Program-made: the position numbers and the translations under genes | The notes under the pieces: model-generated | Database searches by the model: none | What the model saw: only the letters and a program-made list of their open reading frames with translations | Told to the model about the DNA's origin: nothing | Shown here: one piece after another, positions 1-64,000 of the stretch | How the letters are laid out: each line of letters opens with the position of its first letter | Position numbering within the stretch: position 1 is the stretch's first letter | Source of the DNA: Helicobacter sp. MIT 99-5507 | GTDB taxonomy: Bacteria > Campylobacterota > Campylobacteria > Campylobacterales > Helicobacteraceae | Direction: 5' to 3' | Length of the DNA stretch: 64,000 nt | NCBI RefSeq assembly: GCF_003364295.1 | Contig: NZ_NXLO01000001.1 | Location: 186,001-250,000 of the forward strand

Positions 1-703
1 GTTGCAAATCAAATCCGCTACATAAAAACATTTCTTTATTTTTATCCAATAAAAAATTTGCAGCCATTAGTTTTGTTACAATTCCACCTGTGGCAAATTT
101 GCTACCTGCAACTTTATCACTTAAGATTCTATCTTGATTAATTTTATTGATATATTTTATCAGCTTTGCATCTTTGTTTTTTAGCGGATCTTTATCATAA
201 TATCCATATACATCACTCAATATCACAAGTATATTAGAATCAAAATAATGCGTTACATAGGCACTTAGCTGGTCATTATCACCAAAAGTTAAATCATTTT
301 GTGCGATAACATCGTTTTCATTTAGTATAGGTAGGATTCCATTTTCTAATAAAGTATCTATTGTCTCTTTTGTGCATTCTATCTTTTCTTTAGAATCAAA
401 TATAGTGCTTATGAATAATAATTGTGATGTTATGATATTGTATTTACTAAAAATTGAATTATATGCGTTCATAAGTAGTGGTTGCCCGATACTTGATAAT
501 GCTCGTTTGTTTGATAATTTGCTTTTATCAAGGTTGATTCTTGTATATCCGCTTGCAACTGCACCTGATGATACTAAAATAATATCAAATTTGCTTTTTA
601 GCTCTAATACAAAGTTACATATCTTTTCTATTCTTTTTATTTCTAAAATATCACCATTTGATAAGATAGAAGTTCCAATCTTAATAACTAATTTTTGTTT
701 CAT
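1..703 (-). CDS. proB: Glutamate 5-kinase, 3' end outside window
   Basis: ATP-dependent phosphorylation of L-glutamate, the first step of proline synthesis, in the cytoplasm. Read from an ATG at 701-703 toward base 1, the frame stays open for 234 codons and leaves the window. The N-terminus MKQKLVIKIGTSILS is the amino-acid-kinase phosphate loop. It is followed by VSSGAVASG, by LNENDVIAQNDLTFGDNDQLSA (substrate and Mg binding) and by KVAGSKFATGGIVTKL near the cut, all typical of ProB. So little of the normal length remains beyond the edge that a C-terminal PUA domain is unlikely, though this cannot be checked here. It follows the Crp/Fnr gene on the same strand after a 235-base gap, so it probably has its own promoter. 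The identification is secure; the C-terminus is unseen. Confidence 0.93.
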   Translation of the reverse strand, partial: MKQKLVIKIGTSILSNGDILEIKRIEKICNFVLELKSKFDIILVSSGAVASGYTRINLDKSKLSNKRALSSIGQPLLMNAYNSIFSKYNIITSQLLFISTIFDSKEKIECTKETIDTLLENGILPILNENDVIAQNDLTFGDNDQLSAYVTHYFDSNILVILSDVYGYYDKDPLKNKDAKLIKYINKINQDRILSDKVAGSKFATGGIVTKLMAANFLLDKNKEMFLCSGFDLQ

Positions 704-938
704 AAATAAAATTAATCCTAAATAGTTTAAAAATGAAATTTGGATTCTATCAAAACTAATATATTGTAACCTTAAAGTAATTTTAAGCTTATTTGTATAT
801 TTAAGATTTATTTAAGATATCTATAAGTTTTATTTCTTTTAGTATTGAAAACTGCAATTTTCAAACTTTTTTATAATTAAAAAGAAAGTGCAAATAAAAC
901 TTAAAGATTTAAGTTCAAAATATAATAAAATCTAGATT

Positions 939-1649
939 CTATTCAGCTTTTAAAATAGAATTTAGTTTATTTTCATTTATAACAACTAAATGCTTATTGA
1001 TATCTAGTCCTATTATATTTTCATCTTTTAATTTTTGAATATTTCTTGATAATGTTTCTTGGCTAATATTTAACATTTGAGAAATAAATTTTTTATTTAA
1101 ATCATTGAATATATTTGGTCTTTTACTAAGTATTGAAGCAAGTTTTGCTTTTGCATCATATATCATATTTATATTTATTATATTTTCTTGATCTTCTATT
1201 AGTTTATTTGCTCGATCTAACATATTTAGACTTAGATTTATATCTTCTTTTATCATTTCTTTAAAGCTTTCAGAATTTATGCTTAAAATCCTACAATTTT
1301 TTAAACAAAAAATATTATTGTATGAATATTTACTAATTAATGCTTGATAATTAATAAGCGGTGGATTCCCTTGATTGATGCAACTATTTGCATATATATT
1401 TATGATAACTTCATTATCAAATTTATTAATTTTATAGATTTTTACGCAACCATGTAATAAAAAATGAATGCTATCCATTGGATCATCTTCATAGTATAAA
1501 ATAGTATCTCTTGGATATTCTTTTACATGTGTTATACTAATGATTTTATCAAATGTTTCTTGAGATATATTTCTAAAATCTTCCATACTATCGATAGATT
1601 TTTTTAAATCTAGCAAACAAGATAACGGACAACTTTTTGACTTAAGCAT
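939..1649 (-). CDS. Crp/Fnr-family transcriptional regulator
   Basis: A 236-residue regulator with an N-terminal cyclic-nucleotide-binding-type beta barrel (about residues 25-120), a dimerisation helix and a C-terminal winged helix. The recognition-helix segment SQETLSRNIQKL has the E-x-x-S-R pattern of FNR, which suggests an FNR-like half-site preference. There are cysteines at the N-terminus (SCPLSC) and in the barrel (FCLKNC), but their spacing is not that of the FNR [4Fe-4S] cluster. The start is supported by GAGGG seven bases upstream of the ATG. The gene begins 12 bases after the gmd stop codon, so the two may be co-transcribed. Candidate targets in the window are the nap operon and the truncated haemoglobin gene; in Campylobacter a Crp/Fnr protein (NssR) controls the haemoglobins. 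Family assignment is firm, ligand and regulon are unknown. Confidence 0.85.
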   Translation of the reverse strand: MLKSKSCPLSCLLDLKKSIDSMEDFRNISQETFDKIISITHVKEYPRDTILYYEDDPMDSIHFLLHGCVKIYKINKFDNEVIINIYANSCINQGNPPLINYQALISKYSYNNIFCLKNCRILSINSESFKEMIKEDINLSLNMLDRANKLIEDQENIININMIYDAKAKLASILSKRPNIFNDLNKKFISQMLNISQETLSRNIQKLKDENIIGLDINKHLVVINENKLNSILKAE

Positions 1650-1661
1650 AAAATTACCCTC

Positions 1662-2771
1662 TTATTCAAAATAATGCATTATTTTATATCCACCATCATC
1701 TAAATATTTATCTTTTTGCATTAATTTCAAATCAGAATCTATCATATCATCAATCAATTTATAAAGATCATATTTTGGTTGCCATTTTAGTTTTTCTTTT
1801 GCTTTTGTAGGATCTCCAATGAGTAAATCTACTTCAGTTGGACGAAAATACCTAGGATCAACACACACTACTTCACTACCCTCTTTTACTTTATATTTAC
1901 CACTGCATCTTTTTATATATCCTTTTTCATCTACTCCACTACCACTCCACTCTATTTCTATATCAAGTTTATTGAAGGCTAATTCTACAAATTTTCTAAC
2001 TTCAGTTGTAATCCCTGTTGCTATTACAAAATCATCAGCTTCTTCTTGTTGTAATATTAAATACATCGCTCTTACATAATCTTTTGCATGCCCCCAGTCT
2101 CTTTTTGCACTCAAATTTCCTAAATAAAGCTTATTTTGTAATCCTAAAGCAATTTTACATACTGCTCTAGTAATCTTTCTAGTAACAAAAGTCTCCCCTC
2201 GAATAGGACTTTCATGATTAAATAAAATACCATTACAAGCAAACATATTATATGCTTCTCTATAATTTACAGTAATCCAATAAGCATATAGTTTTGCTAC
2301 AGCATAAGGACTTCTAGGATAAAATGGAGTTTTTTCATCTTGTGGCACTTTTTGCACTAAACCATATAATTCACTTGTTGATGCTTGATATATTTTTGTT
2401 TGATTAATTAATCCTAGAATCCTAATAGCCTCTAGCAATCTTAATGTGCCAAGCCCATCTGCATTTGCAGTGTATTCTGGTGTCTCAAAGCTAACTGCTA
2501 CATGACTCATTGCTGCTAGGTTATAAATCTCATCTGGTTGAACTTCTTGCACAATTCTAATTAGATTCGTAGAATCCACTAAATCACCATGATGTAATCT
2601 AAATCGCCCATCACCTTCATGCAGATCTTGATACAAATGATCGATTCTATCAGTGTTAAACAAAGAACTTCGTCTTTTTATTCCATGAACTTCATAACCA
2701 TTATCTAATAAAAATTCTGCTAGATATGCACCATCTTGTCCTGTTATACCAGTAATTAAGGCTTTTTTCAT
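1662..2771 (-). CDS. gmd: GDP-mannose 4,6-dehydratase
   Basis: Converts GDP-D-mannose to GDP-4-keto-6-deoxymannose, the precursor of GDP-L-fucose and related donors. The N-terminal Rossmann motif [11 protein letters not shown], the catalytic STSELYG with [10 protein letters not shown] (YxxxK), and the [19 protein letters not shown] segment are diagnostic. The open frame extends 12 codons further upstream, but the ATG at 2769-2771 has AGGAAT at the right distance and the protein then begins [11 protein letters not shown] as in the family. Length is 369 residues, normal for Gmd. The usual partner GDP-fucose synthetase (fcl) is not in the window, although a fucosyltransferase-type gene lies at 52487-53321. 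The partner may be encoded elsewhere or the product used otherwise. Confidence 0.95.
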
Positions 2772-2810
2772 AGTATTCCTTACGATATATTGAAGTATAT
2801 TAGACATAAT

Positions 2811-2847
2811 TTTGACATATTTAAGTAAAAAAAATATTTAAGTCAAA
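2811..2847. promoter_or_regulatory. Direct and inverted repeats upstream of napA, possible operator
   Basis: TTTGAC (2811-2816) and GTCAAA (2842-2847) form inverted ends. Between them ATATTTAAGT occurs twice (2817-2826 and 2834-2843) with a 17-base period. The element sits in the 226-base region between the divergent gmd and napA starts. It resembles a regulator-binding site, but the half-site spacing does not fit a Crp/Fnr box and no regulator can be named. Confidence 0.35.
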
Positions 2848-2854
2848 ATAATAT

Positions 2855-2873
2855 ATTGCTTACTTACAGCAAT
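2855..2873. promoter_or_regulatory. Inverted repeat upstream of napA
   Basis: ATTGCT and AGCAAT arms of six bases are separated by seven bases, about 125 bases before the napA start codon. It may be an operator or a small hairpin; no function can be assigned from sequence alone. Confidence 0.3.
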
Positions 2874-2997
2874 TTATTTATATAAAATTTAATATTTCCC
2901 TTATTGATTTAAAACAAAAATCTACATATCTTTTTATCTTAAGATTTTAAAGTTTAAAGCATTAAGGCTTTAAAATACTAATATGTGAAAGGATATT

Positions 2998-5757
2998 ATG
3001 TTAAGAAGAGACTTTTTAAAGAGCGCAGCTGTTGCCTCAGCTGCTGTTACTGCTGGAATGTCAGTCCCAAGTTCTTTAAGTGCAGCACAAGGTAGTGCTG
3101 AAAGTGGTTGGAAATGGGATAAGAGTGTTTGTAGATTTTGTGGAACTGGTTGTGGGATTATGGTCGCCACAAAAGATGGACAGATTGTTGCGGTGAAAGG
3201 TGATCCTGAAGCACCTGTAAATCGTGGGCTAAATTGTATAAAAGGATATTTTTGTGCAAAGATAATGTATGGAACAGATAGAATCACGCAGCCACTACTT
3301 AGATGTAATGATAAAGGCGAGTTTGATAAAAAAGGTAAGTTTAAACCAGTTAGCTGGAAAAGAGCCTTTGATGAGATGGAAAAACAATTCAAAAAAACCT
3401 ATAATGAATTGGGACCAACTGGCATTGGTGTATTTGGCTCTGGGCAATACACAATTCAAGAAGGATATGCAGCTGTAAAACTTATAAAAGGTGGTTTTAG
3501 GAGCAATAATATTGATCCAAATGCAAGGCATTGTATGGCAAGTGCTGTTGTTGCATTTATGGAAACTTTTGGTATAGATGAACCTGCTGGTTGTTATGAT
3601 GATATTGAATTAACAGATACAATCGTAACTTGGGGAGCAAATATGGCAGAAATGCACCCAATCTTATGGAGTCGTGTATCAAATAGAAAATTATCAAATC
3701 AAAATGTAAAAATTATAAATTTAAGCACATATACAAATAGAACATCAGATTTGGCTGATATTGAAATCATCTTTAAACCAAATACAGATTTAGCAATCTG
3801 GAATTTTATTGCACGAGAAATTATAAAAAGAGGTGCAGTAAATCAAAAATTTGTAAAAGATAATTGCGTATTTACTACAGGTTTTGTAAATATTGGCTAT
3901 GGAATGAGAAATAATCCAGATCATCCTAAGTTTAAACCAAGTGAAAAAGATACAGTTGCAAAAGAATTATCAAAAATTGTAAGCAAAAATGAGGGTGTTA
4001 GCTTGCAATATCTAGGCATTAAAGCTGGTGATAATATGAAAATGGATAATGCTGCAAAAGGTGGGAATCATTGGGAAATTAGTTTTGAAGATTTTAAAAC
4101 TGGATTAGAACCATATGATATTGATTTTGTAGCACAACTTGCTAAAGGGAATCCTGATGAAAGCATAGAATCTTTTAAAGAAAAACTTAAAACTCTTGCA
4201 GATTATTATATAGATAAAAATCGTAAAATCATAAGTTTCTGGACTATGGGAATGAATCAGCACCAAAGAGGAACTTGGGTAAATGAGCAAAGCTATATGG
4301 TGCATCTATTACTAGGAAAACAAAGCGTGCCAGGAAGTGGAGCATTTTCTTTGACAGGACAACCAAGTGCTTGTGGAACAGCAAGAGAAGTGGGAACTTT
4401 TGCTCATAGACTCCCAGCTGATATGGTAGTAGCAAATCCAAAACATAGAAGTATTACAGAAAAAATTTGGAAATTACCAGAAGGCACATTAAATAGCAAA
4501 ATTGGCTCACATTATGTAAAAATAATGCGTGATTTAGAAGATTCTAAGATTAAATGGATTTGGGTGCATGTAAATAATCCTTGGCATAACACTGCAAATG
4601 CTGAACACTGGATAAATGCAGCTAGAAATTTGGATAATTTTATTGTTGTTAGTGAATGTTATCCGGGTATTTCTGCAAAAGTTGCAGATTTGATTCTTCC
4701 AACAGCAATGATTTATGAAAAATGGGGAGCATATGGTAATGCTGAGAGAAGAACTCAACATTGGAAACAACAAGTATTACCACAAGGTAATGCAATGAGT
4801 GATACTTGGCAAATTATGGAATTTTCAAAACGTTTTAAAATAAAAGAAGTATGGGGTAAAGATTATAAGAATCTTGATTTAGTAAGTGTTTTAGATAAAG
4901 CAAAACAAATGGGTTACAATGAAGATACAACTTTATTTGAAGTAATGTTTGCAAATAGTGATGCTCGCAAGTTTGCAACCAATGATAAAATCATGGCAGG
5001 TGATATAAATACAGAAAGCATTGGGGATAGCAGAAATATTGTTGGTAGTGATGGTGAAGTATTTAAAGGATATGGATTCTTTGTTCAAAAATATTTATGG
5101 GAAGAATATAGACAATTTGGTCTAGGTCATGGACATGATTTAGCTGATTTTGATACTTATCATAAAGTTAGAGGTTTAAGATGGCCTGTTGTAGATGGCA
5201 AAGAGACACAATGGAGATTTAATAGCAAATACGACTTCTATGCTAAAAAAGAAGGAAGAGAATTTGCATTCTATGGAAATAAAGGAAAGGATATTATAAG
5301 CGGTAATCTAAAAGCTCCAAATACTAATAAAGTTAGCATTGATAATAAAGCTAAGATTTTCCTTAGACCATATATGGATCCTTGTGAAATGCCAGATAAT
5401 AATTATCCATTGTGGTTATGCACAGGTAGAGTATTGGAGCATTGGCATAGTGGAACAATGACTATGAGAGTTCCAGAGCTTTATCGTGCAGTGCCTGAAG
5501 CATTATGTTTTATGCATAATGATGATGCAGCAGCTCAAGGGTTAAAACAAGGTGATGTTATTTGGGTTGAAAGCAGAAGATCAAGAGTAAAAGTCAAAAT
5601 TGAAACAAGAGGTAGAAATAGACCACCAAAAGGATTGATTTATATACCTTGGTTTGATGAAAATGTGCTAATTAATAAAGTTTGTCTTGATGCTACTTGC
5701 CCAATATCCAAAGAGACTGATTTTAAAAAATGTGCAGTAAAAATATATAAGGCATAA
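2998..5757 (+). CDS. napA: Periplasmic nitrate reductase, catalytic subunit
   Basis: Reduces nitrate to nitrite in the periplasm using a bis-MGD molybdenum centre and one [4Fe-4S] cluster. The 919-residue product starts with a twin-arginine signal (MLRRDFLKS, then a hydrophobic stretch), so it is exported folded by Tat. The cluster ligands are C45, C48, C52 and C80 (CRFCGTGCG and NCIKGYF). The molybdenum ligand is the cysteine in NARHCMAS near residue 180. The C-terminal [16 protein letters not shown] region is the usual molybdopterin-binding segment. AAAGGA precedes the ATG. It is the first gene of a tightly packed operon in the order A-G-H-B-F-L-D typical of Campylobacterota, which lack napC and use NapGH to take electrons from menaquinol. 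Confidence 0.98.
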
Positions 5758-5767
5758 ATAAAATAAT

Positions 5768-6559
5768 ATGCAAGAAATAAACAAAAATAGACGCAATGCT
5801 ATACTAAAAACAGCACAAGGTATTGGAATCTTTGCCTTTAGCGGTCTTATATGGGGTGCATATGTATCTAAGGCAAAAGCATCTAGTTTTAGCCTTAGAC
5901 CACCTGGTGCAAAAGAAGAAAGTGAGTTTTTAAAGTTATGTATTAAATGTGGTAGATGTGTGACATTTTGCCCATTTGATACTTTAAAATTAGCTACTCC
6001 AGAAGATGATGTGCCAACAGGGACGCCATATTTTACACCAAGAAAGATTCCTTGTTATATGTGTGTTGATGTGCCATGTGTGCCTGTATGTCCTACAAAT
6101 GCTCTTGATGAAAAGCTACTAAACATAGTTGAAAATGACAAAGAGATGATGGATATAAGAAATGCTAAAATGGGTGTTGCAGTAGTTGATATAGAATCTT
6201 GTGTTGCTTATTGGGGGATTCAATGTGATGCTTGTTATAGAGCTTGTCCATTGATTGATGAAGCTATCAAGCTAGAATATAAACAAAATGATAGGACAAA
6301 TAAACACTCATATTTATTACCTGTTGTAGATAGCACAAAATGCACTGGGTGTGGTTTGTGTGAGCATGCTTGTATAACAAAAAAAGCAGCCATTATGGTA
6401 TTGCCTAGAGATAAGGCATTAGGTAGTGTAGATATAAACTATATTAAAGGCTGGGATAAAAGTGATGAAGCAAGATTAAATCAAACAGATAAAATTGCAC
6501 CAAAAAATAGTGATGATACTAATAGTGTTATAGACTATCTAAATAGCGGGGATTTATGA
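5768..6559 (+). CDS. napG: Ferredoxin-type protein of the nitrate reductase electron path
   Basis: A 263-residue periplasmic iron-sulfur protein that pairs with NapH to pass quinol electrons toward NapB/NapA. The N-terminus has a Tat-like start (KNRRNAILKTAQGIG) and a hydrophobic segment ending near AKAS. Four [4Fe-4S]-type cysteine groups follow: CIKCGRCVTFCPF, CYMCVDVPCVPVCP, CDACYRACP and CTGCGLCEHACI. It begins 10 bases after napA and its stop overlaps the napH start by four bases (ATGA), which points to translational coupling. Confidence 0.96.
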   Translation: MQEINKNRRNAILKTAQGIGIFAFSGLIWGAYVSKAKASSFSLRPPGAKEESEFLKLCIKCGRCVTFCPFDTLKLATPEDDVPTGTPYFTPRKIPCYMCVDVPCVPVCPTNALDEKLLNIVENDKEMMDIRNAKMGVAVVDIESCVAYWGIQCDACYRACPLIDEAIKLEYKQNDRTNKHSYLLPVVDSTKCTGCGLCEHACITKKAAIMVLPRDKALGSVDINYIKGWDKSDEARLNQTDKIAPKNSDDTNSVIDYLNSGDL

Positions 6560-7380
6560 TGAAAAAAATTAGGTTTTTGATTTTAAGGAGATTTATTCAA
6601 CTTGGAATCTTAGTTACATTTTTTGTTTGTAATTACTATGCAATAAATTTTTTTAATGGGAATCTAAATTCATCAAAAGTTTTTTGGATAATTCCTATGA
6701 GTGATCCTCTATCAATAGCACAGATTTTTATATCTGGTGCGATTAGCGGTATAGCTATCGGTAGTGAAGCTGTAATCGGACTATTTGTTGTATTAATTAT
6801 TTATGGTGTATTTTTTGGAAGAGGATATTGTGCTTTTGTGTGTCCTATGAATATGATTACAGATTTTGCTAATTTTTTAAGGAGAATATTTGAATTTAAT
6901 ACAAATAAAAAGCTAAATATTTCGCGTAAAAGCAAATATGGGGTATTGATACTAAGTTTAGTGCTTAGTTTTATACTTGCTGTCCCTGCATTTGATTTAA
7001 TAAGTCCTATATCTATGTTGCATCGTGGCATTGTATTTGGCATGGGTTTTGGAATCTTTGGGGTTTTGAGTGTATTTTTATTTGATTTGTTTTTTGTAAA
7101 AAATGGATTTTGTGGTTATATTTGTCCTCTTGGTGCGACTTATTCTTTGATTGGAAAATATAGTCTTCTTAGGGTTAAGCATAATAAAGATAAATGCACA
7201 AAATGTAATAAATGTATCATTATATGTCCAGAGCCTCAAGTATTAGATTTGATTGGAAAAAGAAGTGGAAGTATAAATAAGATTGATTGCATGAAATGTG
7301 CGAGATGTATTGAAGTGTGTGATGATAATGCACTTAAATATGGAATTTTTGATTTTAAGAATATGAGGAGTAAAAAATGA
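6556..7380 (+). CDS. napH: Membrane quinol dehydrogenase component of nitrate reductase
   Basis: An integral membrane protein of 274 residues that, with NapG, is thought to oxidise menaquinol for NapA in bacteria lacking NapC. Several hydrophobic helices are visible (about residues 10-30, 50-95, 125-150 and 155-185). Cytoplasmic CX3CP motifs lie in the loops (CAFVCPM and CGYICPL). Two [4Fe-4S] motifs close the protein: CTKCNKCIIICP and CMKCARCIEVC. Two adjacent ATG codons start the frame and either could be used. It overlaps napG and napB by four bases each. Confidence 0.96.
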   Translation: MMKKIRFLILRRFIQLGILVTFFVCNYYAINFFNGNLNSSKVFWIIPMSDPLSIAQIFISGAISGIAIGSEAVIGLFVVLIIYGVFFGRGYCAFVCPMNMITDFANFLRRIFEFNTNKKLNISRKSKYGVLILSLVLSFILAVPAFDLISPISMLHRGIVFGMGFGIFGVLSVFLFDLFFVKNGFCGYICPLGATYSLIGKYSLLRVKHNKDKCTKCNKCIIICPEPQVLDLIGKRSGSINKIDCMKCARCIEVCDDNALKYGIFDFKNMRSKK

Positions 7381-7898
7381 AATATATGATTAATATAGTA
7401 GCTATAGTGCTACTTTTTATTGGATGTGCAAGTGATAATGGAAATAAAATGTCACTTGATGAGAGTGAGTTTGGATTAAGGAGTGCATCTTTGTATAGTG
7501 AAAATGTAGATCTAAGAGATTTTGCATATTCTACTACTCCAGCCGGAGAGAGCACTAATATTGAAAGAGCATATGAAAATGCACCACCTATGATACCTCA
7601 TGATGTAGAAGGTATGCTTGATATTACAAGAGATTACAATGCTTGTATTGATTGTCATAGTAGGCAAAATGCACCTCTTATGAATGCTACACCTGTGCCA
7701 TTATCACATACTTATGATACATTTAGTGATAAGCAAAAAGATAGCATTGTAGATTCTAGATATAATTGCAACTTATGCCATACACCACAAGCAAATGTAA
7801 GCCCTTTGGTTGGAAATAATTTTAAACCAGAGTTTAGAAGTAGTGATGGGAAAAGTAAATCAAACTTATTAGAAGTTTTAGATGAAGGTGTTAAATAA
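7377..7898 (+). CDS. napB: Diheme cytochrome c subunit of periplasmic nitrate reductase
   Basis: The small electron-transfer subunit that feeds NapA. The 173-residue protein has an N-terminal hydrophobic signal that contains LFIGC, so it may be a lipoprotein. Two haem c sites are present, CIDCH and CNLCH, in the usual NapB spacing, and a further ligand histidine sits in PLSHTY between them. It overlaps napH by four bases and napF by 17 bases. Confidence 0.95.
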   Translation: MKYMINIVAIVLLFIGCASDNGNKMSLDESEFGLRSASLYSENVDLRDFAYSTTPAGESTNIERAYENAPPMIPHDVEGMLDITRDYNACIDCHSRQNAPLMNATPVPLSHTYDTFSDKQKDSIVDSRYNCNLCHTPQANVSPLVGNNFKPEFRSSDGKSKSNLLEVLDEGVK

Positions 7899-8346
7899 AA
7901 AGTTGATAAATAGATTTAAAAAAAACCTTCCGCTTCCATATTGCAAAGATTCTAATATACTAGAATCTTGCAAAGAATGCGATAATAACCCATGTATTTC
8001 TATATGTCCTACAAATATTATTATAAAAGAAGATGATAGAATCTATTTAGATTTTAGAGATAATGGCTGTATATTTTGCAAGAGATGTGCAGAAGTGTGC
8101 AAAAGCGATTCGCTTGGATTGCTTGATTTGGATTTAGAAAACTATATAAATGCAAAAATAAATCTAAATGAAGCAAAATGTCTAGCTTGGAATAAAACAA
8201 TATGCTCTTATTGTGCTGATGTCTGTGATAGCAAGAGTATTAAATTTAATGCTATGCTTTATCCAGAGATTTTGCAATCTTGCACTAAGTGTGGAATGTG
8301 TCAAAGTGTATGTCCAAACGAAGCAATAACTTTTAGAGGTGTATAA
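7882..8346 (+). CDS. napF: Cytoplasmic ferredoxin-type Nap assembly protein
   Basis: NapF is a cytoplasmic iron-sulfur protein thought to help mature NapA before export. The 154-residue product has no signal peptide. It has cysteine groups CKECDNNPCISICP, CIFCKRCAEVC, CSYCADVC and CTKCGMCQSVCP, consistent with several [4Fe-4S] clusters. The ATG lies inside the 3' end of napB and the stop shares a base with the napL start, so all these genes are probably translated as one coupled unit. Confidence 0.93.
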   Translation: MKVLNKKLINRFKKNLPLPYCKDSNILESCKECDNNPCISICPTNIIIKEDDRIYLDFRDNGCIFCKRCAEVCKSDSLGLLDLDLENYINAKINLNEAKCLAWNKTICSYCADVCDSKSIKFNAMLYPEILQSCTKCGMCQSVCPNEAITFRGV

Positions 8347-9287
8347 TGAAGATATTCTTTATTTTATTAATATGTATCGCAGCTCATGCAATAGAACCAT
8401 ACAAAAAAATAACAATAGATAGTCTGATTACTTCAATCAATCTTTATGAAAATAAATTATATATCTCAAGTGATGCAGGTAAAGTTGAAATATATGATAT
8501 TAATAATTTTAAAAAGATAAAAGAAATCAAACTTGATAAAATATATGACTATTTTGGTGAATATTTTCATCCAAGAATATTTAGCACTCATACAATAGAT
8601 GGGGAAAATATATTAATTATAAGCCAAGATTCAAATGGTAGTTCAAAGATACAAATTTATAATAATAGTGGATTTAAAAAAATAAAATTAAATAATACTT
8701 CATTTGTAAATAAGGCATATTTTGTAGATAAAGATAGAATCTTAATTGGATTATTAAGCAATGAAATTATCTTATATGATATTAATAAGGATGAGATTCT
8801 ATGGGAAATACAGCCTAGCCAAGCTGTATTTTCAGATTTGATATTTAATGATAGATTTGCATTTAGCACCACAGAAGGTGGAATCGTATATATCATAGAA
8901 ATAGATTCTGGAAAAATCATAAAAATATTAGAGGGTGCTAATTTTGATAATGTTTATATGCTAGCTAGTGCAAAAGATGTATTGCTTAGTGCTGGTAGAG
9001 ACAAAACTTGTGGCGTATATGATATAAAAAATGGAGAATTTAAACGTCTAAAAACCAACTTTTTAAGTTATGCAGTGGGAATTTCTAATGATTCTACACT
9101 TGGTGCAATTAGTGATAATGAAAATAATGATATTTTAATATTTAATATAAAAACTCTAAGTAAAATTGATATTTTAAAAGGTGGCGATGCATTGCCAAAT
9201 AAAATTATTTTTATTGATAATAGCACAATAGTAGCTGGATTTGATAGTAAAAATGTGTTATTTTGGAAACTAGGAGGAAAGAGTTGA
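8346..9287 (+). CDS. napL: NapL, WD40-like accessory protein of the nap operon
   Basis: A 313-residue protein with an N-terminal signal peptide (MKIFFILLICIAAHA), so probably periplasmic. Its repeating beta-strand units (for example ILLSAGRD-like and VYDIKNGE segments) predict a WD40-type propeller. NapL occurs in this position in nap operons of Campylobacterota; it supports nitrate reductase activity but its exact role is unclear. The stop codon overlaps the proposed TTG start of napD. Confidence 0.88.
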   Translation: MKIFFILLICIAAHAIEPYKKITIDSLITSINLYENKLYISSDAGKVEIYDINNFKKIKEIKLDKIYDYFGEYFHPRIFSTHTIDGENILIISQDSNGSSKIQIYNNSGFKKIKLNNTSFVNKAYFVDKDRILIGLLSNEIILYDINKDEILWEIQPSQAVFSDLIFNDRFAFSTTEGGIVYIIEIDSGKIIKILEGANFDNVYMLASAKDVLLSAGRDKTCGVYDIKNGEFKRLKTNFLSYAVGISNDSTLGAISDNENNDILIFNIKTLSKIDILKGGDALPNKIIFIDNSTIVAGFDSKNVLFWKLGGKS

Positions 9288-9631
9288 ATATCTCAAGTGT
9301 GATTATAAAAACAAATGATTTATCAAAATGCAAAGAGGAACTATCTAAAATAGATGGAGCAGAAGTAGCATTGAGTGAAAATAATACTATTATTGTCGTT
9401 ATACAAGCAGAAGATGTAAATCAAGAAATAGAAATCTTTAATAAAATAGAAAAAACAAAGCATGTCATCTCTGCTTCTATGCACTATAGTTATATTGAAG
9501 ATGAATTACGTGATGATTTAGCAAATATGAATAATAGTGTAAATGAGATTTTAAATGATAATTCTACTCCAATTAATAAAATGCAATATAGTGGTAGTGT
9601 ATATGCAATGATGAATAAAAAGAAAAAATAA
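9284..9631 (+). CDS. napD: NapD, chaperone for the NapA signal peptide
   Basis: NapD binds the Tat leader of NapA and delays export until cofactors are loaded. The product is small and acidic, with the ferredoxin-like fold pattern [10 protein letters not shown]...[10 protein letters not shown]. The frame is open from a TTG at 9263, but a perfect AGGAGG at 9272-9277 lies six bases before the TTG at 9284, so that start (115 residues, overlapping the napL stop as TTGA) is preferred. A C-terminal lysine-rich tail follows the conserved part. The stop overlaps the msrA start (TAATG). Confidence 0.88.
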
Positions 9632-10116
9632 TGACAAAGACTATATATCTAGCAGGTGGTTGCTTTTGGGGTGTAGAAGAATATTTTGGATATCTAAAAG
9701 GCATTATTAAGACCAAAGTTGGCTATGCAAATAGTAGCATTAACAATCCAAGTTATGAGATGGTATGCTATGGAGAGAGTGATGCAGCAGAAGCTGTAGA
9801 AATACTATATGATAGTGATATTATTTCTTTAGATTCTATATTAGATAATTTTTTTAGCATTATCGATCCTACCACTTTAAATAGACAAGGTAATGATGTA
9901 GGCATTCAATATCGAAGCGGAATCTATTTTATAGATGAGAGTGATAGGGAGATTATTCAAAATTATATTTTAAATATTTCTATGAATTATGATAAAAAGA
10001 TTCTTACTGAGGTAAAAAAGCTTGAAAACTTTTTTGAAGCAGAATCTTATCATCAAAAATACCTAAAGAAAAATCCAAATGGATATTGTCATATTGATTT
10101 AAGTAAAATTATCTAA
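9631..10116 (+). CDS. msrA: Peptide methionine-S-sulfoxide reductase
   Basis: Reduces the S-epimer of methionine sulfoxide in proteins. The catalytic [11 protein letters not shown] motif is at the N-terminus, followed by the [19 protein letters not shown] and [21 protein letters not shown] segments of MsrA. It is a stand-alone 161-residue MsrA with no fused MsrB domain. The ATG shares a base with the napD stop codon, so it looks like the last gene of the nap transcript. It has no signal peptide and should act in the cytoplasm. Confidence 0.95.
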
Positions 10117-10123
10117 TTTACTT
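10101..10123. terminator. Possible hairpin between convergent msrA and hydrolase genes
   Basis: AAGTAAAATTA and TAATTTACTT can pair with one bulge over the last codons of msrA. It lies between two convergent genes but has no strong T run on either side, so it is only a weak terminator candidate. Confidence 0.3.
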
Positions 10124-10131
10124 AAATTTAC

Positions 10132-10689
10132 TTACTTTACTAGGCTTGATATTGCTTTAAATTCCTCTGCTCTAGAATCTTTTAATAAATCAAATAAAAT
10201 ACTCTCAATATTTACTACATTTACATCTAATCTACCCATCAAATCTAGTGCATTGTGTTTATTATTTTTATCTCTTGATATTACAGCATCACAAGCTACA
10301 ACTACATCAAAACCAAGTTTTTTCAAATCTCTTGCACTTTGCAATACGCAAACATGGGTTTCCATTCCGCATATTATAATTTGTCTAATATGCTTATTTT
10401 TGTTTAAAAAATCTAATAATTCACTACCATCATAACAACAGCTAAAAACTCTTTTTTCAAAATCAATTTTCTTTATATCATCGCAAAACAAACCCTCTAC
10501 ACTATTTCCTAATCCTTTTACATATTGCAAAGATTGCATTATTGGAAGATTAAGGACATTTGCTCCATTTATTAGAATTTTAGTTTTTTCAAGAAATATC
10601 TTAAATTCATCTTTTTGCATACTATTACTTAGCCTATCTTGTATATCTATTACAAGTAACATTGCTTTATTTTTATCCATATAAAACAT
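10132..10689 (-). CDS. Isochorismatase-family cysteine hydrolase
   Basis: A 185-residue cytoplasmic enzyme of the isochorismatase/nicotinamidase fold. Visible features are the catalytic aspartate in LLVIDIQDRL, the basic residue in FEKRVFSC, and the nucleophile cysteine in the GMETHVCVLQSARDL block with its cis-peptide region. Such YcaC-like members have varied or unknown amide substrates, so no reaction is assigned. AGGAAT precedes the chosen ATG; a second in-frame ATG three codons later is possible. It ends 10 bases before hypD in the same direction of reading and converges with msrA. Confidence 0.85.
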   Translation of the reverse strand: MFYMDKNKAMLLVIDIQDRLSNSMQKDEFKIFLEKTKILINGANVLNLPIMQSLQYVKGLGNSVEGLFCDDIKKIDFEKRVFSCCYDGSELLDFLNKNKHIRQIIICGMETHVCVLQSARDLKKLGFDVVVACDAVISRDKNNKHNALDLMGRLDVNVVNIESILFDLLKDSRAEEFKAISSLVK

Positions 10690-10699
10690 AAAAATTCCT

Positions 10700-11809
10700 T
10701 TAGCCTATATTTACATTTTTATATTTATAATACGCAGCACAAGAACCCTCACTGCTTACCATACAGCTACCAAGTGGATTTTGTGGATTACAAACTTTTC
10801 CAAATACTTTGCAGTCTGTAGGTTTTGCTACACCTCTTAAGATTTTACCGCATATACAAACTTTATTATCCATAATAGGTGTATATGATAATATATCATT
10901 AAATACAATCTCTGCATCAAATCTAGCATATTCATCTTTTAATTTTAATGCAGAATCTTTTATATTTCCAAGCCCACGCCATTCAAAATCTCTTTTAATA
11001 AAATATTTATTTACTAATTCTTGGGCTAATGTATTTCCTTCCATACTCACTACTCTACTATATTCTATATCTAGCTTTGCTTCGTTGTTACTAGCTTGCT
11101 TTACAATCCTAAGCACAGAATCCATAATATCAAGTGGCTCAAACCCACCCACAACAATTGGAATATTGTATTTTAAAAGTGGTTTATATATTTTTGCTCC
11201 AGTTATTACACTTACATGTGATGGTGCAATTAGCGCGTTGATATTGCAATCTTTAGAATCTAAGATAATTTCTAGTGGTGGCGGAACTAAAACATGATTG
11301 ATATGAAAAAAAAGATTCTTTATATCTTGATTGATGGCTTTATTTAATAGTGCGGCACTCATAGGAGTAGTAGTCTCAAAACCTATTGCAAAAAAAACTA
11401 CTCTTTTGTTTTTATTTTCTTGTGCGATTTTTAAAGCCTCCATCGGTGAATAAATAAATCTTACATCACAGCCCTCGCTTCTTGCTTTTTGTAAATTTCC
11501 CCTGCTTCCTGGAATCTTTATCATATCTCCAAGAGTAAGCAATATTACATCATCTTGCAATGCAATTTCATATGCATGATCTATTCTATTTTTTGGCATT
11601 ATGCACACAGGACAACCAGGACCATGAATGAAATTTATATTATCATCCAAAAGTTTATTTAATCCATATTTCATAATGCTATGAGTATGCCCACCGCATA
11701 CTTCCATGATATTTAGTTTATGTTTTAGTTTTTTTGCCTCAAATTTTATATTTTTTAAGATTCCTAGAATCTTATCTTTATCTCTAAAAGAATCAATTAA
11801 TAACTCCAT
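10700..11809 (-). CDS. hypD: Hydrogenase maturation factor HypD
   Basis: HypD works with HypC and HypE/F to build the Fe(CN)2CO group of [NiFe] hydrogenases in the cytoplasm. Conserved blocks are VCGGHTHS near residue 40, HGPGCPVCIMP near residue 70, and GFETTTPM. The C-terminal cysteines CICGKILRG, TDCKVFGKVC and GSCMVSSEGSC hold the [4Fe-4S] cluster. A TTG lies one codon upstream of the ATG; I use the ATG at 11807-11809. hypC and other hyp genes are not in the window, so this copy is apart from them. A poly-G tract ends the preceding gene 95 bases upstream. Confidence 0.95.
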   Translation of the reverse strand: MELLIDSFRDKDKILGILKNIKFEAKKLKHKLNIMEVCGGHTHSIMKYGLNKLLDDNINFIHGPGCPVCIMPKNRIDHAYEIALQDDVILLTLGDMIKIPGSRGNLQKARSEGCDVRFIYSPMEALKIAQENKNKRVVFFAIGFETTTPMSAALLNKAINQDIKNLFFHINHVLVPPPLEIILDSKDCNINALIAPSHVSVITGAKIYKPLLKYNIPIVVGGFEPLDIMDSVLRIVKQASNNEAKLDIEYSRVVSMEGNTLAQELVNKYFIKRDFEWRGLGNIKDSALKLKDEYARFDAEIVFNDILSYTPIMDNKVCICGKILRGVAKPTDCKVFGKVCNPQNPLGSCMVSSEGSCAAYYKYKNVNIG

Positions 11810-11856
11810 CAACTTTAAACCTTTGTTTTTATAAAAAATTTTACAGAATCTTTATA

Positions 11857-11872
11857 TTTTGTAGCTACAAAA
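11857..11872. repeat. Perfect 16-base palindrome upstream of hypD
   Basis: TTTTGTAGCTACAAAA is self-complementary and lies between the tract-ended WD40-like gene and hypD. On the hypD strand it could form a small hairpin in the leader or an operator; neither can be shown here. Confidence 0.4.
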
Positions 11873-11894
11873 AAATCTTTATAAATAAAATCAA

Positions 11895-13601
11895 CTATTT
11901 TCTACCCCCCCCCATGGAGACTTCTTTGGATTCTATGTCAATTTCTAAAATATTTGCAATTTCATATATTTTTAATTCTATTTCCATTACAAATTCTTTA
12001 TATTCTTTAAAGTTTTTTAATATTTCAATGTATTTTTTACAATTTTGCAAATCTATAGAATAAAATGCGATTAATAATTCATAATAGCAAGATTCACTGC
12101 TATTTTCTATCAATTCACTCCCTTGGAGTGAATCTACAAATTTAAAATCTTTTTTTAATCTAAAATATGTTTTGTAATCTTTTTGTTTTATTGCATTAAT
12201 TGCTTCATCTACTTTGTTGGGATATGATATGACTTCTTGAATGATACGAATCTTTGAAGGTATCTTTTTGTATTGCATCATTATGGTATTTGCTTCTATT
12301 TTTTTATTTTTCTTTTTTAGCTCTTTTGCAAGTATTAAAACTTTTTTAAATCTATCTTCAAAATCAATATAGCTTTTTAACTCTTTTAATATTGGATAAT
12401 TTTTGACTAATGGTATTGCCCTTAATGCCATATTATTGTCCATTAATTCTTGAAACTTATCAATTGAATTGATACTTGCAATAAGATTTGAGACTTCTTT
12501 ATTTTTGCTTGGCATATTTATATATTTTGTAAGTATTTTAATTGCTAGTTGTTGCTTATTGCTACAAGAGAGTGCTTTTGCTAGTAATAAATCAGCTTGA
12601 AATTTTGCTTCTAGTTTTAAGAAGAATTCTTCATTTTTTAAAAATGGATTATCTTCTACAAATTTATATGCTTTGATAATATCACTATCTACCAAAGAGA
12701 TTCCATAATCTATAAATGATTTAAAGCTATATAGGCATACTTTATTATCTTGAGTTGATAAAATGATATTATCATCTTCAATCATAAATGTTTTATATCT
12801 ATCATTTGGCATAAAGCTATCTAAGATTCTCTTTCCATCTGAAAAATCAACTATACCAATAACGCCATTTGCATTTAAATAAAATATATATGAATCTTTA
12901 TAATAATCAATATCAACTATTCTAGCTGAGGTTGCTTGAAATTTATTTAACATAAATTTAGTATCAGTATCAATAATATAAATATATCCAGACATATCAC
13001 CAAGTGCCAAAAACTTACAATTATCAAAAAAAATAGCACTTCTTATTGTCGCATTTACATCACAATTGATTTTAAAACTTTTATCTTTAAATTTATCAAA
13101 TAACAATACACTTCTATCATACCCTATAGATAATATAAATCTTTTATCACTACTCTCTTTTGCAAATAATATAGAATCTTTATGCCTATTTGGCATGTCT
13201 ATCAATTTGCCACTAAAGACATCCCATCTACTAAGCACTCCATTTTTACCACCAATTAGTATAGTATCGCCATTTTGACTTAAGTAAATGCTCTCAATCT
13301 TTGAATCTTGAATCTTAAATGAATTTATCACTTTTGCTCTTTGTGCATCTATCACAATAGCACTTGTTTGGTTTAGATTGATATAAGCAAAAATAGGAAA
13401 AGTTTTGCATATGGATATTTTGTATATATTAAATGAATCTTTTATCATATTTATTGCAATTTTTTTAGCATTGTTATCATCAAGCGTATTGCTAATCCAA
13501 AAGACTTCTTCTTTGAAATCAAATGCAAATATTGAATTATTATAAAAATTTATAATATCTGCACTAAATTTATTTTGTATATTAAAAAGTGGCTCAATCA
13601 T
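11895..13601 (-). CDS. WD40-like propeller protein of unknown function
   Basis: A 568-residue protein without a signal peptide. The first half has repeated beta-blade units with WD-like endings (GGKNGVLSRWD, SIGYDRSVLLFD, ALGDMSGYIYIID), predicting a propeller. The second half is helical and lysine-rich (about residues 320-568). Its start overlaps the end of the FapA-like gene by eight bases, so the two are probably made together. A C9 run at 11905-11913 (G9 in the coding strand) lies seven codons from the stop. At any tract length the protein ends within eight codons, so this tract cannot switch it off. The function is not recognised. Confidence 0.7.
   Translation of the reverse strand: MIEPLFNIQNKFSADIINFYNNSIFAFDFKEEVFWISNTLDDNNAKKIAINMIKDSFNIYKISICKTFPIFAYINLNQTSAIVIDAQRAKVINSFKIQDSKIESIYLSQNGDTILIGGKNGVLSRWDVFSGKLIDMPNRHKDSILFAKESSDKRFILSIGYDRSVLLFDKFKDKSFKINCDVNATIRSAIFFDNCKFLALGDMSGYIYIIDTDTKFMLNKFQATSARIVDIDYYKDSYIFYLNANGVIGIVDFSDGKRILDSFMPNDRYKTFMIEDDNIILSTQDNKVCLYSFKSFIDYGISLVDSDIIKAYKFVEDNPFLKNEEFFLKLEAKFQADLLLAKALSCSNKQQLAIKILTKYINMPSKNKEVSNLIASINSIDKFQELMDNNMALRAIPLVKNYPILKELKSYIDFEDRFKKVLILAKELKKKNKKIEANTIMMQYKKIPSKIRIIQEVISYPNKVDEAINAIKQKDYKTYFRLKKDFKFVDSLQGSELIENSSESCYYELLIAFYSIDLQNCKKYIEILKNFKEYKEFVMEIELKIYEIANILEIDIESKEVSMGGGRK
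11905..11913 (-). repeat. G9 tract at the 3' end of the WD40-like gene
   Basis: Nine C on the plus strand. In the coding strand it is AT-G9-TAGAAAA. G8 would end the protein MGGVENS, G9 gives MGGGRK and G10 gives MGGG. Only the last residues change, so it is not an on/off switch for this gene. Confidence 0.85.
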
Positions 13602-15414
13602 CTTTTAAATCTTTATAACATAATACTTTAATAGAATCTTCATTTTTTCCCTTTGAGAGCATTACTTTTTTTATTGCATTATTGCTATCTGCAGTTATGT
13701 GGATTCTGCTTGTAATGCCATAAATATTGATATATTTTATATAAAAATCTATACTGCATTTATTTACAAAAGTGATATGTATTTCAAACATTTTATTTAG
13801 CTTATCTTTTATCTTTTGTGTTATTTCATCTATACTTTTATCCAATTCATCTATCAAGGAATTATATTTTAATAATACTTTCGTGCTAGATTCTAGCTTG
13901 AGAGATTGTTTATTTAGCACATTTTTATTCCAATCATACAATGCATTATCAATATTGCTTATATCTATATCATTAAGCTCTTTGTATAATAATTCATTTT
14001 TTTTCTTTTCATCATTTAATCTATTTTTATCATTTAAAAAAATATTTTTTAGTTTATTTAGGTTTAGAATCTGTGCATTTAGAGAATCTAGCTCATCTTT
14101 TGCATCTCCATAAAGGCATGGATATAAAGTAAATTCATTGTATTTTCCTGTCATATTGCCAACCAAGAGAGATTCTTGAATATAAATATTATTATTTGAT
14201 TTTATTTGTGATATTTTACCTCTAGTGCAATATACTTTTGAGCCATTTAAAAAATTTATCAATAAATCATCGCTTGCTACATTTCCATTTTCACAATATC
14301 GAATTTGTGCAGATTTGGATTCTAGGCTTCCTCTTAAATATAAAATCGATGATTTGATAGATTGTATATTGCTTTTTATATGGACTTGTCCATTTATAAA
14401 CAAATCTTTGGATATTATATTTGTAGCACCTACATTTCCTGTGATTTTTAGATTAGGGACTTCTAGTGTAAGTCCTGATGATACGACATCTTTTGTGAGA
14501 TTGTCATTTTTTACAATGAGTGTATCAATGGCTTGTTCTTTTATATTTTGAATACTTTTTTGATTGATATTATCAAGTGTTACAATATCTGAAATAAGCA
14601 TATTATTTCTAACAATTGATACAAATCCATCTTTATTTGCTGTATATATTATTTTGTTTTCAACCTCACTAACATTAATTCCATCTCCAGCAGAAATACC
14701 TATAGGATATGCTTTGCCTATACCATATATATTCCCATATATATTTCTCCAAGGTGAGCTATAATTTGGCTTTGTATAATCAAGTAAAATCTCCCCAGAT
14801 TTAACCCTAAAAAATCCACCATTTTGCAATTGACTATCATGTGATAAAATCGAATTATTTTTACTTTTAGATAATAATAACTTTATTGCTATGCTATTTA
14901 TTTGTGGTTCTGTTAAGGTTGATATATCAATAGTATAATATTCAGGATGCGTTTGATTTTCTCTTAGTTTTGAGGCTATATCAGCAATACTAGATTCTAT
15001 ATTATTCCAACCAAGACCAATTATAATGCCTCTATATGCACATATATTTAATATAATATTTTGTATTATTGATTCTAGATTATTTTTATCTTGTGGGATT
15101 CTTTGTGTATAAATATGAGCTTGCAAATTTGTTTCATTTTCATTTGTATTTAATTGTATGATGATAGGATAAAAAGAACTCTGTCTTTTAAAAATCGATA
15201 TAGAATATTCTTGTTTTATATCATATATAGAATCTATGTAATAATTGATTGTTGAATTTGGTACTTTAATTTTATTTGAATTATTATCTATATAATATGT
15301 ATCATACGATACTACCGAATAATCAAGCAATAATTCAGTGATTTTATATTCTAAAGCGAATTGCTTTAGAATATTTTTTATATTATTTCCTTGTCGTAAA
15401 TGTTTATTATCCAT
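13594..15414 (-). CDS. FapA-family (DUF342) protein
   Basis: About 606 residues. The central beta-rich part (SAGDGINVSEVENKIIYTA, NLKITGNVGATNIISKDLFING, SLESKSAQIRYCENGNVAS) is the repetitive DUF342 domain, also called flagellar assembly protein A. It is followed by a lysine-rich coiled coil (about residues 455-545) and a small C-terminal domain. The frame is open from a TTG at 15453, but the ATG at 15412-15414 is more natural; a TATAAT lies about 25 bases upstream of it. FapA proteins have been linked to flagellar placement in some bacteria, but the role in this group is uncertain. It follows metQ and precedes the WD40-like gene. Confidence 0.75.
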   Translation of the reverse strand: MDNKHLRQGNNIKNILKQFALEYKITELLLDYSVVSYDTYYIDNNSNKIKVPNSTINYYIDSIYDIKQEYSISIFKRQSSFYPIIIQLNTNENETNLQAHIYTQRIPQDKNNLESIIQNIILNICAYRGIIIGLGWNNIESSIADIASKLRENQTHPEYYTIDISTLTEPQINSIAIKLLLSKSKNNSILSHDSQLQNGGFFRVKSGEILLDYTKPNYSSPWRNIYGNIYGIGKAYPIGISAGDGINVSEVENKIIYTANKDGFVSIVRNNMLISDIVTLDNINQKSIQNIKEQAIDTLIVKNDNLTKDVVSSGLTLEVPNLKITGNVGATNIISKDLFINGQVHIKSNIQSIKSSILYLRGSLESKSAQIRYCENGNVASDDLLINFLNGSKVYCTRGKISQIKSNNNIYIQESLLVGNMTGKYNEFTLYPCLYGDAKDELDSLNAQILNLNKLKNIFLNDKNRLNDEKKKNELLYKELNDIDISNIDNALYDWNKNVLNKQSLKLESSTKVLLKYNSLIDELDKSIDEITQKIKDKLNKMFEIHITFVNKCSIDFYIKYINIYGITSRIHITADSNNAIKKVMLSKGKNEDSIKVLCYKDLKDD

Positions 15415-15467
15415 ATTCTTAACTATAAAAAAATTATATGCGGATTCTACCAAAAAATAATATTTAT

Positions 15468-16295
15468 CTAAAATGCACTTACAATCTCGCCTTTATATTG
15501 TTCATCTATGAATTGCTTAGTTTTAGGGCTTAATAATCTTTCTTTTAGTTTTAATATTTTTGGATTATTTATATCACTACTTCTAACAACCAAGATATTT
15601 GCATAAGGCGATCTAGAATCTTCTAAAAATATTGCGTCTTTTGCACTAAGTCCAGCTTGAAGTGCATAATTTCCATTTATTACTGCACCATCTACATCAC
15701 CAAATACTTTTGGTAACATAGCTGCTTCTATTTGCTTTATTTTAATATTTTTTGGATTTTCTACAATATCTAATTCTGTTGCATATAAATTATTTGAATC
15801 TTTTAGTTTTATAATTCCATTATTATGTAATAGTATCAATGCCCTTCCGCCATTGCTTGGGTCATTTGGTATAGCAATAGTCGCACCATTTTTAATAGAA
15901 TCTATACTTTTATATTTTTTTGAATAAAATCCTAGTGGCTCTATATGCACTTTTGCAATAGATTCTATTTTTAGTTTTTTATCTTCTACCATTTTATCTA
16001 GATATGGTTGATGTTGATGGAAATTCGCATCAATTGAGCCATCATTAAGAGAAAGATTTGGCAATACATAATCACTAAATTCTATGATTTCTAAATCTAT
16101 ACCATCGCTTCTTAAATCATCTTTTATGTTTTCTAAGATTCTTGCATGTGGATTTGGAGTAGCTCCAATTTTTATCACTTCCAAATTAGAAGTAGAATCT
16201 GTAGATTCTGCTTGTGTTTTATTATTTGCATTATTTTCGCATGCTACAAAAAATATACTAAAAGCTATCACTAAAAATTTAAAATATTTTTTCAT
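15468..16295 (-). CDS. metQ: Methionine-binding lipoprotein (MetQ/NlpA family), copy 1
   Basis: Substrate-binding component of a MetNIQ methionine importer. The N-terminus carries a lipoprotein signal with the lipobox FVAC near residue 19, so it should be anchored in the periplasmic face of the inner membrane. The NlpA-type signature is clear: VIKIGATPNPHARIL, NDGSIDANFHQHQPYLD, PNDPSNGGRALILLHNNGIIKL and KQIEAAMLPKVFGDVDGAVINGNYAL. It is 275 residues, 13 bases downstream of a second, closely similar copy. Confidence 0.92.
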   Translation of the reverse strand: MKKYFKFLVIAFSIFFVACENNANNKTQAESTDSTSNLEVIKIGATPNPHARILENIKDDLRSDGIDLEIIEFSDYVLPNLSLNDGSIDANFHQHQPYLDKMVEDKKLKIESIAKVHIEPLGFYSKKYKSIDSIKNGATIAIPNDPSNGGRALILLHNNGIIKLKDSNNLYATELDIVENPKNIKIKQIEAAMLPKVFGDVDGAVINGNYALQAGLSAKDAIFLEDSRSPYANILVVRSSDINNPKILKLKERLLSPKTKQFIDEQYKGEIVSAF

Positions 16296-16308
16296 TTTTT
16301 TCTCCTTA

Positions 16309-17088
16309 TTAATTCGATGAAATAGGGATTATCTCACCATTATATTTTTTTAGAATAAAATCTTTTACTTCCTTGCTAAGTAATACTTCTTGCACTTTTA
16401 AGATATTTGGATTATTTTCATTTCCTTTTTTTGTGGCAAAAACATTTACATATGAACTCTTATCACTTTCATAAAAAAATGCCTCTTTCAAACTCATATT
16501 TGCTTGAAGTGCATAATTTGCATTTATTACAGCCCCATCAATTCCATCAAGGACTTTTGGTAGCATTGCTGCTTCAACTTGTTTGAATTTTAGGTTTTTC
16601 TTATTTTCTACTATATCAAACTCACTTGAAGATAGATTAGTAGAATCTTGTAGCTTTATCAATCCATTATCATGTAGCAATATAAGTGCTCTTGAATAAT
16701 TTGTCGGATCATTTGGCAAAGCAATAGTCGCCCCATTTTCAATAGAATCTATACTTTTATATTTTTTTGAATAGAATCCTAGTGGCACGATGTATATTGG
16801 CTTTAAAGCAACCAAATCAAATCCTCTATCTTTATTCATTTGCTCTAAAAATGGCTTATGTTGATACATATTTGCATCGCTACTACCATCATTTAATGCA
16901 ATATCTGGTGTAATATAATCAGTAAAGCTTTGCACTACCAAATCAATACCTTGTTTTTTTAATATCGGTTTTGCAAACTCCAAAATCTCTGCCGCTGGAA
17001 CTGGTGTAGCTCCTACTTTTATTGTTATATCTTTTGCATTACTAAAAACAGCAATACAAATAATTGTAAGAAAAATATTTTTTATCAT
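16309..17088 (-). CDS. metQ: Methionine-binding protein (MetQ/NlpA family), copy 2
   Basis: A 259-residue paralogue of the downstream gene with the same blocks (IKVGATPVPAAEILEF, NDGSSDANMYQHKPFL, PNDPTNYSRALILLHDNGLIKL). Its N-terminus looks like an ordinary cleavable signal (ending FSNA) with no lipobox cysteine, unlike copy 1, so it may be soluble in the periplasm. It overlaps metI by four bases. Tandem MetQ genes suggest different ligands, such as L- and D-methionine or other amino acids; this is inference. Confidence 0.9.
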   Translation of the reverse strand: MIKNIFLTIICIAVFSNAKDITIKVGATPVPAAEILEFAKPILKKQGIDLVVQSFTDYITPDIALNDGSSDANMYQHKPFLEQMNKDRGFDLVALKPIYIVPLGFYSKKYKSIDSIENGATIALPNDPTNYSRALILLHDNGLIKLQDSTNLSSSEFDIVENKKNLKFKQVEAAMLPKVLDGIDGAVINANYALQANMSLKEAFFYESDKSSYVNVFATKKGNENNPNILKVQEVLLSKEVKDFILKKYNGEIIPISSN

Positions 17089-17732
17089 CTATGTCTCCTT
17101 AATATTTTTACGATTAAATCACCGCCACTTTGGATAATTTGCACAAGTACAATTATCGTAATTACTGAATACATCAGTATATCAGGGCGGTATGTTTGAT
17201 ATCCTATCCTAATTGCCAAATCCCCAAGCCCACCAGCACCAACAGCACCAGCCATAGCAGAATAGCCAATAAGGCTTATTATTGTTATAGTGATTGCATT
17301 GACCAAAGAAGGCATGGATTCAAAAATCATCATTTTTACAATCGTTATTTTTTTTGCACCCATACTCTTTGTAGCTTCAATCAATCCCTTATCAACTTCA
17401 TCAAATGCCCCCTCAAATAATCTTGCAATAAAAGGAATAGCAGATATTGTAAGCGGGATGATGGCAGTTGTGCTTCCTACACTAGTGCCTACAATGATTC
17501 TAGATAGTGGTAAAAGTAAAATAATTAAAATAATAAATGGAAATGAACGAACAATATTTACAATACTACCTAGAATCTTGTTTGTAAGTGGCATTGGCAT
17601 AATGGATTTTTTCTTAGTAATACATAGAAAAACTCCAAGTGGCAATCCAAAAATAATAGCAAGAATGCAAGAGCTTCCAACCATATATAAAGTATCTAGC
17701 AAATGTTGCCAAATAGTATTAAATATTATCAT
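17085..17732 (-). CDS. metI: Methionine ABC transporter permease
   Basis: Inner-membrane permease of the MetNIQ importer. The protein has about five hydrophobic helices and the EAA-type loop EATKSMGAKKITIVKMMIFES that contacts the ATPase. The frame is open from a GTG at 17744, but GGAG lies six bases before the ATG whose first base is 17732, which gives the start MIIFNTIWQHLLDTLYM. This start lies inside the 3' end of metN, consistent with translational coupling. Confidence 0.93.
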   Translation of the reverse strand: MIIFNTIWQHLLDTLYMVGSSCILAIIFGLPLGVFLCITKKKSIMPMPLTNKILGSIVNIVRSFPFIILIILLLPLSRIIVGTSVGSTTAIIPLTISAIPFIARLFEGAFDEVDKGLIEATKSMGAKKITIVKMMIFESMPSLVNAITITIISLIGYSAMAGAVGAGGLGDLAIRIGYQTYRPDILMYSVITIIVLVQIIQSGGDLIVKILRRHR

Positions 17733-18774
17733 TTTCATCTCCACTTAAATATTGAATTGTTACTCCTTGGTTTTTTAGCCAATTTAAACTTTCATTTATG
17801 ATTACATCATTTCCTAAAAATTTCAGCACCAAATGCCCTACTTCCTCACTTCTAATCTCCTCAATACTTCCTGATAAAATATTTACATCAATATTAAATT
17901 TTTTTACCATTTTGCTAATAAGTGGCGATGAAGCATTTGGTCCAGTAAATAGAATCTTATATACATTACTTTTATCATTTAACAAATCTACAATTTGTTC
18001 ATCACTAGTAGGTGGTAAAAATGATATAAGCTCTTTTGTGATAGCTTCTTTTGGATTTATAAATATCTCTTGAACTTCCCCACTCTCCACTATTTCACCA
18101 TTACTCACTACACACATCTTATTGCATACTTCTTTTACAACTTCAATTTGATGCGTGATTAGTATCACACTAAGCCCAAGCTTTGCTTGAATGTCTTTTA
18201 ATAAATGTAAAATAGATTTTGTAGTCTTTGTATCAAGCGCACTTGTAGCCTCATCACATAATAATAAATCAGGGTGATTTGCTAATGCTCTAGCAATAGC
18301 TACTCTTTGCTTTTGTCCGCCTGAAAGCTCACTAGGATAATAATTTGCTTTATCACTTAGCCCTACTAATTCTAATAATTCTAATACTCTGTCTTTTATC
18401 TTCCTTTTATCCCATTTTGCGATTTCTAATGCAAATGCGACATTTCCAAATACATTTCTTGCACTAAGTAAATTAAAATGTTGAAATATCATACCTATTT
18501 TTTGTCGTGCTAGACATAAATCATTATATTTTAGCTTGCTTAAATCTCTACCATTTACTAAGACTTCTCCACTTGTAGGATGTTCTAGTAGATTTATAAT
18601 CCTAATTAGCGTAGATTTTCCAGCACCACTAAATCCTATCACGCCAAAAATATCACCATTTTGAACTTCAAGATTTATATTTTTTAGAGCATGAAATCCA
18701 TTTGGATAAATTTTATTTATATTATTTAGCTTAACTATAGTAATTCTCCTAATAATTTTTTTTGTAAAAAACAT
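17719..18774 (-). CDS. metN: Methionine ABC transporter ATP-binding protein
   Basis: Cytoplasmic ATPase of the MetNIQ importer. Walker A is GFSGAGKST, the signature is LSGGQKQRVAIARAL, Walker B is LLLCDEATSALD and the switch histidine is in VILITHQ. A C-terminal regulatory ligand-binding (NIL) domain occupies about residues 270-350. The first ATG is at 18774, but it lacks a clear ribosome site and adds 12 residues. The family start aligns with an ATA codon at 18736-18738, seven bases after AGGAG (18746-18750), so a non-standard ATA start is possible. It is the first gene of the operon metN-metI-metQ-metQ and is divergent from the autotransporter-like gene. Confidence 0.93.
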   Translation of the reverse strand: MFFTKKIIRRITIVKLNNINKIYPNGFHALKNINLEVQNGDIFGVIGFSGAGKSTLIRIINLLEHPTSGEVLVNGRDLSKLKYNDLCLARQKIGMIFQHFNLLSARNVFGNVAFALEIAKWDKRKIKDRVLELLELVGLSDKANYYPSELSGGQKQRVAIARALANHPDLLLCDEATSALDTKTTKSILHLLKDIQAKLGLSVILITHQIEVVKEVCNKMCVVSNGEIVESGEVQEIFINPKEAITKELISFLPPTSDEQIVDLLNDKSNVYKILFTGPNASSPLISKMVKKFNIDVNILSGSIEEIRSEEVGHLVLKFLGNDVIINESLNWLKNQGVTIQYLSGDENDNI

Positions 18775-18888
18775 TTGGAAGTATATCTAACTTTTTTTAA
18801 TTTGAATATGTATTTTTAAAAAAATGTAAAAATTGTATTTTTATTGGATTTTAGATTCTAAAGATTCTTTTATAAAATATTAGGGATT

Positions 18889-18894
18889 TATAAT
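18889..18894 (+). promoter_or_regulatory. TATAAT -10 element of the autotransporter-like gene
   Basis: A consensus TATAAT in an AT-rich leader, about 35 bases before the ATG at 18929; AGGAGG lies ten bases before the start codon. There is no clear -35, which is usual for this group. Confidence 0.55.
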
Positions 18895-18928
18895 ATAATA
18901 AATCAAAACACTAGGAGGGAAGCAAGAA

Positions 18929-20634
18929 ATGAAAAATATTGCTAGAGGGGCTGCTTTTGTTATCTTGAATATGGGGATAATAAGTGCTACAGATTTGACA
19001 TTAGAAGGTATAATATCTAATGAAGTCAAAATAACAACACAATATAATACACTCACAAACTACGCTACTTTTACAAATACAGGCACTAGTATCTATGTAG
19101 AATCTGGGGGGGGGTTTATAACTTTATAAACTTTGGTAATACATATACATTTTGGACAAGTCATAATGGTGGTGGTAATACAAATATATATAATTATAGA
19201 TATATAAAAAGTGGTTCAAATGGTAATTTTGCACTTAGTGGTGCAAGCATAACAATACATGTCTTTCATCTAAAAATCAATCAAGATGCAAATGCTTTTA
19301 ATAATACCAAAGGAGATTTGACAAGCTATGAGGAATCGATTCGTAATTCACATATTTTAATAAGTGGTAGTAATGATGGAAAACTAACTATGGCTAATGA
19401 TGGCAAAATCATACTTAGCTTTGGTGATGGATTTGAACTAGGACAAAACTATAATAGCAAATATATATTTTTAGATTGTGATGGAAATGGTGGAAATAAT
19501 GGCAGTAGTGGAAATAATGATGTCAAAAATTGTGCTCTTAAAAATAATGGCAAAGATGTAATCCCATTTCTTACTACTTATAATAATGGACTTTTTTCTA
19601 TAAAAACTAATGGTGGTGATTTTAGTATAAACATAAATGATGATGAATACGCTAGTATAAATACTATATATAAATCTGCATTATTATCTATGAATACCTA
19701 TAAAACAATCATAAATAATATTATAAATAATTCAAAAACTTTTACAAATGAAAATAAAAATACAACAACAATAAACAATATAAATGCAAGAAGTGATAGA
19801 AGGAGAGCACTTAGTAGAAATATAGAATCTGAAATTACAAATGATAAGAAAGATTCTACTAATTATATGTTTTTCTTGCCACTTGTATCATATCAAAGCA
19901 TAAATGGTGGTGGTGGATATAATGGATTAAACTATGGCTTTGTAGGTGGATATAATGCAGCAATAAATAATAATTTAGCAGGAATTCATTTTGGTTTTAC
20001 CTATGGTGGAATAGAAAGTAAAAGTAGCAATTTAATACAGCTAAAAAATACGAGTTATTCAGCACTTTTAGGATTCCACTATAAATATAATTTTAATTAT
20101 AATCTATATATTTCTACTAGATTAGAGGCATTCTATTATATAAATAATCTAAAAGGATATTTTAATAATATAAATTATGAAACACTAAAACCTACGACTT
20201 TTGCCCCAAGTATAAATTTTGCATTTGGTAAAAAATGGCATTTTTATATGAATAAAATTGGCGTAGAAGGTGGATTTGACTATAGTGCAATGATAAATTC
20301 AAGCTTAGATAGACTTGGTGAAAGTTATGCTAAAAACTTACTAAATCTCGCATATCTTGATATAAATGGCAATTATGAATTAGCATTGAAATATTTTAAA
20401 TTTCATTTTTTACTTGGAGCAAAAACATTAATTACACCATATCCAAAAGCTACACTAAATACATCTAATGGATATAAAATAAATATATATGAAAACCGAA
20501 TAAGTGCCTATACATCAATAGGGACAACATATCAACTAAATGATATCATAGCTTTGGAGCTGAATTATTTAGGAATATATGGTGATAGAATGATTAATCA
20601 TAGTGGATTTTTTAATACAAAAATATGGTGGTAG
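18929..20634 (+). CDS. Autotransporter-like outer-membrane protein, phase-variable, assembled OFF
   Basis: In the assembled phase the gene stops at 19127-19129 after 66 residues. With G10 (or G7) at the tract the frame continues to 20634 and gives 568 residues. The reading between the tract and the long downstream frame is open throughout, so only the tract breaks the gene. An N-terminal signal-like segment is followed by a beta-rich, Asn/Gly-rich passenger. The last 260 residues or so form an aromatic-rich beta-barrel (YGFVGGYNAAINNNLAGIHFG, then alternating strands) that ends in FFNTKIWW with a terminal aromatic residue, as autotransporter barrels do. It resembles the VacA/autotransporter class of Helicobacter in layout. 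The surface location is inferred and the function unknown. Confidence 0.78.
19106..19114 (+). repeat. G9 tract, phase switch in the autotransporter-like gene
   Basis: Nine G after codon 59 (GTAGAATCT-G9-TTTATA). G9 leads to a stop at 19129; G10 or G7 joins it in frame to the rest of the gene (VESGGGVYNFINFG). Confidence 0.9.
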
Positions 20635-20636
20635 AA

Positions 20637-20661
20637 ACTAGAATCTTTTAAAGATTCTAGT
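20637..20661. terminator. Perfect palindrome between convergent genes, probable two-way terminator
   Basis: ACTAGAATCTTT and AAAGATTCTAGT are complementary twelve-base arms around one T. The element lies in the 38-base gap between two convergent genes. It lacks a T run after the stem, so its strength is uncertain. The arms contain the window's frequent word AGAATCT/AGATTCT. Confidence 0.6.
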
Positions 20662-20672
20662 ATTCAAAGATA

Positions 20673-21218
20673 TTATTGTTTTAGTGCTTCTAGTGCGTAT
20701 TTTTCACCAAGTTCAAAAGCTTTTTTATTTAATTCGGCAACTTTTGCAGGGACTTTTGAGAGCATAGTATCAAACACTATATCTCTATCAACACATTTTG
20801 TAAGTGTTATGGTGATCGCAAGTGCTACGACTGATTGTGTGACGGCATTGCCCACCTCATCTTTTGCTATTGTAATAATTGGAATAGAATAAATCTTGTA
20901 TTTCTTTAAATCTTCCATAGATGGCTTTACTAGATTTGATTCAACTACAACAATAGAACCATCTCTTAAATCAACTTTGAATTGATCATAACTAATTTGT
21001 GCAGTAGATAGCATAAAACCTACACTTTGTGCATATGGATATAATATTTCATTATCATCAAGTATGATATCAACTTTTGTAGGTCCGCCACGCACTTGAC
21101 TTGTGTAAGTAGCAGCTTTTACCCCATAACCATTATCTCTAATCTTTGCTTCTGCTAGAATCTCCCCAGCAAGCAATACACCCTGCCCTCCTACACCTGT
21201 AAAGCGAAGCTCTGTCAT
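20673..21218 (-). CDS. oorC: 2-oxoglutarate:acceptor oxidoreductase, gamma subunit
   Basis: Part of the four-subunit enzyme that converts 2-oxoglutarate to succinyl-CoA with reduction of an electron carrier, replacing 2-oxoglutarate dehydrogenase in this group. The 181-residue protein starts TELRFTGVGGQGVLLAGEIL, the typical gamma-subunit opening, and has YTSQVRGGPTKVDIILDD. It is the last gene of oorDABC and overlaps oorB by one base. Confidence 0.95.
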   Translation of the reverse strand: MTELRFTGVGGQGVLLAGEILAEAKIRDNGYGVKAATYTSQVRGGPTKVDIILDDNEILYPYAQSVGFMLSTAQISYDQFKVDLRDGSIVVVESNLVKPSMEDLKKYKIYSIPIITIAKDEVGNAVTQSVVALAITITLTKCVDRDIVFDTMLSKVPAKVAELNKKAFELGEKYALEALKQ

Positions 21219-22042
21219 TATTTGCCTCCTTTAGCTTTTGCAACTACTTTATTAAAATAAGCATTGCAGTATTCTTCTTTTGTTGTATCTTGTTTTAAGA
21301 TTCCAGTTACAAATTTATTTTCTTTTTCTTCATCACTTAATTTATCATATTCTGATTTATTTACTAATCTTCCATCTATCCAATTAAGCATATCTGTAGC
21401 CTCTAGCATTTTATTTTTTCTGCCAAGATTTACATGACAATTACTATGAATATCAAAAAAGCTAAATCCTTCATGTTTAAATCCAGATATAAGTAAATTT
21501 TCTAATTTTTGTGGCTTTGTAACACTACCCCTAGCTACAAATGTAGCACCTGCTGCATCAGCAAGCTTGCAAGGGTCAAAGCTATAATCAATATTCCCAT
21601 ATTGTGCAGTAACAGTCCAAAAACCTCTAGGTGTAGTAGGTGAAGTTTGAGAATTTGTTAATCCATAAATAAAATTATTTACTAATATAAATTTTATATC
21701 TATATTTCTTCTACAAGCATGTATTGTGTGATTTCCACCTATTGCCATGCCATCACCATCACCAGAGATAACAATTATATGTTTTTTTGGATTTGTTAGC
21801 TTTATGCCTGTAGCATAAGCTAGTGTCCTACCATGAGTAGTATGAACAGTATTACAATTTAAGTATGAAGAGAATCTTCCACTACAACCAATACCACTAA
21901 CTACACAAACATCATTCATATCCCAGCCTATTTTTTCTATAGCTCTAATAACAGTTTTTAAAATTACTCCATCACCACAACCCCAGCACCATAGTGTAGG
22001 CATTTTATCCATTCTTAAATATGTATCATAATTGTATGCCAT
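21218..22042 (-). CDS. oorB: 2-oxoglutarate:acceptor oxidoreductase, beta subunit
   Basis: Thiamine-diphosphate-binding subunit of the OorDABC complex, 274 residues. Visible features are LWCWGCGDGVILK at the N-terminus, GIGCSGRFSSYLNC, and the TPP/Mg motif SGDGDGMAIGGNH with NNFIYGLTNSQTSPTT. Cysteines in the first 60 residues and CHVNLGRKN further on are consistent with an iron-sulfur cluster. It lies one base downstream of oorA. Confidence 0.96.
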   Translation of the reverse strand: MAYNYDTYLRMDKMPTLWCWGCGDGVILKTVIRAIEKIGWDMNDVCVVSGIGCSGRFSSYLNCNTVHTTHGRTLAYATGIKLTNPKKHIIVISGDGDGMAIGGNHTIHACRRNIDIKFILVNNFIYGLTNSQTSPTTPRGFWTVTAQYGNIDYSFDPCKLADAAGATFVARGSVTKPQKLENLLISGFKHEGFSFFDIHSNCHVNLGRKNKMLEATDMLNWIDGRLVNKSEYDKLSDEEKENKFVTGILKQDTTKEEYCNAYFNKVVAKAKGGK

Positions 22043-22043
22043 G

Positions 22044-23168
22044 TTATAACCCTTTTACTTCATTTATAATTTCATTTGGAGAGATAGCTCTACCATTTGC
22101 TTTACCAAAGAATTTAATATCCTTTTTCATAACTCGCTCAATTTCTCTTACATATTGCCCCAAATTTAGCTCTGCTACCAGGATTTTATCAAATCTCTTT
22201 CCTAAGGCAGCTAGCTTTTGTTCTGGTGATGGCCAAAGTGTAATTGGTCTAAAAAGTCCTGCTTTTATTCCATTGTTTCTTAGCTCTTTTATTGCTTCTT
22301 TTGCACTTAATGATACAGAGCCATAGGCAATGATTAGAATCTCTGCATCTTCTATCATATACTCTTCGTATCCTTCAATAATAGATGATTTTGATTCAAT
22401 CTTGTTAAATAATCTATTTATTAGCTCTGTGCTTAGTTTTTCATCTTCTGTTGGGAATCCACTATATCCATGTGTAAGTCCTGTGATATGATATTTATAT
22501 CCACTAAAAAATGGATTTAATATAGCACTTTCATCATTTCCTACTTTGTATGGTTGATAATCTTTTGGATCTCCTTGAAATTGTCTTCTATTTTTTATTG
22601 TCTTTTTTACATCTTCAATCTCTGGTAATGAAGCCCTACCTTGCATGTGTCCTAGAGTTTCATCAAGCAATAAAAAAACAGGAGTCATAAGCTCTTCTGC
22701 TAAATTAAAAGCTTTTATTGTCTGTGTATAAGCCTCGCTTAAATTACCTGGACATAATGCAATAGAACAATAATCCCCATGAGTTGGTGATTTTACTTGA
22801 TTTATATCACCTTGTGATACTCTTGTTGGAAGACCAGTTGATGGACCACCACGCATAACATCAACAATAACAAGTGGAATCTCTGCCATAAAAGCATATC
22901 CTATTTGCTCGGCTTTAAGGGAGATTCCAGGACCAGAGCTTGCAGTAAGAGACTTTGCTCCACCCATTGATGCTCCAATTGCAACAGAAATACCAGCTAT
23001 TTCATCTTCCATTTGTATAAAAACACCATCATTTTTTGGCAGTAAAACACTCATATTATGAGCTATTTCACTAGATGGAGTGATTGGATATCCACCAAAA
23101 AATTTACATCCAGCATCAATAGCAGCTAATGCTACTAACTCATTTCCCTCTGAAATAATATCTCTCAT
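22044..23168 (-). CDS. oorA: 2-oxoglutarate:acceptor oxidoreductase, alpha subunit
   Basis: The 374-residue alpha subunit. The pyrimidine-binding domain opens EGNELVALAAIDAGCKFFGGYPITPSSEI and includes MEDEIAGISVAIGASMGGAKS and TASSGPGISLKAE. A C-terminal domain II (LIIAYGSVSLSAKEAI) follows. It is preceded by oorD with an 18-base gap, and its product acts with OorB, OorC and OorD in the oxidative arm of the TCA cycle. Confidence 0.96.
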   Translation of the reverse strand: MRDIISEGNELVALAAIDAGCKFFGGYPITPSSEIAHNMSVLLPKNDGVFIQMEDEIAGISVAIGASMGGAKSLTASSGPGISLKAEQIGYAFMAEIPLVIVDVMRGGPSTGLPTRVSQGDINQVKSPTHGDYCSIALCPGNLSEAYTQTIKAFNLAEELMTPVFLLLDETLGHMQGRASLPEIEDVKKTIKNRRQFQGDPKDYQPYKVGNDESAILNPFFSGYKYHITGLTHGYSGFPTEDEKLSTELINRLFNKIESKSSIIEGYEEYMIEDAEILIIAYGSVSLSAKEAIKELRNNGIKAGLFRPITLWPSPEQKLAALGKRFDKILVAELNLGQYVREIERVMKKDIKFFGKANGRAISPNEIINEVKGL

Positions 23169-23186
23169 ATTAAAACTCCCTCACTC

Positions 23187-23498
23187 TTATAACATCATAT
23201 AATTATTATTTTTTATTTTTTCTGCAAGTTCTTTTGACTCTTGTGTAAGTTTGGCAAATTTAAACTCACTTTTACTTGCTACATGGATTGCAAAATCTGG
23301 ACAAGATAATTCACAATTATTACAACCTATGCAATTATTAGGATTAATCACTTCTATAATCTTTCCACTTACATAAGATTTATTAGATTTCATAGCAAGT
23401 GTTCCACTTGGACAAACCTCTACACAAATATCACAACCTTTGCATCTATTATAATCAACCCATACAGGGACATTAGGCGGTGCTATTAAACTACTCAT
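23187..23498 (-). CDS. oorD: 2-oxoglutarate:acceptor oxidoreductase, ferredoxin-like delta subunit
   Basis: A 103-residue electron-transfer subunit with two [4Fe-4S] motifs, CKGCDICVEVCPSG and CIGCNNCELSCPD. It is the first gene of the operon. AAGGAG lies close upstream of the ATG, and a TATAAT promoter element is at 23532-23537. Confidence 0.95.
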   Translation of the reverse strand: MSSLIAPPNVPVWVDYNRCKGCDICVEVCPSGTLAMKSNKSYVSGKIIEVINPNNCIGCNNCELSCPDFAIHVASKSEFKFAKLTQESKELAEKIKNNNYMML

Positions 23499-23531
23499 AC
23501 AAACTCCTTTTTTGTTAATCTATTAAAATAA

Positions 23532-23537
23532 ATTATA
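23532..23537 (-). promoter_or_regulatory. TATAAT -10 element of the oor operon
   Basis: A perfect TATAAT on the minus strand, 34 bases before the oorD start codon, in an AT-rich gap of 151 bases. Confidence 0.6.
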
Positions 23538-23649
23538 CTTCTAAATTTTAGTTACTATTAAATAATTTGCAATAATTTAATAAACTCTTTTAATTATTTT
23601 GATTTTATCTGTAACATTTCTACATTTAAAGATTCTATAAATAATTTTT

Positions 23650-24597
23650 TTATTGATTGATATTATCTATATGAGTTTTGTAGTTGTTAGAGAAACTATG
23701 CCCTCCAGATGCGTTTTTCACAAAAAACAAATAATCAACATCAGCTGGTTTTATCGTAGCTATGATTGCATCCATACTAGCACTTCCAACTGGATATGGT
23801 GGAATCCCATAGTTTTTATAAGTATTATAAACACTTTTATCATTTCTAATTCGATGCGGTGTAACTTTTTGATGAGAATATTCTCCATAATTTAGCGAGC
23901 CATCCATTTGAAGTGGCATTTTTATTTTTAATCTATTATATATCACGGCAGCTATTAGTGGCATTTCTTCTTTGCTTGCGGCTTCTTTTTGGATAATTGA
24001 AGCAATAGTTATATAATTAAACCATTGTTTTTCATCATATCTTCCTAGAATCTTGATTGCATTTCTTTTATGTTCTTTCATTGATTGTTCTATTAGATAA
24101 CTCATCAAATATCTAGGACCAATATCAAGAGGCACTTTGTAAGTATTTGGAAGTATTACACCATCTGGATAAGATGTATATTCTTGATATGCTTCCCATA
24201 ATTCTTTTTTATCTAATCCAAGTGTAGAGCTGATATTTTCTATAAAAAAATACATTGTTTCACCAGGAATTAATGTAATTTCTTTTAATGCAGCTTTTGA
24301 GTTTGTAAGCTGATATAAAAAATCACCCTTTGATGTTTCATAAGTAATATTATTTGTTGGGTGTATTTCTATCCAACCACTTTGTGGGCTACCAAAAAAA
24401 TTAAGCAATATAGAATCTAATCTATTTATATCTAAATTATTTTTTTGTAAATGTGTTATAATTGATGTAATACTACCTTTTGGTATATTGATTACACTTG
24501 GATATGATGAAGTTAAACTTAAATAATAGAAAATAGATATGAAAAAAAATAAAACTACATTAAGAAAAACATATAACAAAATAGCATTTCTACTCAT
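23650..24597 (-). CDS. mltG: Endolytic murein transglycosylase MltG
   Basis: A membrane-anchored lytic transglycosylase that cuts nascent glycan strands. It has one N-terminal transmembrane segment, then a LysM-like region and the YceG core with IIQKEAASKEEMPLIAAVIYN, containing the catalytic glutamate. LQMDGSLNYGE and YNTYKNYGIPPYPVGSASMDAI are also family blocks. An open frame runs 40 codons further upstream, but the ATG at 24595-24597 begins MSRNAILLYVFLNVVL, the natural start just before the membrane segment. This 5' end overlaps the divergent AsmA-like gene head to head by 59 bases. Confidence 0.92.
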   Translation of the reverse strand: MSRNAILLYVFLNVVLFFFISIFYYLSLTSSYPSVINIPKGSITSIITHLQKNNLDINRLDSILLNFFGSPQSGWIEIHPTNNITYETSKGDFLYQLTNSKAALKEITLIPGETMYFFIENISSTLGLDKKELWEAYQEYTSYPDGVILPNTYKVPLDIGPRYLMSYLIEQSMKEHKRNAIKILGRYDEKQWFNYITIASIIQKEAASKEEMPLIAAVIYNRLKIKMPLQMDGSLNYGEYSHQKVTPHRIRNDKSVYNTYKNYGIPPYPVGSASMDAIIATIKPADVDYLFFVKNASGGHSFSNNYKTHIDNINQ

Positions 24598-27208
24598 TAT
24601 TATTCTACTTTTTATATTAATTTTTAAAACCCTAAGCGATGGCCTTAGAATAAATAGCCTTTCATTTGCAGGAATTAAAGTCGATGGATTATATCTAAAA
24701 TTAAACGAAAAACTCATCTTAGATATTGATAATATTGATATTAGTGGAATCTCAAGGTCAAAAGATTCAGAGCCTATAAGTATAGAAGATATTGAAATAG
24801 GTGTAAGAAGGGCTATTTGGCTTGTATCATTTTTTGAACGATTAAATATACCAAATATTCAGTATGCAAATGATAGTTCATCAATTTATTTTGATGGAAA
24901 GCAATATAAAATAAATGTTCCTCAAGCATTGGCTGTATTTGAATTAAGAGATAGTGATGGTGATATATTTCTTGATATAGATACATTGAAAATAAAACAG
25001 CAAAATATAGATGTAAAAGGAAGTATTTTATATTATAAAAGTGATGGTGTTTTTGCTTTTGATTTATCTTCATATATAAACAAAAGAGATGATAATATCA
25101 TAAATATAATAGGACAGACAGATTTCACCCACTTAAATGTTGTATTAGATACTACAAATTTAGATTCTATATCTGTTCTTGCTCCATATATAAAAGAGTT
25201 TGATTTAGATGTTTATGATTGGATGTATGAAAGATCTTATTATGATAAAGTTAAGGTTGATTTTGCATATATAGTCATAAATAATTTAAAATCAAAAAAT
25301 ATTCAAAAAGATATAGTTGATAATTTGTATGCAAGTGGTATAGTTGAAAATGTATCATTGAAGTTGGATTCTTCATTGTTACCAATTATGGCAAATAAGG
25401 TTGAAGTATTATTTGATGAGGGTAAATTATTATTTAAAGTCAAAGATGCATCATATGGTGGGGTGGTAGCAGATAGTGGAATTGTAGAGCTGTCAAAATT
25501 TTTACATAAACAAACATTACTAAAATTAAATATCCAATCAAAACAGGCAATATTAGATTCTAGGATACTTGGAATACTAAGCTATTATGATATTAATTTA
25601 CCAGTTAGTCAAAAAAGCGGATATGTGGATGGTTATATCAATCTTGATATATTATTACCAACAAAAAAATTAGAAACAAAAGTAGCTACAAGCGGATTTT
25701 TTAAAATTATAGATTCTACTATAGGTATAAGCGGAGTAGAATTGTTTATAAAACAAGCAGATTTATATATAAAAGACAATATTGTAGCTGCTGCAAATAC
25801 ATATGTGCAATTTAAAGATATATTAGATTCAAAAGTTGATTTAGTGATTGATACCGATATAAAACAAATAGATTTGGTTGCTGTGCCTACATATTTTAAT
25901 ATCAATAAAAATAATAGCAATCTAGTAGATTTTGCAAATAAAGCAATCAAAACAAAAATAGACTTCTCAAAAGATGATATTTTTGTAGATTTTGAGGATC
26001 ATAATGCTAGTGTAGAGATTAGTGATTTTATAAAAGTAAATATTAATGACATTAGCAAGCTGCTTCCTTATGCACCTATACTTCAAATATTGGATTTAAA
26101 AAGTGGAAATATAAATTTGATGATAAAAAATGCAAATGATATGACTATGAATGCAAATTTATATAAGCTTAATTATCCTGTGTATGGTTTAGATGGAAAT
26201 AAGATTCAATCACTTGCTATAAGCGGTGCATTGAATAATGGAAATTTATTATTACAAGATTCATCTAATAGATTGAATGCCACTATAAATTTAACAAGCG
26301 GTGATATATTGATTAATGGAAATAATGTATTAGTTGATCTAGATGAAATGCTAGAATCTAAGATTCCATTATTTGCAAATATGAGAGATGAAAATCAAAT
26401 AAGTCAAGATGATAAAGAACCAACAAAAATAACCATAAATGCTAGCAATACCTTGCTTAAACTATTTAAATATGAATTTGATATCAATCAAGGAGCTTTG
26501 CAAACTACAAAAAATGGCTTTGTAAGCAATGCTAGAAATAAAAATGGTGTAGCAAATTTAAAATTGGATAATAAAACAATTGAAATTAGAGCAAGTAATT
26601 TTGATGATGAATTTATAAATAAAATATTTCACAAAGAAATCGTTAAAGGCGGCACATTTGGGCTTATTGGAATCTACAAAGATGGTAAGTTTTTAGGTGA
26701 TGCAACTATGTCTAATACAAGTGTAACAAATATGGCATCACTGCAAAATATATTGACTTTGATAGATGCTATACCATCACTTGTTGTGTTTAAATTACCT
26801 GGTTTTAGCACAAGTGGATATGAAATTGATAATGCAAAAATTAGGATTGGTATAAATAGTGAATTTATTGCGTTAGAAAAAATTGCAATAAATGGAAGCT
26901 CTGTTGATATAGAAGGTGCAGGTGTGATAGATTTGGTGCAAGAAGATATAAATTTGCAATTAAGCATATCTACGATGAAGAGCTTAAGCTCTATTTTAAA
27001 TAAGATTCCAATATTTGGATATTTATTACTTGGAGATGATGGAAAGATTACAACTGAAGTTGCTGTAACAGGAAAGATAGATGATCCAAAAACAGAACTC
27101 TCTCTTCTTGAAGATACAGCTAAAGCACCAGTAAATATATTAAAAAGGATTTTTTCACCATTTCAATTATTAGTAGATGAGTTGAAAAAGGAAAGTCAAA
27201 ATAAATAA
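24539..27208 (+). CDS. AsmA-like/DUF3971 envelope protein
   Basis: An 889-residue protein with an N-terminal signal anchor (about residues 14-33, IAFLLIIILLFILIF) and a very long beta-rich periplasmic part. The C-terminal third (GTFGLIGIYKDGKFLGDATMSN, LPSLVVF-like, DLVQEDINLQLSISTMKSLSSILNKIPIFGYLLLGDDGKI) matches the AsmA-like C-terminal domain of YhdP/TamB-related proteins. Those proteins are implicated in lipid transport or outer-membrane homeostasis. No other start lies before the membrane anchor, so the ATG at 24539 is kept although it overlaps mltG on the other strand. It converges with thiE, four bases apart. Confidence 0.8.
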   Translation: MKKNKTTLRKTYNKIAFLLIIILLFILIFKTLSDGLRINSLSFAGIKVDGLYLKLNEKLILDIDNIDISGISRSKDSEPISIEDIEIGVRRAIWLVSFFERLNIPNIQYANDSSSIYFDGKQYKINVPQALAVFELRDSDGDIFLDIDTLKIKQQNIDVKGSILYYKSDGVFAFDLSSYINKRDDNIINIIGQTDFTHLNVVLDTTNLDSISVLAPYIKEFDLDVYDWMYERSYYDKVKVDFAYIVINNLKSKNIQKDIVDNLYASGIVENVSLKLDSSLLPIMANKVEVLFDEGKLLFKVKDASYGGVVADSGIVELSKFLHKQTLLKLNIQSKQAILDSRILGILSYYDINLPVSQKSGYVDGYINLDILLPTKKLETKVATSGFFKIIDSTIGISGVELFIKQADLYIKDNIVAAANTYVQFKDILDSKVDLVIDTDIKQIDLVAVPTYFNINKNNSNLVDFANKAIKTKIDFSKDDIFVDFEDHNASVEISDFIKVNINDISKLLPYAPILQILDLKSGNINLMIKNANDMTMNANLYKLNYPVYGLDGNKIQSLAISGALNNGNLLLQDSSNRLNATINLTSGDILINGNNVLVDLDEMLESKIPLFANMRDENQISQDDKEPTKITINASNTLLKLFKYEFDINQGALQTTKNGFVSNARNKNGVANLKLDNKTIEIRASNFDDEFINKIFHKEIVKGGTFGLIGIYKDGKFLGDATMSNTSVTNMASLQNILTLIDAIPSLVVFKLPGFSTSGYEIDNAKIRIGINSEFIALEKIAINGSSVDIEGAGVIDLVQEDINLQLSISTMKSLSSILNKIPIFGYLLLGDDGKITTEVAVTGKIDDPKTELSLLEDTAKAPVNILKRIFSPFQLLVDELKKESQNK

Positions 27209-27212
27209 TTTT

Positions 27213-27833
27213 TTAAGATTCTGCTAATTTATTTTGTAATTCTTTTAGATTTGATTTTATATCACCTATCCAAATAGAATTAATCATTGCAATCATATCA
27301 TTAGAATCTAATTTAGTATTTTGAAATTTAGCTATGTTTCTAGTATTTATGCCACCAATAGCACATATTGGTATATTTATCATTTCTTTTGCTTGATTTA
27401 ATATATCAATATTTACAACCTTTGCATTTTGCTTTGTTTTGCTTTGAAAAATACTTCCAAATGCAACATAATTAGCACCAAGATTCTGGTATCTAAGCGC
27501 CCTATTTATATCTCCATAACAAGAGATTCCAATAATTCCACTAAAATTTTTTCTTAAAACCTCAAAGCTTATATTTTCATCATCTTTACCTATATGAATC
27601 CCATTTATATTTAATTTTATAGCTAATTCCACTCTATCATTTAAAATAAAATCTACTTTATTCTTTTTACATATATCATTTAATTCTAAGCATAATGTAG
27701 AAATATCACTATCTTTTGCACTCTTGTTTCTAAATTGAAATATTTTACAACCGCCTTCTATTGCCAATTCTAGCATATTTGGCAATTTTGTAGCTGGTGT
27801 TAGAATCTCATCACTAATTGCATAGAATCTCAA
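27213..27833 (-). CDS. thiE: Thiamine phosphate synthase
   Basis: Joins the hydroxymethylpyrimidine and thiazole phosphates to make thiamine monophosphate. The 206-residue TIM-barrel protein has FQFRNKSA (family QLRxK), FILNDRVELA, GIHIGKDD, GISCYG and GSIFQSKTK. The GGIN segment near residue 165 is the phosphate-binding loop. Some positions (FQFR for QLRE) are divergent but the order of motifs is right. It overlaps the upstream radical SAM gene by four bases. Confidence 0.85.
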   Translation of the reverse strand: MRFYAISDEILTPATKLPNMLELAIEGGCKIFQFRNKSAKDSDISTLCLELNDICKKNKVDFILNDRVELAIKLNINGIHIGKDDENISFEVLRKNFSGIIGISCYGDINRALRYQNLGANYVAFGSIFQSKTKQNAKVVNIDILNQAKEMINIPICAIGGINTRNIAKFQNTKLDSNDMIAMINSIWIGDIKSNLKELQNKLAES

Positions 27834-28813
27834 TATGCTATTCCATTTTCTAATAATCTATCTCTAATATATCTCATTTGTATATTTTTATCAAAACACC
27901 ATTTTGGGGCAACAAGACTATCATCATGAGCACCAGCAGAAATTCTTTGCACTACTACATTATGCGGAATTAATTTTAATGATTGCACTATCAAATCTGC
28001 ATAATTTTCCAGTGAAATTGGCTCGTATTTATTAGCATTATACATTTTCTCTATTGCAGTATCTTTTACTATATAAAGTGGATGGATTTTTATTCCATCA
28101 ATTCCCCAGCTTAAGACTTCTTTTAGTGATGCAATCATCATTTCATTATTTTCTTTTGGTAATCCATATATCAAATGAATACACACTTTTATGCCATATT
28201 TTCTAGTTTTTTGCACCAATTCTTTTGCACCAGCTATCCCATGTCCTCTATTTATTAATCTAAGCGTAGAATCAAAAATTGATTGTATGCCATATTCAAG
28301 CCAAATTTCTTTTTTATTTTTTACATAATTGCCAAGTAATTCCAAGATTCTATCTTCTATGCAATCCGTTCTAGTCCCTATTGATAAACCAACCACATTT
28401 GGTAATTTTAAGCCCTCATTGTATAGAGTTTCTAATGTATCATATGGAGCATAAGTATTACTAAAAGATTGAAAATATAACATATATTTATTTGTGCCAA
28501 ATTTATCATTATGTGATTTAGAATAGTTATAAAATTGCGATTTAAGCGTCTCTACCTGCTTATCTAATATTGGATTATAAGTAAGATTGAAATTCATATT
28601 TATATTTGATTTTTCAAGTGAGAGTAAAGATGGTGAAAATGTCTCATTTTTGCAATAGGTGCAACCACCTTTTGCAACACTGCCATCAATATTTGGACAT
28701 GTAAAACCCTGCAAAGATATAGGCACTTTTCTTACCATTTGTCTATATCTTGATTTAAAATACCTTCCAATAGTGAGTATTTGCTTCATATTTTCTTTAT
28801 CTAATATATCCAT
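27830..28813 (-). CDS. Radical SAM protein of the TIGR01212/YhcC type
   Basis: A 327-residue radical SAM enzyme. The cysteine cluster lies in CPNIDGSVAKGGCTYCKN near residues 40-56, the longer spacing characteristic of the YhcC/YtqA group. LSIGTRTDCI, WLEYGIQS and HLIYGLPKE are further family blocks. The biological reaction of this group is not established to my knowledge. The gene could start at Met1 or at Met9 (MKQILTIG). It sits between purF and thiE with two- and four-base junctions, so it is part of one transcript. Confidence 0.85.
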   Translation of the reverse strand: MDILDKENMKQILTIGRYFKSRYRQMVRKVPISLQGFTCPNIDGSVAKGGCTYCKNETFSPSLLSLEKSNINMNFNLTYNPILDKQVETLKSQFYNYSKSHNDKFGTNKYMLYFQSFSNTYAPYDTLETLYNEGLKLPNVVGLSIGTRTDCIEDRILELLGNYVKNKKEIWLEYGIQSIFDSTLRLINRGHGIAGAKELVQKTRKYGIKVCIHLIYGLPKENNEMMIASLKEVLSWGIDGIKIHPLYIVKDTAIEKMYNANKYEPISLENYADLIVQSLKLIPHNVVVQRISAGAHDDSLVAPKWCFDKNIQMRYIRDRLLENGIAY

Positions 28814-28815
28814 AT

Positions 28816-30195
28816 TTATATGATATATTGTCTATCAAAACAAGCTTTGCAGTAACTTTCTCCATTATTTGCTTCATAGCCAATACTCTTATACAAGCCA
28901 TCTAATGATAGAAAATGCAAAGAATCTGCATTGATAAAATCTCGCACTTCCTCTATACTTTTTGTCGCTGATATTAAATGAGATTCATCTGGTGTATCAA
29001 CTCCATAATAACAAGGCGATATTGTTTGAGGTGAAGCAACAACTAAATGTATTTTTTTTGCACCTGCTTTTCTTAAGATTTTTATAATTTGCTTGCTTGT
29101 AGTGCCACGAACAATGCTATCATCAATTACTATTATTTCTTTATCTTTAATTATTTCTTTTATAGGATTTAATTTTAACCTAACTTTTAATTCTCTATTT
29201 GATTGCGTAGGCTCAATAAATGTCCTACCAATATAGTGATTTCTAACGATTCCTAATTCAAATGGAATCTTGCTTTCTTGTGAATACCCAATAGCAGATA
29301 TTACTCCGCTATCTGGCACTGGTATCACTAAATCAGCCTTAATTTTACATTCTTTTGCAAGCTCAATTCCCATATTTTTTCTAACCTCATAAACGCATTT
29401 GTTAAATACAAAGCTATCTGGGCGTGAAAAATACACAAACTCAAATATACATTTTTTTGGTTTTGGAGGGAAAATCTGCACACTCTCAAAAGTTGCATTA
29501 TCATCTTTTAGACTAAAAATAAGCATTTCACCTGGATTTATATCGCGAATATATTTTGCATCTATCAAATCAAAAGCACAAGTTTCACTAGCTACAACAT
29601 ATCCTTTTGTGCCATCTTCATTTTTTACTTCACCCAAAGAAAACGGTCTAAATCCATATTGATCTCTTATTGCAAATAATTTTCCTCTACTTAAAATGAC
29701 AAATGAATATGCACCACTTATATGAGATAATGCCTCAATAATCCTATCTTGTAATTTTTCTGCTTTACTTTGGGCTATTAGATGTATTAGATTCTCTGTA
29801 TCTAAGTGACTTTGGAAAATTGCACCTTTAGATATCAATTTGTCTCTTACCTCTTTTGTATTTACTAGATTCCCATTGTGGGCTACTGCAATTTGTCCTA
29901 GTGAATATCTAGCAAAAATTGGCTGCACATCACATTTAGAATCTTCACCAGCGGTAGAATATCTATTGTGTCCTATGCTTATATTTCCTACTAATTTTTG
30001 TAATCCATCACTAAATACATTAGTAACCAATCCTTCACCTTTTTGAGTGATGATATTACAACCATTAGAAGTTGAGATACCACTTGATTCTTGCCCTCTA
30101 TGTTGCATTGCAAATAATGAATAATAACACAAAGTTGCTGACCGATTTGAGTTAAAAACACCTACAACAGCACATTTTTCATTAAGTGAATCCAT
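28816..30195 (-). CDS. purF: Amidophosphoribosyltransferase
   Basis: First committed step of purine synthesis: PRPP plus glutamine to phosphoribosylamine. A short propeptide (MDSLNEK) precedes the catalytic Cys8, as in the self-processing type. The glutaminase half has GHNRYSTAG and VAHNGNLVN; the C-terminal PRPP loop is VIDDSIVRGTTSK. Cysteines in KKCIFEFVYF, SPCYYGVDTP and the terminal YCKACF match the four [4Fe-4S] ligands of the Bacillus-type enzyme, so it is probably an oxygen-sensitive iron-sulfur form. It is 459 residues and one base from dapB. Confidence 0.96.
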   Translation of the reverse strand: MDSLNEKCAVVGVFNSNRSATLCYYSLFAMQHRGQESSGISTSNGCNIITQKGEGLVTNVFSDGLQKLVGNISIGHNRYSTAGEDSKCDVQPIFARYSLGQIAVAHNGNLVNTKEVRDKLISKGAIFQSHLDTENLIHLIAQSKAEKLQDRIIEALSHISGAYSFVILSRGKLFAIRDQYGFRPFSLGEVKNEDGTKGYVVASETCAFDLIDAKYIRDINPGEMLIFSLKDDNATFESVQIFPPKPKKCIFEFVYFSRPDSFVFNKCVYEVRKNMGIELAKECKIKADLVIPVPDSGVISAIGYSQESKIPFELGIVRNHYIGRTFIEPTQSNRELKVRLKLNPIKEIIKDKEIIVIDDSIVRGTTSKQIIKILRKAGAKKIHLVVASPQTISPCYYGVDTPDESHLISATKSIEEVRDFINADSLHFLSLDGLYKSIGYEANNGESYCKACFDRQYII

Positions 30196-30196
30196 A

Positions 30197-30967
30197 TTAA
30201 AACCTTAATGCATCTTCTATGCTATAAAAACCATTTTTTTGTTTAATCAACCATTTACCAACATCTATTGCCCCATTTGCAAATGTCATTCTACTTGTAG
30301 CATTATGTATTAATTCTATATATTCTCCATCAAGATAGAATCCTACACTATGACGACCTACAACATCTCCACCACGAAGAGCCATAACAGCAATTTCATC
30401 TTTACTTCTTTTTCCAATCATTCCATCCCTACCGCTTATCCTAACTTTGTTGATATCTAAATCTCTTGCTTCTGCACAACTCTTAGCAAGTCTCAAAGCT
30501 GTTCCAGATGGAGAATCTTTCTTTTCTCTATGATGGATTTCTACTATTTCTATATCACTATCTTTTAGAGTGCTTGATACTATTTGTGCTAATTTATTTA
30601 GGACAACGATACCTTTTGACATATTTGATGCATACAATATTGGCATTTTTTGTGATGCAACAATCATTAAATCTTGCTGCATTTTATCTAATCCAGTAGT
30701 TCCAATAACAATTGGTCTTTGAACTTTATCAATAGCCATATCAAGTAGTAATTTTGTTGCTTCTGGAGAAGAAAAATCAATGATTAAATCACTAGATTCT
30801 AAAAATACGCTAATATCATTTGTTACCAAAACACCTTGCGGTATGGAATATTGAAGTTCATTTCTTACATATACACAAGATAAATTTGCTTCTTTATCTT
30901 TTTGTAATGCTTCTATTAATAACTTACCAATTCTTCCTGTCGCCCCAAAGATTCCAATACCTAACAT
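30197..30967 (-). CDS. dapB: 4-hydroxy-tetrahydrodipicolinate reductase
   Basis: NAD(P)H-dependent step of the lysine/diaminopimelate pathway. It shows the N-terminal nucleotide-binding GIFGATGRIGKLL, the catalytic EIHHREKKDSPSGTALRLA and the C-terminal FANGAIDVGKWL. At 256 residues it is of normal length. It lies between trxB and purF in a minus-strand gene row, one base upstream of purF. Confidence 0.96.
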   Translation of the reverse strand: MLGIGIFGATGRIGKLLIEALQKDKEANLSCVYVRNELQYSIPQGVLVTNDISVFLESSDLIIDFSSPEATKLLLDMAIDKVQRPIVIGTTGLDKMQQDLMIVASQKMPILYASNMSKGIVVLNKLAQIVSSTLKDSDIEIVEIHHREKKDSPSGTALRLAKSCAEARDLDINKVRISGRDGMIGKRSKDEIAVMALRGGDVVGRHSVGFYLDGEYIELIHNATSRMTFANGAIDVGKWLIKQKNGFYSIEDALRF

Positions 30968-30989
30968 TTTTATACCTTGAGATTTAAAA

Positions 30990-31928
30990 TTATCCTATAG
31001 ATTGTAAATATTCTATCGCACTTAATGCTGCTGTAGCACCATCACCAGCTGCAATAACTACTTGTTTTAGAGATGCTTCTCTTATATCACCTGCTGCAAA
31101 TAATCCTTCTACTGATGTTTTCATTTTTAGATCTACTACAACCTGTCCCATTTCATTAATCTTACAAAGCATACTTCCATCATCTTGCTTTAAGATTCCA
31201 GTATTTACATCATATCCAACAAATACAAAAATTCCAGGAATATTTAATTCTCTTTTTTCATTTGTTTCTAAGTTATTTATCCTTATTCCTGTAACTCCGC
31301 TGTTATCTCCATATATTTCTTCTACAATTACTGAAGTTAATATTTCAATTTTTGGATTCTTTTTTACATGTTCAACTGTAATAGGAACTGCTCTAAATTC
31401 ATTTCTTCTATGGATTAAATATACTTTGCTACACATTCTAGTAAGATAAATTGCCTCTTCAAGTGCCGTATCTCCACCACCAAGAACAGCAACTTCTTTG
31501 TTTTTATAAAAGAATCCATCACAAGTAGCACAAGTGCTAACTCCTCTTCCTATAAATTCATCTTCACCTTTTATATTTGCTCTTTTTGGTCTTCCGCCTG
31601 TGCATAATATTACAGCTTTTGATTGGATTGTGCTTCCATCGCTTAATTTAATGTCAAAATGATTAGTATTTTTTGATACCATTTGAACTTCATTCATATT
31701 ATGAACTAAACCAAATCGAAAACATTGTTCCTGCCATGGTTGCATAAAATCAATACCGCTCATAACATCTTTTACACCAGGGTAATTTTCTATTTCACTA
31801 CTACTTGTAATTTGTCCTCCAGGCATTCCACGTTCAAATAATACTACATCTTTTATTCCGCCTCTAGTTGCATATAAGCCAGCAGATAGACCAGCAGGAC
31901 CACCGCCAATAATTGCTAAATTAATCAT
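30990..31928 (-). CDS. trxB: Thioredoxin reductase
   Basis: Cytoplasmic FAD enzyme that reduces thioredoxin with NADPH. The FAD site is [14 protein letters not shown], the redox pair is CATCDGFF near residues 133-136, the NADPH site is [12 protein letters not shown] and the C-terminal FAD block is [12 protein letters not shown]. It has 312 residues. It follows trxA with one small gene between them, as in Helicobacter pylori where trxA and trxB are adjacent. Confidence 0.96.
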
Positions 31929-31955
31929 TATTCACCTTTTTTATATTTATCAAAA

Positions 31956-32384
31956 CTAAAACTTTACTACCTTGCTTATTTGAATAAACTTAAAAGAACT
32001 CTTTTTCTTTATCAAAAAATATGATGGTAAATTTGTTATATGAAAATTATTAGATAATTTTAATAATGTATTCATTCCAGCACTAAGTGGAATGATATTG
32101 TCTTTTATATCTTTATTTGTATCTTGATAAAAATCAATAGCTAAAATTTCAAGATTATACTCATTTGGTATTTTCTTTATTATATCAAATATATTGCTTG
32201 ATTTAGAATTATAAAAAATTACTATATATTCATCATTTAAAGGTGAGAATATATAGTCTTTACCATATAACACACTATTTTGAAAATCAATAAACTTAAA
32301 TTTACTAAAAGTCCATTGAAAATAAAAAAATGATGCTGCTAAGAATAAAACAGCAAAAAATGGTAAAAGAAATGAAAATCTCAA
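31956..32384 (-). CDS. Membrane-anchored protein with a degenerate thioredoxin-like fold
   Basis: 142 residues with an N-terminal membrane segment (about residues 4-22). The rest has a thioredoxin-like order: DEYIVIFYNSKSSNIFDII where the CXXC would be, and ITNLPSYFLIKKK like the cis-proline loop before a beta strand. There is no cysteine pair, so it cannot do dithiol chemistry. It lies between trxA and trxB in one gene row. A periplasmic or membrane-side chaperone-like role is possible but unproven. Confidence 0.6.
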   Translation of the reverse strand: MRFSFLLPFFAVLFLAASFFYFQWTFSKFKFIDFQNSVLYGKDYIFSPLNDEYIVIFYNSKSSNIFDIIKKIPNEYNLEILAIDFYQDTNKDIKDNIIPLSAGMNTLLKLSNNFHITNLPSYFLIKKKSSFKFIQISKVVKF

Positions 32385-32399
32385 AGGATAATTTAACTA

Positions 32400-32717
32400 T
32401 TACAATAAAGAATTTATTTTATCCCTTAAAACTTGCTCTGAAGTAACACCTATCATTTGTGCAACAACTTCACCATTTTTCATAAAGATTATTGTAGGAA
32501 CACTTCTTATGCCAAATTTTGATGCTAAATCATTTTCTTCATCAGTATTTACCTTGCAAATATTTGCTTTTCCTTCAAACTCATCTACTAATTTTTCGAT
32601 TATAGGATTAAGCATTTTACAAGGACCGCACCAAGGAGCCCAAAAATCTACTAAAGATACACCATTATTCGTGATACTCTCAAAATTATCATTGTTTAAT
32701 TCTATATATTTACTCAT
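32400..32717 (-). CDS. trxA: Thioredoxin
   Basis: A 105-residue cytoplasmic thioredoxin with the active site WAPWCGPCK near residues 27-35 and the cis-proline block IRSVPTIIFMKNG. Its partner TrxB is encoded two genes downstream. AGGAG lies a few bases before the ATG, and a promoter element is at 32758-32766. Confidence 0.97.
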   Translation of the reverse strand: MSKYIELNNDNFESITNNGVSLVDFWAPWCGPCKMLNPIIEKLVDEFEGKANICKVNTDEENDLASKFGIRSVPTIIFMKNGEVVAQMIGVTSEQVLRDKINSLL

Positions 32718-32757
32718 TTTTAATTCTCCTAATTAAATTTAAAATTACTAAGGGCAT

Positions 32758-32766
32758 ATTCTAGCA
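32758..32766 (-). promoter_or_regulatory. Extended -10 element upstream of trxA
   Basis: TGCTAGAAT on the minus strand fits TGN-TANAAT, about 41 bases before the trxA start, in the 69-base gap after yraN. Plausible but unproven. Confidence 0.45.
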
Positions 32767-32786
32767 TAAATTTAAAATAAAATATT

Positions 32787-33134
32787 TCAACCATAACTAA
32801 CATTGCTAAAAAAATCTATTTTATCTCTACATATCCTAATTACATCTACACTATATATAACATCAATATTGTTTTTACTTAAATATATATCTATAGATTT
32901 GTAGATTCTCTCTAATTTCTTTTGTGTGATATTTAACAATGGCTCAATCTTATCTCCACTTTTTACTTCTATAAAATGATAAATATTATCTTTAGTAGCA
33001 ATAATATCAATTTCACCATATGGAGTATAATAATTTGATGTAATAATCTCAAATCCATTATCTAGCAAATATTCTTTTGCTCTATTTTCTGCAATATTGC
33101 CTTTTTGTCTGCTACTAAGTTTATTATTCTTCAA
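32787..33134 (-). CDS. YraN/UPF0102 family endonuclease-like protein
   Basis: 115 residues of the UPF0102 family, which has a restriction-endonuclease-like (PD-D/ExK) core. GNIAENRAKEYLLDNGFEI, YGEIDIIATKDN and HFIEVKSGD show the conserved E, D and ExK residues. Its cellular role is not firmly known. It overlaps hom by 11 bases, the same pairing as in Helicobacter pylori (HP0822/HP0823). Confidence 0.88.
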   Translation of the reverse strand: MKNNKLSSRQKGNIAENRAKEYLLDNGFEIITSNYYTPYGEIDIIATKDNIYHFIEVKSGDKIEPLLNITQKKLERIYKSIDIYLSKNNIDVIYSVDVIRICRDKIDFFSNVSYG

Positions 33135-34392
33135 TTCTAATCATATATGGTTTATCATGTATAATATCTAGCTTACATAAGTTTGATATAGCTTTTTGAA
33201 TACTTAATTCATTGCTTTTATGTGTTGATAATAGCAATGTAGCTATGCCATTATTTGAAGTTTTTTGTAAAAGTATTTTTATTGAGATTCCATTATCTCC
33301 TAAAATAGATGTGATTTTAGATAATACGCCAGCTTTATCTAAGACATTAATTCTTATATAATATCTACTTTCAATTTTAGATATTGGCTTTATTTTTAAT
33401 CCACTCTCAAGTGGTTGCTTAAATCCAAGCATAGGTGAATAAGAATCTCTAGCTATTTCTATTAAATCCGATACAACAGAGCTTGCTGTTGCATTTCCAC
33501 CTGCTCCAGCACCATAATACATAGTTTCTCCAACTTTATCACCAATTACACTTACACCATTCATAACACCTGAAATTTTGCTTATCATTTCATCTTTGTT
33601 AATCATCGCAAGATGCACTCTAAGTTCTACTTCATTACCTATCTTTTTGGCAATAGCCAATAATTTTATTGTATATCCAAATTCATTTGCAAAAAATATA
33701 TCATCTTGATTTATATCACTAATACCTTCAATCAAAATATCTTGTGGCATTGCATTTACACCATATGCAATTGATGCAAGTATTAAAAGTTTATGTGCAG
33801 AATCCATGCCATTTATATCAAGTTCTGGATTAGATTCTGCATAGCCTAATTCTTTTGCTTCTTTTAGACATTCATTAAAACTTATATCTTGATTTGTCAT
33901 TTTTGTGAGGATGTAATTGCAAGTGCCATTTAGGATTCCACGAATACTTGTGATATGATTTGCGCTAAGTCCATCCCTTAAAGCCTTTATTATTGGAATC
34001 CCACCAGCAACACTTGCCTCAAATCCAATTGGCGTATCTAATGCAATTTTTTGTAAATCATATCTATGATATGCAAGCATTGCTTTATTTGCAGTCACAA
34101 AAGCTTTCTTTTTACTTAGGGCTTTTTTTGCTACTTCAAATGCAACATCAACTCCACCCATCAGCTCAACAACTACATCAATATCATCATCTTCCAAAAT
34201 ATCATTTATATCATTACTAAGTGGAATCTTGATATTTTTATCTGTTTTGCTCATATCGCGCACTACACCTTTTTTGACTATTAGATTTGCACCTGCACGA
34301 GCTGATATAATATCTTTATTTTGTTCTAATAATAATACAGTGGCACTTCCAACTACGCCAACACCAATAATTCCAATATTAATATTTTTCAA
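33124..34392 (-). CDS. hom: Homoserine dehydrogenase
   Basis: NAD(P)H reduction of aspartate semialdehyde to homoserine for threonine and methionine synthesis. The 422-residue protein has the Rossmann motif GIIGVGVVGSATV, the core NGTCNYILTKM and YAESNPELDINGMDSAHKL. A C-terminal ACT domain (VLDKAGVLSKITSILGDNGISI) gives feedback control. It lies nine bases after the aminotransferase gene. Confidence 0.96.
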   Translation of the reverse strand: MKNINIGIIGVGVVGSATVLLLEQNKDIISARAGANLIVKKGVVRDMSKTDKNIKIPLSNDINDILEDDDIDVVVELMGGVDVAFEVAKKALSKKKAFVTANKAMLAYHRYDLQKIALDTPIGFEASVAGGIPIIKALRDGLSANHITSIRGILNGTCNYILTKMTNQDISFNECLKEAKELGYAESNPELDINGMDSAHKLLILASIAYGVNAMPQDILIEGISDINQDDIFFANEFGYTIKLLAIAKKIGNEVELRVHLAMINKDEMISKISGVMNGVSVIGDKVGETMYYGAGAGGNATASSVVSDLIEIARDSYSPMLGFKQPLESGLKIKPISKIESRYYIRINVLDKAGVLSKITSILGDNGISIKILLQKTSNNGIATLLLSTHKSNELSIQKAISNLCKLDIIHDKPYMIRIEE

Positions 34393-34401
34393 AAAATACC
34401 T

Positions 34402-35610
34402 TTATTTTTTATTTTTTAAATATTGTTTTATATTTCTTGCTGCCTGTCTTATTCGTTTTTCATTTTCTATGAGTGCGATTCTTACATAACCTTCGCCATT
34501 TTCTCCAAAACCGACCCCAGGACTAAAAGCAACCTTTGCTTCTTGTAATATCTCTTTGCAAAACTCTAGACTGCCTAAATGTTTATATTGCTCTGGAATC
34601 CCAGCCCAAATAAACATGCTTGCTTTTGGTTTTTTTATATCAAATCCTGTTCCTTTGAAACTATCTATTAAAACTTGCATTCTATTTTCATATTTATTTC
34701 TTATATCAACAATACAATCTTGAGGACCATCTAATGCTATTGTGGCAGCTATTTGTGTAGGTGTGTGCATGCCATAATCAATCCAGCTTTTTATTTTTTG
34801 CAAGGCTTCTACCATTTTTTTATTTCCGACAACAAATCCTACTCGCCAACCTGCCATATTATATGTTTTAGATAGTGTGTATGTTTCTACTGCTACATCT
34901 TTTGCGCCATCTACTTCAAAAATGCTAGGAGTTTTAAAATCTCCAAAACATAATTCTGCATACGCAATATCGCTAATAATATAGAATCTTTCTTTTTTTG
35001 CAATGCTAACTAATTTCTCATAAAAATCCTTATTTACAACTGCAGTAGTTGGATTGTGAGGGAAATTTACAACAACAAATTTTGGTTTAGGAAATGCGCT
35101 TTTTAGTGCTTTTTGCAAATCATTAAAATAAGATTGATAATCTAGTAGCATTTCATCATCCCATTTAATTGGAATATTTATTACATTTGCACCATTTAAT
35201 ATAAAAGCATAATAATGTATAGGATATGCTGGAGAACAAACTATTGCATTATCACCAGGATTTGTGATGGCTTGCACTAAATGGACATATCCTTCTTTTG
35301 AGCCCATAGTTACACATACTTCAGTATTTGGATCTAAATTTACACCATATTTTCTTTTATACCAATTAACAATAGATAATCTAAGCTTGTAGATTCCCTT
35401 GCTTACTGAATACCCATGATTTTTTTCTTTTTTTGCTGCTTGGCATAGCTTATCTATTATATGGTTTGGAGTTGGACCATCTGGATTTCCCATACTAAAA
35501 TCTATAACATCTTCACCATTTTGTCTCATTTTAAGCTTTATTTCATTTATGCTAGCAAAAACATATTTTGGTAGCCGCTTGATTTTGTCAAACTCAATTT
35601 CATCAAACAT
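34402..35610 (-). CDS. PLP-dependent aminotransferase, AlaC/aspartate type
   Basis: Fold-type I aminotransferase of 402 residues. The PLP lysine is in TLSKTYNMAGWRVGF and the FPHNPTTAV block carries the conserved Asn. The N-terminal INEIKLKMRQNGEDVIDFSMGNPDGPTP is typical of alanine/LL-diaminopimelate-type enzymes. Placed directly upstream of hom and near dapB, it could serve lysine or alanine metabolism. The exact substrate cannot be fixed from sequence. Confidence 0.88.
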   Translation of the reverse strand: MFDEIEFDKIKRLPKYVFASINEIKLKMRQNGEDVIDFSMGNPDGPTPNHIIDKLCQAAKKEKNHGYSVSKGIYKLRLSIVNWYKRKYGVNLDPNTEVCVTMGSKEGYVHLVQAITNPGDNAIVCSPAYPIHYYAFILNGANVINIPIKWDDEMLLDYQSYFNDLQKALKSAFPKPKFVVVNFPHNPTTAVVNKDFYEKLVSIAKKERFYIISDIAYAELCFGDFKTPSIFEVDGAKDVAVETYTLSKTYNMAGWRVGFVVGNKKMVEALQKIKSWIDYGMHTPTQIAATIALDGPQDCIVDIRNKYENRMQVLIDSFKGTGFDIKKPKASMFIWAGIPEQYKHLGSLEFCKEILQEAKVAFSPGVGFGENGEGYVRIALIENEKRIRQAARNIKQYLKNKK

Positions 35611-35630
35611 AATGCACCCTTTTTTGATAT

Positions 35631-36449
35631 TTATTTAAATCTTACATCTATCCCACTATTAATATTAAAAGAAGATACAGAATCTTTTATTTTTATAAAT
35701 TTTGTATTATTTACTACATTAATATTTACATTTGATCTTTTGCTTAGATTCTTAACTTCTAAAATATTTAAATCTTTATCAAAAAACACAATAACCGGAT
35801 TAAAGCTCTTGCCATTTCTAGTTGAAATCTGTAATCTTCCATCGGATGAACCTAACTCAAGCCAATATTCACCAACAACTTCTGTTATTGATATGCTATT
35901 TCCTTTTGAAATAAATCTAGAATCTGGAAGCTTAGAATCCCTAACTAATAGTTTATATTCCCATTTATTATCTGTTTCTCGTAAAATACCAACGCTTACA
36001 AAACCATTTTTTTGTAATTCATTTAGTAATGCGATAGGATCTACTATATGCTCTGTAGTAAGAGAAATAGTTATTTTTGCTATATTTTCTTTATAACTTG
36101 CTTCATTTGTTGTCCAATATGAATACCCCATGCTAGCTAAACTTCTATTGATTGTTCTAAGTAAAAATATGGGACTTGTTTCTGCTATAAAAACCATACT
36201 AAATTCTTGTGGATTTTTAAATTTTAGCTGCAATAAGCCGTTATTTTGTAATGTTAAAATAACTTGATAAATATCTAATGCACCATTTTTATAAAAATTT
36301 GTTTGGTTGCTAAATAATTTATTTATAAATTTTATATTTCTATTGTATGAGTTTTCACCAAGTATATTTTGAATCTTTTCTTGCAATACATTATCGCTAT
36401 TAGCATTTAAAACAACGCACAATATAGCAATAAATACAAACCTTACCAC
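35631..36449 (-). CDS. Exported protein of unknown function
   Basis: 272 residues with a signal peptide (MVRFVFIAILCVVLNANS). The mature part is mixed alpha/beta with a beta-rich C-terminus (GEYWLELGSSDGRLQISTRNG). I do not recognise the family. It overlaps the RodZ-like gene by seven bases and precedes the aminotransferase gene, so it is probably co-expressed with the former and located in the periplasm. Confidence 0.6.
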   Translation of the reverse strand: MVRFVFIAILCVVLNANSDNVLQEKIQNILGENSYNRNIKFINKLFSNQTNFYKNGALDIYQVILTLQNNGLLQLKFKNPQEFSMVFIAETSPIFLLRTINRSLASMGYSYWTTNEASYKENIAKITISLTTEHIVDPIALLNELQKNGFVSVGILRETDNKWEYKLLVRDSKLPDSRFISKGNSISITEVVGEYWLELGSSDGRLQISTRNGKSFNPVIVFFDKDLNILEVKNLSKRSNVNINVVNNTKFIKIKDSVSSFNINSGIDVRFK

Positions 36450-37360
36450 TCTTGTCCCCTATTAAACTCTAAAAATTCTTCTTTTGTTATTTCTTTAAAT
36501 CCACTCTCTCTAGTATAAATAAAATATTTGCTATTGCCGCCAATATAACTCTTATTTAAAGTTGGAGATTTGATATCAAAATATCCATGCCCTGTTCTTA
36601 TAATCTTTGAATCATCTAGTTTTATGCTAAATGCATCTGCAATTGAAACTTGCTTTTTCTTATAAGTTTGCAAATCAATAATACCAACCCATAATGGAGA
36701 TTGTGGAGTAATTATCACTTCTTCTACTCCAAATGTATTTATATTATTATTTGAATCTATAAATGTATTATCAATATTGTCATTTTTATCAATAGATTGA
36801 CCTTCTTGTGTTATATCGCCATTTTCTTCATTTATTATTGTGGCATTAGAATCTACTATCTCTTCATCTTTAGATTTTATTATGGGATCATATTCTATTG
36901 TAGTATTAGATTCTATAGGGGTAGATTTTATTATAGGATTTTCAGTAGTATATTTGTTTGTAATTTCACTTTTCTTACTTGATGAGTTATTGTAGATAAA
37001 ATATGCAATAAATAATATAAGCAGTATTATAAATACAATTAAAAGTCTTTTGTATGTTTTATTTTCTATAGTTGTATCAATAAATGAAATATTTATATTA
37101 TCTGGCTTAGTTTCTTCTATCTCTTCATTTTCTTTATTTAATTCTTCTTGTTGTTTATGGTATTCATCATATTTTTCAAGCCATTCACTCATATCTATTT
37201 TATATTCTCTTTGTAATATATATAAAAAACCTTTGAGGCGAATCCTATCAATATTATCAAATCTACATTCAAAAATATCATCTAATCTTTTTATAGCAAT
37301 TTTTGTTTTAGCATTTACCTCATGCAAACCGATTTGTTTGAGCTTTTCAATACATTGCAT
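36443..37360 (-). CDS. RodZ-like bitopic membrane protein
   Basis: 305 residues. The first 65 residues fit the RodZ-type helix-turn-helix (IGLHEVNAKTKIAIKRLDDIF..FD..RLKGFLYILQREYKIDMSEWLEKY). A charged linker and one transmembrane segment follow (about residues 107-122, IVFIILLILFIAYFIY). Next come an acidic low-complexity stretch and a beta-rich C-terminal domain. RodZ links MreB to the cell-wall machinery; no direct evidence here beyond architecture. The 5' end overlaps the downstream end of the SpoU methyltransferase gene by 14 bases. Confidence 0.6.
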   Translation of the reverse strand: MQCIEKLKQIGLHEVNAKTKIAIKRLDDIFECRFDNIDRIRLKGFLYILQREYKIDMSEWLEKYDEYHKQQEELNKENEEIEETKPDNINISFIDTTIENKTYKRLLIVFIILLILFIAYFIYNNSSSKKSEITNKYTTENPIIKSTPIESNTTIEYDPIIKSKDEEIVDSNATIINEENGDITQEGQSIDKNDNIDNTFIDSNNNINTFGVEEVIITPQSPLWVGIIDLQTYKKKQVSIADAFSIKLDDSKIIRTGHGYFDIKSPTLNKSYIGGNSKYFIYTRESGFKEITKEEFLEFNRGQEW

Positions 37361-38027
37361 TATTAACCATCCTATATATTAATATTCCTGCTGCTACAGA
37401 AACATTTAAAGAATTAAAATTATTCATTTTTATAGATAAAATACTATCCATTTTTTTTATTATTTTATTTGGCAAACCTTCACCTTCACTTCCTAAAAAT
37501 AATGCCCATTTAAAATCATGGCTATTATTTGATTTAGATTCATTTGGACTTGAACCAAATAATTTAAAATTGCTATGTTTTAATTCATTTATCAAAGTCA
37601 TAGGATCTTTATGAACCATATATGGCATATCAAAAAAAGCCCCACTGCTAGAGCGGGCAACACCACTTTGATTAAATGTATTTGTAATTATTATCCCATC
37701 TACTCCAAATGAAAGTGCAGAGCGAAATATAGAGCCAATATTGCCTACATCAGTTACACCAACAAGAACTATAATTTTACTACAACCTTTAAAAAAATTA
37801 AAGTCAAATTCATCTCTAATATTAACATCTAATAAAAAACCTTGATGATTTCCACCTTTTGCTAGACTTTGGATTTTTTTAGAATCTGGTTTTATAATCG
37901 GTTTATTTAGTGATGCAAATTTATTAAATATTGCTTTATCAATTTCTTTACCAAAATATATTTCATTGATAATTCTACTATGTTTTTCTAGCACATATAA
38001 GCAAACTTGTTTGCCATAGATTATCAT
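37347..38027 (-). CDS. SpoU-family RNA 2'-O-methyltransferase (RlmB-like)
   Basis: 226 residues: an N-terminal substrate-binding domain (about residues 1-70) and a SpoU/TrmH trefoil-knot domain. VGVTDVGNIGSIFRSALSFGVDGIII, FLGSEGEGLPNKI and SLNVSVAAGILIYRM are the three SpoU motifs. RlmB methylates G2251 of 23S rRNA; assignment to that site rather than another rRNA or tRNA position is inference. Confidence 0.87.
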   Translation of the reverse strand: MIIYGKQVCLYVLEKHSRIINEIYFGKEIDKAIFNKFASLNKPIIKPDSKKIQSLAKGGNHQGFLLDVNIRDEFDFNFFKGCSKIIVLVGVTDVGNIGSIFRSALSFGVDGIIITNTFNQSGVARSSSGAFFDMPYMVHKDPMTLINELKHSNFKLFGSSPNESKSNNSHDFKWALFLGSEGEGLPNKIIKKMDSILSIKMNNFNSLNVSVAAGILIYRMVNNAMY

Positions 38028-38030
38028 TTT

Positions 38031-38855
38031 TTATCCTTGATTTATTATCTCATTATAACAATCTTGAGTATTTTTACCTGTTAGCTTTGATAATATTTTT
38101 GCTTTAATTTTAGGTGGAATAGAAAGTGAGATAATATCTTCTATGCCTAAATATTGCTTTTTTGTATCATTAGAACTTGTATTTATTACAATAACCCACT
38201 CACCATTTAAATTTGCTACCCTAATTTTTTCTAATACATCTTTAATGCTTCCAAAATAAAACTTTTCAAATGTTTTTGTGATTTCTTTTGCTAGAAAAAT
38301 TTCTCTATTTTGTTCTATATCATTTAATATTTGCATAGAATCTAAGATTCTCTTTGGCGATTCAAAACATATAATGATATTATCTTCACTAAGAATCTTG
38401 TGAAATAATGATATTTTATCTTGTTTTTTATGTGGCAAAAATCCAATAAATTTAAAATTTTTATCACCAAAACCACTTAATGCAAATGCACTAAGCACGG
38501 AACTACAACCAGGAATTATGGTATATGGGATATTATATTTTTGCATATTTTTTACTATTTTGTATCCAGGATCACTAATGCAAGGCATGCCCGCATCGCT
38601 TATTAGTGCAATATTATTATTTTGATAAAAACTAGAATCTAGAGATTCTACCCTAGAATCTTCATTGTGAGAATGTAAAGAAATATATATAAAATCTATA
38701 TTTTTCAATAAATTTCTAGAATGAAGGATTGATATTAGTTTTTTTGCGACCCTAGTATCTTCACATAAAATATAATTACAAATCTCTATAGTTTCTAATG
38801 CTCTAATAGTAATATCAGCAATATTACCTATTGGAGTAGCAATTAAATAAAGCAA
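38031..38855 (-). CDS. rsmI: 16S rRNA (cytidine-1402 2'-O)-methyltransferase
   Basis: RsmI/YraL, a tetrapyrrole-methylase-fold enzyme. Typical blocks are LYLIATPIGNIADITIRALE at the N-terminus, LCEDTRVAKKLI, LISDAGMPCISDPGYKIV and FESPKRI. It has 274 residues. It is three bases from rpmE and four from the SpoU gene, forming a small translation-related cluster. Confidence 0.95.
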   Translation of the reverse strand: MLYLIATPIGNIADITIRALETIEICNYILCEDTRVAKKLISILHSRNLLKNIDFIYISLHSHNEDSRVESLDSSFYQNNNIALISDAGMPCISDPGYKIVKNMQKYNIPYTIIPGCSSVLSAFALSGFGDKNFKFIGFLPHKKQDKISLFHKILSEDNIIICFESPKRILDSMQILNDIEQNREIFLAKEITKTFEKFYFGSIKDVLEKIRVANLNGEWVIVINTSSNDTKKQYLGIEDIISLSIPPKIKAKILSKLTGKNTQDCYNEIINQG

Positions 38856-38857
38856 AA

Positions 38858-39061
38858 TTATTTCATGCTATATTTTTGTTTAAACTTCTCTACTCTACCT
38901 GCACTATCTGTAATTTTATCAGACCCAGTGTAAAATGGATGACAAAATGATGAAATATCGATTTTTAACTCACTTTTATTGCTCATAACTTCTATTGTTT
39001 TACCACTTGTTACACAAGTAACTTTGCATGGAACATATTTAGGATGAATATCTTTTTTCAT
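38858..39061 (-). CDS. rpmE: 50S ribosomal protein L31
   Basis: A 67-residue bacterial L31 with [21 protein letters not shown] and [24 protein letters not shown]. Cysteines at about positions 12, 16 and 36 suggest the zinc-type (C+) form, although the final cysteine of the usual four is not present. Start and stop are unambiguous. Confidence 0.96.
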
Positions 39062-39115
39062 AACTTGCCTTATTTTGTATTGAAATATTAAATTTGCGAT
39101 TATATTTAAAATCTT

Positions 39116-40252
39116 TTAAGATAAATTTAATTTCATGGCAATTTTAAACAAAATATTTTTATCTTTTATTTTATTTGTGATTGCTTGTATTAATAATTCT
39201 TGTTTTATTTGTTTTATTTGCATTTTATCAAATCCTAGATTTAGTAATTTATGCCCATCAATATGTGTTATTTTTCCAATATGATTAAAAACTCTTTTGT
39301 AGATTCTGTATTTTTTATTTAATGCTATTTTTAAATGCAAAGCAATATATATATCCTCTATTTTATGATTTAGGAGCAAATTTGCTAGTATAAATCTCAC
39401 TTCTTTTATATGTTTTTTTTGTATGATTTTTATAAATATTGATTTTATTTCTAAAGTTTTTATGCTTATTTTTGGATGTAGATAAATAAGACTATCAAAT
39501 ATTAAAAATGAAGCATAGATTCTATATTTTGCATTTATATTATTTATATTTGCTGGTATATGCTTAGTATTTAATATGTTATATTTTTTCATTAAATCGA
39601 ATGCTTTTTTTGGATTCTTGCCACTAAATATTTTTGTGATTTCAGCCCTTATTCGTTCTATTTTTATATTTTTTAATAATTCTTTTGAATTTATTATTGC
39701 CTGCAATGTATCATTTGATATATCAAAATCCAATTTTGAACAAAATGATAATGCACGCAAGATTCTAAGGCTATCTTCTTTAAATCTCTCATTTCCATCG
39801 CCAATGCATTTAATGATTTTAGAATCTATATCTTTTATACAATCAAACTTATCAATTAATATTTTATTTTTCAAATCATAAGCAATCGCATTAATAGTAA
39901 AATCACGTCTTTTTAAATCAGTGTATAAATCATTATGAAATACAACTTTATTTGGATGGCGATTATCTATATAGATTCCATCTAATCTAAAAGTGGTAAT
40001 CTCGCATTTTATTCCCCTAAATAAAACTCCGATAGTCCCATATTTTTCACCACTTCTAAAAGTTTTATAATCTTTTAGAATATCTAATATATCTTTTGTT
40101 TTTGCTCGTGTAGTGAAATCGAAATCATCTGGAATCTTGCCTAAAATACAATCTCTAATACTACCACCAACAAGATACAAATCAAAATTATATAAATCAA
40201 ATAAATGTGATAATTCAAATATTTGTCTTGGGATAATATTTATATTATTCAA
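39116..40252 (-). CDS. cca: CCA tRNA nucleotidyltransferase/poly(A) polymerase family
   Basis: Class II nucleotidyltransferase of 378 residues. The head motif is LYLVGGSIRDCILGKIPDDFDFTT with the catalytic DxD, followed by RRDFTINAIAYDL and IGDGNERFKEDSLRILRALSF. It is most probably the enzyme that adds or repairs the CCA end of tRNA. Poly(A) polymerase cannot be excluded by sequence alone. It overlaps ftsI by eight bases. Confidence 0.9.
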   Translation of the reverse strand: MNNINIIPRQIFELSHLFDLYNFDLYLVGGSIRDCILGKIPDDFDFTTRAKTKDILDILKDYKTFRSGEKYGTIGVLFRGIKCEITTFRLDGIYIDNRHPNKVVFHNDLYTDLKRRDFTINAIAYDLKNKILIDKFDCIKDIDSKIIKCIGDGNERFKEDSLRILRALSFCSKLDFDISNDTLQAIINSKELLKNIKIERIRAEITKIFSGKNPKKAFDLMKKYNILNTKHIPANINNINAKYRIYASFLIFDSLIYLHPKISIKTLEIKSIFIKIIQKKHIKEVRFILANLLLNHKIEDIYIALHLKIALNKKYRIYKRVFNHIGKITHIDGHKLLNLGFDKMQIKQIKQELLIQAITNKIKDKNILFKIAMKLNLS

Positions 40253-42071
40253 TTGGTTTTAAATATCCTTCTTCAACCATTGCTTTTATTATTTTGTTTG
40301 CTATTGGAGTTGCAGTTTGTGAAGCATAATAGCTACTTTTTTCACTAGATTCAAATACAACAACACCTATTGTATAGTTTGATTTTTCATCCTTTGCAAA
40401 TCCAAAAAATGATCCCATATAGTTATTGCCATATTTGCCATTTACTGCAACTCTTGCAGTCCCTGTTTTTCCACCTATTATAATACCTTCTACTTTAGTT
40501 TTTTTTGCCGTGCCTTCATCTACTGTTTTGATAAGTGTTTTTTGCATTTTATCTGCAGTATATGGGCTTAATATCATTAGTGGATTATCATTATGGTGAA
40601 AATCTATTTTTTTATTATTGCGAGATAATGTATAGTCTCTTAGATATGGAGTGACTAGATATCCACCATTAGAAAATGCGGCATATGCTCTAAGCATTTG
40701 AAGAAATGTTACTCTAAGACCATATCCATAAGATACACTTCCTTTATATACATACGATTTAAATGTCGCTTGAGATGGTATTAATCCGTCTTTTTCATAT
40801 GGTAGATCTATATTTGTAGGAAATGAGAATCCAAATGCTTGAAGTCCATTGTAATAGGATTGCTCATCTAATCGTTGAGCCATTTGCACCATTCCTATAT
40901 TGCTTGATAACACTATGATATTTTCAGCACTTGCATATTGCCTTCTTATGCTATCTCTAATAGTATAAGAGTCAAGCTTATAAATTCCATTATAAATATT
41001 AAAGATTTCATTTGGATTTACAAGTCTTTTTTCTAGCAAAATCGAATATACAATAGGCTTCATAACGCTACCTGGTTCAAATGAAAACTCTGCTACATTT
41101 GCATTTAACTTAGAATAATCATTAGATGTTATTTTTTTTGCGTCAAATCGTTGATTTGATGCAAGAGATAGGATTCTGCCTGTTTTTGAATCCATTATCC
41201 CAGCTACAATTTCTTTAGATTCTAGATTTTTTCCTGCTTCATCCAATATATTTTCTATTTTTTTTTGCAATTTAAGTGGAATTGTAAGAACTATATTTTG
41301 TCCATCAACTCTTCTTTTTAAGATCGCATCTCTTGATAAAATGATATTAAAACCAATATCTCTATATCCACGATAGAATCCATCTTGTTTAGATTCTAAA
41401 GTGTTATTGTAAAATTTTTCTATACCTTTTACACCATTTGGTGTGGTAAAACCATCGCTTTCTAATTTATTTGTATATCCTAAAATTGGCTCTGTCAAAT
41501 CCTTGTATAAATAATCTCTACTCTCACCACTAATCTCAATGCTCAATCCAAATTTGGGCATGATTCTTCCATTTTCCTCATAAGAACGAAAAATTCCATA
41601 TTTGATAAATTTTTGATTTAGTTGTTTTAGATTTAATGCAGTTTTTGGATTGATACTATAAGATATAGTGATATTTCCATTGCCATTTAGCTTTTCTCTT
41701 ACATAATATTCATCCATTCCACTATATATTGAAAAAAGCTTAATAAATAAATCCATTTTATCTGGATCTATGCTTTTTTTAAAAACACTAACTTTGTATA
41801 GATTCTTACTACTTGCGAGGTTAAATCCATCGCTACTATATATAGTCCCTCTTTGTGCGACTTCTTTTTTTGATGTGATTATTGTTGGCAGTTTTCTTGG
41901 TGAAAATACTTTAAAAATAACAATAATTAATAATAAAATAATACAAAAACATATAAAAAAATATAATGCTACTATTCCTAAAGAGCGATTTTGTGGAATA
42001 TTATTTTGTAAAGATTCATTTTGCTCTGTATTAGAGCTTTGAGCATTGGCATCAAAATCATTATTTTGCAT
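40245..42071 (-). CDS. ftsI: Penicillin-binding protein, septal transpeptidase type (FtsI)
   Basis: A bitopic class B PBP of 608 residues: cytoplasmic Gln/Asn-rich tail, one transmembrane helix (about residues 32-56), PBP dimer domain (RGTIYSSDGFNLASSKN) and transpeptidase domain. The catalytic motifs are SVMK at 335-338, SSN in VLSSNIGMVQ and KTG in GGKTGTARV. It crosslinks septal peptidoglycan in cell division. It follows fliE by 12 bases, an arrangement common in this group. Confidence 0.93.
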   Translation of the reverse strand: MQNNDFDANAQSSNTEQNESLQNNIPQNRSLGIVALYFFICFCIILLLIIVIFKVFSPRKLPTIITSKKEVAQRGTIYSSDGFNLASSKNLYKVSVFKKSIDPDKMDLFIKLFSIYSGMDEYYVREKLNGNGNITISYSINPKTALNLKQLNQKFIKYGIFRSYEENGRIMPKFGLSIEISGESRDYLYKDLTEPILGYTNKLESDGFTTPNGVKGIEKFYNNTLESKQDGFYRGYRDIGFNIILSRDAILKRRVDGQNIVLTIPLKLQKKIENILDEAGKNLESKEIVAGIMDSKTGRILSLASNQRFDAKKITSNDYSKLNANVAEFSFEPGSVMKPIVYSILLEKRLVNPNEIFNIYNGIYKLDSYTIRDSIRRQYASAENIIVLSSNIGMVQMAQRLDEQSYYNGLQAFGFSFPTNIDLPYEKDGLIPSQATFKSYVYKGSVSYGYGLRVTFLQMLRAYAAFSNGGYLVTPYLRDYTLSRNNKKIDFHHNDNPLMILSPYTADKMQKTLIKTVDEGTAKKTKVEGIIIGGKTGTARVAVNGKYGNNYMGSFFGFAKDEKSNYTIGVVVFESSEKSSYYASQTATPIANKIIKAMVEEGYLKPIE

Positions 42072-42083
42072 TTAAAATAAATT

Positions 42084-42380
42084 TTAAACCTGTGTTCTTA
42101 AGATTTCTTTATAGGCATTTATTGCTTTATTTCTCACCTCTAGCATTACTTTCATACTTGTTTCTGCTTTTCCTATTGCAATAGCAGCTTGATGCAAATC
42201 TTTTATTTGCCCTGTGGCAACATCGCTTAGCGCTTTTTCTGAAGTTTTTTGATCTTTATTTACCTCATCTATTACTTCTTTCATTGTATCCATAAAGTTT
42301 TTGTTTGGTGCTTTTTTTGATACGGCTGAATTTGGTGAAATGCTATTAATGTCTAAATTGTTTAATTTAATATCTGCCAA
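42084..42380 (-). CDS. fliE: Flagellar hook-basal body protein FliE
   Basis: A 98-residue export-gate/rod junction protein of the flagellum. The C-terminal block HQAAIAIGKAETSMKVMLEVRNKAINAYKEI is the conserved FliE signature. It is the third gene of flgB-flgC-fliE. Confidence 0.95.
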   Translation of the reverse strand: MADIKLNNLDINSISPNSAVSKKAPNKNFMDTMKEVIDEVNKDQKTSEKALSDVATGQIKDLHQAAIAIGKAETSMKVMLEVRNKAINAYKEILRTQV

Positions 42381-42397
42381 AATATACTCCTTTAGAA

Positions 42398-42892
42398 TTA
42401 AGCCTGAAACATTATTATAGCATTATTTGCCATATTTTTTGCACTTTGGAATGCTGCTACATTTGCTTGATAAGCTCTTGTTGCTTCTATTAAATCTGCC
42501 ATTTCTATCACTGGATTTACATTTGGAAATGCGACATAGCCATTTGCATCTGCATCTGGATGGCTTGGATCGTATTTCATAATAGGAGATCTATCATCTC
42601 TAACTATTTTATCTACATATACGCTCATTATATTTGGCTTTGGTTTTTTACCATAGATTCCTTCATTTAATGGATCTTCATATTCTAAGAGATTATTATT
42701 TTCTCCTAATTTGTTATTTAACTCTTTATTAAAATCAAATGCCTTAAATATCACTTCTCTTCGTCTATATGGACCGCCTTCATCTGTCCTTGTTGTATTT
42801 GCATTTGCTATATTTGATGAAATCACATTTAATCTAAATCTTTGTGCTGATAATCCATATCCGCTTATATCAAAACTGCTTAAAAATGCCAT
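42398..42892 (-). CDS. flgC: Flagellar proximal rod protein FlgC
   Basis: A 164-residue rod protein. The N-terminal FDISGYGLSAQRFRLNVISSNIANANTTRT and C-terminal MADLIEATRAYQANVAAFQSAKNM blocks are those of rod/hook proteins. It is exported by the flagellar type III system. It lies 11 bases after flgB and 17 before fliE. Confidence 0.96.
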   Translation of the reverse strand: MAFLSSFDISGYGLSAQRFRLNVISSNIANANTTRTDEGGPYRRREVIFKAFDFNKELNNKLGENNNLLEYEDPLNEGIYGKKPKPNIMSVYVDKIVRDDRSPIMKYDPSHPDADANGYVAFPNVNPVIEMADLIEATRAYQANVAAFQSAKNMANNAIIMFQA

Positions 42893-42903
42893 TTAAAAAA
42901 CCT

Positions 42904-43335
42904 TTAAATATTTTTTGAAGATTCTAATGCATAAGCAAATATACCTTTGTGTTTTTTGCTCGCATTTACAATTGCATTATACATAATAGAATTTTTTCCA
43001 ATTTCACTTGTCTCTACATCTAAATCAACACTATTTCCATCATTTCTTGCTAAATGTCCATCTCTATAAAATATAGTCGCTTTATTGTCATTTATATCAA
43101 ATGGAGGCATGTGCCCTTCATTTGTAGTTGCTAATGGAAGCTTTGATGAAGATTGATTATTAAAAATTTTTGATGCTTCTTTTGATAGATAAGATTCAAA
43201 ATTCACATCTTGTGGTCTATAAAATGGAGTTGATATATTTGCAATATTACTAGCTATCAAATCTTGTCTAAGTGATCTATAATCTAGAGATTTATTTACT
43301 ATATTATATACCTTGCTTATCTCAAAGATTCCCAT
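42904..43335 (-). CDS. flgB: Flagellar proximal rod protein FlgB
   Basis: A 143-residue rod protein with the N-terminal LDYRSLRQDLIASNIANISTPFYR block and a central DLDVETSEIGKNSIMYNAIV block. It is the first gene of flgB-flgC-fliE and is preceded by a sigma-54 promoter at 43369-43385. AAGGGAAG lies just before the ATG. Confidence 0.95.
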   Translation of the reverse strand: MGIFEISKVYNIVNKSLDYRSLRQDLIASNIANISTPFYRPQDVNFESYLSKEASKIFNNQSSSKLPLATTNEGHMPPFDINDNKATIFYRDGHLARNDGNSVDLDVETSEIGKNSIMYNAIVNASKKHKGIFAYALESSKNI

Positions 43336-43368
43336 AATCTTCCCTTATAAAATATTTTTGTAATACAT

Positions 43369-43385
43369 AAGCAATATATATTCCA
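43369..43385 (-). promoter_or_regulatory. Sigma-54 promoter of flgB-flgC-fliE
   Basis: On the minus strand, TGGAATATATATTGCTT has GG and GC separated by exactly 10 bases, the -24/-12 spacing of RpoN promoters, and a TTGCT -12 end. It lies 34 bases before flgB. Control of rod genes by RpoN is known in Helicobacter and Campylobacter. Confidence 0.75.
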
Positions 43386-43439
43386 TATTTTTTTGATAAA
43401 TGATACAAAATATAGATAAACTATGTATTTTAATCATGT

Positions 43440-43445
43440 TATAAT
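43440..43445 (+). promoter_or_regulatory. TATAAT -10 element before rfbF
   Basis: A perfect TATAAT, 35 bases before the rfbF start, in the divergent gap after flgB. It is a likely start of the glycan-locus transcript. Confidence 0.6.
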
Positions 43446-43479
43446 ATTTGATTTTACTAAGTATATAAGCGAGTGATTT

Positions 43480-44277
43480 ATGAAAGTTTTAATTCTTGCA
43501 GGTGGGTTTGGCACAAGATTATCAGAAGAAACAGATATGAAACCAAAACCTATGGTAGAAATCGGTGGAAAACCAATGCTATGGCATATTATGAAAATTT
43601 ATAGTCATTTTGGTTTTAATGAATTTATAGTGCTTACTGGATATAAAAGCCATATTATAAAAGATTATTTTATAAATTATTATACAAGGTATAGCGATAT
43701 AACTATTGATATGGCAGATAATACATTTGAAATTCACAAGATTCGGCATGAACCATGGAAAATAACGATGCTTTACACAGGACAAGATACAATGACTGGT
43801 GGTAGAATTAAATATGCTAAAGATTATATAAATAATGAAACTTTTATGCTTACATATGGTGATGGTGTCGCAAATGTAAATATAAAAAAATTATTAGATT
43901 TTCACAAATCGCATAAAAAATCAATAACAATGACAGCTATACAGCCAGAAGGTAGATTTGGTGCTATAAATATTAGAGAAAATGATAAAAAAATATTAAA
44001 TTTTATAGAAAAACCAAAAGGTGATAGCAATGGTTATAATGGCGGTGGATGGATAAATGGTGGCTTTTTTGTATGTGAGCCAAAAGTGTTTGATTATATT
44101 GATGATGATTCTACTATCTTTGAGCAAGAACCACTAAAAAGATTGGCATTAGATGGTGAATTATATAGCTATTGTCATAATGGATTCTGGAAATGTATGG
44201 ATACTTTAAGGGATAAAAATGAATTATGCGATATGTGGTTAAGCAATAAAGCTCCTTGGGCTATGTGGTTAAAATAA
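43480..44277 (+). CDS. rfbF: Glucose-1-phosphate cytidylyltransferase
   Basis: Makes CDP-glucose from CTP and glucose-1-phosphate, the entry to CDP-6-deoxy sugars. The 265-residue protein begins MKVLILAGGFGTRLSEET with the nucleotidyltransferase signature. It contains PKPMVEIGGKPMLWHIMKIY, GDGVANVNI, and GGWINGGFFVCEPKVFDYI, all typical of RfbF. It is 16 bases upstream of the methyltransferase gene and opens the glycan locus. Confidence 0.96.
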   Translation: MKVLILAGGFGTRLSEETDMKPKPMVEIGGKPMLWHIMKIYSHFGFNEFIVLTGYKSHIIKDYFINYYTRYSDITIDMADNTFEIHKIRHEPWKITMLYTGQDTMTGGRIKYAKDYINNETFMLTYGDGVANVNIKKLLDFHKSHKKSITMTAIQPEGRFGAINIRENDKKILNFIEKPKGDSNGYNGGGWINGGFFVCEPKVFDYIDDDSTIFEQEPLKRLALDGELYSYCHNGFWKCMDTLRDKNELCDMWLSNKAPWAMWLK

Positions 44278-44292
44278 AAGAAAGGAATAAAT

Positions 44293-45361
44293 ATGAATAA
44301 ATGTAAAAGTTGTGGTAGTTATAGTTTGGATAATTTATTATTTAGAGAAAATGTGCCAGTTTTTCAAAATATGAAATACAAAGATAAAATTGAAGCAGTC
44401 AATGCTAAATGCGGGAATCTTGATATAAAAATATGTAATATTTGTGGAATGGCACATAATTTTGCATTTGATAGTAGCTTAGTAGATTATGCAGAATCCT
44501 ATGAAAACTCTCAATTTTGCAGTGGAGAATATGTAAATTATATCAATGAAATAATTGATATTTTAATCAATAAATATGAAATCAAAAATACAAATATCGT
44601 AGAAATTGGTTGTGGTAATGGAAAATTTTTATCAATATTAGCAAAAGAGAGCAAATCAAAAGGTTTTGGATTTGATCCATCATTTAGTAAAGATTCCAAT
44701 ATGGGGGGGGGTAGAAGCAGAAATAGAAATAAAACAAGAGTATTACACTTCACAAAAATTGATAAATCCTGGACTTATTGCATGTAGGCATGTAATAGAA
44801 CATTTGCAAAATCCCCTAACTTTTTTACAAATAATTAGAAAACAAATAAAAAATAATCCGCTTATATTTTTTGAGACACCAAGATTTGAATGGATATTAG
44901 AGAATAATGCATTTTATGACTTTTTTTATGAACATTGCAATTACTTTACAGAAGAATCTATTAGGATTCTATTCTTTAGGGCTGGATTTGATGTGATAGA
45001 AATTATTCCATCATTTAAAAATCAATATCAATTAATCTTTGCAAGACCTAAAAAATACAATAGAAATATAACAGATTTGCAAATAAAAAATGATTTAGAA
45101 AAATTTAAAAATATCGCTATTTGGGGTGCTGGTGCAAAAGGTGTAACGCTATGCAATATGTTGGATAATGTAAAATGTGTAATTGATATAAATCCAAACA
45201 AACAAAATTGTTTTATTCCAAAATCTGGCATTCCAATACTTTCTCTTAAAAATGCTATGCTTAAATATAAGCTAGATTTGATTTTGGTAGTCAATCCAAA
45301 CTACTTAAAAGAAGTAAAAAATATGATAAATGATGATAGAATTATGATTATAAGCGTGTGA
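44293..45361 (+). CDS. Sugar C-methyltransferase-type SAM enzyme, phase-variable, assembled OFF
   Basis: With G9 at 44703-44711 the protein stops at 44787 (164 residues). With G8 (or G11) the frame is open to 45361, giving 355 residues. Domain order in the full-length form: an N-terminal zinc-binding region (CKSCGS and CNICG pairs), a Rossmann SAM domain (NIVEIGCGNGKFLSILA, then ACRHVIEHLQNPLTFL), and a C-terminal domain (IAIWGAGAKGVTLCNML, SLKNAMLKYKLDLILVVNP) like the C-methyltransferase C-terminal domain. Enzymes with this layout methylate carbon atoms of NDP-4-keto-6-deoxy sugars. Placed between rfbF and rfbG, its substrate is probably the CDP-4-keto-6-deoxyglucose series. Substrate and methylated position are inferred. 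Confidence 0.85.
44703..44711 (+). repeat. G9 tract, phase switch in the C-methyltransferase gene
   Basis: AAT-AT-G9-TAGAAGC. G9 reads NMGGGRSRN and stops at 44787. G8 reads NMGGVEAEIEIKQE and continues through the catalytic domain. Confidence 0.92.
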
Positions 45362-45386
45362 TTTGTAGATTCAAGTTTTATTAGGA

Positions 45387-45392
45387 TAGAAT
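45387..45392 (+). promoter_or_regulatory. TAGAAT -10 candidate before rfbG
   Basis: TAGAAT within AGGATAGAATCCT, 31 bases before the rfbG start. It would allow rfbG to be expressed even when the methyltransferase frame is OFF. Unproven. Confidence 0.35.
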
Positions 45393-45422
45393 CCTGCTCC
45401 ATCTATATTTTAAGGCAAAAGT

Positions 45423-46643
45423 ATGAATATCTATAAAAACAAAAAAGTTTTTCTAACTGGTCATAGTGGATTTAAAGGCACTTGGCTTTATAAGATATTA
45501 GAAACTATTGGTAGCGATGTATTTGGATATTCACTTGCACCTATAACAACTCCTAATCATTTTGATTTACTTGGTAGTAAAGATAGTTTTAGTGGGTTAT
45601 TTGCTGATATAAGAGATAAAAATAGTTTGCAAAATACCCTTTTATCTTTTAATCCACATATAATCTTTCATCTTGCTGCCCAGCCACTTGTAAGAGAGAG
45701 CTACAAAAATCCATATGAAACATTTGAGATAAATGCACTTGGAATCTTAAATTTATTATATATAGTGTATAAAATAAAAGATCAACTTAGCAATTTAAAA
45801 GCTATCGTAGTTATTACAACTGATAAGGTTTATGAAAACAAAGAATGGATTTGGGGATATAGAGAAAATGATAGACTTGGAGGATTTGACCCATATAGTG
45901 CAAGTAAAGCATGTGGGGAGATTGTTGTAGATTCTATGAGGCAAAGCTTTTTTAATATCGCTGATTTTACTATTTTGCATAATATATTAATTGCTACTGC
46001 TAGAGCTGGAAATGTTATAGGTGGTGGCGATTTTAGCCAAGATAGATTATTGCCTGATTTAATAAGAGGAGTGATAAATAAAAAACCAACAATCATTAGA
46101 AATCCCTACTCTACTCGTCCATGGCAAAGTGTATTAGAACCTTTGAGAGGATATTTATTGCTTGGTAAAAAATTATTACAAGGTGAGACTAAATTTGCTA
46201 GTAGTTTTAATTTTGGACCAGATATAAATGGGAATCTAAAAGTCTTAGAAATGTTAGAGATTGCAAAAAGTATGTGGAATAAAATAAATTATGAAATACA
46301 AGAAGATTCTATCAATCCTCATGAAGCAAATTTATTAATGTTAGATACTTCAAAAGCTTATCATTTATTACAATACAAACCTATATTAAATACTATAGAT
46401 TCTATAGAACATACTATCACTTGGTATAAAAAGTTTGTAGAAGATAAAGAAATAATTACACAAAAACAAATCATAGAATACTTAAATGGGGGGGGGGAAT
46501 CTCATAATTTAAATCATAAAAACACTTCAAAAAACACTTCAAAAAATAAAAATCATACAAAAACACTAAATTATATAGAGATTCTACTTCTAAATAATTT
46601 ATCTAACAAATACAAAATCAATCAATCAAAAAATGCTGCATAA
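45423..46643 (+). CDS. rfbG: CDP-glucose 4,6-dehydratase with a tract-dependent tail
   Basis: Converts CDP-glucose to CDP-4-keto-6-deoxyglucose. The extended SDR fold shows LTGHSGFKGTWL (NAD site), FHLAAQPLVRESYKNP, VVITTDKVYEN, YSASKACGEIVV (YxxxK) and ARAGNVIGGGDF. The catalytic core ends by about residue 355, the usual length. A G10 tract then leads in the assembled phase into a Lys/Asn-rich 50-residue tail that contains a short repeat (KNTSKNTSK). With G9 or G11 the protein ends within six to eight residues of the tract. Activity is probably kept in all phases. Confidence 0.94.
   Translation: MNIYKNKKVFLTGHSGFKGTWLYKILETIGSDVFGYSLAPITTPNHFDLLGSKDSFSGLFADIRDKNSLQNTLLSFNPHIIFHLAAQPLVRESYKNPYETFEINALGILNLLYIVYKIKDQLSNLKAIVVITTDKVYENKEWIWGYRENDRLGGFDPYSASKACGEIVVDSMRQSFFNIADFTILHNILIATARAGNVIGGGDFSQDRLLPDLIRGVINKKPTIIRNPYSTRPWQSVLEPLRGYLLLGKKLLQGETKFASSFNFGPDINGNLKVLEMLEIAKSMWNKINYEIQEDSINPHEANLLMLDTSKAYHLLQYKPILNTIDSIEHTITWYKKFVEDKEIITQKQIIEYLNGGGESHNLNHKNTSKNTSKNKNHTKTLNYIEILLLNNLSNKYKINQSKNAA
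46488..46497 (+). repeat. G10 tract after the catalytic core of rfbG
   Basis: AAAT-G10-AATCTC. G10 reads NGGGESHNLNHK and goes on to 46643. G9 gives NGGGNLII and stops; G11 gives NGGGGIS and stops. It changes only the tail. Confidence 0.88.
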
Positions 46644-46652
46644 AGGAAAAAT

Positions 46653-47769
46653 ATGGAAATTTTACGTGCAAAAACAAAAGAATTATTCAAAACAAAATTA
46701 AATCAAAAACAAGCTGCAAATTCTAAGCTAAATATAGAAGAATTGGAATCCAAAAAAACGATTTTAGATTCATATCCGCGTAGGATCGTCTTAGAAATGA
46801 CAAGTGCATGCAATATAAAATGTATATTTTGTGGTAGAGATGAAGCAGAGTTTAATCAAACTTATCTCAAATTAGAAGTATTAGACAAATTATCAAATGC
46901 GTTGCAGCATTGCGAGGAAGTAACGCTATTTGGTTGGGGCGAGCCTACAATAAATCCTAATTTTTCTAAATTTCTAGCAAAATTAGATGAAATAAATGTG
47001 CGAAAATATTTTGTTACAAATGGAACAAGACTAGATAAGTTTATAGATGATATTTTTAAATATCATGTAGATATTATTGCAATTAGCTTAGATGGCGCAG
47101 ATTCTAAAGTAAATGACAGCATTCGCGTTGGATCGAAATTTGATAAAATCATTGAAAATATAAGCAAAATCACTGCAAAAAAAGAGGAATTAAATCTTAC
47201 ATATCCATATCTAAATTTTGTATTTGTGGCAATGGAATCTAATATTAGAGAACTCCCAAAAATGATAAAACTTGCAAAAGATTTAAAAATGCAAGAAGTA
47301 AAAGTCGTATTTTTGACCGCTTTTAGCCCTGAAATGCTCAAAGAAAGTTTATATAATAAACAAGAATTAGTAAAAAGTGAATTTAGCAAAGCTATGGCTT
47401 TAGCAAAAGAATTAGATATTAAATTAAAACTTCCATATTTACAAGGCGAAGATATAGCAGGAGATAAATATCACAAAGATTGCTTTGTAGGATGGAGAGA
47501 TTTCTTTATAGGTAGTGATGATAGTATCCGCCCTTGTCAAAGCACGAGTTTGAAATTTGGGAATCTTAGTGATTATGATACTTTTGAGGATGCTTGGAAT
47601 TCAAAAGTTATGCAAGATTTTAGGGCAAATGTAAATGATAATGGGGGGGGGTATGCCTCTTTGTTGCAAATTATGCTATCAAAGCTCGCATGCAAATTGG
47701 AACAGAAAATCAAGCTTTATTCAAATTGGCACAGCATTTGCACCAGATTGGGAGAAAAAGAAAAACTAA
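46653..47769 (+). CDS. Radical SAM/SPASM-type protein, phase-variable C-terminus
   Basis: The N-terminal radical SAM domain has the cluster CNIKCIFC near residues 50-57 and FGWGEPTINPNF. CFVGWRDFFIGSDDSIRPCQS starts the SPASM-like auxiliary-cluster region. With G8 at 47643-47651 the protein ends at 47767-47769 (371 residues) and finishes GGGMPLCCKLCYQSSHANWN..., supplying the last cysteines. As assembled (G9) it is frame-shifted: it runs to 47867 (404 residues) with a basic tail in place of these cysteines, overlapping the next start codon. The full form resembles radical SAM proteins found in surface-polysaccharide loci. The substrate is unknown; activity in the G9 form is doubtful. Confidence 0.82.
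47643..47651 (+). repeat. G9 tract, phase switch in the radical SAM gene
   Basis: GATAAT-G9-TATGCC. G8 gives DNGGGMPLCCKLCYQS, matching the expected SPASM end. G9 gives DNGGGYASLLQIM and loses the cysteines. Confidence 0.9.
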
Positions 47770-47856
47770 AGAAGAATCTAAAAAGCCACTTCAATCTTTT
47801 AAAATTTTTAATCCAATATTTGCATATCAGCACAAAAATCCATTTAGGAGTGCTGC

Positions 47857-48936
47857 ATGCTAAATAATACAATCATAAAAGAAGATTTCAAATACATATT
47901 TAATAATTTAGAAAATAAAAATAAATTTCAAGATTCTACTATTTTAATTACTGGCTGTGCGGGATTTTTGGGATTTTATTTTTTAGGATTTTTAAGTAGC
48001 TATGCAAAAGAATTTGGTATAAAAAAGATTATTGGCTTAGATAATTTTATGATTCAAACTCCACAATGGATAGATGAACTACAAAAAACATATAGCAATT
48101 TAGTAGAAATACAAAAATTTAATATTATCACTGATGATATAGATAATATAAAATATGCAAAAGAAGCAAATTTCATCATTCATCTAGCAAGCATTGCATC
48201 ACCAACATTTTATAGAAAATATCCAATAGAAACGCTAGATGCAAATATTTGGGGGCTTAGGAATCTTTTTGAATTTTATAAAGATAAAAAAATAGATGGC
48301 TTTTTATTTTTTTCAAGCTCAGAAATATATGGCGATCCAGAATCTAGCCAGATTCCAACAAGTGAAGATTATAGAGGCAATGTATCTTGCATTGGTCCGC
48401 GAGCTTGTTATGATGAATCAAAACGATTTGGCGAGACTATGTGTTATTTATTTGCTCAAAAATATCACATGCCAATAGGCGTTTCTAGACCTTTTAACAA
48501 TTATGGTCCGGGTATGAATATCAATGATAAACGTGTCCCAGCAGATTTTGCAAAGGCAATAGTAGAAAATAGAGATATTGAAATTTTTAGTGATGGCACA
48601 CCAAAAAGAACATTTTGCTATATAAGTGATGCGATTTGTGGCTATCTAAAAATTTTACTTTATGGAAAATTTGATTTTTTTAATATTGGTATTGAAAAAA
48701 GAGAAATAAGTATAAAAGAATTAGCAGAGATTTATAAAGAAATTGGGATTAGATTATATAACTACAAAGGTGATATAAAACTCTCAATTTCTAGTGATAA
48801 AGACTATCTTACACATAATCCAAATAGAAGATGTCCAGATATCACAAAAGCAAGAGAATTGCTAAATTATAATCCAAATATTGATGTATCTAGTGGAGTT
48901 TTTAGATTCCTTAGTTTTTTAAAGGATTCTAAATGA
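47857..48936 (+). CDS. UDP-glucuronate decarboxylase-like SDR (Uxs type)
   Basis: Extended SDR of 359 residues. The NAD site is ITGCAGFLGFYFL, and HLASIASPTFYRKYP, SSSEIYGDPE, YRGNVSCIGPRACYDESKRFGETMCY (YxxxK) and RPFNNYGPGMNINDKRVPADF are close to the pattern of UDP-glucuronate decarboxylases (UDP-xylose synthases). Next to ugd it would complete UDP-glucose to UDP-glucuronate to UDP-pentose. A related NDP-sugar dehydratase or epimerase is the alternative. A GGAG lies eight bases before the ATG and the stop overlaps the ugd start (ATGA). Confidence 0.8.
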   Translation: MLNNTIIKEDFKYIFNNLENKNKFQDSTILITGCAGFLGFYFLGFLSSYAKEFGIKKIIGLDNFMIQTPQWIDELQKTYSNLVEIQKFNIITDDIDNIKYAKEANFIIHLASIASPTFYRKYPIETLDANIWGLRNLFEFYKDKKIDGFLFFSSSEIYGDPESSQIPTSEDYRGNVSCIGPRACYDESKRFGETMCYLFAQKYHMPIGVSRPFNNYGPGMNINDKRVPADFAKAIVENRDIEIFSDGTPKRTFCYISDAICGYLKILLYGKFDFFNIGIEKREISIKELAEIYKEIGIRLYNYKGDIKLSISSDKDYLTHNPNRRCPDITKARELLNYNPNIDVSSGVFRFLSFLKDSK

Positions 48937-50174
48937 AAATAGCAGTTTTTGGACTTGGCTTTGTTGGATTAACCACTGCTGTAGGATTTGCAAATAAGGG
49001 CTATGAAACTTTTGGATTTGAAATAGATAGATCTAAAATCACAACTATCAAAAATGGCAAAGCTCCATTTTTTGAAAATGGGCTAGATTCTGCATTACAA
49101 GCTGTAATCAATAATAATCTACATATCACAGATGACATAAAAGAAGCGCTAGATTGTGCTGATATTATATTTTATTGCATTGGAACACCTATGAGTGAAG
49201 ATGGGAGTGCTGATTTATCCTATCTTTTAGAAGCATTAAAAATGAGTGCAAAATATATAAAATTATGCAAAAAAGTGCCAATTTTTGTTATCAAATCTAC
49301 GATTCCACCAAGTAGCCTAAAAGAAATATTTTTACCATTTTTACAAAATTTAGGTTTAGTAGAAAATATAGATTTTATTTTGGCTAATAATCCAGAATTT
49401 TTAAGAGAAGGATTTGCTTATGATGATTTTATGAATCCAGATAGAATTGTGATTGGTGCAGATTTTGAGATAGATAAATTAAAAGATCTTTATTCAAAAT
49501 TTAATGCTCCAATATTTTTTGTAACACCAAATACAGCAGAATTTATCAAATATCTAAGCAACACAATGTTATCTATGATGATAAGCTATGCAAATGATAT
49601 GAGTGTGATAGCAAAATCTATTGGAAATATAGATACAAAAAAAGCATTTGAAATACTACATTTAGATAAAAGATTCTTTGGGAATCCTGCAAATATTACT
49701 AGCTATATTTATCCGGGTATGGGATTTGGTGGGTATTGTCTTCCAAAAGATACGCTAGCATTGTATAAAAAATCAAAAATGCAAGGTTATGAAAGCAAAT
49801 TGATAAAAGAAATATTAGATATTAATAATAAAATTATTGATTTTCATATCAATACTATTGATGAAAATCTAAATACAGATATTGGAATCTTAGGGCTTAG
49901 TTTTAAGCCAAATAGTGATGATGTTAGAGATTCTAAATCATATATTTTAATAAAAAAATTACTTGATAAAGGATACAAAAATATACATGCTTTTGATCCT
50001 ATATCAAATGATATTTTTCATAATACTTATGGATTAGATATCAAATATCATTCTAGTTTAGATTCTATAATACAATCTTGTAAAAGCTTGATTATATCTA
50101 CCGCATGGAGTGAGTTTAAGAACTTGGATTGCAAGATTGTAGATAAAAAAATATATAATTTTAGATATATATAA
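48933..50174 (+). CDS. UDP-glucose 6-dehydrogenase family protein
   Basis: 413 residues of the UDP-glucose/GDP-mannose dehydrogenase family. N-terminal NAD site MKIAVFGLGFVGLTTAVGF, substrate blocks STIPPSS and ANNPEFLREGFAYDDFMNPDRIV, catalytic cysteine in PGMGFGGYCLPKDTLAL and C-terminal LGLSFKPNSDDVRDS are all present. UDP-glucose to UDP-glucuronate is the most likely reaction because a Uxs-like enzyme precedes it with overlapping codons. Related substrates cannot be ruled out. It has no poly-G tract. Confidence 0.87.
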   Translation: MKIAVFGLGFVGLTTAVGFANKGYETFGFEIDRSKITTIKNGKAPFFENGLDSALQAVINNNLHITDDIKEALDCADIIFYCIGTPMSEDGSADLSYLLEALKMSAKYIKLCKKVPIFVIKSTIPPSSLKEIFLPFLQNLGLVENIDFILANNPEFLREGFAYDDFMNPDRIVIGADFEIDKLKDLYSKFNAPIFFVTPNTAEFIKYLSNTMLSMMISYANDMSVIAKSIGNIDTKKAFEILHLDKRFFGNPANITSYIYPGMGFGGYCLPKDTLALYKKSKMQGYESKLIKEILDINNKIIDFHINTIDENLNTDIGILGLSFKPNSDDVRDSKSYILIKKLLDKGYKNIHAFDPISNDIFHNTYGLDIKYHSSLDSIIQSCKSLIISTAWSEFKNLDCKIVDKKIYNFRYI

Positions 50175-50187
50175 AAAATAAGGAGAT

Positions 50188-51199
50188 TTGATGGGCTTGC
50201 TTACAATAGCTTTTCCAACATATAAAAGACCATTTAGAATAAAAGAGGCAGTAAATGATACGCTAAAAATGGACTGCAATGAGATTGAGGTAATAGTTTG
50301 TGATAATAATGAAGATTATCAAACAAGAGATTTGTTATCTGATATAAAAGATTCTAGATTTAAATATTATAGAAATAATAAAAATTTAGGCTTATGTGGC
50401 AATTTTAAGTCTTGTATAATGAATGCAACAGGGAAATTTGTGCTTATTATTAGTGATGAAGATAGAATAAATCCTAGTGCAATTTATGATATTTTAAATA
50501 TTATAAAAGAAAATATTAGGGGGGGGGCAGCAGCAAATTTCAGAAATTGTATCTGGAGTAGCCTATATAGAAGAACAAGATAGATATTATGTAGCTCCAC
50601 CAAAAAATAAAAATCAATTTCTACCTCCACTAAAAGCCAAAAAACACCCACTTTATAAACTCTTACGAAGCTATATTTCAGGATTTTTATTTAATACAAA
50701 AATAGCGCAAAATATTTATACAAACAAAATAAAAGAATTTGAAGATTCTGAAATTTATTTTTATTATCCATTTTGGATTGTAGGCTGGCTTGGGCTAGAT
50801 TCTGGTGGTTTATATACTTATAATTCTAAACCATTAATATTAAAAATGCAAAATGAACAATTTGGATATGTAGAAGATACAAAACAAGCAAATAAATTAT
50901 TTAGTTTTAAATCAGAATTGCAATGCCTAAGAGATAGAATCCATCTATCAAAAAATGATAAACCTCTCATTCAAAGCAGTCTTGATGCATATAATATATC
51001 TTATATAAAATATGTAATATTAAACAATGACAAAACTATTTCATGGACAGACGCATTCAAAGAAATCAAAAAAGCGCTAAAAGAAGGTAGAAAATATTAT
51101 CGTTTAAGCATAATTCATTTTTATTTTTTTGACTATATTAATAAAATAAAAGCAATTATTAAAAAAACAATTAAGTATAAGCCAAAATATAAAATATAA
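50188..51199 (+). CDS. GT2 glycosyltransferase, phase-variable, assembled OFF
   Basis: GT-A type family 2 transferase. The N-terminus LLTIAFPTYKRPFRIKEAVND, VCDNNEDYQT and the metal-binding LIISDEDRINPSA are typical. With G9 at 50519-50527 it stops at 50583 (131 residues, domain cut in half). With G8 it is open to 51199 (336 residues), reading IRGGQQQISEIVSG after the tract and ending in a basic, helical C-terminus. Donor and acceptor are unknown. It follows ugd by 13 bases. Confidence 0.85.
50519..50527 (+). repeat. G9 tract with CAGCAGCA flank, phase switch in GT2 gene
   Basis: ATTA-G9-CAGCAGCA. G8 puts the gene in frame as GGQQQ. The same tract with the same flanks occurs at 52028-52036 in an unrelated gene. 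Confidence 0.92.
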
Positions 51200-51213
51200 T
51201 TCCATTATCAAAT

Positions 51214-52486
51214 TTGCAAAAGGATTGGGTAATGGATTCTATAAAAATTCAAATAAGTGATAAAATAAAACAAGATTCTCTTGAATATAAAAGTATAAAA
51301 GATTCTAATAAACAACTAAATATTTATAATGTTGCAAAAATACTTTGCAGCGATGAAGATTCTAATAATGAATCATTAAAACAACTAAAAAAAGATTTTT
51401 TAGATATCAATAAAAGAATCTTTAAAATACCGCTAAATGAATTTAAGATTTATCACCAAGATGAAGCAAAGATTTGCTCATATGGTGGTTTGTTTGTAGA
51501 AGACAAAATAATAAAACAAAGCCTAAACTCTACTACAGCTAGCAAACATCAACAAAACACCTTTGATAAAATACAATATCATAGTAAAAATATTTTCAAT
51601 AAAGAAAATCTAAAATCATTGCTTAAAAATAAATATTTTAAATATTTAGGAAGAGAATCTAAAAAAAATAAAGCAATATTTCAAGATCCAAACAAAGCAA
51701 AAATATTATTTTTCTGCGAATATTGGTCTAATTTTTATCATTTTATTTTTGAGGCATATCCAAGGCTAGTAGAGCTTATTAAAGAATGCAAAAAGAAAAA
51801 TCTAGATTTTTATATCATAGCTCCACCAAAATATAGAAAACTCATGCAATATCATAAATGGTTTATTGATGAGATGTTTGAGAGCTTAAAAATTAGCAAA
51901 GATAAGGTTTTATATCTAGATCATCAAAACTATGATATTAAAAATATTTATTATTGTTCTAATCCACAATGCAATGGTAAATACACTCTTGAGAGCTTAA
52001 ATAAACTAAAAGCGTATTGTGCAATTAGGGGGGGGGCAGCAGCATAAAATAGATATTATAGATAGAATTTATATAAGCCGCAAAAAATCCCCACGAAGAT
52101 ACTTAAGCAACGAAAAAGAAATCATTGAAATTTTAGAGAAACAATTTAACTTCAAAGTGCTATATATGGAAGATTATAGCTTATGTAAAAAAATCAATAT
52201 TATGCAAAATGCAAAAGTGGTGATGAGTATAGAAGGCACAAGCCTAATAAATGGCTTATTTATGAATGCAAAAGATTCTAAGCTCATCGCACTTAGAAGT
52301 TTTGATATGACAGAGCATATATTTATCATATCTTCTATGTTTAAAAATATAGAATTTCTACCAATTGTATGTGATATAAAAAATAAAATTGGAGATTCTG
52401 CATTTTGGGTTGAAAGTGATTTATACCTAGATAAAGATTATCTAATCAAAAAATTAAAAGAATATGAAATAGAGCCAATAAATTAA
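51214..52486 (+). CDS. GT61 (DUF563) glycosyltransferase, copy 1, phase-variable, assembled OFF
   Basis: With G9 at 52028-52036 it stops at 52047 (277 residues). With G8 it is open to 52486 and gives 423 residues. The C-terminal half has the GT61 blocks RIYISRKKSPRRYLSNEKEI, LYMEDYSLCKKINIMQNAKVVMSIEGTSLINGLFM and WVESDLYLD. The N-terminal half has DSLEYKS and EAKICSYGGLFVEDKII, shared with the paralogue at 53318-54522, and FCEYWSNFYHFIFEAYPRL. GT61 members transfer pentoses or hexoses to glycans; the sugar is unknown here. A GTG at 52019 opens the C-terminal frame across G9, but has no clear ribosome site. Confidence 0.84.
52028..52036 (+). repeat. G9 tract with CAGCAGCA flank, phase switch in GT61 copy 1
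   Basis: ATTA-G9-CAGCAGCA. G8 continues as GGQQHKIDIIDRIYISRKK; G9 stops at 52047. It lies in the linker before the conserved GT61 block, where the two paralogues have no tract. Confidence 0.92.
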
Positions 52487-53321
52487 TTATATTTTTACCC
52501 AATGCTTTGGAATGAAGTGATTTGTATTATCGCCAATATTTCCAAGCCAATTTTTTGGTGTTATTATCAATTTTGCATATTTATTTAAATATGCTCCAAA
52601 ATAGCTAAATGATGAATTTGCTGTTATTAAATATTTACATTCTTTCATAAGGATTAAATCTTTATAGCTATTTTTTCCTCTATTAAAATCTATAATATCC
52701 ACCCCCCCTATTTTTACTTAATAATTTCATAAAATCATTTTTTACAAATTCTATATCATCACTAAAAATAAATATATGCATATTTTTATCATTAATAAAA
52801 TTTATTGCATTTTTATAATAATCCAAGCTTAAGCCAATTCCACCTTGAAAACTCAAAAAATCCCCTCTTCTTATATGGATACCTAGTGAGTTTGTTGATT
52901 TCATTTTATTGATTATTTCTAGATTATATAAATCTAGTTTTTCTCTAATTTCTAAAGTATTGATTAATTCATTTCTTATAAAATCAAAATATTTCAAATT
53001 CATAAAATACCCAATATACACTTCAAATGGCTTTTTATTGATATGCAAAAATTCATCTTCATTTGTATAGACCTTTGCTAATTTAGATTGAATTAGCAAT
53101 TTTTTATAAATCTTGAACATAATATTATTAGAATAAAACCAAATATTGTATGTTGGATTTATATTAAAAATCTTGCATAGCTCCTCACCATTATGCTGAT
53201 TTTTTCCAAAAGTTTGGTTTGTTATTATTGATACATCATTGTATTTTGATTTTAATCCTAAATAAAATGCATATTGAAATATTTGATTACCAAGTCCAGA
53301 AAACAAAACAACGCTTTTCAT
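52487..53321 (-). CDS. futC: Alpha-1,2-fucosyltransferase-type (GT11) gene, phase-variable, assembled OFF
   Basis: GT11 family. The start MKSVVLFSGLGNQIFQYAFYLGL, the donor-binding LGIHIRRGDFLS and the C-terminal YLITANSSFSYFGAYLN block are diagnostic for bacterial alpha-1,2-fucosyltransferases. As assembled, G7 at 52702-52708 (C on the plus strand) stops the protein at 52683 (212 residues). G6 or G9 restores the frame to 52487, giving about 277 residues, slightly shorter than the Helicobacter pylori enzyme. The start overlaps the stop of the GT61 copy 2 gene by four bases. GDP-fucose would be the donor and gmd is present, fcl not seen. Other 6-deoxyhexose donors are possible. Confidence 0.83.
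52702..52708 (-). repeat. G7 tract, phase switch in the fucosyltransferase gene
   Basis: AATA-G7-TGGATATT in the coding strand. G7 reads NRGGGYYRF and stops. G6 reads NRGVDIIDFNRGK and G9 NRGGVDIIDFNRGK, both continuing. G8 stops at once. Confidence 0.85.
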
Positions 53322-54522
53322 ATGATTTCATATTCTATAAGTTTAGATTCTAGATATTTTACATCAACTCTTAAATTGCTAAAAAACCAAGCTTCATTAT
53401 TATGATTTAATATTTCATCATCAACATCACACACAATACAATAAAAATTCAAATCAAACATAGAAGCACTAAATTGATTAAACTCTTGCATATCATAAGA
53501 TCGAAGACCAACTATATTAGAATCTTTTGGCATAAATATCATACTTGTTAGATTTGTCCCATCAACGCCAATAATATTTTTTGCTCTCATCATTATATTT
53601 ACTCTATCTTTAAAGCTTAAATCTTCCATATCAATTTCAATAAAACCATGATTTGATAAAAAATCTATAACCTCTTTTTCATTATTTACCTTTCTTCTAT
53701 TAGCTTTTTTTCTTGATATATAAATATTTTGATATTCCCATACAAAATCTTTATCATAAAAATATTGCTTTATTTTTTGTATTGATTCAAAACTTACAGA
53801 TTTATTGTATTTTATATGCGTTGGTAAATATACATTTTTAAGAGATATAAAAGCTGGTGATATAAGAATATTTGTATGATTTGTATAGATTCTATCTTTT
53901 TCTTTTATATCTAGTGTTTCAAATATTGGATTTATAAAAGATTTATACAAGGATTCTGTTAAAAATTCACGTTTTTTAGGTGGCACAACAACGATAAAAT
54001 CTCTATTTTGCTCTCTAAATATTTTAGTGATTAAATAAAGTCTTGGATATGCCTCTAAAATAAAATGTGTAAAGTTATCAAACCAAGGACAAAAAAATAT
54101 AATTTTTGGCGTGTTTGATCTTGATAATTTGTATGATTTTGTGAATCTATAAAAAAACTGCTTTATTAGCTTTTTTATTTGTTTTATAATACTCTTATCA
54201 TTTATAAAAGTATTATATGAATTTTGTAAATCTGTATTTAGCTGCCCACATTCAAAATGAGATAATGCTTCTTTGATGAGTTTGTCATCTACAAATACCC
54301 CCCCCCACAGCTAATTTTTGCTTCAGTGAAATGTAGTATTTTAAATTCTTCTAATTTAAATTTCATTTGTCTTTGTATGGAGATTCTCTCTCTTTTGTTT
54401 CCAAGCACATTTAATCCCACTAAATTTTGCATTTGAAAACTTCCAAATTTATTTTCATCTACCATACTCATAAATTCAATGGAACTATCTTTTATCTTAT
54501 TATTTATTGTTACTTCTAGCAT
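53318..54522 (-). CDS. GT61 (DUF563) glycosyltransferase, copy 2, phase-variable, assembled OFF
   Basis: With G9 at 54298-54306 the protein ends at 54289 (77 residues). G10 or G7 gives an open frame to 53318 and 401 residues. I read it through: CGGGVFVDDKLIKEALSHF, then FFCPWFDNFTHFILEAYPRL and the conserved IYISRKKANRRKVNNEKEV, IDMEDLSFKDRVNIMMRAKNIIGVDGTNLTSMIF. The tract sits at the position equal to CSYGGLFVEDK of copy 1, so here it has grown from native glycine codons. AAGAGAA precedes the start, which lies inside the 3' end of the DUF3298 gene. The transferred sugar is unknown. Confidence 0.84.
54298..54306 (-). repeat. G9 tract, phase switch in GT61 copy 2
   Basis: AGCTGT-G9-TATTTGTAG in the coding strand. 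G9 stops as SCGGGYL; G10 or G7 continues as GVFVDDKLIKE. Confidence 0.9.
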
Positions 54523-55549
54523 TGTTAATTCTCTTATTTATATAATCTTTAACTACTCCATCTTTTAGCCAGTCTTTTATTTCATCAAAACTAATTTTTG
54601 TAGTAATCATTCCAGATACATAAGGTGCTATTTGATAAATATCCCACATAAAAATAATTCCATCTGATCTTATAAAAAATGAACTTGGCAAAGTATCAAT
54701 AGGAAAAATAAATAAACGATCTTTTTGAGGCTCTAAATATGAAGATAAAAGTGCTAAAAATTCATCGTCATTATTTATATCAAATACTTCTTCAAATTTG
54801 CTTGGGAGTTTTTCTCCACTATTTATATCATATAACTGCATAGTTTCCATGCTATATCCATGTGCTCCGCCTGTATATTCATATATAAAAGTATCAATCT
54901 CTAAAATATCATCATCAATATAGGCTACACTATCATTGCTACTAAAATTTACATTAAAGTCTATCTCACCATAATCATTCATTTTATCTTGCAATGTAGA
55001 ATCTAGATTCTCTTCTAACTCTTCTATATTAAGGGCATTTGACATAGATTTATTTAATACATCTACATTTTTAAATGAACTATCTAAAATAATAGGTTTT
55101 GTAATCACATCTTCATAAGTAACTTCACTTCTATATTTATCATTTACATTGATTTTTTTAGATATGCTGGATTCTACAAAATATATTTTATTTAGCTTTG
55201 CATTAGAATCTTGAGTAAAACTAAAATCTACTCCATTATAACTTCCATTTATAAAAAGCATATCATTATTAAGCCCAAATTTTAAATCCTTAGAATCTAG
55301 CATGATATCAATATTTATATTATCTTGTTTTGGAAGTTTAATATTTGCAATATATTTTCTATCATAATTTTTTTTGATATGTAAATAAGCTTCTTGTTCT
55401 ACTCCATCATATTTTCCATACAATAGATAAAATGCCTCCATATCATTTTTAAGATTTAAAGATTCTCTAAAATTTGTGCTATCAAGCTTTTGTAATGATT
55501 CTGCAAATAGCGAAAATACTAAAGTAAAAATCAATAATATCTTTTTCAT
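54500..55549 (-). CDS. Exported DUF4163/DUF3298-type protein
   Basis: 349 residues with a signal peptide (MKKILLIFTLVFSLFAES). The C-terminal part has FIYEYTGGAHGYSMETMQLYD, the TGGAHG motif of the DUF3298 domain. It continues DEFLALLSSYLEP and ends with FIRSDGIIFMWDIYQIAPYVSG, as in RsiV/PdaC-related proteins. The role is unknown; some relatives bind lysozyme or act on cell wall. Nothing in it suggests glycan synthesis, so it may be a passenger in the locus. Confidence 0.75.
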   Translation of the reverse strand: MKKILLIFTLVFSLFAESLQKLDSTNFRESLNLKNDMEAFYLLYGKYDGVEQEAYLHIKKNYDRKYIANIKLPKQDNINIDIMLDSKDLKFGLNNDMLFINGSYNGVDFSFTQDSNAKLNKIYFVESSISKKINVNDKYRSEVTYEDVITKPIILDSSFKNVDVLNKSMSNALNIEELEENLDSTLQDKMNDYGEIDFNVNFSSNDSVAYIDDDILEIDTFIYEYTGGAHGYSMETMQLYDINSGEKLPSKFEEVFDINNDDEFLALLSSYLEPQKDRLFIFPIDTLPSSFFIRSDGIIFMWDIYQIAPYVSGMITTKISFDEIKDWLKDGVVKDYINKRINNARSNNK

Positions 55550-55558
55550 ACTAAACTC

Positions 55559-56113
55559 CTATTTTTTGCAATAATAAACAAATGCAGGCGGTATATTTTG
55601 CCATATTATATTTGATGTTTTTACATCACCAAAAGTATGAAACACTCTTTTTTTAAACCACTTTGCATGAGGTGTAGGTATGATATATGCAAAAGTAGTA
55701 AAATATCCTCCTGGCTTTAAAGCCTTATAAATACTTCTTAGTATAACGCTTTGCTCTTTTATTGATAATAAAGCCCAAGGAATCCCAGAGACTATAATAT
55801 CTGCATATTGCATATTTCTTTTTTTCATCATAGATTCTAGAAATTTTGCAGAACCTATTTCTATATCAAGTCCATGGAACTTTTTGTGAAGATTATTTGC
55901 TATTTTTGAGTTTATCTCAACAGCAAAAAAATTAGAATTTTGCTTTTTATTATTTATTATGTATCGCGTAAAAGCCCCAAGCCCTGGACCAATTTCTATG
56001 ATATTTTCTGCATTTTCAATTTCTATATTTTTTAGCATAGCACGACTTAATTGTTTGGAACTAGAACATACAGCACCCGTTGTTTTTGGGTTTTTAATAT
56101 AATGCAATAACAA
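55559..56113 (-). CDS. SAM-dependent methyltransferase, PmtA/KsgA-like
   Basis: A 184-residue class I methyltransferase. NPKTTGAVCSSSKQLSRAML and NIIEIGPGLGAFTRYIINNK are typical of a group that includes phospholipid N-methyltransferases and rRNA adenine dimethylase relatives; VSGIPWALL takes the place of the NPPY-type motif. The likely start is TTG at 56111-56113 with AAGG nine bases upstream. Substrate unknown. It reads divergently from the GT8 gene. Confidence 0.75.
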   Translation of the reverse strand: MLLHYIKNPKTTGAVCSSSKQLSRAMLKNIEIENAENIIEIGPGLGAFTRYIINNKKQNSNFFAVEINSKIANNLHKKFHGLDIEIGSAKFLESMMKKRNMQYADIIVSGIPWALLSIKEQSVILRSIYKALKPGGYFTTFAYIIPTPHAKWFKKRVFHTFGDVKTSNIIWQNIPPAFVYYCKK

Positions 56114-56144
56114 TAACTTTAACCTTATTAAAAAATAGTTGCGT

Positions 56145-56150
56145 ATTATA
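56145..56150 (-). promoter_or_regulatory. Extended -10 element before the methyltransferase gene
   Basis: TGATATAAT on the minus strand is a perfect TGN-TATAAT, 32 bases before the proposed TTG start at 56113. Confidence 0.55.
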
Positions 56151-56223
56151 TCAAATTAAGAGAGCTATAAATAAAATAAATGATATGTTAAAATACCAAG
56201 ATTTTTTAAAAATGAGAAGAAAA

Positions 56224-57322
56224 ATGAAAATAATACCAATAATGTTTTGCTTTGATAAAAATTACTGCATACCTGCAAGCATAGCTTTTATATCACTTCT
56301 TTGCAATACAGCAAAATATGGCACTATGGGGGGGGGTAAAATCAGAATCTAAATTAGAATCTAGCAATAAAGAAAAATTATTTTACAAATTATATGTCCT
56401 GCACAATGATATAACAAAAGATTATCAAGACTTACTTCAAGATTCTATAAAGCCATTTAGTGATTTTTCTACTTTACATTTCATCAATACTAGCAATACA
56501 TTTGCAAAACAATGGAGCGATATATCACATAAGGCGCATTATGCAAAAGAGATGTTATACAAAATACTTTTATCTAGCAATTTTCCAAAATACGACAAAA
56601 TTATTGTCTCTGATGTAGATGTTGTATTTTTAGGTGATGTAAGCAAAAGCTTTTTAGAGTTTGACACAGATGATGATATTTATATTTCTGGTGTAAAAAT
56701 GAATAATCCAAATGATTTATTTCCGCTTACCAACTGGAAAGAAGGCTATAAAAAGTTTAATGACAAAGAGCTAGAATCTATTCAATATGGCGTAGGCGGC
56801 GGATATCTTATAGCAAATCTAAAAAAATGGCGTGAAGATAATATAGAATCCAAGATGATTGATTTTTTGCAAAATAATGCAAACAAACTCATACAAGCCG
56901 AACAAGATATCTTAAATATAATCTGCTATCCAAAGATTGGCAAACTCTCTCCTGCTCATATTGTAGGTAATGCTATGTGGGAAATCTATGGAGAATCTTG
57001 GGAAAAATACAAACCAAATGTATATTTATACGATGAGCTAAAAGATGCTAGGCTAAATCCGATACAGATACACTATATAGGCGATTGCAAGCCATGGCAT
57101 ACGCCAAGCACACCAAAAAGTGATATTTGGTATAAATATCTAGCACAAAGCCCATTTGCAAAAATCCACTTAGAGAATCTAGAAAATATTATCATCAAAA
57201 AATATTTAAAAACAACCCTGCCATATAGAATAAAATCTTATATAAAAAGAAATCCTACTTTTCTTCTGCAATATAGATTCTACACAAAGGTATTAAATAA
57301 AATAAAAAGGAAATATTTATGA
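56224..57322 (+). CDS. GT8 glycosyltransferase, phase-variable, assembled OFF
   Basis: The true start is at 56224 (IPIMFCFDKNYCIPASIAFISLL, the GT8 donor-binding opening), with AGAAGA upstream. With G9 at 56328-56336 the product is only 42 residues (stop at 56350-56352). With G8 it continues to 57322, 365 residues. The metal site DVDVVFLGD, GVGGGYLIANL, AEQDILNII and the C-terminal HYIGDCKPWH are all typical of LPS GT8 galactosyl- or glucosyltransferases. An ATG at 56318 crosses G9 in the open frame but would lack the donor-binding N-terminus and has no clear ribosome site. The stop overlaps the next gene (ATGA). Confidence 0.87.
56328..56336 (+). repeat. G9 tract, phase switch in the GT8 gene
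   Basis: CACTAT-G9-TAAAATC. G8 reads TMGGVKSESKLES and continues; G9 reads TMGGGKIRI and stops. Confidence 0.92.
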
Positions 57323-58475
57323 AAAAAATCAATGGAAAAGATATGCTTCAAATTTATGATAATTTTAAAAAATACAAACATATAGATTCCAATCTTATTT
57401 TTAAACAAGAAAATATAGATATAAATAATATAGACTTTACTATTGCAATACCAACTTTTAAGCGACTTAATACACTAAAAGAAGCAATAGATTCTGCTCT
57501 AAATCAAAATATAGATACAAAATATGAAATCATAGTAGTAGAAAATTGCGATGATATGGGGGGGGGGGAAGTAAAATACAAAATCTCTTAGAATCTAACT
57601 ACAAAAATAAACTTAGCTTTTATAAAAATCATAAAAATCTTGGGCTTTTTGGTAATTTCAATAGATGCATTGAATTAGCAAATGGAAAATGGGTGTGTTT
57701 ATTGCATGATGATGATATATTGCTTCCAAATTATCTAAAAGAAATGCAAGAAAGAATAAAAATAATAGATAAAAACACTTCTCTTATAAGCCATAGGGCG
57801 ATATATTTTGGCAATCTTTCTTTGATTAATTATAAGCAAGATGAAAATATAATAAAATCTTATATAAAACATAAGATTCCAATATTATTTATATTTTTAA
57901 AAGCAATAAAGCAAATATTTATAAAAAAGATTATCTATTCTATATTTCATATCAAAACATATAAAGAATTTGATACTAGAGATTTTGATTATATTTGCAA
58001 ATACAATCCACTGCATCCCTCTGCCCTACTCCACAATAAAGAGCAATGTATAAAACTTGGTGGATATAACGATAGTTTTTACCCTTCGGCTGATTGGTTT
58101 TTTCATGCTATTTGTGCAAAATATACAAAAGTCTATCAAGATTCTAGATTCTTAAGCAAATATAGATGGGAAATAAATACTTCATTTGAATATCAAACAT
58201 TATTGCAAGGAAGCATGATGGATTTGGTATTTATACGAGATAATCTAATAAATAATAGCATTAAAAATACTATTATTTATCACAAATATCAAATGATTTA
58301 TAAAATTGATGATGAAAATTTAAGAGAAAAGATAATAGAAAATCTCAAATTTCAAGATTTTAAATATCCAAAAAAACCTAGTATGCTAGATAAAATAATT
58401 TATAAAATCCATACAATGCACTGCGTTGAATTATGGAAAGCAGAAAATGATATAGAAAAATTGGGAGAAAAATAA
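57319..58475 (+). CDS. GT2 glycosyltransferase, second copy, phase-variable, assembled OFF
   Basis: N-terminal helical segment of about 35 residues, then the GT2 core: FTIAIPTFKRLNTLKEAIDSAL, EIIVVENCDD and the metal site CLLHDDDILLPNYLKEM. With G11 at 57558-57568 it stops at 57591 (90 residues). G9 or G12 restores the frame to 58475 (385 residues with G12), reading DMGGGSKIQNLLESNYKNK across the tract. The second half has HPSALLHNKEQCIKLGGYNDSFYPSADWFFHA as in LPS GT2 enzymes. Translation is coupled to the GT8 gene by a four-base overlap. Sugar specificity is unknown. Confidence 0.85.
57558..57568 (+). repeat. G11 tract, phase switch in the second GT2 gene
   Basis: GATAT-G11-AAGTAAAA. G11 reads MGGGEVKYKIS and stops; G9 or G12 reads on as GSKIQNLLES. 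It is the longest tract in the window. Confidence 0.9.
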
Positions 58476-58515
58476 ATTATGATAAAATAATGCATATTTA
58501 AATGCGAGATGGAAT

Positions 58516-59526
58516 ATGATTTATTTAATCACTGGTGGTTGTGGATTTTTAGGGAGTAATATAGCAAAGGATATTTTAGATAATTCAAATGATGAATTAA
58601 TCGTATTTGATAATCTTTATAGAAAAGGTTCTAATTTAAATTTAGATTTTTTAAAAGAAAGTGGTAGAGATTTTACATTTATTCACGGGGATATAAGAAA
58701 TTTCTATGATATTTCAAAAGTTATCATTGATTTTAAACCAGATATAGTTTATCACCTAAGCGGACAAGTAGCTATGACTACATCAATAGCCAATCCAAGA
58801 TTTGACTTTGAAGTCAATGCAGTAGGGACATTTAATATATTAGATTCTATTAGACAATTTAGCAAAGATTCTATTGTAATTTATTCATCAACAAATAAAG
58901 TCTATGGTGATTTAGAAAATTTTACATATAAAGAAACTGCTAAAAGATATATCTGCGAGGAATATCCTTATGGTTTTAGTGAGGATATTGGCATAGATTT
59001 GCATTCTCCTTATGGATGTTCAAAAGGAATAGGTGATATGTATATGCTTGATTTTCATAGAATCTATGGTGTAAAAAGCATTGTCTTTAGGCATTCATCT
59101 ATGTATGGTGTAAGACAATTTAGCACTTATGATCAAGGTTGGATAGGATATTTTATAAATGAAGCAATAAATAACAATGAAATAACAATATCTGGCAATG
59201 GCAAACAAGTAAGAGATATATTATATGCCTCTGATATGGTAAGATTATATTTAGATGCACCAAAATATATAGAAAAAATGCAAGGAAATGCCTTCAATAT
59301 AGGGGGAGGATGGGATAATAGCCTCTCAATATTAGAGTTATTTGATATTTTAGAGGAAATATTGGATATAAAGATAAAATACCATATAGCTTCTCCTAGA
59401 GCAAGCGATCAAAAAATATTTGTAGCAAATTTAGATAAATTAAATAGAATTATGCCATTTAACCCAACAATTAATAAACAAAGCGGAATAAAAAAGATGA
59501 TTGAATGGGTAAAATCTAATAACTAA
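58516..59526 (+). CDS. CDP-paratose/tyvelose 2-epimerase-like protein
   Basis: A 336-residue extended SDR that matches the pattern of Salmonella/Yersinia CDP-tyvelose 2-epimerase (RfbE/TyvE): LITGGCGFLGSNIA, IVFDNLYRKGSN, HLSGQVAMTTSI, YSSTNKVYGDLE, HSPYGCSKGIGDMYMLD, FRHSSMYGVRQFSTYDQGW and SGNGKQVRDILYASDM. TyvE interconverts CDP-paratose and CDP-tyvelose by C2 epimerisation. The enzymes that make paratose (RfbH, RfbS) are not in the window, so the natural substrate may be another CDP-deoxy sugar. It has no tract. Confidence 0.88.
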   Translation: MIYLITGGCGFLGSNIAKDILDNSNDELIVFDNLYRKGSNLNLDFLKESGRDFTFIHGDIRNFYDISKVIIDFKPDIVYHLSGQVAMTTSIANPRFDFEVNAVGTFNILDSIRQFSKDSIVIYSSTNKVYGDLENFTYKETAKRYICEEYPYGFSEDIGIDLHSPYGCSKGIGDMYMLDFHRIYGVKSIVFRHSSMYGVRQFSTYDQGWIGYFINEAINNNEITISGNGKQVRDILYASDMVRLYLDAPKYIEKMQGNAFNIGGGWDNSLSILELFDILEEILDIKIKYHIASPRASDQKIFVANLDKLNRIMPFNPTINKQSGIKKMIEWVKSNN

Positions 59527-59541
59527 AACAAGGAATTAAAT

Positions 59542-60790
59542 ATGGATTTTTTACATTTAAAAATAGATTCTAAGATAAGCAAGGATAGCCTAGAGTATAA
59601 AAGCCTAATAGATGAAAATAAAAATAGAAACATAAAAGAGCTAACCTTGCAATATATAAACAATAATCCACAAAATTGGGGGGGGGCAGCAAGAAAATCT
59701 ATTAGAAATAATAGAATCTAAAAATACTCCTAGAGATTATTTTATACCAATTAGAGGTTTTGAAATATACCATTTAGATGCTGGCTATATTGGGCTATGT
59801 GGCGCCGTATATGATAGTAATGGAGAATATGTATTCAAAGACAATAAAAAAGTCTATCAAGCACTGCAAGGAATGTTTGATTATTATAAACATTTCAATC
59901 TATTTAAAATTAGAAAACTTGGACATTTAAAAGGATTTGTAAAAAAATGGATATATATACTTACAAATCCAAAAGAAAGCCTACAAAAAAGAAGGATTCT
60001 AAATAGCAATAAAGCAAAAATTATGTGGTTTGAATCTGCTTACAAAAATATGTATCATTCGCTTTTTCAATACTATCCTAGTTTGGTTATGATAATAAAT
60101 CATATGAAGAAAATAGGAATTAATGATTATTTTGTAATATGCCCCAAAAAAGATTCATATTGGTATGATGCAGTATTTGAAGAATTATTGACTTTACAAG
60201 GTATAGATGAAAACAAACGTATATATATAGATGATTGTAATATAAGTGCAAAAAATATTTATTATTCATCATTTCCAAATGAAATACCATCTATCATTAA
60301 CCAGATAATAAAACAATTACAAGATTCTTTTAATGATGATAAATTTAATTTTACTAATAGATTATATATATCAAGAAAAAAATCACAAGTTAGATTCTTA
60401 TCAAATGAAGATGAAATAAGAAATATATTAGAAAAAGAATATGGATTTAAAACAATATATATGGAAGATTATAATTTAAAAGAAAAAATAAATATTATGA
60501 AAAATGCAGAAATCGTCATAAGTATCGATGGAACTAGTCTAGTTAATGCACTATTTTCTAAAAAACAATGCAAGATGATTGGACTTAGATTACATAGCCT
60601 AACTGAACATATGTTTGTAATGAGTGCAATGTTTGACAATATTTCATATTTGCCAATAGTGTGTGATTTGGATGAAGAAATACTTGATAAAGGATATAAT
60701 AATGACTGCCAGTGGCACTCTAGCAATATATACATAGACCCTATATATTTAAGAGAAAAGCTAGAAGTATATGAGGTAAGTAAAATATAG
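59542..60790 (+). CDS. GT61 (DUF563) glycosyltransferase, copy 3, phase-variable, assembled OFF
   Basis: Start ATG at 59542 with AGGAAT about five bases before it. With G9 at 59678-59686 it stops at 59719-59721 (59 residues). G8 is open to 60790 and gives 415 residues, reading NWGGQQENLLEIIESKN and then FEIYHLDAGYIGLCGAVYD. Conserved blocks are ESAYKNMYHSLFQYYPSL, RLYISRKKSQVRFLSNEDEI and IYMEDYNLKEKINIMKNAEIVISIDGTSLVNALF. The N-terminal DSLEYKSLIDENK repeats that of copy 1, so these are paralogues. Sugar specificity is unknown. Confidence 0.86.
59678..59686 (+). repeat. G9 tract with CAGCA flank, phase switch in GT61 copy 3
   Basis: AAATT-G9-CAGCAAG. G8 continues as WGGQQENLLE; G9 reads WGGAARKSIRNNRI and stops. 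It is near residue 47, unlike in the other GT61 copies. Confidence 0.92.
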
Positions 60791-60849
60791 ACTTTTAGCA
60801 ATATTGGCTACAATATGATTTTTTTAATAGAATAATACAAAGGATAAAT

Positions 60850-61227
60850 ATGATTTATAGCGATATTAATAAAGAAAGTATAGATAAATTGATGGATATT
60901 TTCTATGATAAGATAAAAAGCGATAATAATCTAGGTCCAATTTTTAAAAGCAAAATTGGTGAAAGCAAAGAAGCGTGGGATAAACACAAAGATAAAATTA
61001 GTAATTTTTGGCAAGGACAAATACTTGGAGAAGGAAATTACAGAAGGCAGCCAATGAAAACTCATATAGAGCTACCACCATTTCCACAAGAATTTTTTAA
61101 TATATGGCTAGATCTATTTTCTCAAAGTCTAGATTTGGTATTTGATGATAATTGTAAGGCTGTATTTCTAAAAAGAGCACAAATGATAGCAAATAGCTTT
61201 CAAAATATGATATATAAATATCACTAA
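60850..61227 (+). CDS. Group III truncated haemoglobin (Ctb-like)
   Basis: 125 residues close to the Campylobacter jejuni Ctb pattern: NKESIDKLMDIFYDKI, LGPIFKSKIG, ISNFWQGQILGEGNYRRQPMKTH, IELPPFPQEFFNIWLDLF and RAQMIANSFQNMIYKY. The His in MKTHIEL is the proximal haem ligand; the Tyr in IFYDKI fits the distal B10 site. Ctb binds oxygen and NO and may moderate oxygen supply or nitrosative stress. AAAGGAT precedes the start. It converges with prfA, five bases apart. Confidence 0.93.
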   Translation: MIYSDINKESIDKLMDIFYDKIKSDNNLGPIFKSKIGESKEAWDKHKDKISNFWQGQILGEGNYRRQPMKTHIELPPFPQEFFNIWLDLFSQSLDLVFDDNCKAVFLKRAQMIANSFQNMIYKYH

Positions 61228-61232
61228 GATCT

Positions 61233-62291
61233 CTATTCTTGCACACTTAAGCTTTGCATATGTGCAAGAAGCGGATTTATAACCAAGTCAAGATTCCCAG
61301 ATAACATAATCTCTTCTAAACTATAAAGTGTTATTCCTGCTCTATGATCACTTAAGCGATTTTGTGGATAATTATAAGTTCTTATTCTCTCACTTCTATC
61401 ACCACTACCAACCTGCTCTTTTCTATTTTGGCTTTCAAGTTGCATTTTTTCTTCAAGCTCTTTTTCATAGATTCTAGCTTTTAGTATTTTTAGCGCTTTG
61501 TCTTTATTTTTATGCTGTGATTTTTCATCTTGCATTGATACACTAATGCCTGTTGGGATATGTGTAATACGCACTGCAGAATCTGTAGTATTTACACTCT
61601 GCCCTCCATGTCCTCCACTACGAAATACATCTATTTGCAAATCATTTGGATTAATATTAATCTCAATATCCTCAACTTCTGGCATAATGGCAACTGTGAC
61701 TGCCGAAGTATGGATGCGACCTTGAGATTCTGTATCTGGCACTCTTTGAACTCTATGTGTGCCACCTTCGTATTTTAGCCTAGAATAAACGCTATCACCT
61801 TTGATAAGAGCAATAACTTCCTTGTAACCACCTACATTATTTTCACTTGAACTTATTATTTCAACTTTCCATCTCTTAGATTCTGCATATCTACAATAAG
61901 CTTTAAACAAATCACCAACAAATATTCCAGCTTCATCGCCACCAGTGCCAGCACGGATTTCTAAATATACATTTTTATTACTATTTGGATCTTTTGGAAT
62001 AAGGAGAAGCTTGATTTCTTCTTCTAAATCTACTTTTTTAGATTCTAAAATCTTTATTTCTTCTTTTACTAAATCACCTAATTCTTTATCATCGAGCAGT
62101 TCTTTATTATCTTCAAGGCTTTTTAAAACAGCTAAATATTCTTTTGCCTTCTCAACCAAAGATGATAAATCACTCTGCTCTTTTGTAAGCTTGCTAAGTA
62201 GCTTGACATTAGATAAAACCTCAGGCTTTATTAGCTCTTGATTTATATTATCATAACGTTCAATTAATGGAAGTAGCTTATCAACAATCAT
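61233..62291 (-). CDS. prfA: Peptide chain release factor 1
   Basis: Recognises UAA and UAG stop codons and triggers peptide release. The catalytic GGQ is in [20 protein letters not shown], followed by the RF1-type tail [26 protein letters not shown]. Length is 352 residues, normal. It lies 42 bases after rpsT on the same strand. Confidence 0.97.
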
Positions 62292-62333
62292 AAAATTAGA
62301 CTAATATCTTAAAACTATAGAATCTAAAAATTT

Positions 62334-62603
62334 TTAAGCTTTTGCTATTTTTTTAACACTTGCATTTAATCTTGAAACTTTTCTTGCAGCGGTATTTTTT
62401 GATAATATACCTTTGCTTGCAAATTTATGAAGATTTTTATTTGCGATTTTTAGTGCATTGTTTGCATCTTCAATATTACCGCTATTAACAGCTTCTCTTA
62501 CAGCTTTTATGATATTTTTAATTTTAGTTTTATAATACCTATTTCTTTGAGTACGTTTTAATGTTTGTCGTATTCTTTTTTCAGCTGATTTATGGTTTGC
62601 CAT
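62334..62603 (-). CDS. rpsT: 30S ribosomal protein S20
   Basis: An 89-residue basic protein starting [21 protein letters not shown], the S20 signature, and ending with the conserved [13 protein letters not shown] helix. AAGGA lies upstream of the ATG and a TATAAT element at 62635-62640. Co-transcription with prfA is likely. Confidence 0.97.
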
Positions 62604-62634
62604 TATATTATTTTTCCTTCATTGTATTTTTAAA

Positions 62635-62640
62635 ATTATA
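62635..62640 (-). promoter_or_regulatory. TATAAT -10 element of rpsT-prfA
   Basis: A perfect TATAAT on the minus strand, 32 bases before the rpsT start codon, in the 149-base gap to glmM. Confidence 0.6.
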
Positions 62641-62752
62641 AAGTCGTGATTCTCGCACTTTTTTATTTAAAACAAAATTAAAATCTTTAAAAAATCTAAA
62701 TAGTTTTTAGCTAAAATTTTTATTTTAGAATTTTAGCAAATAGGTGTATATT

Positions 62753-64000
62753 TTGAAAATTTTTGGAACTGATGGTATTAGAGGCGAAGCAGGAATAGAT
62801 ATTACCCCATTTACAGCGATGCGAGCAGGACTTGCAATTGGTATATATCTAAAAAGAAACACAAATAGAATCTTGATAGGAAAAGATACAAGACGAAGTG
62901 GATATATGATAGAAAACTCTCTTGTGTCAGCATTAACATCACTTGGATATGATGTAATACAAATAGGTCCTATGCCAACTCCAGCAGTAGCATTTCTTAC
63001 AGAAGATATGCGTTGTGATGCTGGAATTATGATTAGTGCAAGTCATAATCCATACTATGATAATGGAATAAAATTTTTCAATCATAATGGATATAAATTT
63101 GACAAAAAAGAAGAAAAAGAAATAGAAACAATCTATAATAATTTGGATATTTTAAAAAGCCACTTTAAAAATAAAACAGATATTGGCTCATCAAAAAGAA
63201 TTGATGATGTGATTGGTAGATATATAGTCCATATCAAAAATTCTTTTCCAAAAAACTTAAATCTAAAAAATATAAAAATTGTCGTAGATACAGCAAATGG
63301 AGCAAGCTATAAAGTCGCACCTATTATTTTTAGTGAACTCGGAGCAGAAGTAATAACAATAAATGACAAACCAAATGGCTACAATATAAATGAAAATTGC
63401 GGGGCAATTCACCCAGAATCTTTATGCAAAAAAGTAAAAGAAGTTGGTGCGGATATTGGTTTTGCTCTTGATGGTGATGCGGATAGATTGGTCGTTGTAG
63501 ATAATAGTGGAAATATAGTAAATGGCGATAAATTGCTTGGAGCATTGAGTTTATATTTAAAAAATCAAGGCAAATTGCAAAATAATGGAGTTGTTGCAAC
63601 AATAATGAGCAATATTGCATTAGAAGAGTTTTTGGATAGTAATGATATAAAATTAATTCGCTCTAATGTTGGTGATAAATTTGTATTAGAAGAAATGATA
63701 AATCATTCATACAATTTTGGGGGTGAGCAAAGTGGGCATATCATCTTTAGCAATTATGCAAAAACAGGTGATGGAATCCTTAGTGCATTGCAGACTTTAG
63801 CATTAATGCTAGATTCAAAACAAAGTAGCATACAAATCCTAAATCCTTTTTTATTGCATCCTCAATTACAAAAAAATATTGATATCAAACAAAAAAAACC
63901 TTTAGAAAATATGAAAGAAAAATATATATCACTTATTCCAAATAATATTCGACATATTATTAGATATTCTGGCACAGAAAATAAGCTTAGAATCCTACTT
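62753..64000 (+). CDS. glmM: Phosphoglucosamine mutase, 3' end outside window
   Basis: Interconverts glucosamine-6-phosphate and glucosamine-1-phosphate for peptidoglycan and LPS precursors. The frame runs 416 codons from a TTG at 62753 to the window edge without a stop. It starts [14 protein letters not shown] and has the phosphoserine loop [15 protein letters not shown], the metal-binding [11 protein letters not shown] and the sugar-binding [16 protein letters not shown] at 62741-62746 supports the TTG start; an in-frame GTG at 62744 is the alternative. Only about 30 residues should be missing. Confidence 0.96.

Follow-up and report, generated by a model that had tools for sequence, protein, structure and literature searches.

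AGAATCT in large excess in non-gastric Helicobacteraceae: probable dialects of a DNA uptake sequence

The heptamer AGAATCT and its complement AGATTCT were found in large excess in the genome investigated here, which is that of a relative of intestinal Helicobacter, and in most Helicobacteraceae outside one genus, which has gastric members. On balance, we consider it rather probable from the sequence evidence that the word constitutes new, so far unreported uptake-sequence dialects of this family, which were lost in the gastric species. By analogy, the copies probably behave like watermarks by which DNA of the own kind is recognised and taken up. No earlier report of the word AGAATCT was found among the matches listed in a search of the open-licence literature. 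In the window, i.e. the whole stretch of 64,000 nt that was analysed, AGAATCT occurred 72 times and AGATTCT 81 times; these 153 copies were spread throughout, in genic and intergenic sequence, compared with 21.3 copies (approximately 0.16 per 480 bp) expected from an order-2 Markov model. The genome from which the window derives (G000; 1,534,953 bp) contained 4065 copies (2028 + 2037), and the reversed control word was found 442 times (230 + 212). An earlier note on this DNA had described the word as over-represented on both strands, in genes as well as in gaps, and had proposed a genome-wide count and codon shuffles as checks; its description was confirmed, and the scale of the excess is larger than it had supposed.

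The influence of codon usage was determined in 464 kb of G000, consisting of the window and 20 stretches with 447 predicted genes. Coding sequence contained 462 + 547 = 1009 copies of the two forms, while 30 synonymous-codon shuffles gave means of 93.7 + 130.4 (approximately 224) and maxima of 112 and 160. Equal counts in such shuffles were the outcome that the earlier note had named as speaking against its claim, and the shuffles did not reach the observed counts. Coding copies were present in all three frames and on both coding strands, and density in the gaps was no lower than in the genes (2.9 per kb intergenic, 2.5 per kb genic). Although the Asp-Ser and Glu-Ser frames were the most frequent, as a codon effect would have it, the number of copies was 4.5 times that of the shuffles, the excess appeared in every frame and intergenic density was not reduced, so that codon usage, composition or chance are left with a negligible probability. 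An origin in codon usage or composition was therefore rejected on the basis of the synonymous-codon shuffles and the Markov expectation, in agreement with the earlier view that codon preference is insufficient. The excess of AGAATCT/AGATTCT is genome-wide and goes beyond both the codon and the composition nulls.

Distances between copies followed an exponential law in the 464 kb of G000, and the longest motif-free gap, 3.2 kb, consisted mostly of 23S and 5S rRNA genes. A cluster of copies in the window lies within the following gene:

38031..38855, minus strand: rsmI, 16S rRNA (cytidine(1402)-2'-O)-methyltransferase (TIGR00096, 236.4 bits; cut-off 167.9), carrying the cluster
38337..38343, plus strand: cluster copy 1, AGAATCT, within rsmI
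38345..38351, minus strand: cluster copy 2, AGATTCT, inverted relative to copy 1
38392..38398, plus strand: cluster copy 3, AGAATCT
38634..38640, plus strand: cluster copy 4, AGAATCT
38643..38649, minus strand: cluster copy 5, AGATTCT, inverted relative to copies 4 and 6
38655..38661, plus strand: cluster copy 6, AGAATCT

The earlier count of six copies in 38281-38760 was correct, while the start given for the cluster, 38336, is one base off (38337). At least six copies were found in 2 of 953 tiles of 480 bp, with 1.4 expected at the genome rate. The rsmI cluster was therefore rejected as a special feature, the gaps being exponential; it is an ordinary Poisson cluster.

A palindrome containing the motif, also pointed out previously, proved to be real and is situated between convergent genes:

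19318-20634, plus strand: left neighbour gene of the palindrome
20637..20661, no strand assigned: perfect inverted motif pair ACTAGAATCT TTTAA AGATTCTAGT
20673-21218, minus strand: oorC, right neighbour of the palindrome

The inverted pair folds as a hairpin (-13.5 kcal/mol, z = -3.8 against shuffles) and possibly serves as a two-way terminator.

Long runs of G or C are typical of phase-variable genes. The window contained 11 runs of 9-11 G or C, far above expectation at 28% GC:

Runs of G or C, start positions: 11905, 19106, 44703, 46488, 47643, 50519, 52028, 54298, 56328, 57558 and 59678

To describe the true form of the word, its variants and flanks were counted. In G000, forms with G instead of A at position 1 were enriched 4.7-fold and forms with C instead of T at position 7 3.0-fold, and T was favoured immediately 5′ of the word. 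GACTC/GAGTC was depleted in coding sequence (54 versus 214 in the shuffles). Since GACTC/GAGTC is depleted and the purine and pyrimidine ends are enriched, the enriched word is approximately T-R-GAATC-Y, i.e. GAWTC in a purine/pyrimidine frame, and not GANTC at large; the earlier reading of GAATC and GATTC as GANTC forms has to be narrowed to GAWTC. Depletion was also observed for several one-letter neighbours (observed/expected 0.26 for AGGATCT, 0.38 for AGACTCT and AGAGTCT, 0.50 for AGCATCT), while neighbours changed at positions 2, 5 and 6 were near expectation (0.71-1.16).

Intergenic flanks were asymmetric in several species. T preceded 144 of 153 copies and A followed 111 of 153 in G042 (p = 4e-7), and the respective figures for G064 were 65 and 34 of 91 (p = 7e-6). 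GGAATCT outnumbered AGAATCC by 21 to 5 in G103 (p = 0.002), and AGAATCG was found 15 times in G120, compared with three times for its mirror CGAATCT (p = 0.008). In intergenic sequence of G000 the asymmetry was not significant (94 versus 78 of 152, p = 0.08), and GGAATCT (23) and AGAATCC (24) were equally frequent there. Exclusion of a palindrome by asymmetry consequently fails in G000, and the case rests on the other genomes: the word departs from perfect dyad symmetry of the HIP1 type in G042, G064, G103 and G120, the departure not being significant in G000. The base following the core also varied. G120 uses AGAATCG (136 copies versus 33 in shuffles of its coding sequence), G118 has RGAATC followed by T, C, G or A (20 kb only) and G093 has AGAATC followed by T or A. 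The sampled genera thus share a common RGAATC core and differ in the next base; congruence of these dialects with phylogeny is partly shown, with few genomes per genus.

The distribution of the word was surveyed in 121 genomes of the family, 34 of genus g2 and 87 others, using the ratio of motif to control word. This ratio exceeded 1.5 in 83 of the 87 non-g2 genomes and in none of the 34 g2 genomes. The highest count was that of G042, with 16,584 copies in approximately 2.7 Mb, i.e. about one per 163 bp. Named species were identified by a HemE scan, and whole-genome counts were obtained for 19 of its 80 genomes; for members of the family, these counts matched those of the survey. An excess was evident in H. 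bilis (6860 copies, control 404), H. trogontum (4027, control 515), H. marmotae, H. pullorum, H. mesocricetorum, H. pametensis, H. sp. 11-8110 and Candidatus H. avicola. Among the same 19 named genomes the word was not in excess in H. cetorum, H. bizzozeronii, H. mehlei and H. labacensis, all of genus g2, nor in C. jejuni, C. coli, C. volucris, C. troglodytis and Sulfurospirillum. The designation of g2 as gastric derives from these four named members of its 34 genomes; H. pylori presumably belongs to g2 as well. Genus g11 (G104-G110), including Helicobacter sp. 11S02596-1 and 12S02634-8, showed little of the motif, with ratios of 1.07-3.0; in the two named species the word was near or below twice the control, and G104 had 35 copies where 25.5 were expected. 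In the HemE tree, which is based on one gene (22 of 80 loci plus G000 and G001), the gastric species were placed among the motif-positive ones. This position suits a loss of the word, but it comes from a single gene, and the gastric species are split in two in the tree.

Outside the family, an order sample of 298 genomes was inspected, 29 of Helicobacteraceae and 269 others. Among the latter, G121, of a neighbouring family, stood out with 1412 copies versus 455 (approximately 0.83 per kb), the next highest density, judged by eye, being approximately 0.42 per kb (G194). In several other families the ratio was likewise above 2, for instance in three genomes of family f23 (2.3-3.3), in G172 of f6 (595 versus 121) and in G123 of f4 (448 versus 19); these are raw ratios at 0.2-0.4 copies per kb, and in many cases the control word was rare. 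A mild excess may thus be present in a few other families of the order. Among the 25 matches listed in a plasmid search there were no Helicobacter plasmids.

Pilus-type machinery was distributed in a similar manner. T2SSF (PF00482) was detected in 86 of the 87 non-g2 genomes, the exception being G043, which is 67% complete, and in none of the 34 g2 genomes; N_methyl pilins (E ≤ 0.001) were detected in 73 of 87 and in none of 34, respectively. Among the 19 named genomes, only H. cetorum, H. bizzozeronii, H. mehlei and H. labacensis had no T2SSF. G000 carries a cluster of secretin, ATPase and T2SSF, ComEC, and 12 N_methyl pilin loci above the cut-off. T2SSF was also retained in g11, where five of seven genomes had four matches, and is present in Campylobacter and Sulfurospirillum. 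Because g11 has little of the motif and the latter two have no excess of it, the machinery alone does not predict the word, and since one event may account for the absence of both from g2, the association between motif and machinery is statistically weak.

Nine of the ten pilin loci that were fetched from G000 (L249-L253 and L255-L258, outside the window) were near-identical and encode MshA-like type IV pilins. These loci are dispersed in the genome; their ends are constant, while the middle part varies. L254 is truncated. In four relatives of genus g1, the number of pilin loci was 6-11 per genome. To judge by their sequences, the MshA-like pilins of G000 look like a set for antigenic variation.

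The arrangement of the copies was then considered by strand, by spacing and between relatives. In ten stretches of the complete genome G064, the two replication strands carried 250 and 231 copies (p = 0.41), strand being taken from the GC skew, which for two of these stretches was close to zero; no replication-strand skew was thus observed in this one complete genome. Neighbouring copies 10-30 bp apart were inverted in 120 of 203 pairs in G042, in 30 of 37 in G064, in 43 of 70 in G000 (p = 0.07) and in six of 11 in G103, the figures for the last two genomes not being significant. When the four genomes were pooled, 61 of 79 intergenic pairs and 213 of 339 elsewhere were inverted, an excess that comes from G042 and G064. 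In G042 it extended to distances of 31-100 bp (145 of 232), some pairs being tandemly repeated, while pooled pairs 101-300 bp apart were even (416 to 389). In each of the four genomes, the density of copies was greatest between convergent genes, the counts being small (24, 14, 19 and 11 sites). Between relatives at 82-88% identity, the word was retained more often than composition-matched control words in all seven pairs compared, which are not independent; in one of them the word was kept at 16 of 21 sites and the controls at 260 of 974. At identities of at least 93% retention was above the controls in only five of seven pairs, and below approximately 78% the comparison was mixed and positions had largely turned over.

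The stretch L228-L231 of G064 (1.52-1.60 Mb) covers a VirB/VirD4 conjugation-type island and has about two thirds of the usual density, i.e. 128 copies in 80 kb versus 573 in 240 kb elsewhere, approximately 12 kb of the 80 preceding the island. In G055, the segment 220-280 kb showed no clear drop in motif density. Islands as a motif-free control thus proved weak, as the island stretch of G064 still carries the word.

Several explanations other than uptake were weighed. The earlier note had suggested, besides an uptake-type sequence, a methylation-linked word. According to this proposal, which parallels the one made for HIP1 in cyanobacteria, a solitary or restriction-linked GANTC methyltransferase of the HinfI/CcrM type would select flank-specific sites or create them via repair. 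The core of the word coincides with GANTC, for which an excerpt of PMC4705304 gives methylation at 99.7% of 20,546 sites in H. typhlonius; the word comes close to a palindrome, with no significant asymmetry in G000; and motif-positive genomes with the enzyme had higher ratios (median 13.3 versus 5.7, p = 0.008). This difference, however, disappeared within genera (p = 0.23). Full-length matches of the CcrM/HinfI type, defined by a threshold of at least 380 bits chosen in this analysis, were found in 19 of the 34 motif-negative g2 genomes and in only 11 of the 87 others, leaving 76 of these 87 without one; G000 has fragments only, and none of the five g4 genomes reached the threshold, yet their ratios were 7-16. 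The depletion of GACTC/GAGTC and the asymmetric flanks in several species likewise argue against this proposal. The small orphan methylase L006 of G000 was disfavoured as the cause since it is missing from genomes with strong enrichment, G042 and G064 among them. G000 carries further PF01555 methylases, the comparison made here comprising the CcrM/HinfI type and L006. As judged from these sequences, a GANTC methylase is not supported as the general cause of the word, and we regard methylation as an unlikely explanation. A recombination or segregation signal resembling Chi or KOPS, the strand-exchange signal of the earlier note, would agree with a short and frequent word, but the even distribution over the replication strands of G064 and the 72 and 81 copies on the strands of the window make it very improbable.

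The word could also be the binding site of a chromosomal protein that acts in nucleoid packing, segregation, replication or repair and has no role in uptake. The high density of the word, in G042 about one copy per 163 bp, the Poisson spacing and the retention of T2SSF by g11 with hardly any word all fit such a site. Dialects, inverted pairs and absence from exactly the genus that has no pilus would not be specially expected of it, however, and a replication-strand skew was not observed, so that we assign this explanation a low probability. Biased mutation or repair, for instance by a VSP-like process or gene conversion, might turn near-misses into the word, which would then have no function. 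The depletion of some one-letter neighbours agrees with this, but neighbours changed at positions 2, 5 and 6 remain near expectation, the word is retained more than control words at 82-88% identity, and an asymmetric target of seven letters with dialects would be unusual for a repair enzyme; this explanation appears quite improbable. Among the three readings given in the earlier note, uptake is thus best supported, while strand exchange and, as a general cause, methylation were not supported.

A second methylase class of approximately 205-237 bits, which we take to be of the GATC type, is widespread in the family. At approximately 275,028-275,757 of contig C1, G000 contains a broken CcrM-related methylase gene (L003, L004), presumably of the DpnA/GATC type. 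In the 464 kb of G000, five-letter words with GATC, GTAC or GGCC, as well as TCAGA/TCTGA, were approximately 3-12 times rarer than expected from the order-2 Markov model. This pattern suggests that restriction sites are avoided.

The uptake reading is favoured by an excess that is not due to codons, by the lack of a strand skew in one genome, by the dialects, by the flank asymmetry in several species, by an excess of inverted pairs at short distance in G042 and G064 among four genomes, by retention at 82-88% identity and by the joint absence of word, T2SSF and N_methyl pilins in g2. Counted against it are the near-palindromic form of the word, its core coinciding with GANTC, the higher ratios of enzyme holders, G000 with neither a significant asymmetry nor a significant inverted excess, the island that carries the word, and retention in only five of seven pairs at identities of at least 93%. 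If the word does mark DNA for uptake, a putative DNA receptor on a competence machine resembling a type IV pilus or type II secretion system would bind it on external DNA, and the preference of this receptor would favour uptake of DNA of the own kind in non-gastric Helicobacteraceae. Repeated transformation and recombination would then spread the word wherever the function of protein and RNA tolerates it, and its form around the RGAATC core would settle slightly differently in each genus. In the gastric Helicobacter, loss of the pilus machinery would have entailed loss of the word. Receptor binding, a bias in uptake, this bias as the cause of the accumulation, and loss in the gastric species rather than their never having had the word are the steps that we infer.

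A wider proposal is made only tentatively: the Helicobacteraceae may join the bacterial families with a sequence-type uptake code as the third of them, their code being denser than the others and having genus dialects, and the gastric species may have lost this code with the pilus machine, which might explain sequence-blind uptake and free recombination in H. pylori. If this were true, uptake sequences would have arisen in another phylum besides the known families, and a natural series for the loss of a code would be available, from carriers of the word via g11, which has T2SSF and hardly any word, to the gastric species with neither. It would also suggest a reason why DNA uptake in H. pylori is unselective, and addition of the word to DNA might ease the transformation of non-gastric Helicobacter.

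The closest resemblance is to the DUS of the Neisseriaceae. As far as the excerpted text of PMC3630211 describes them, DUS dialects share a core, and inverted pairs of the uptake word are linked to terminators in Neisseria. Both systems consist of short words in thousands of copies, with dialects that share an invariant core and carriers that have type IV pilus machinery; inverted pairs of the word occur in both as well, linked to terminators in Neisseria and clear here in two of four genomes only. The Helicobacteraceae word differs in its core (RGAATC instead of CTG), in being nearly palindromic, in its higher density (reaching about one per 163 bp) and in belonging to another phylum; in addition, uptake bias and a ComP-like receptor belong to DUS, whereas the Helicobacteraceae word is known from sequence alone. 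The USS of the Pasteurellaceae, in the parts of PMC7811141 and PMC12616744 at hand, is likewise a short uptake word present genome-wide, although the word itself is another one and the present case again comes from genome sequences. Within the same bacterial order, C. jejuni takes up DNA by a T2S/T4P-type machine that requires methylated RAATTY, and H. pylori takes up phage lambda DNA (both according to an excerpt of PMC10046745). In C. jejuni a short word on the DNA decides uptake, as is proposed here, but the mark there is methylation, whereas in Helicobacteraceae the conspicuous feature is the large excess of the word itself, and 76 of the 87 non-g2 genomes have no full-length CcrM/HinfI-type match. 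The cyanobacterial HIP1, as presented in the consulted portion of PMC4390886, is similar in its very high frequency and in that its core is a methylase target, the word described here being near-palindromic; HIP1, however, is a true palindrome with orphan methylases, while the flanks of the Helicobacteraceae word are asymmetric in several species and the methylase does not track the word.
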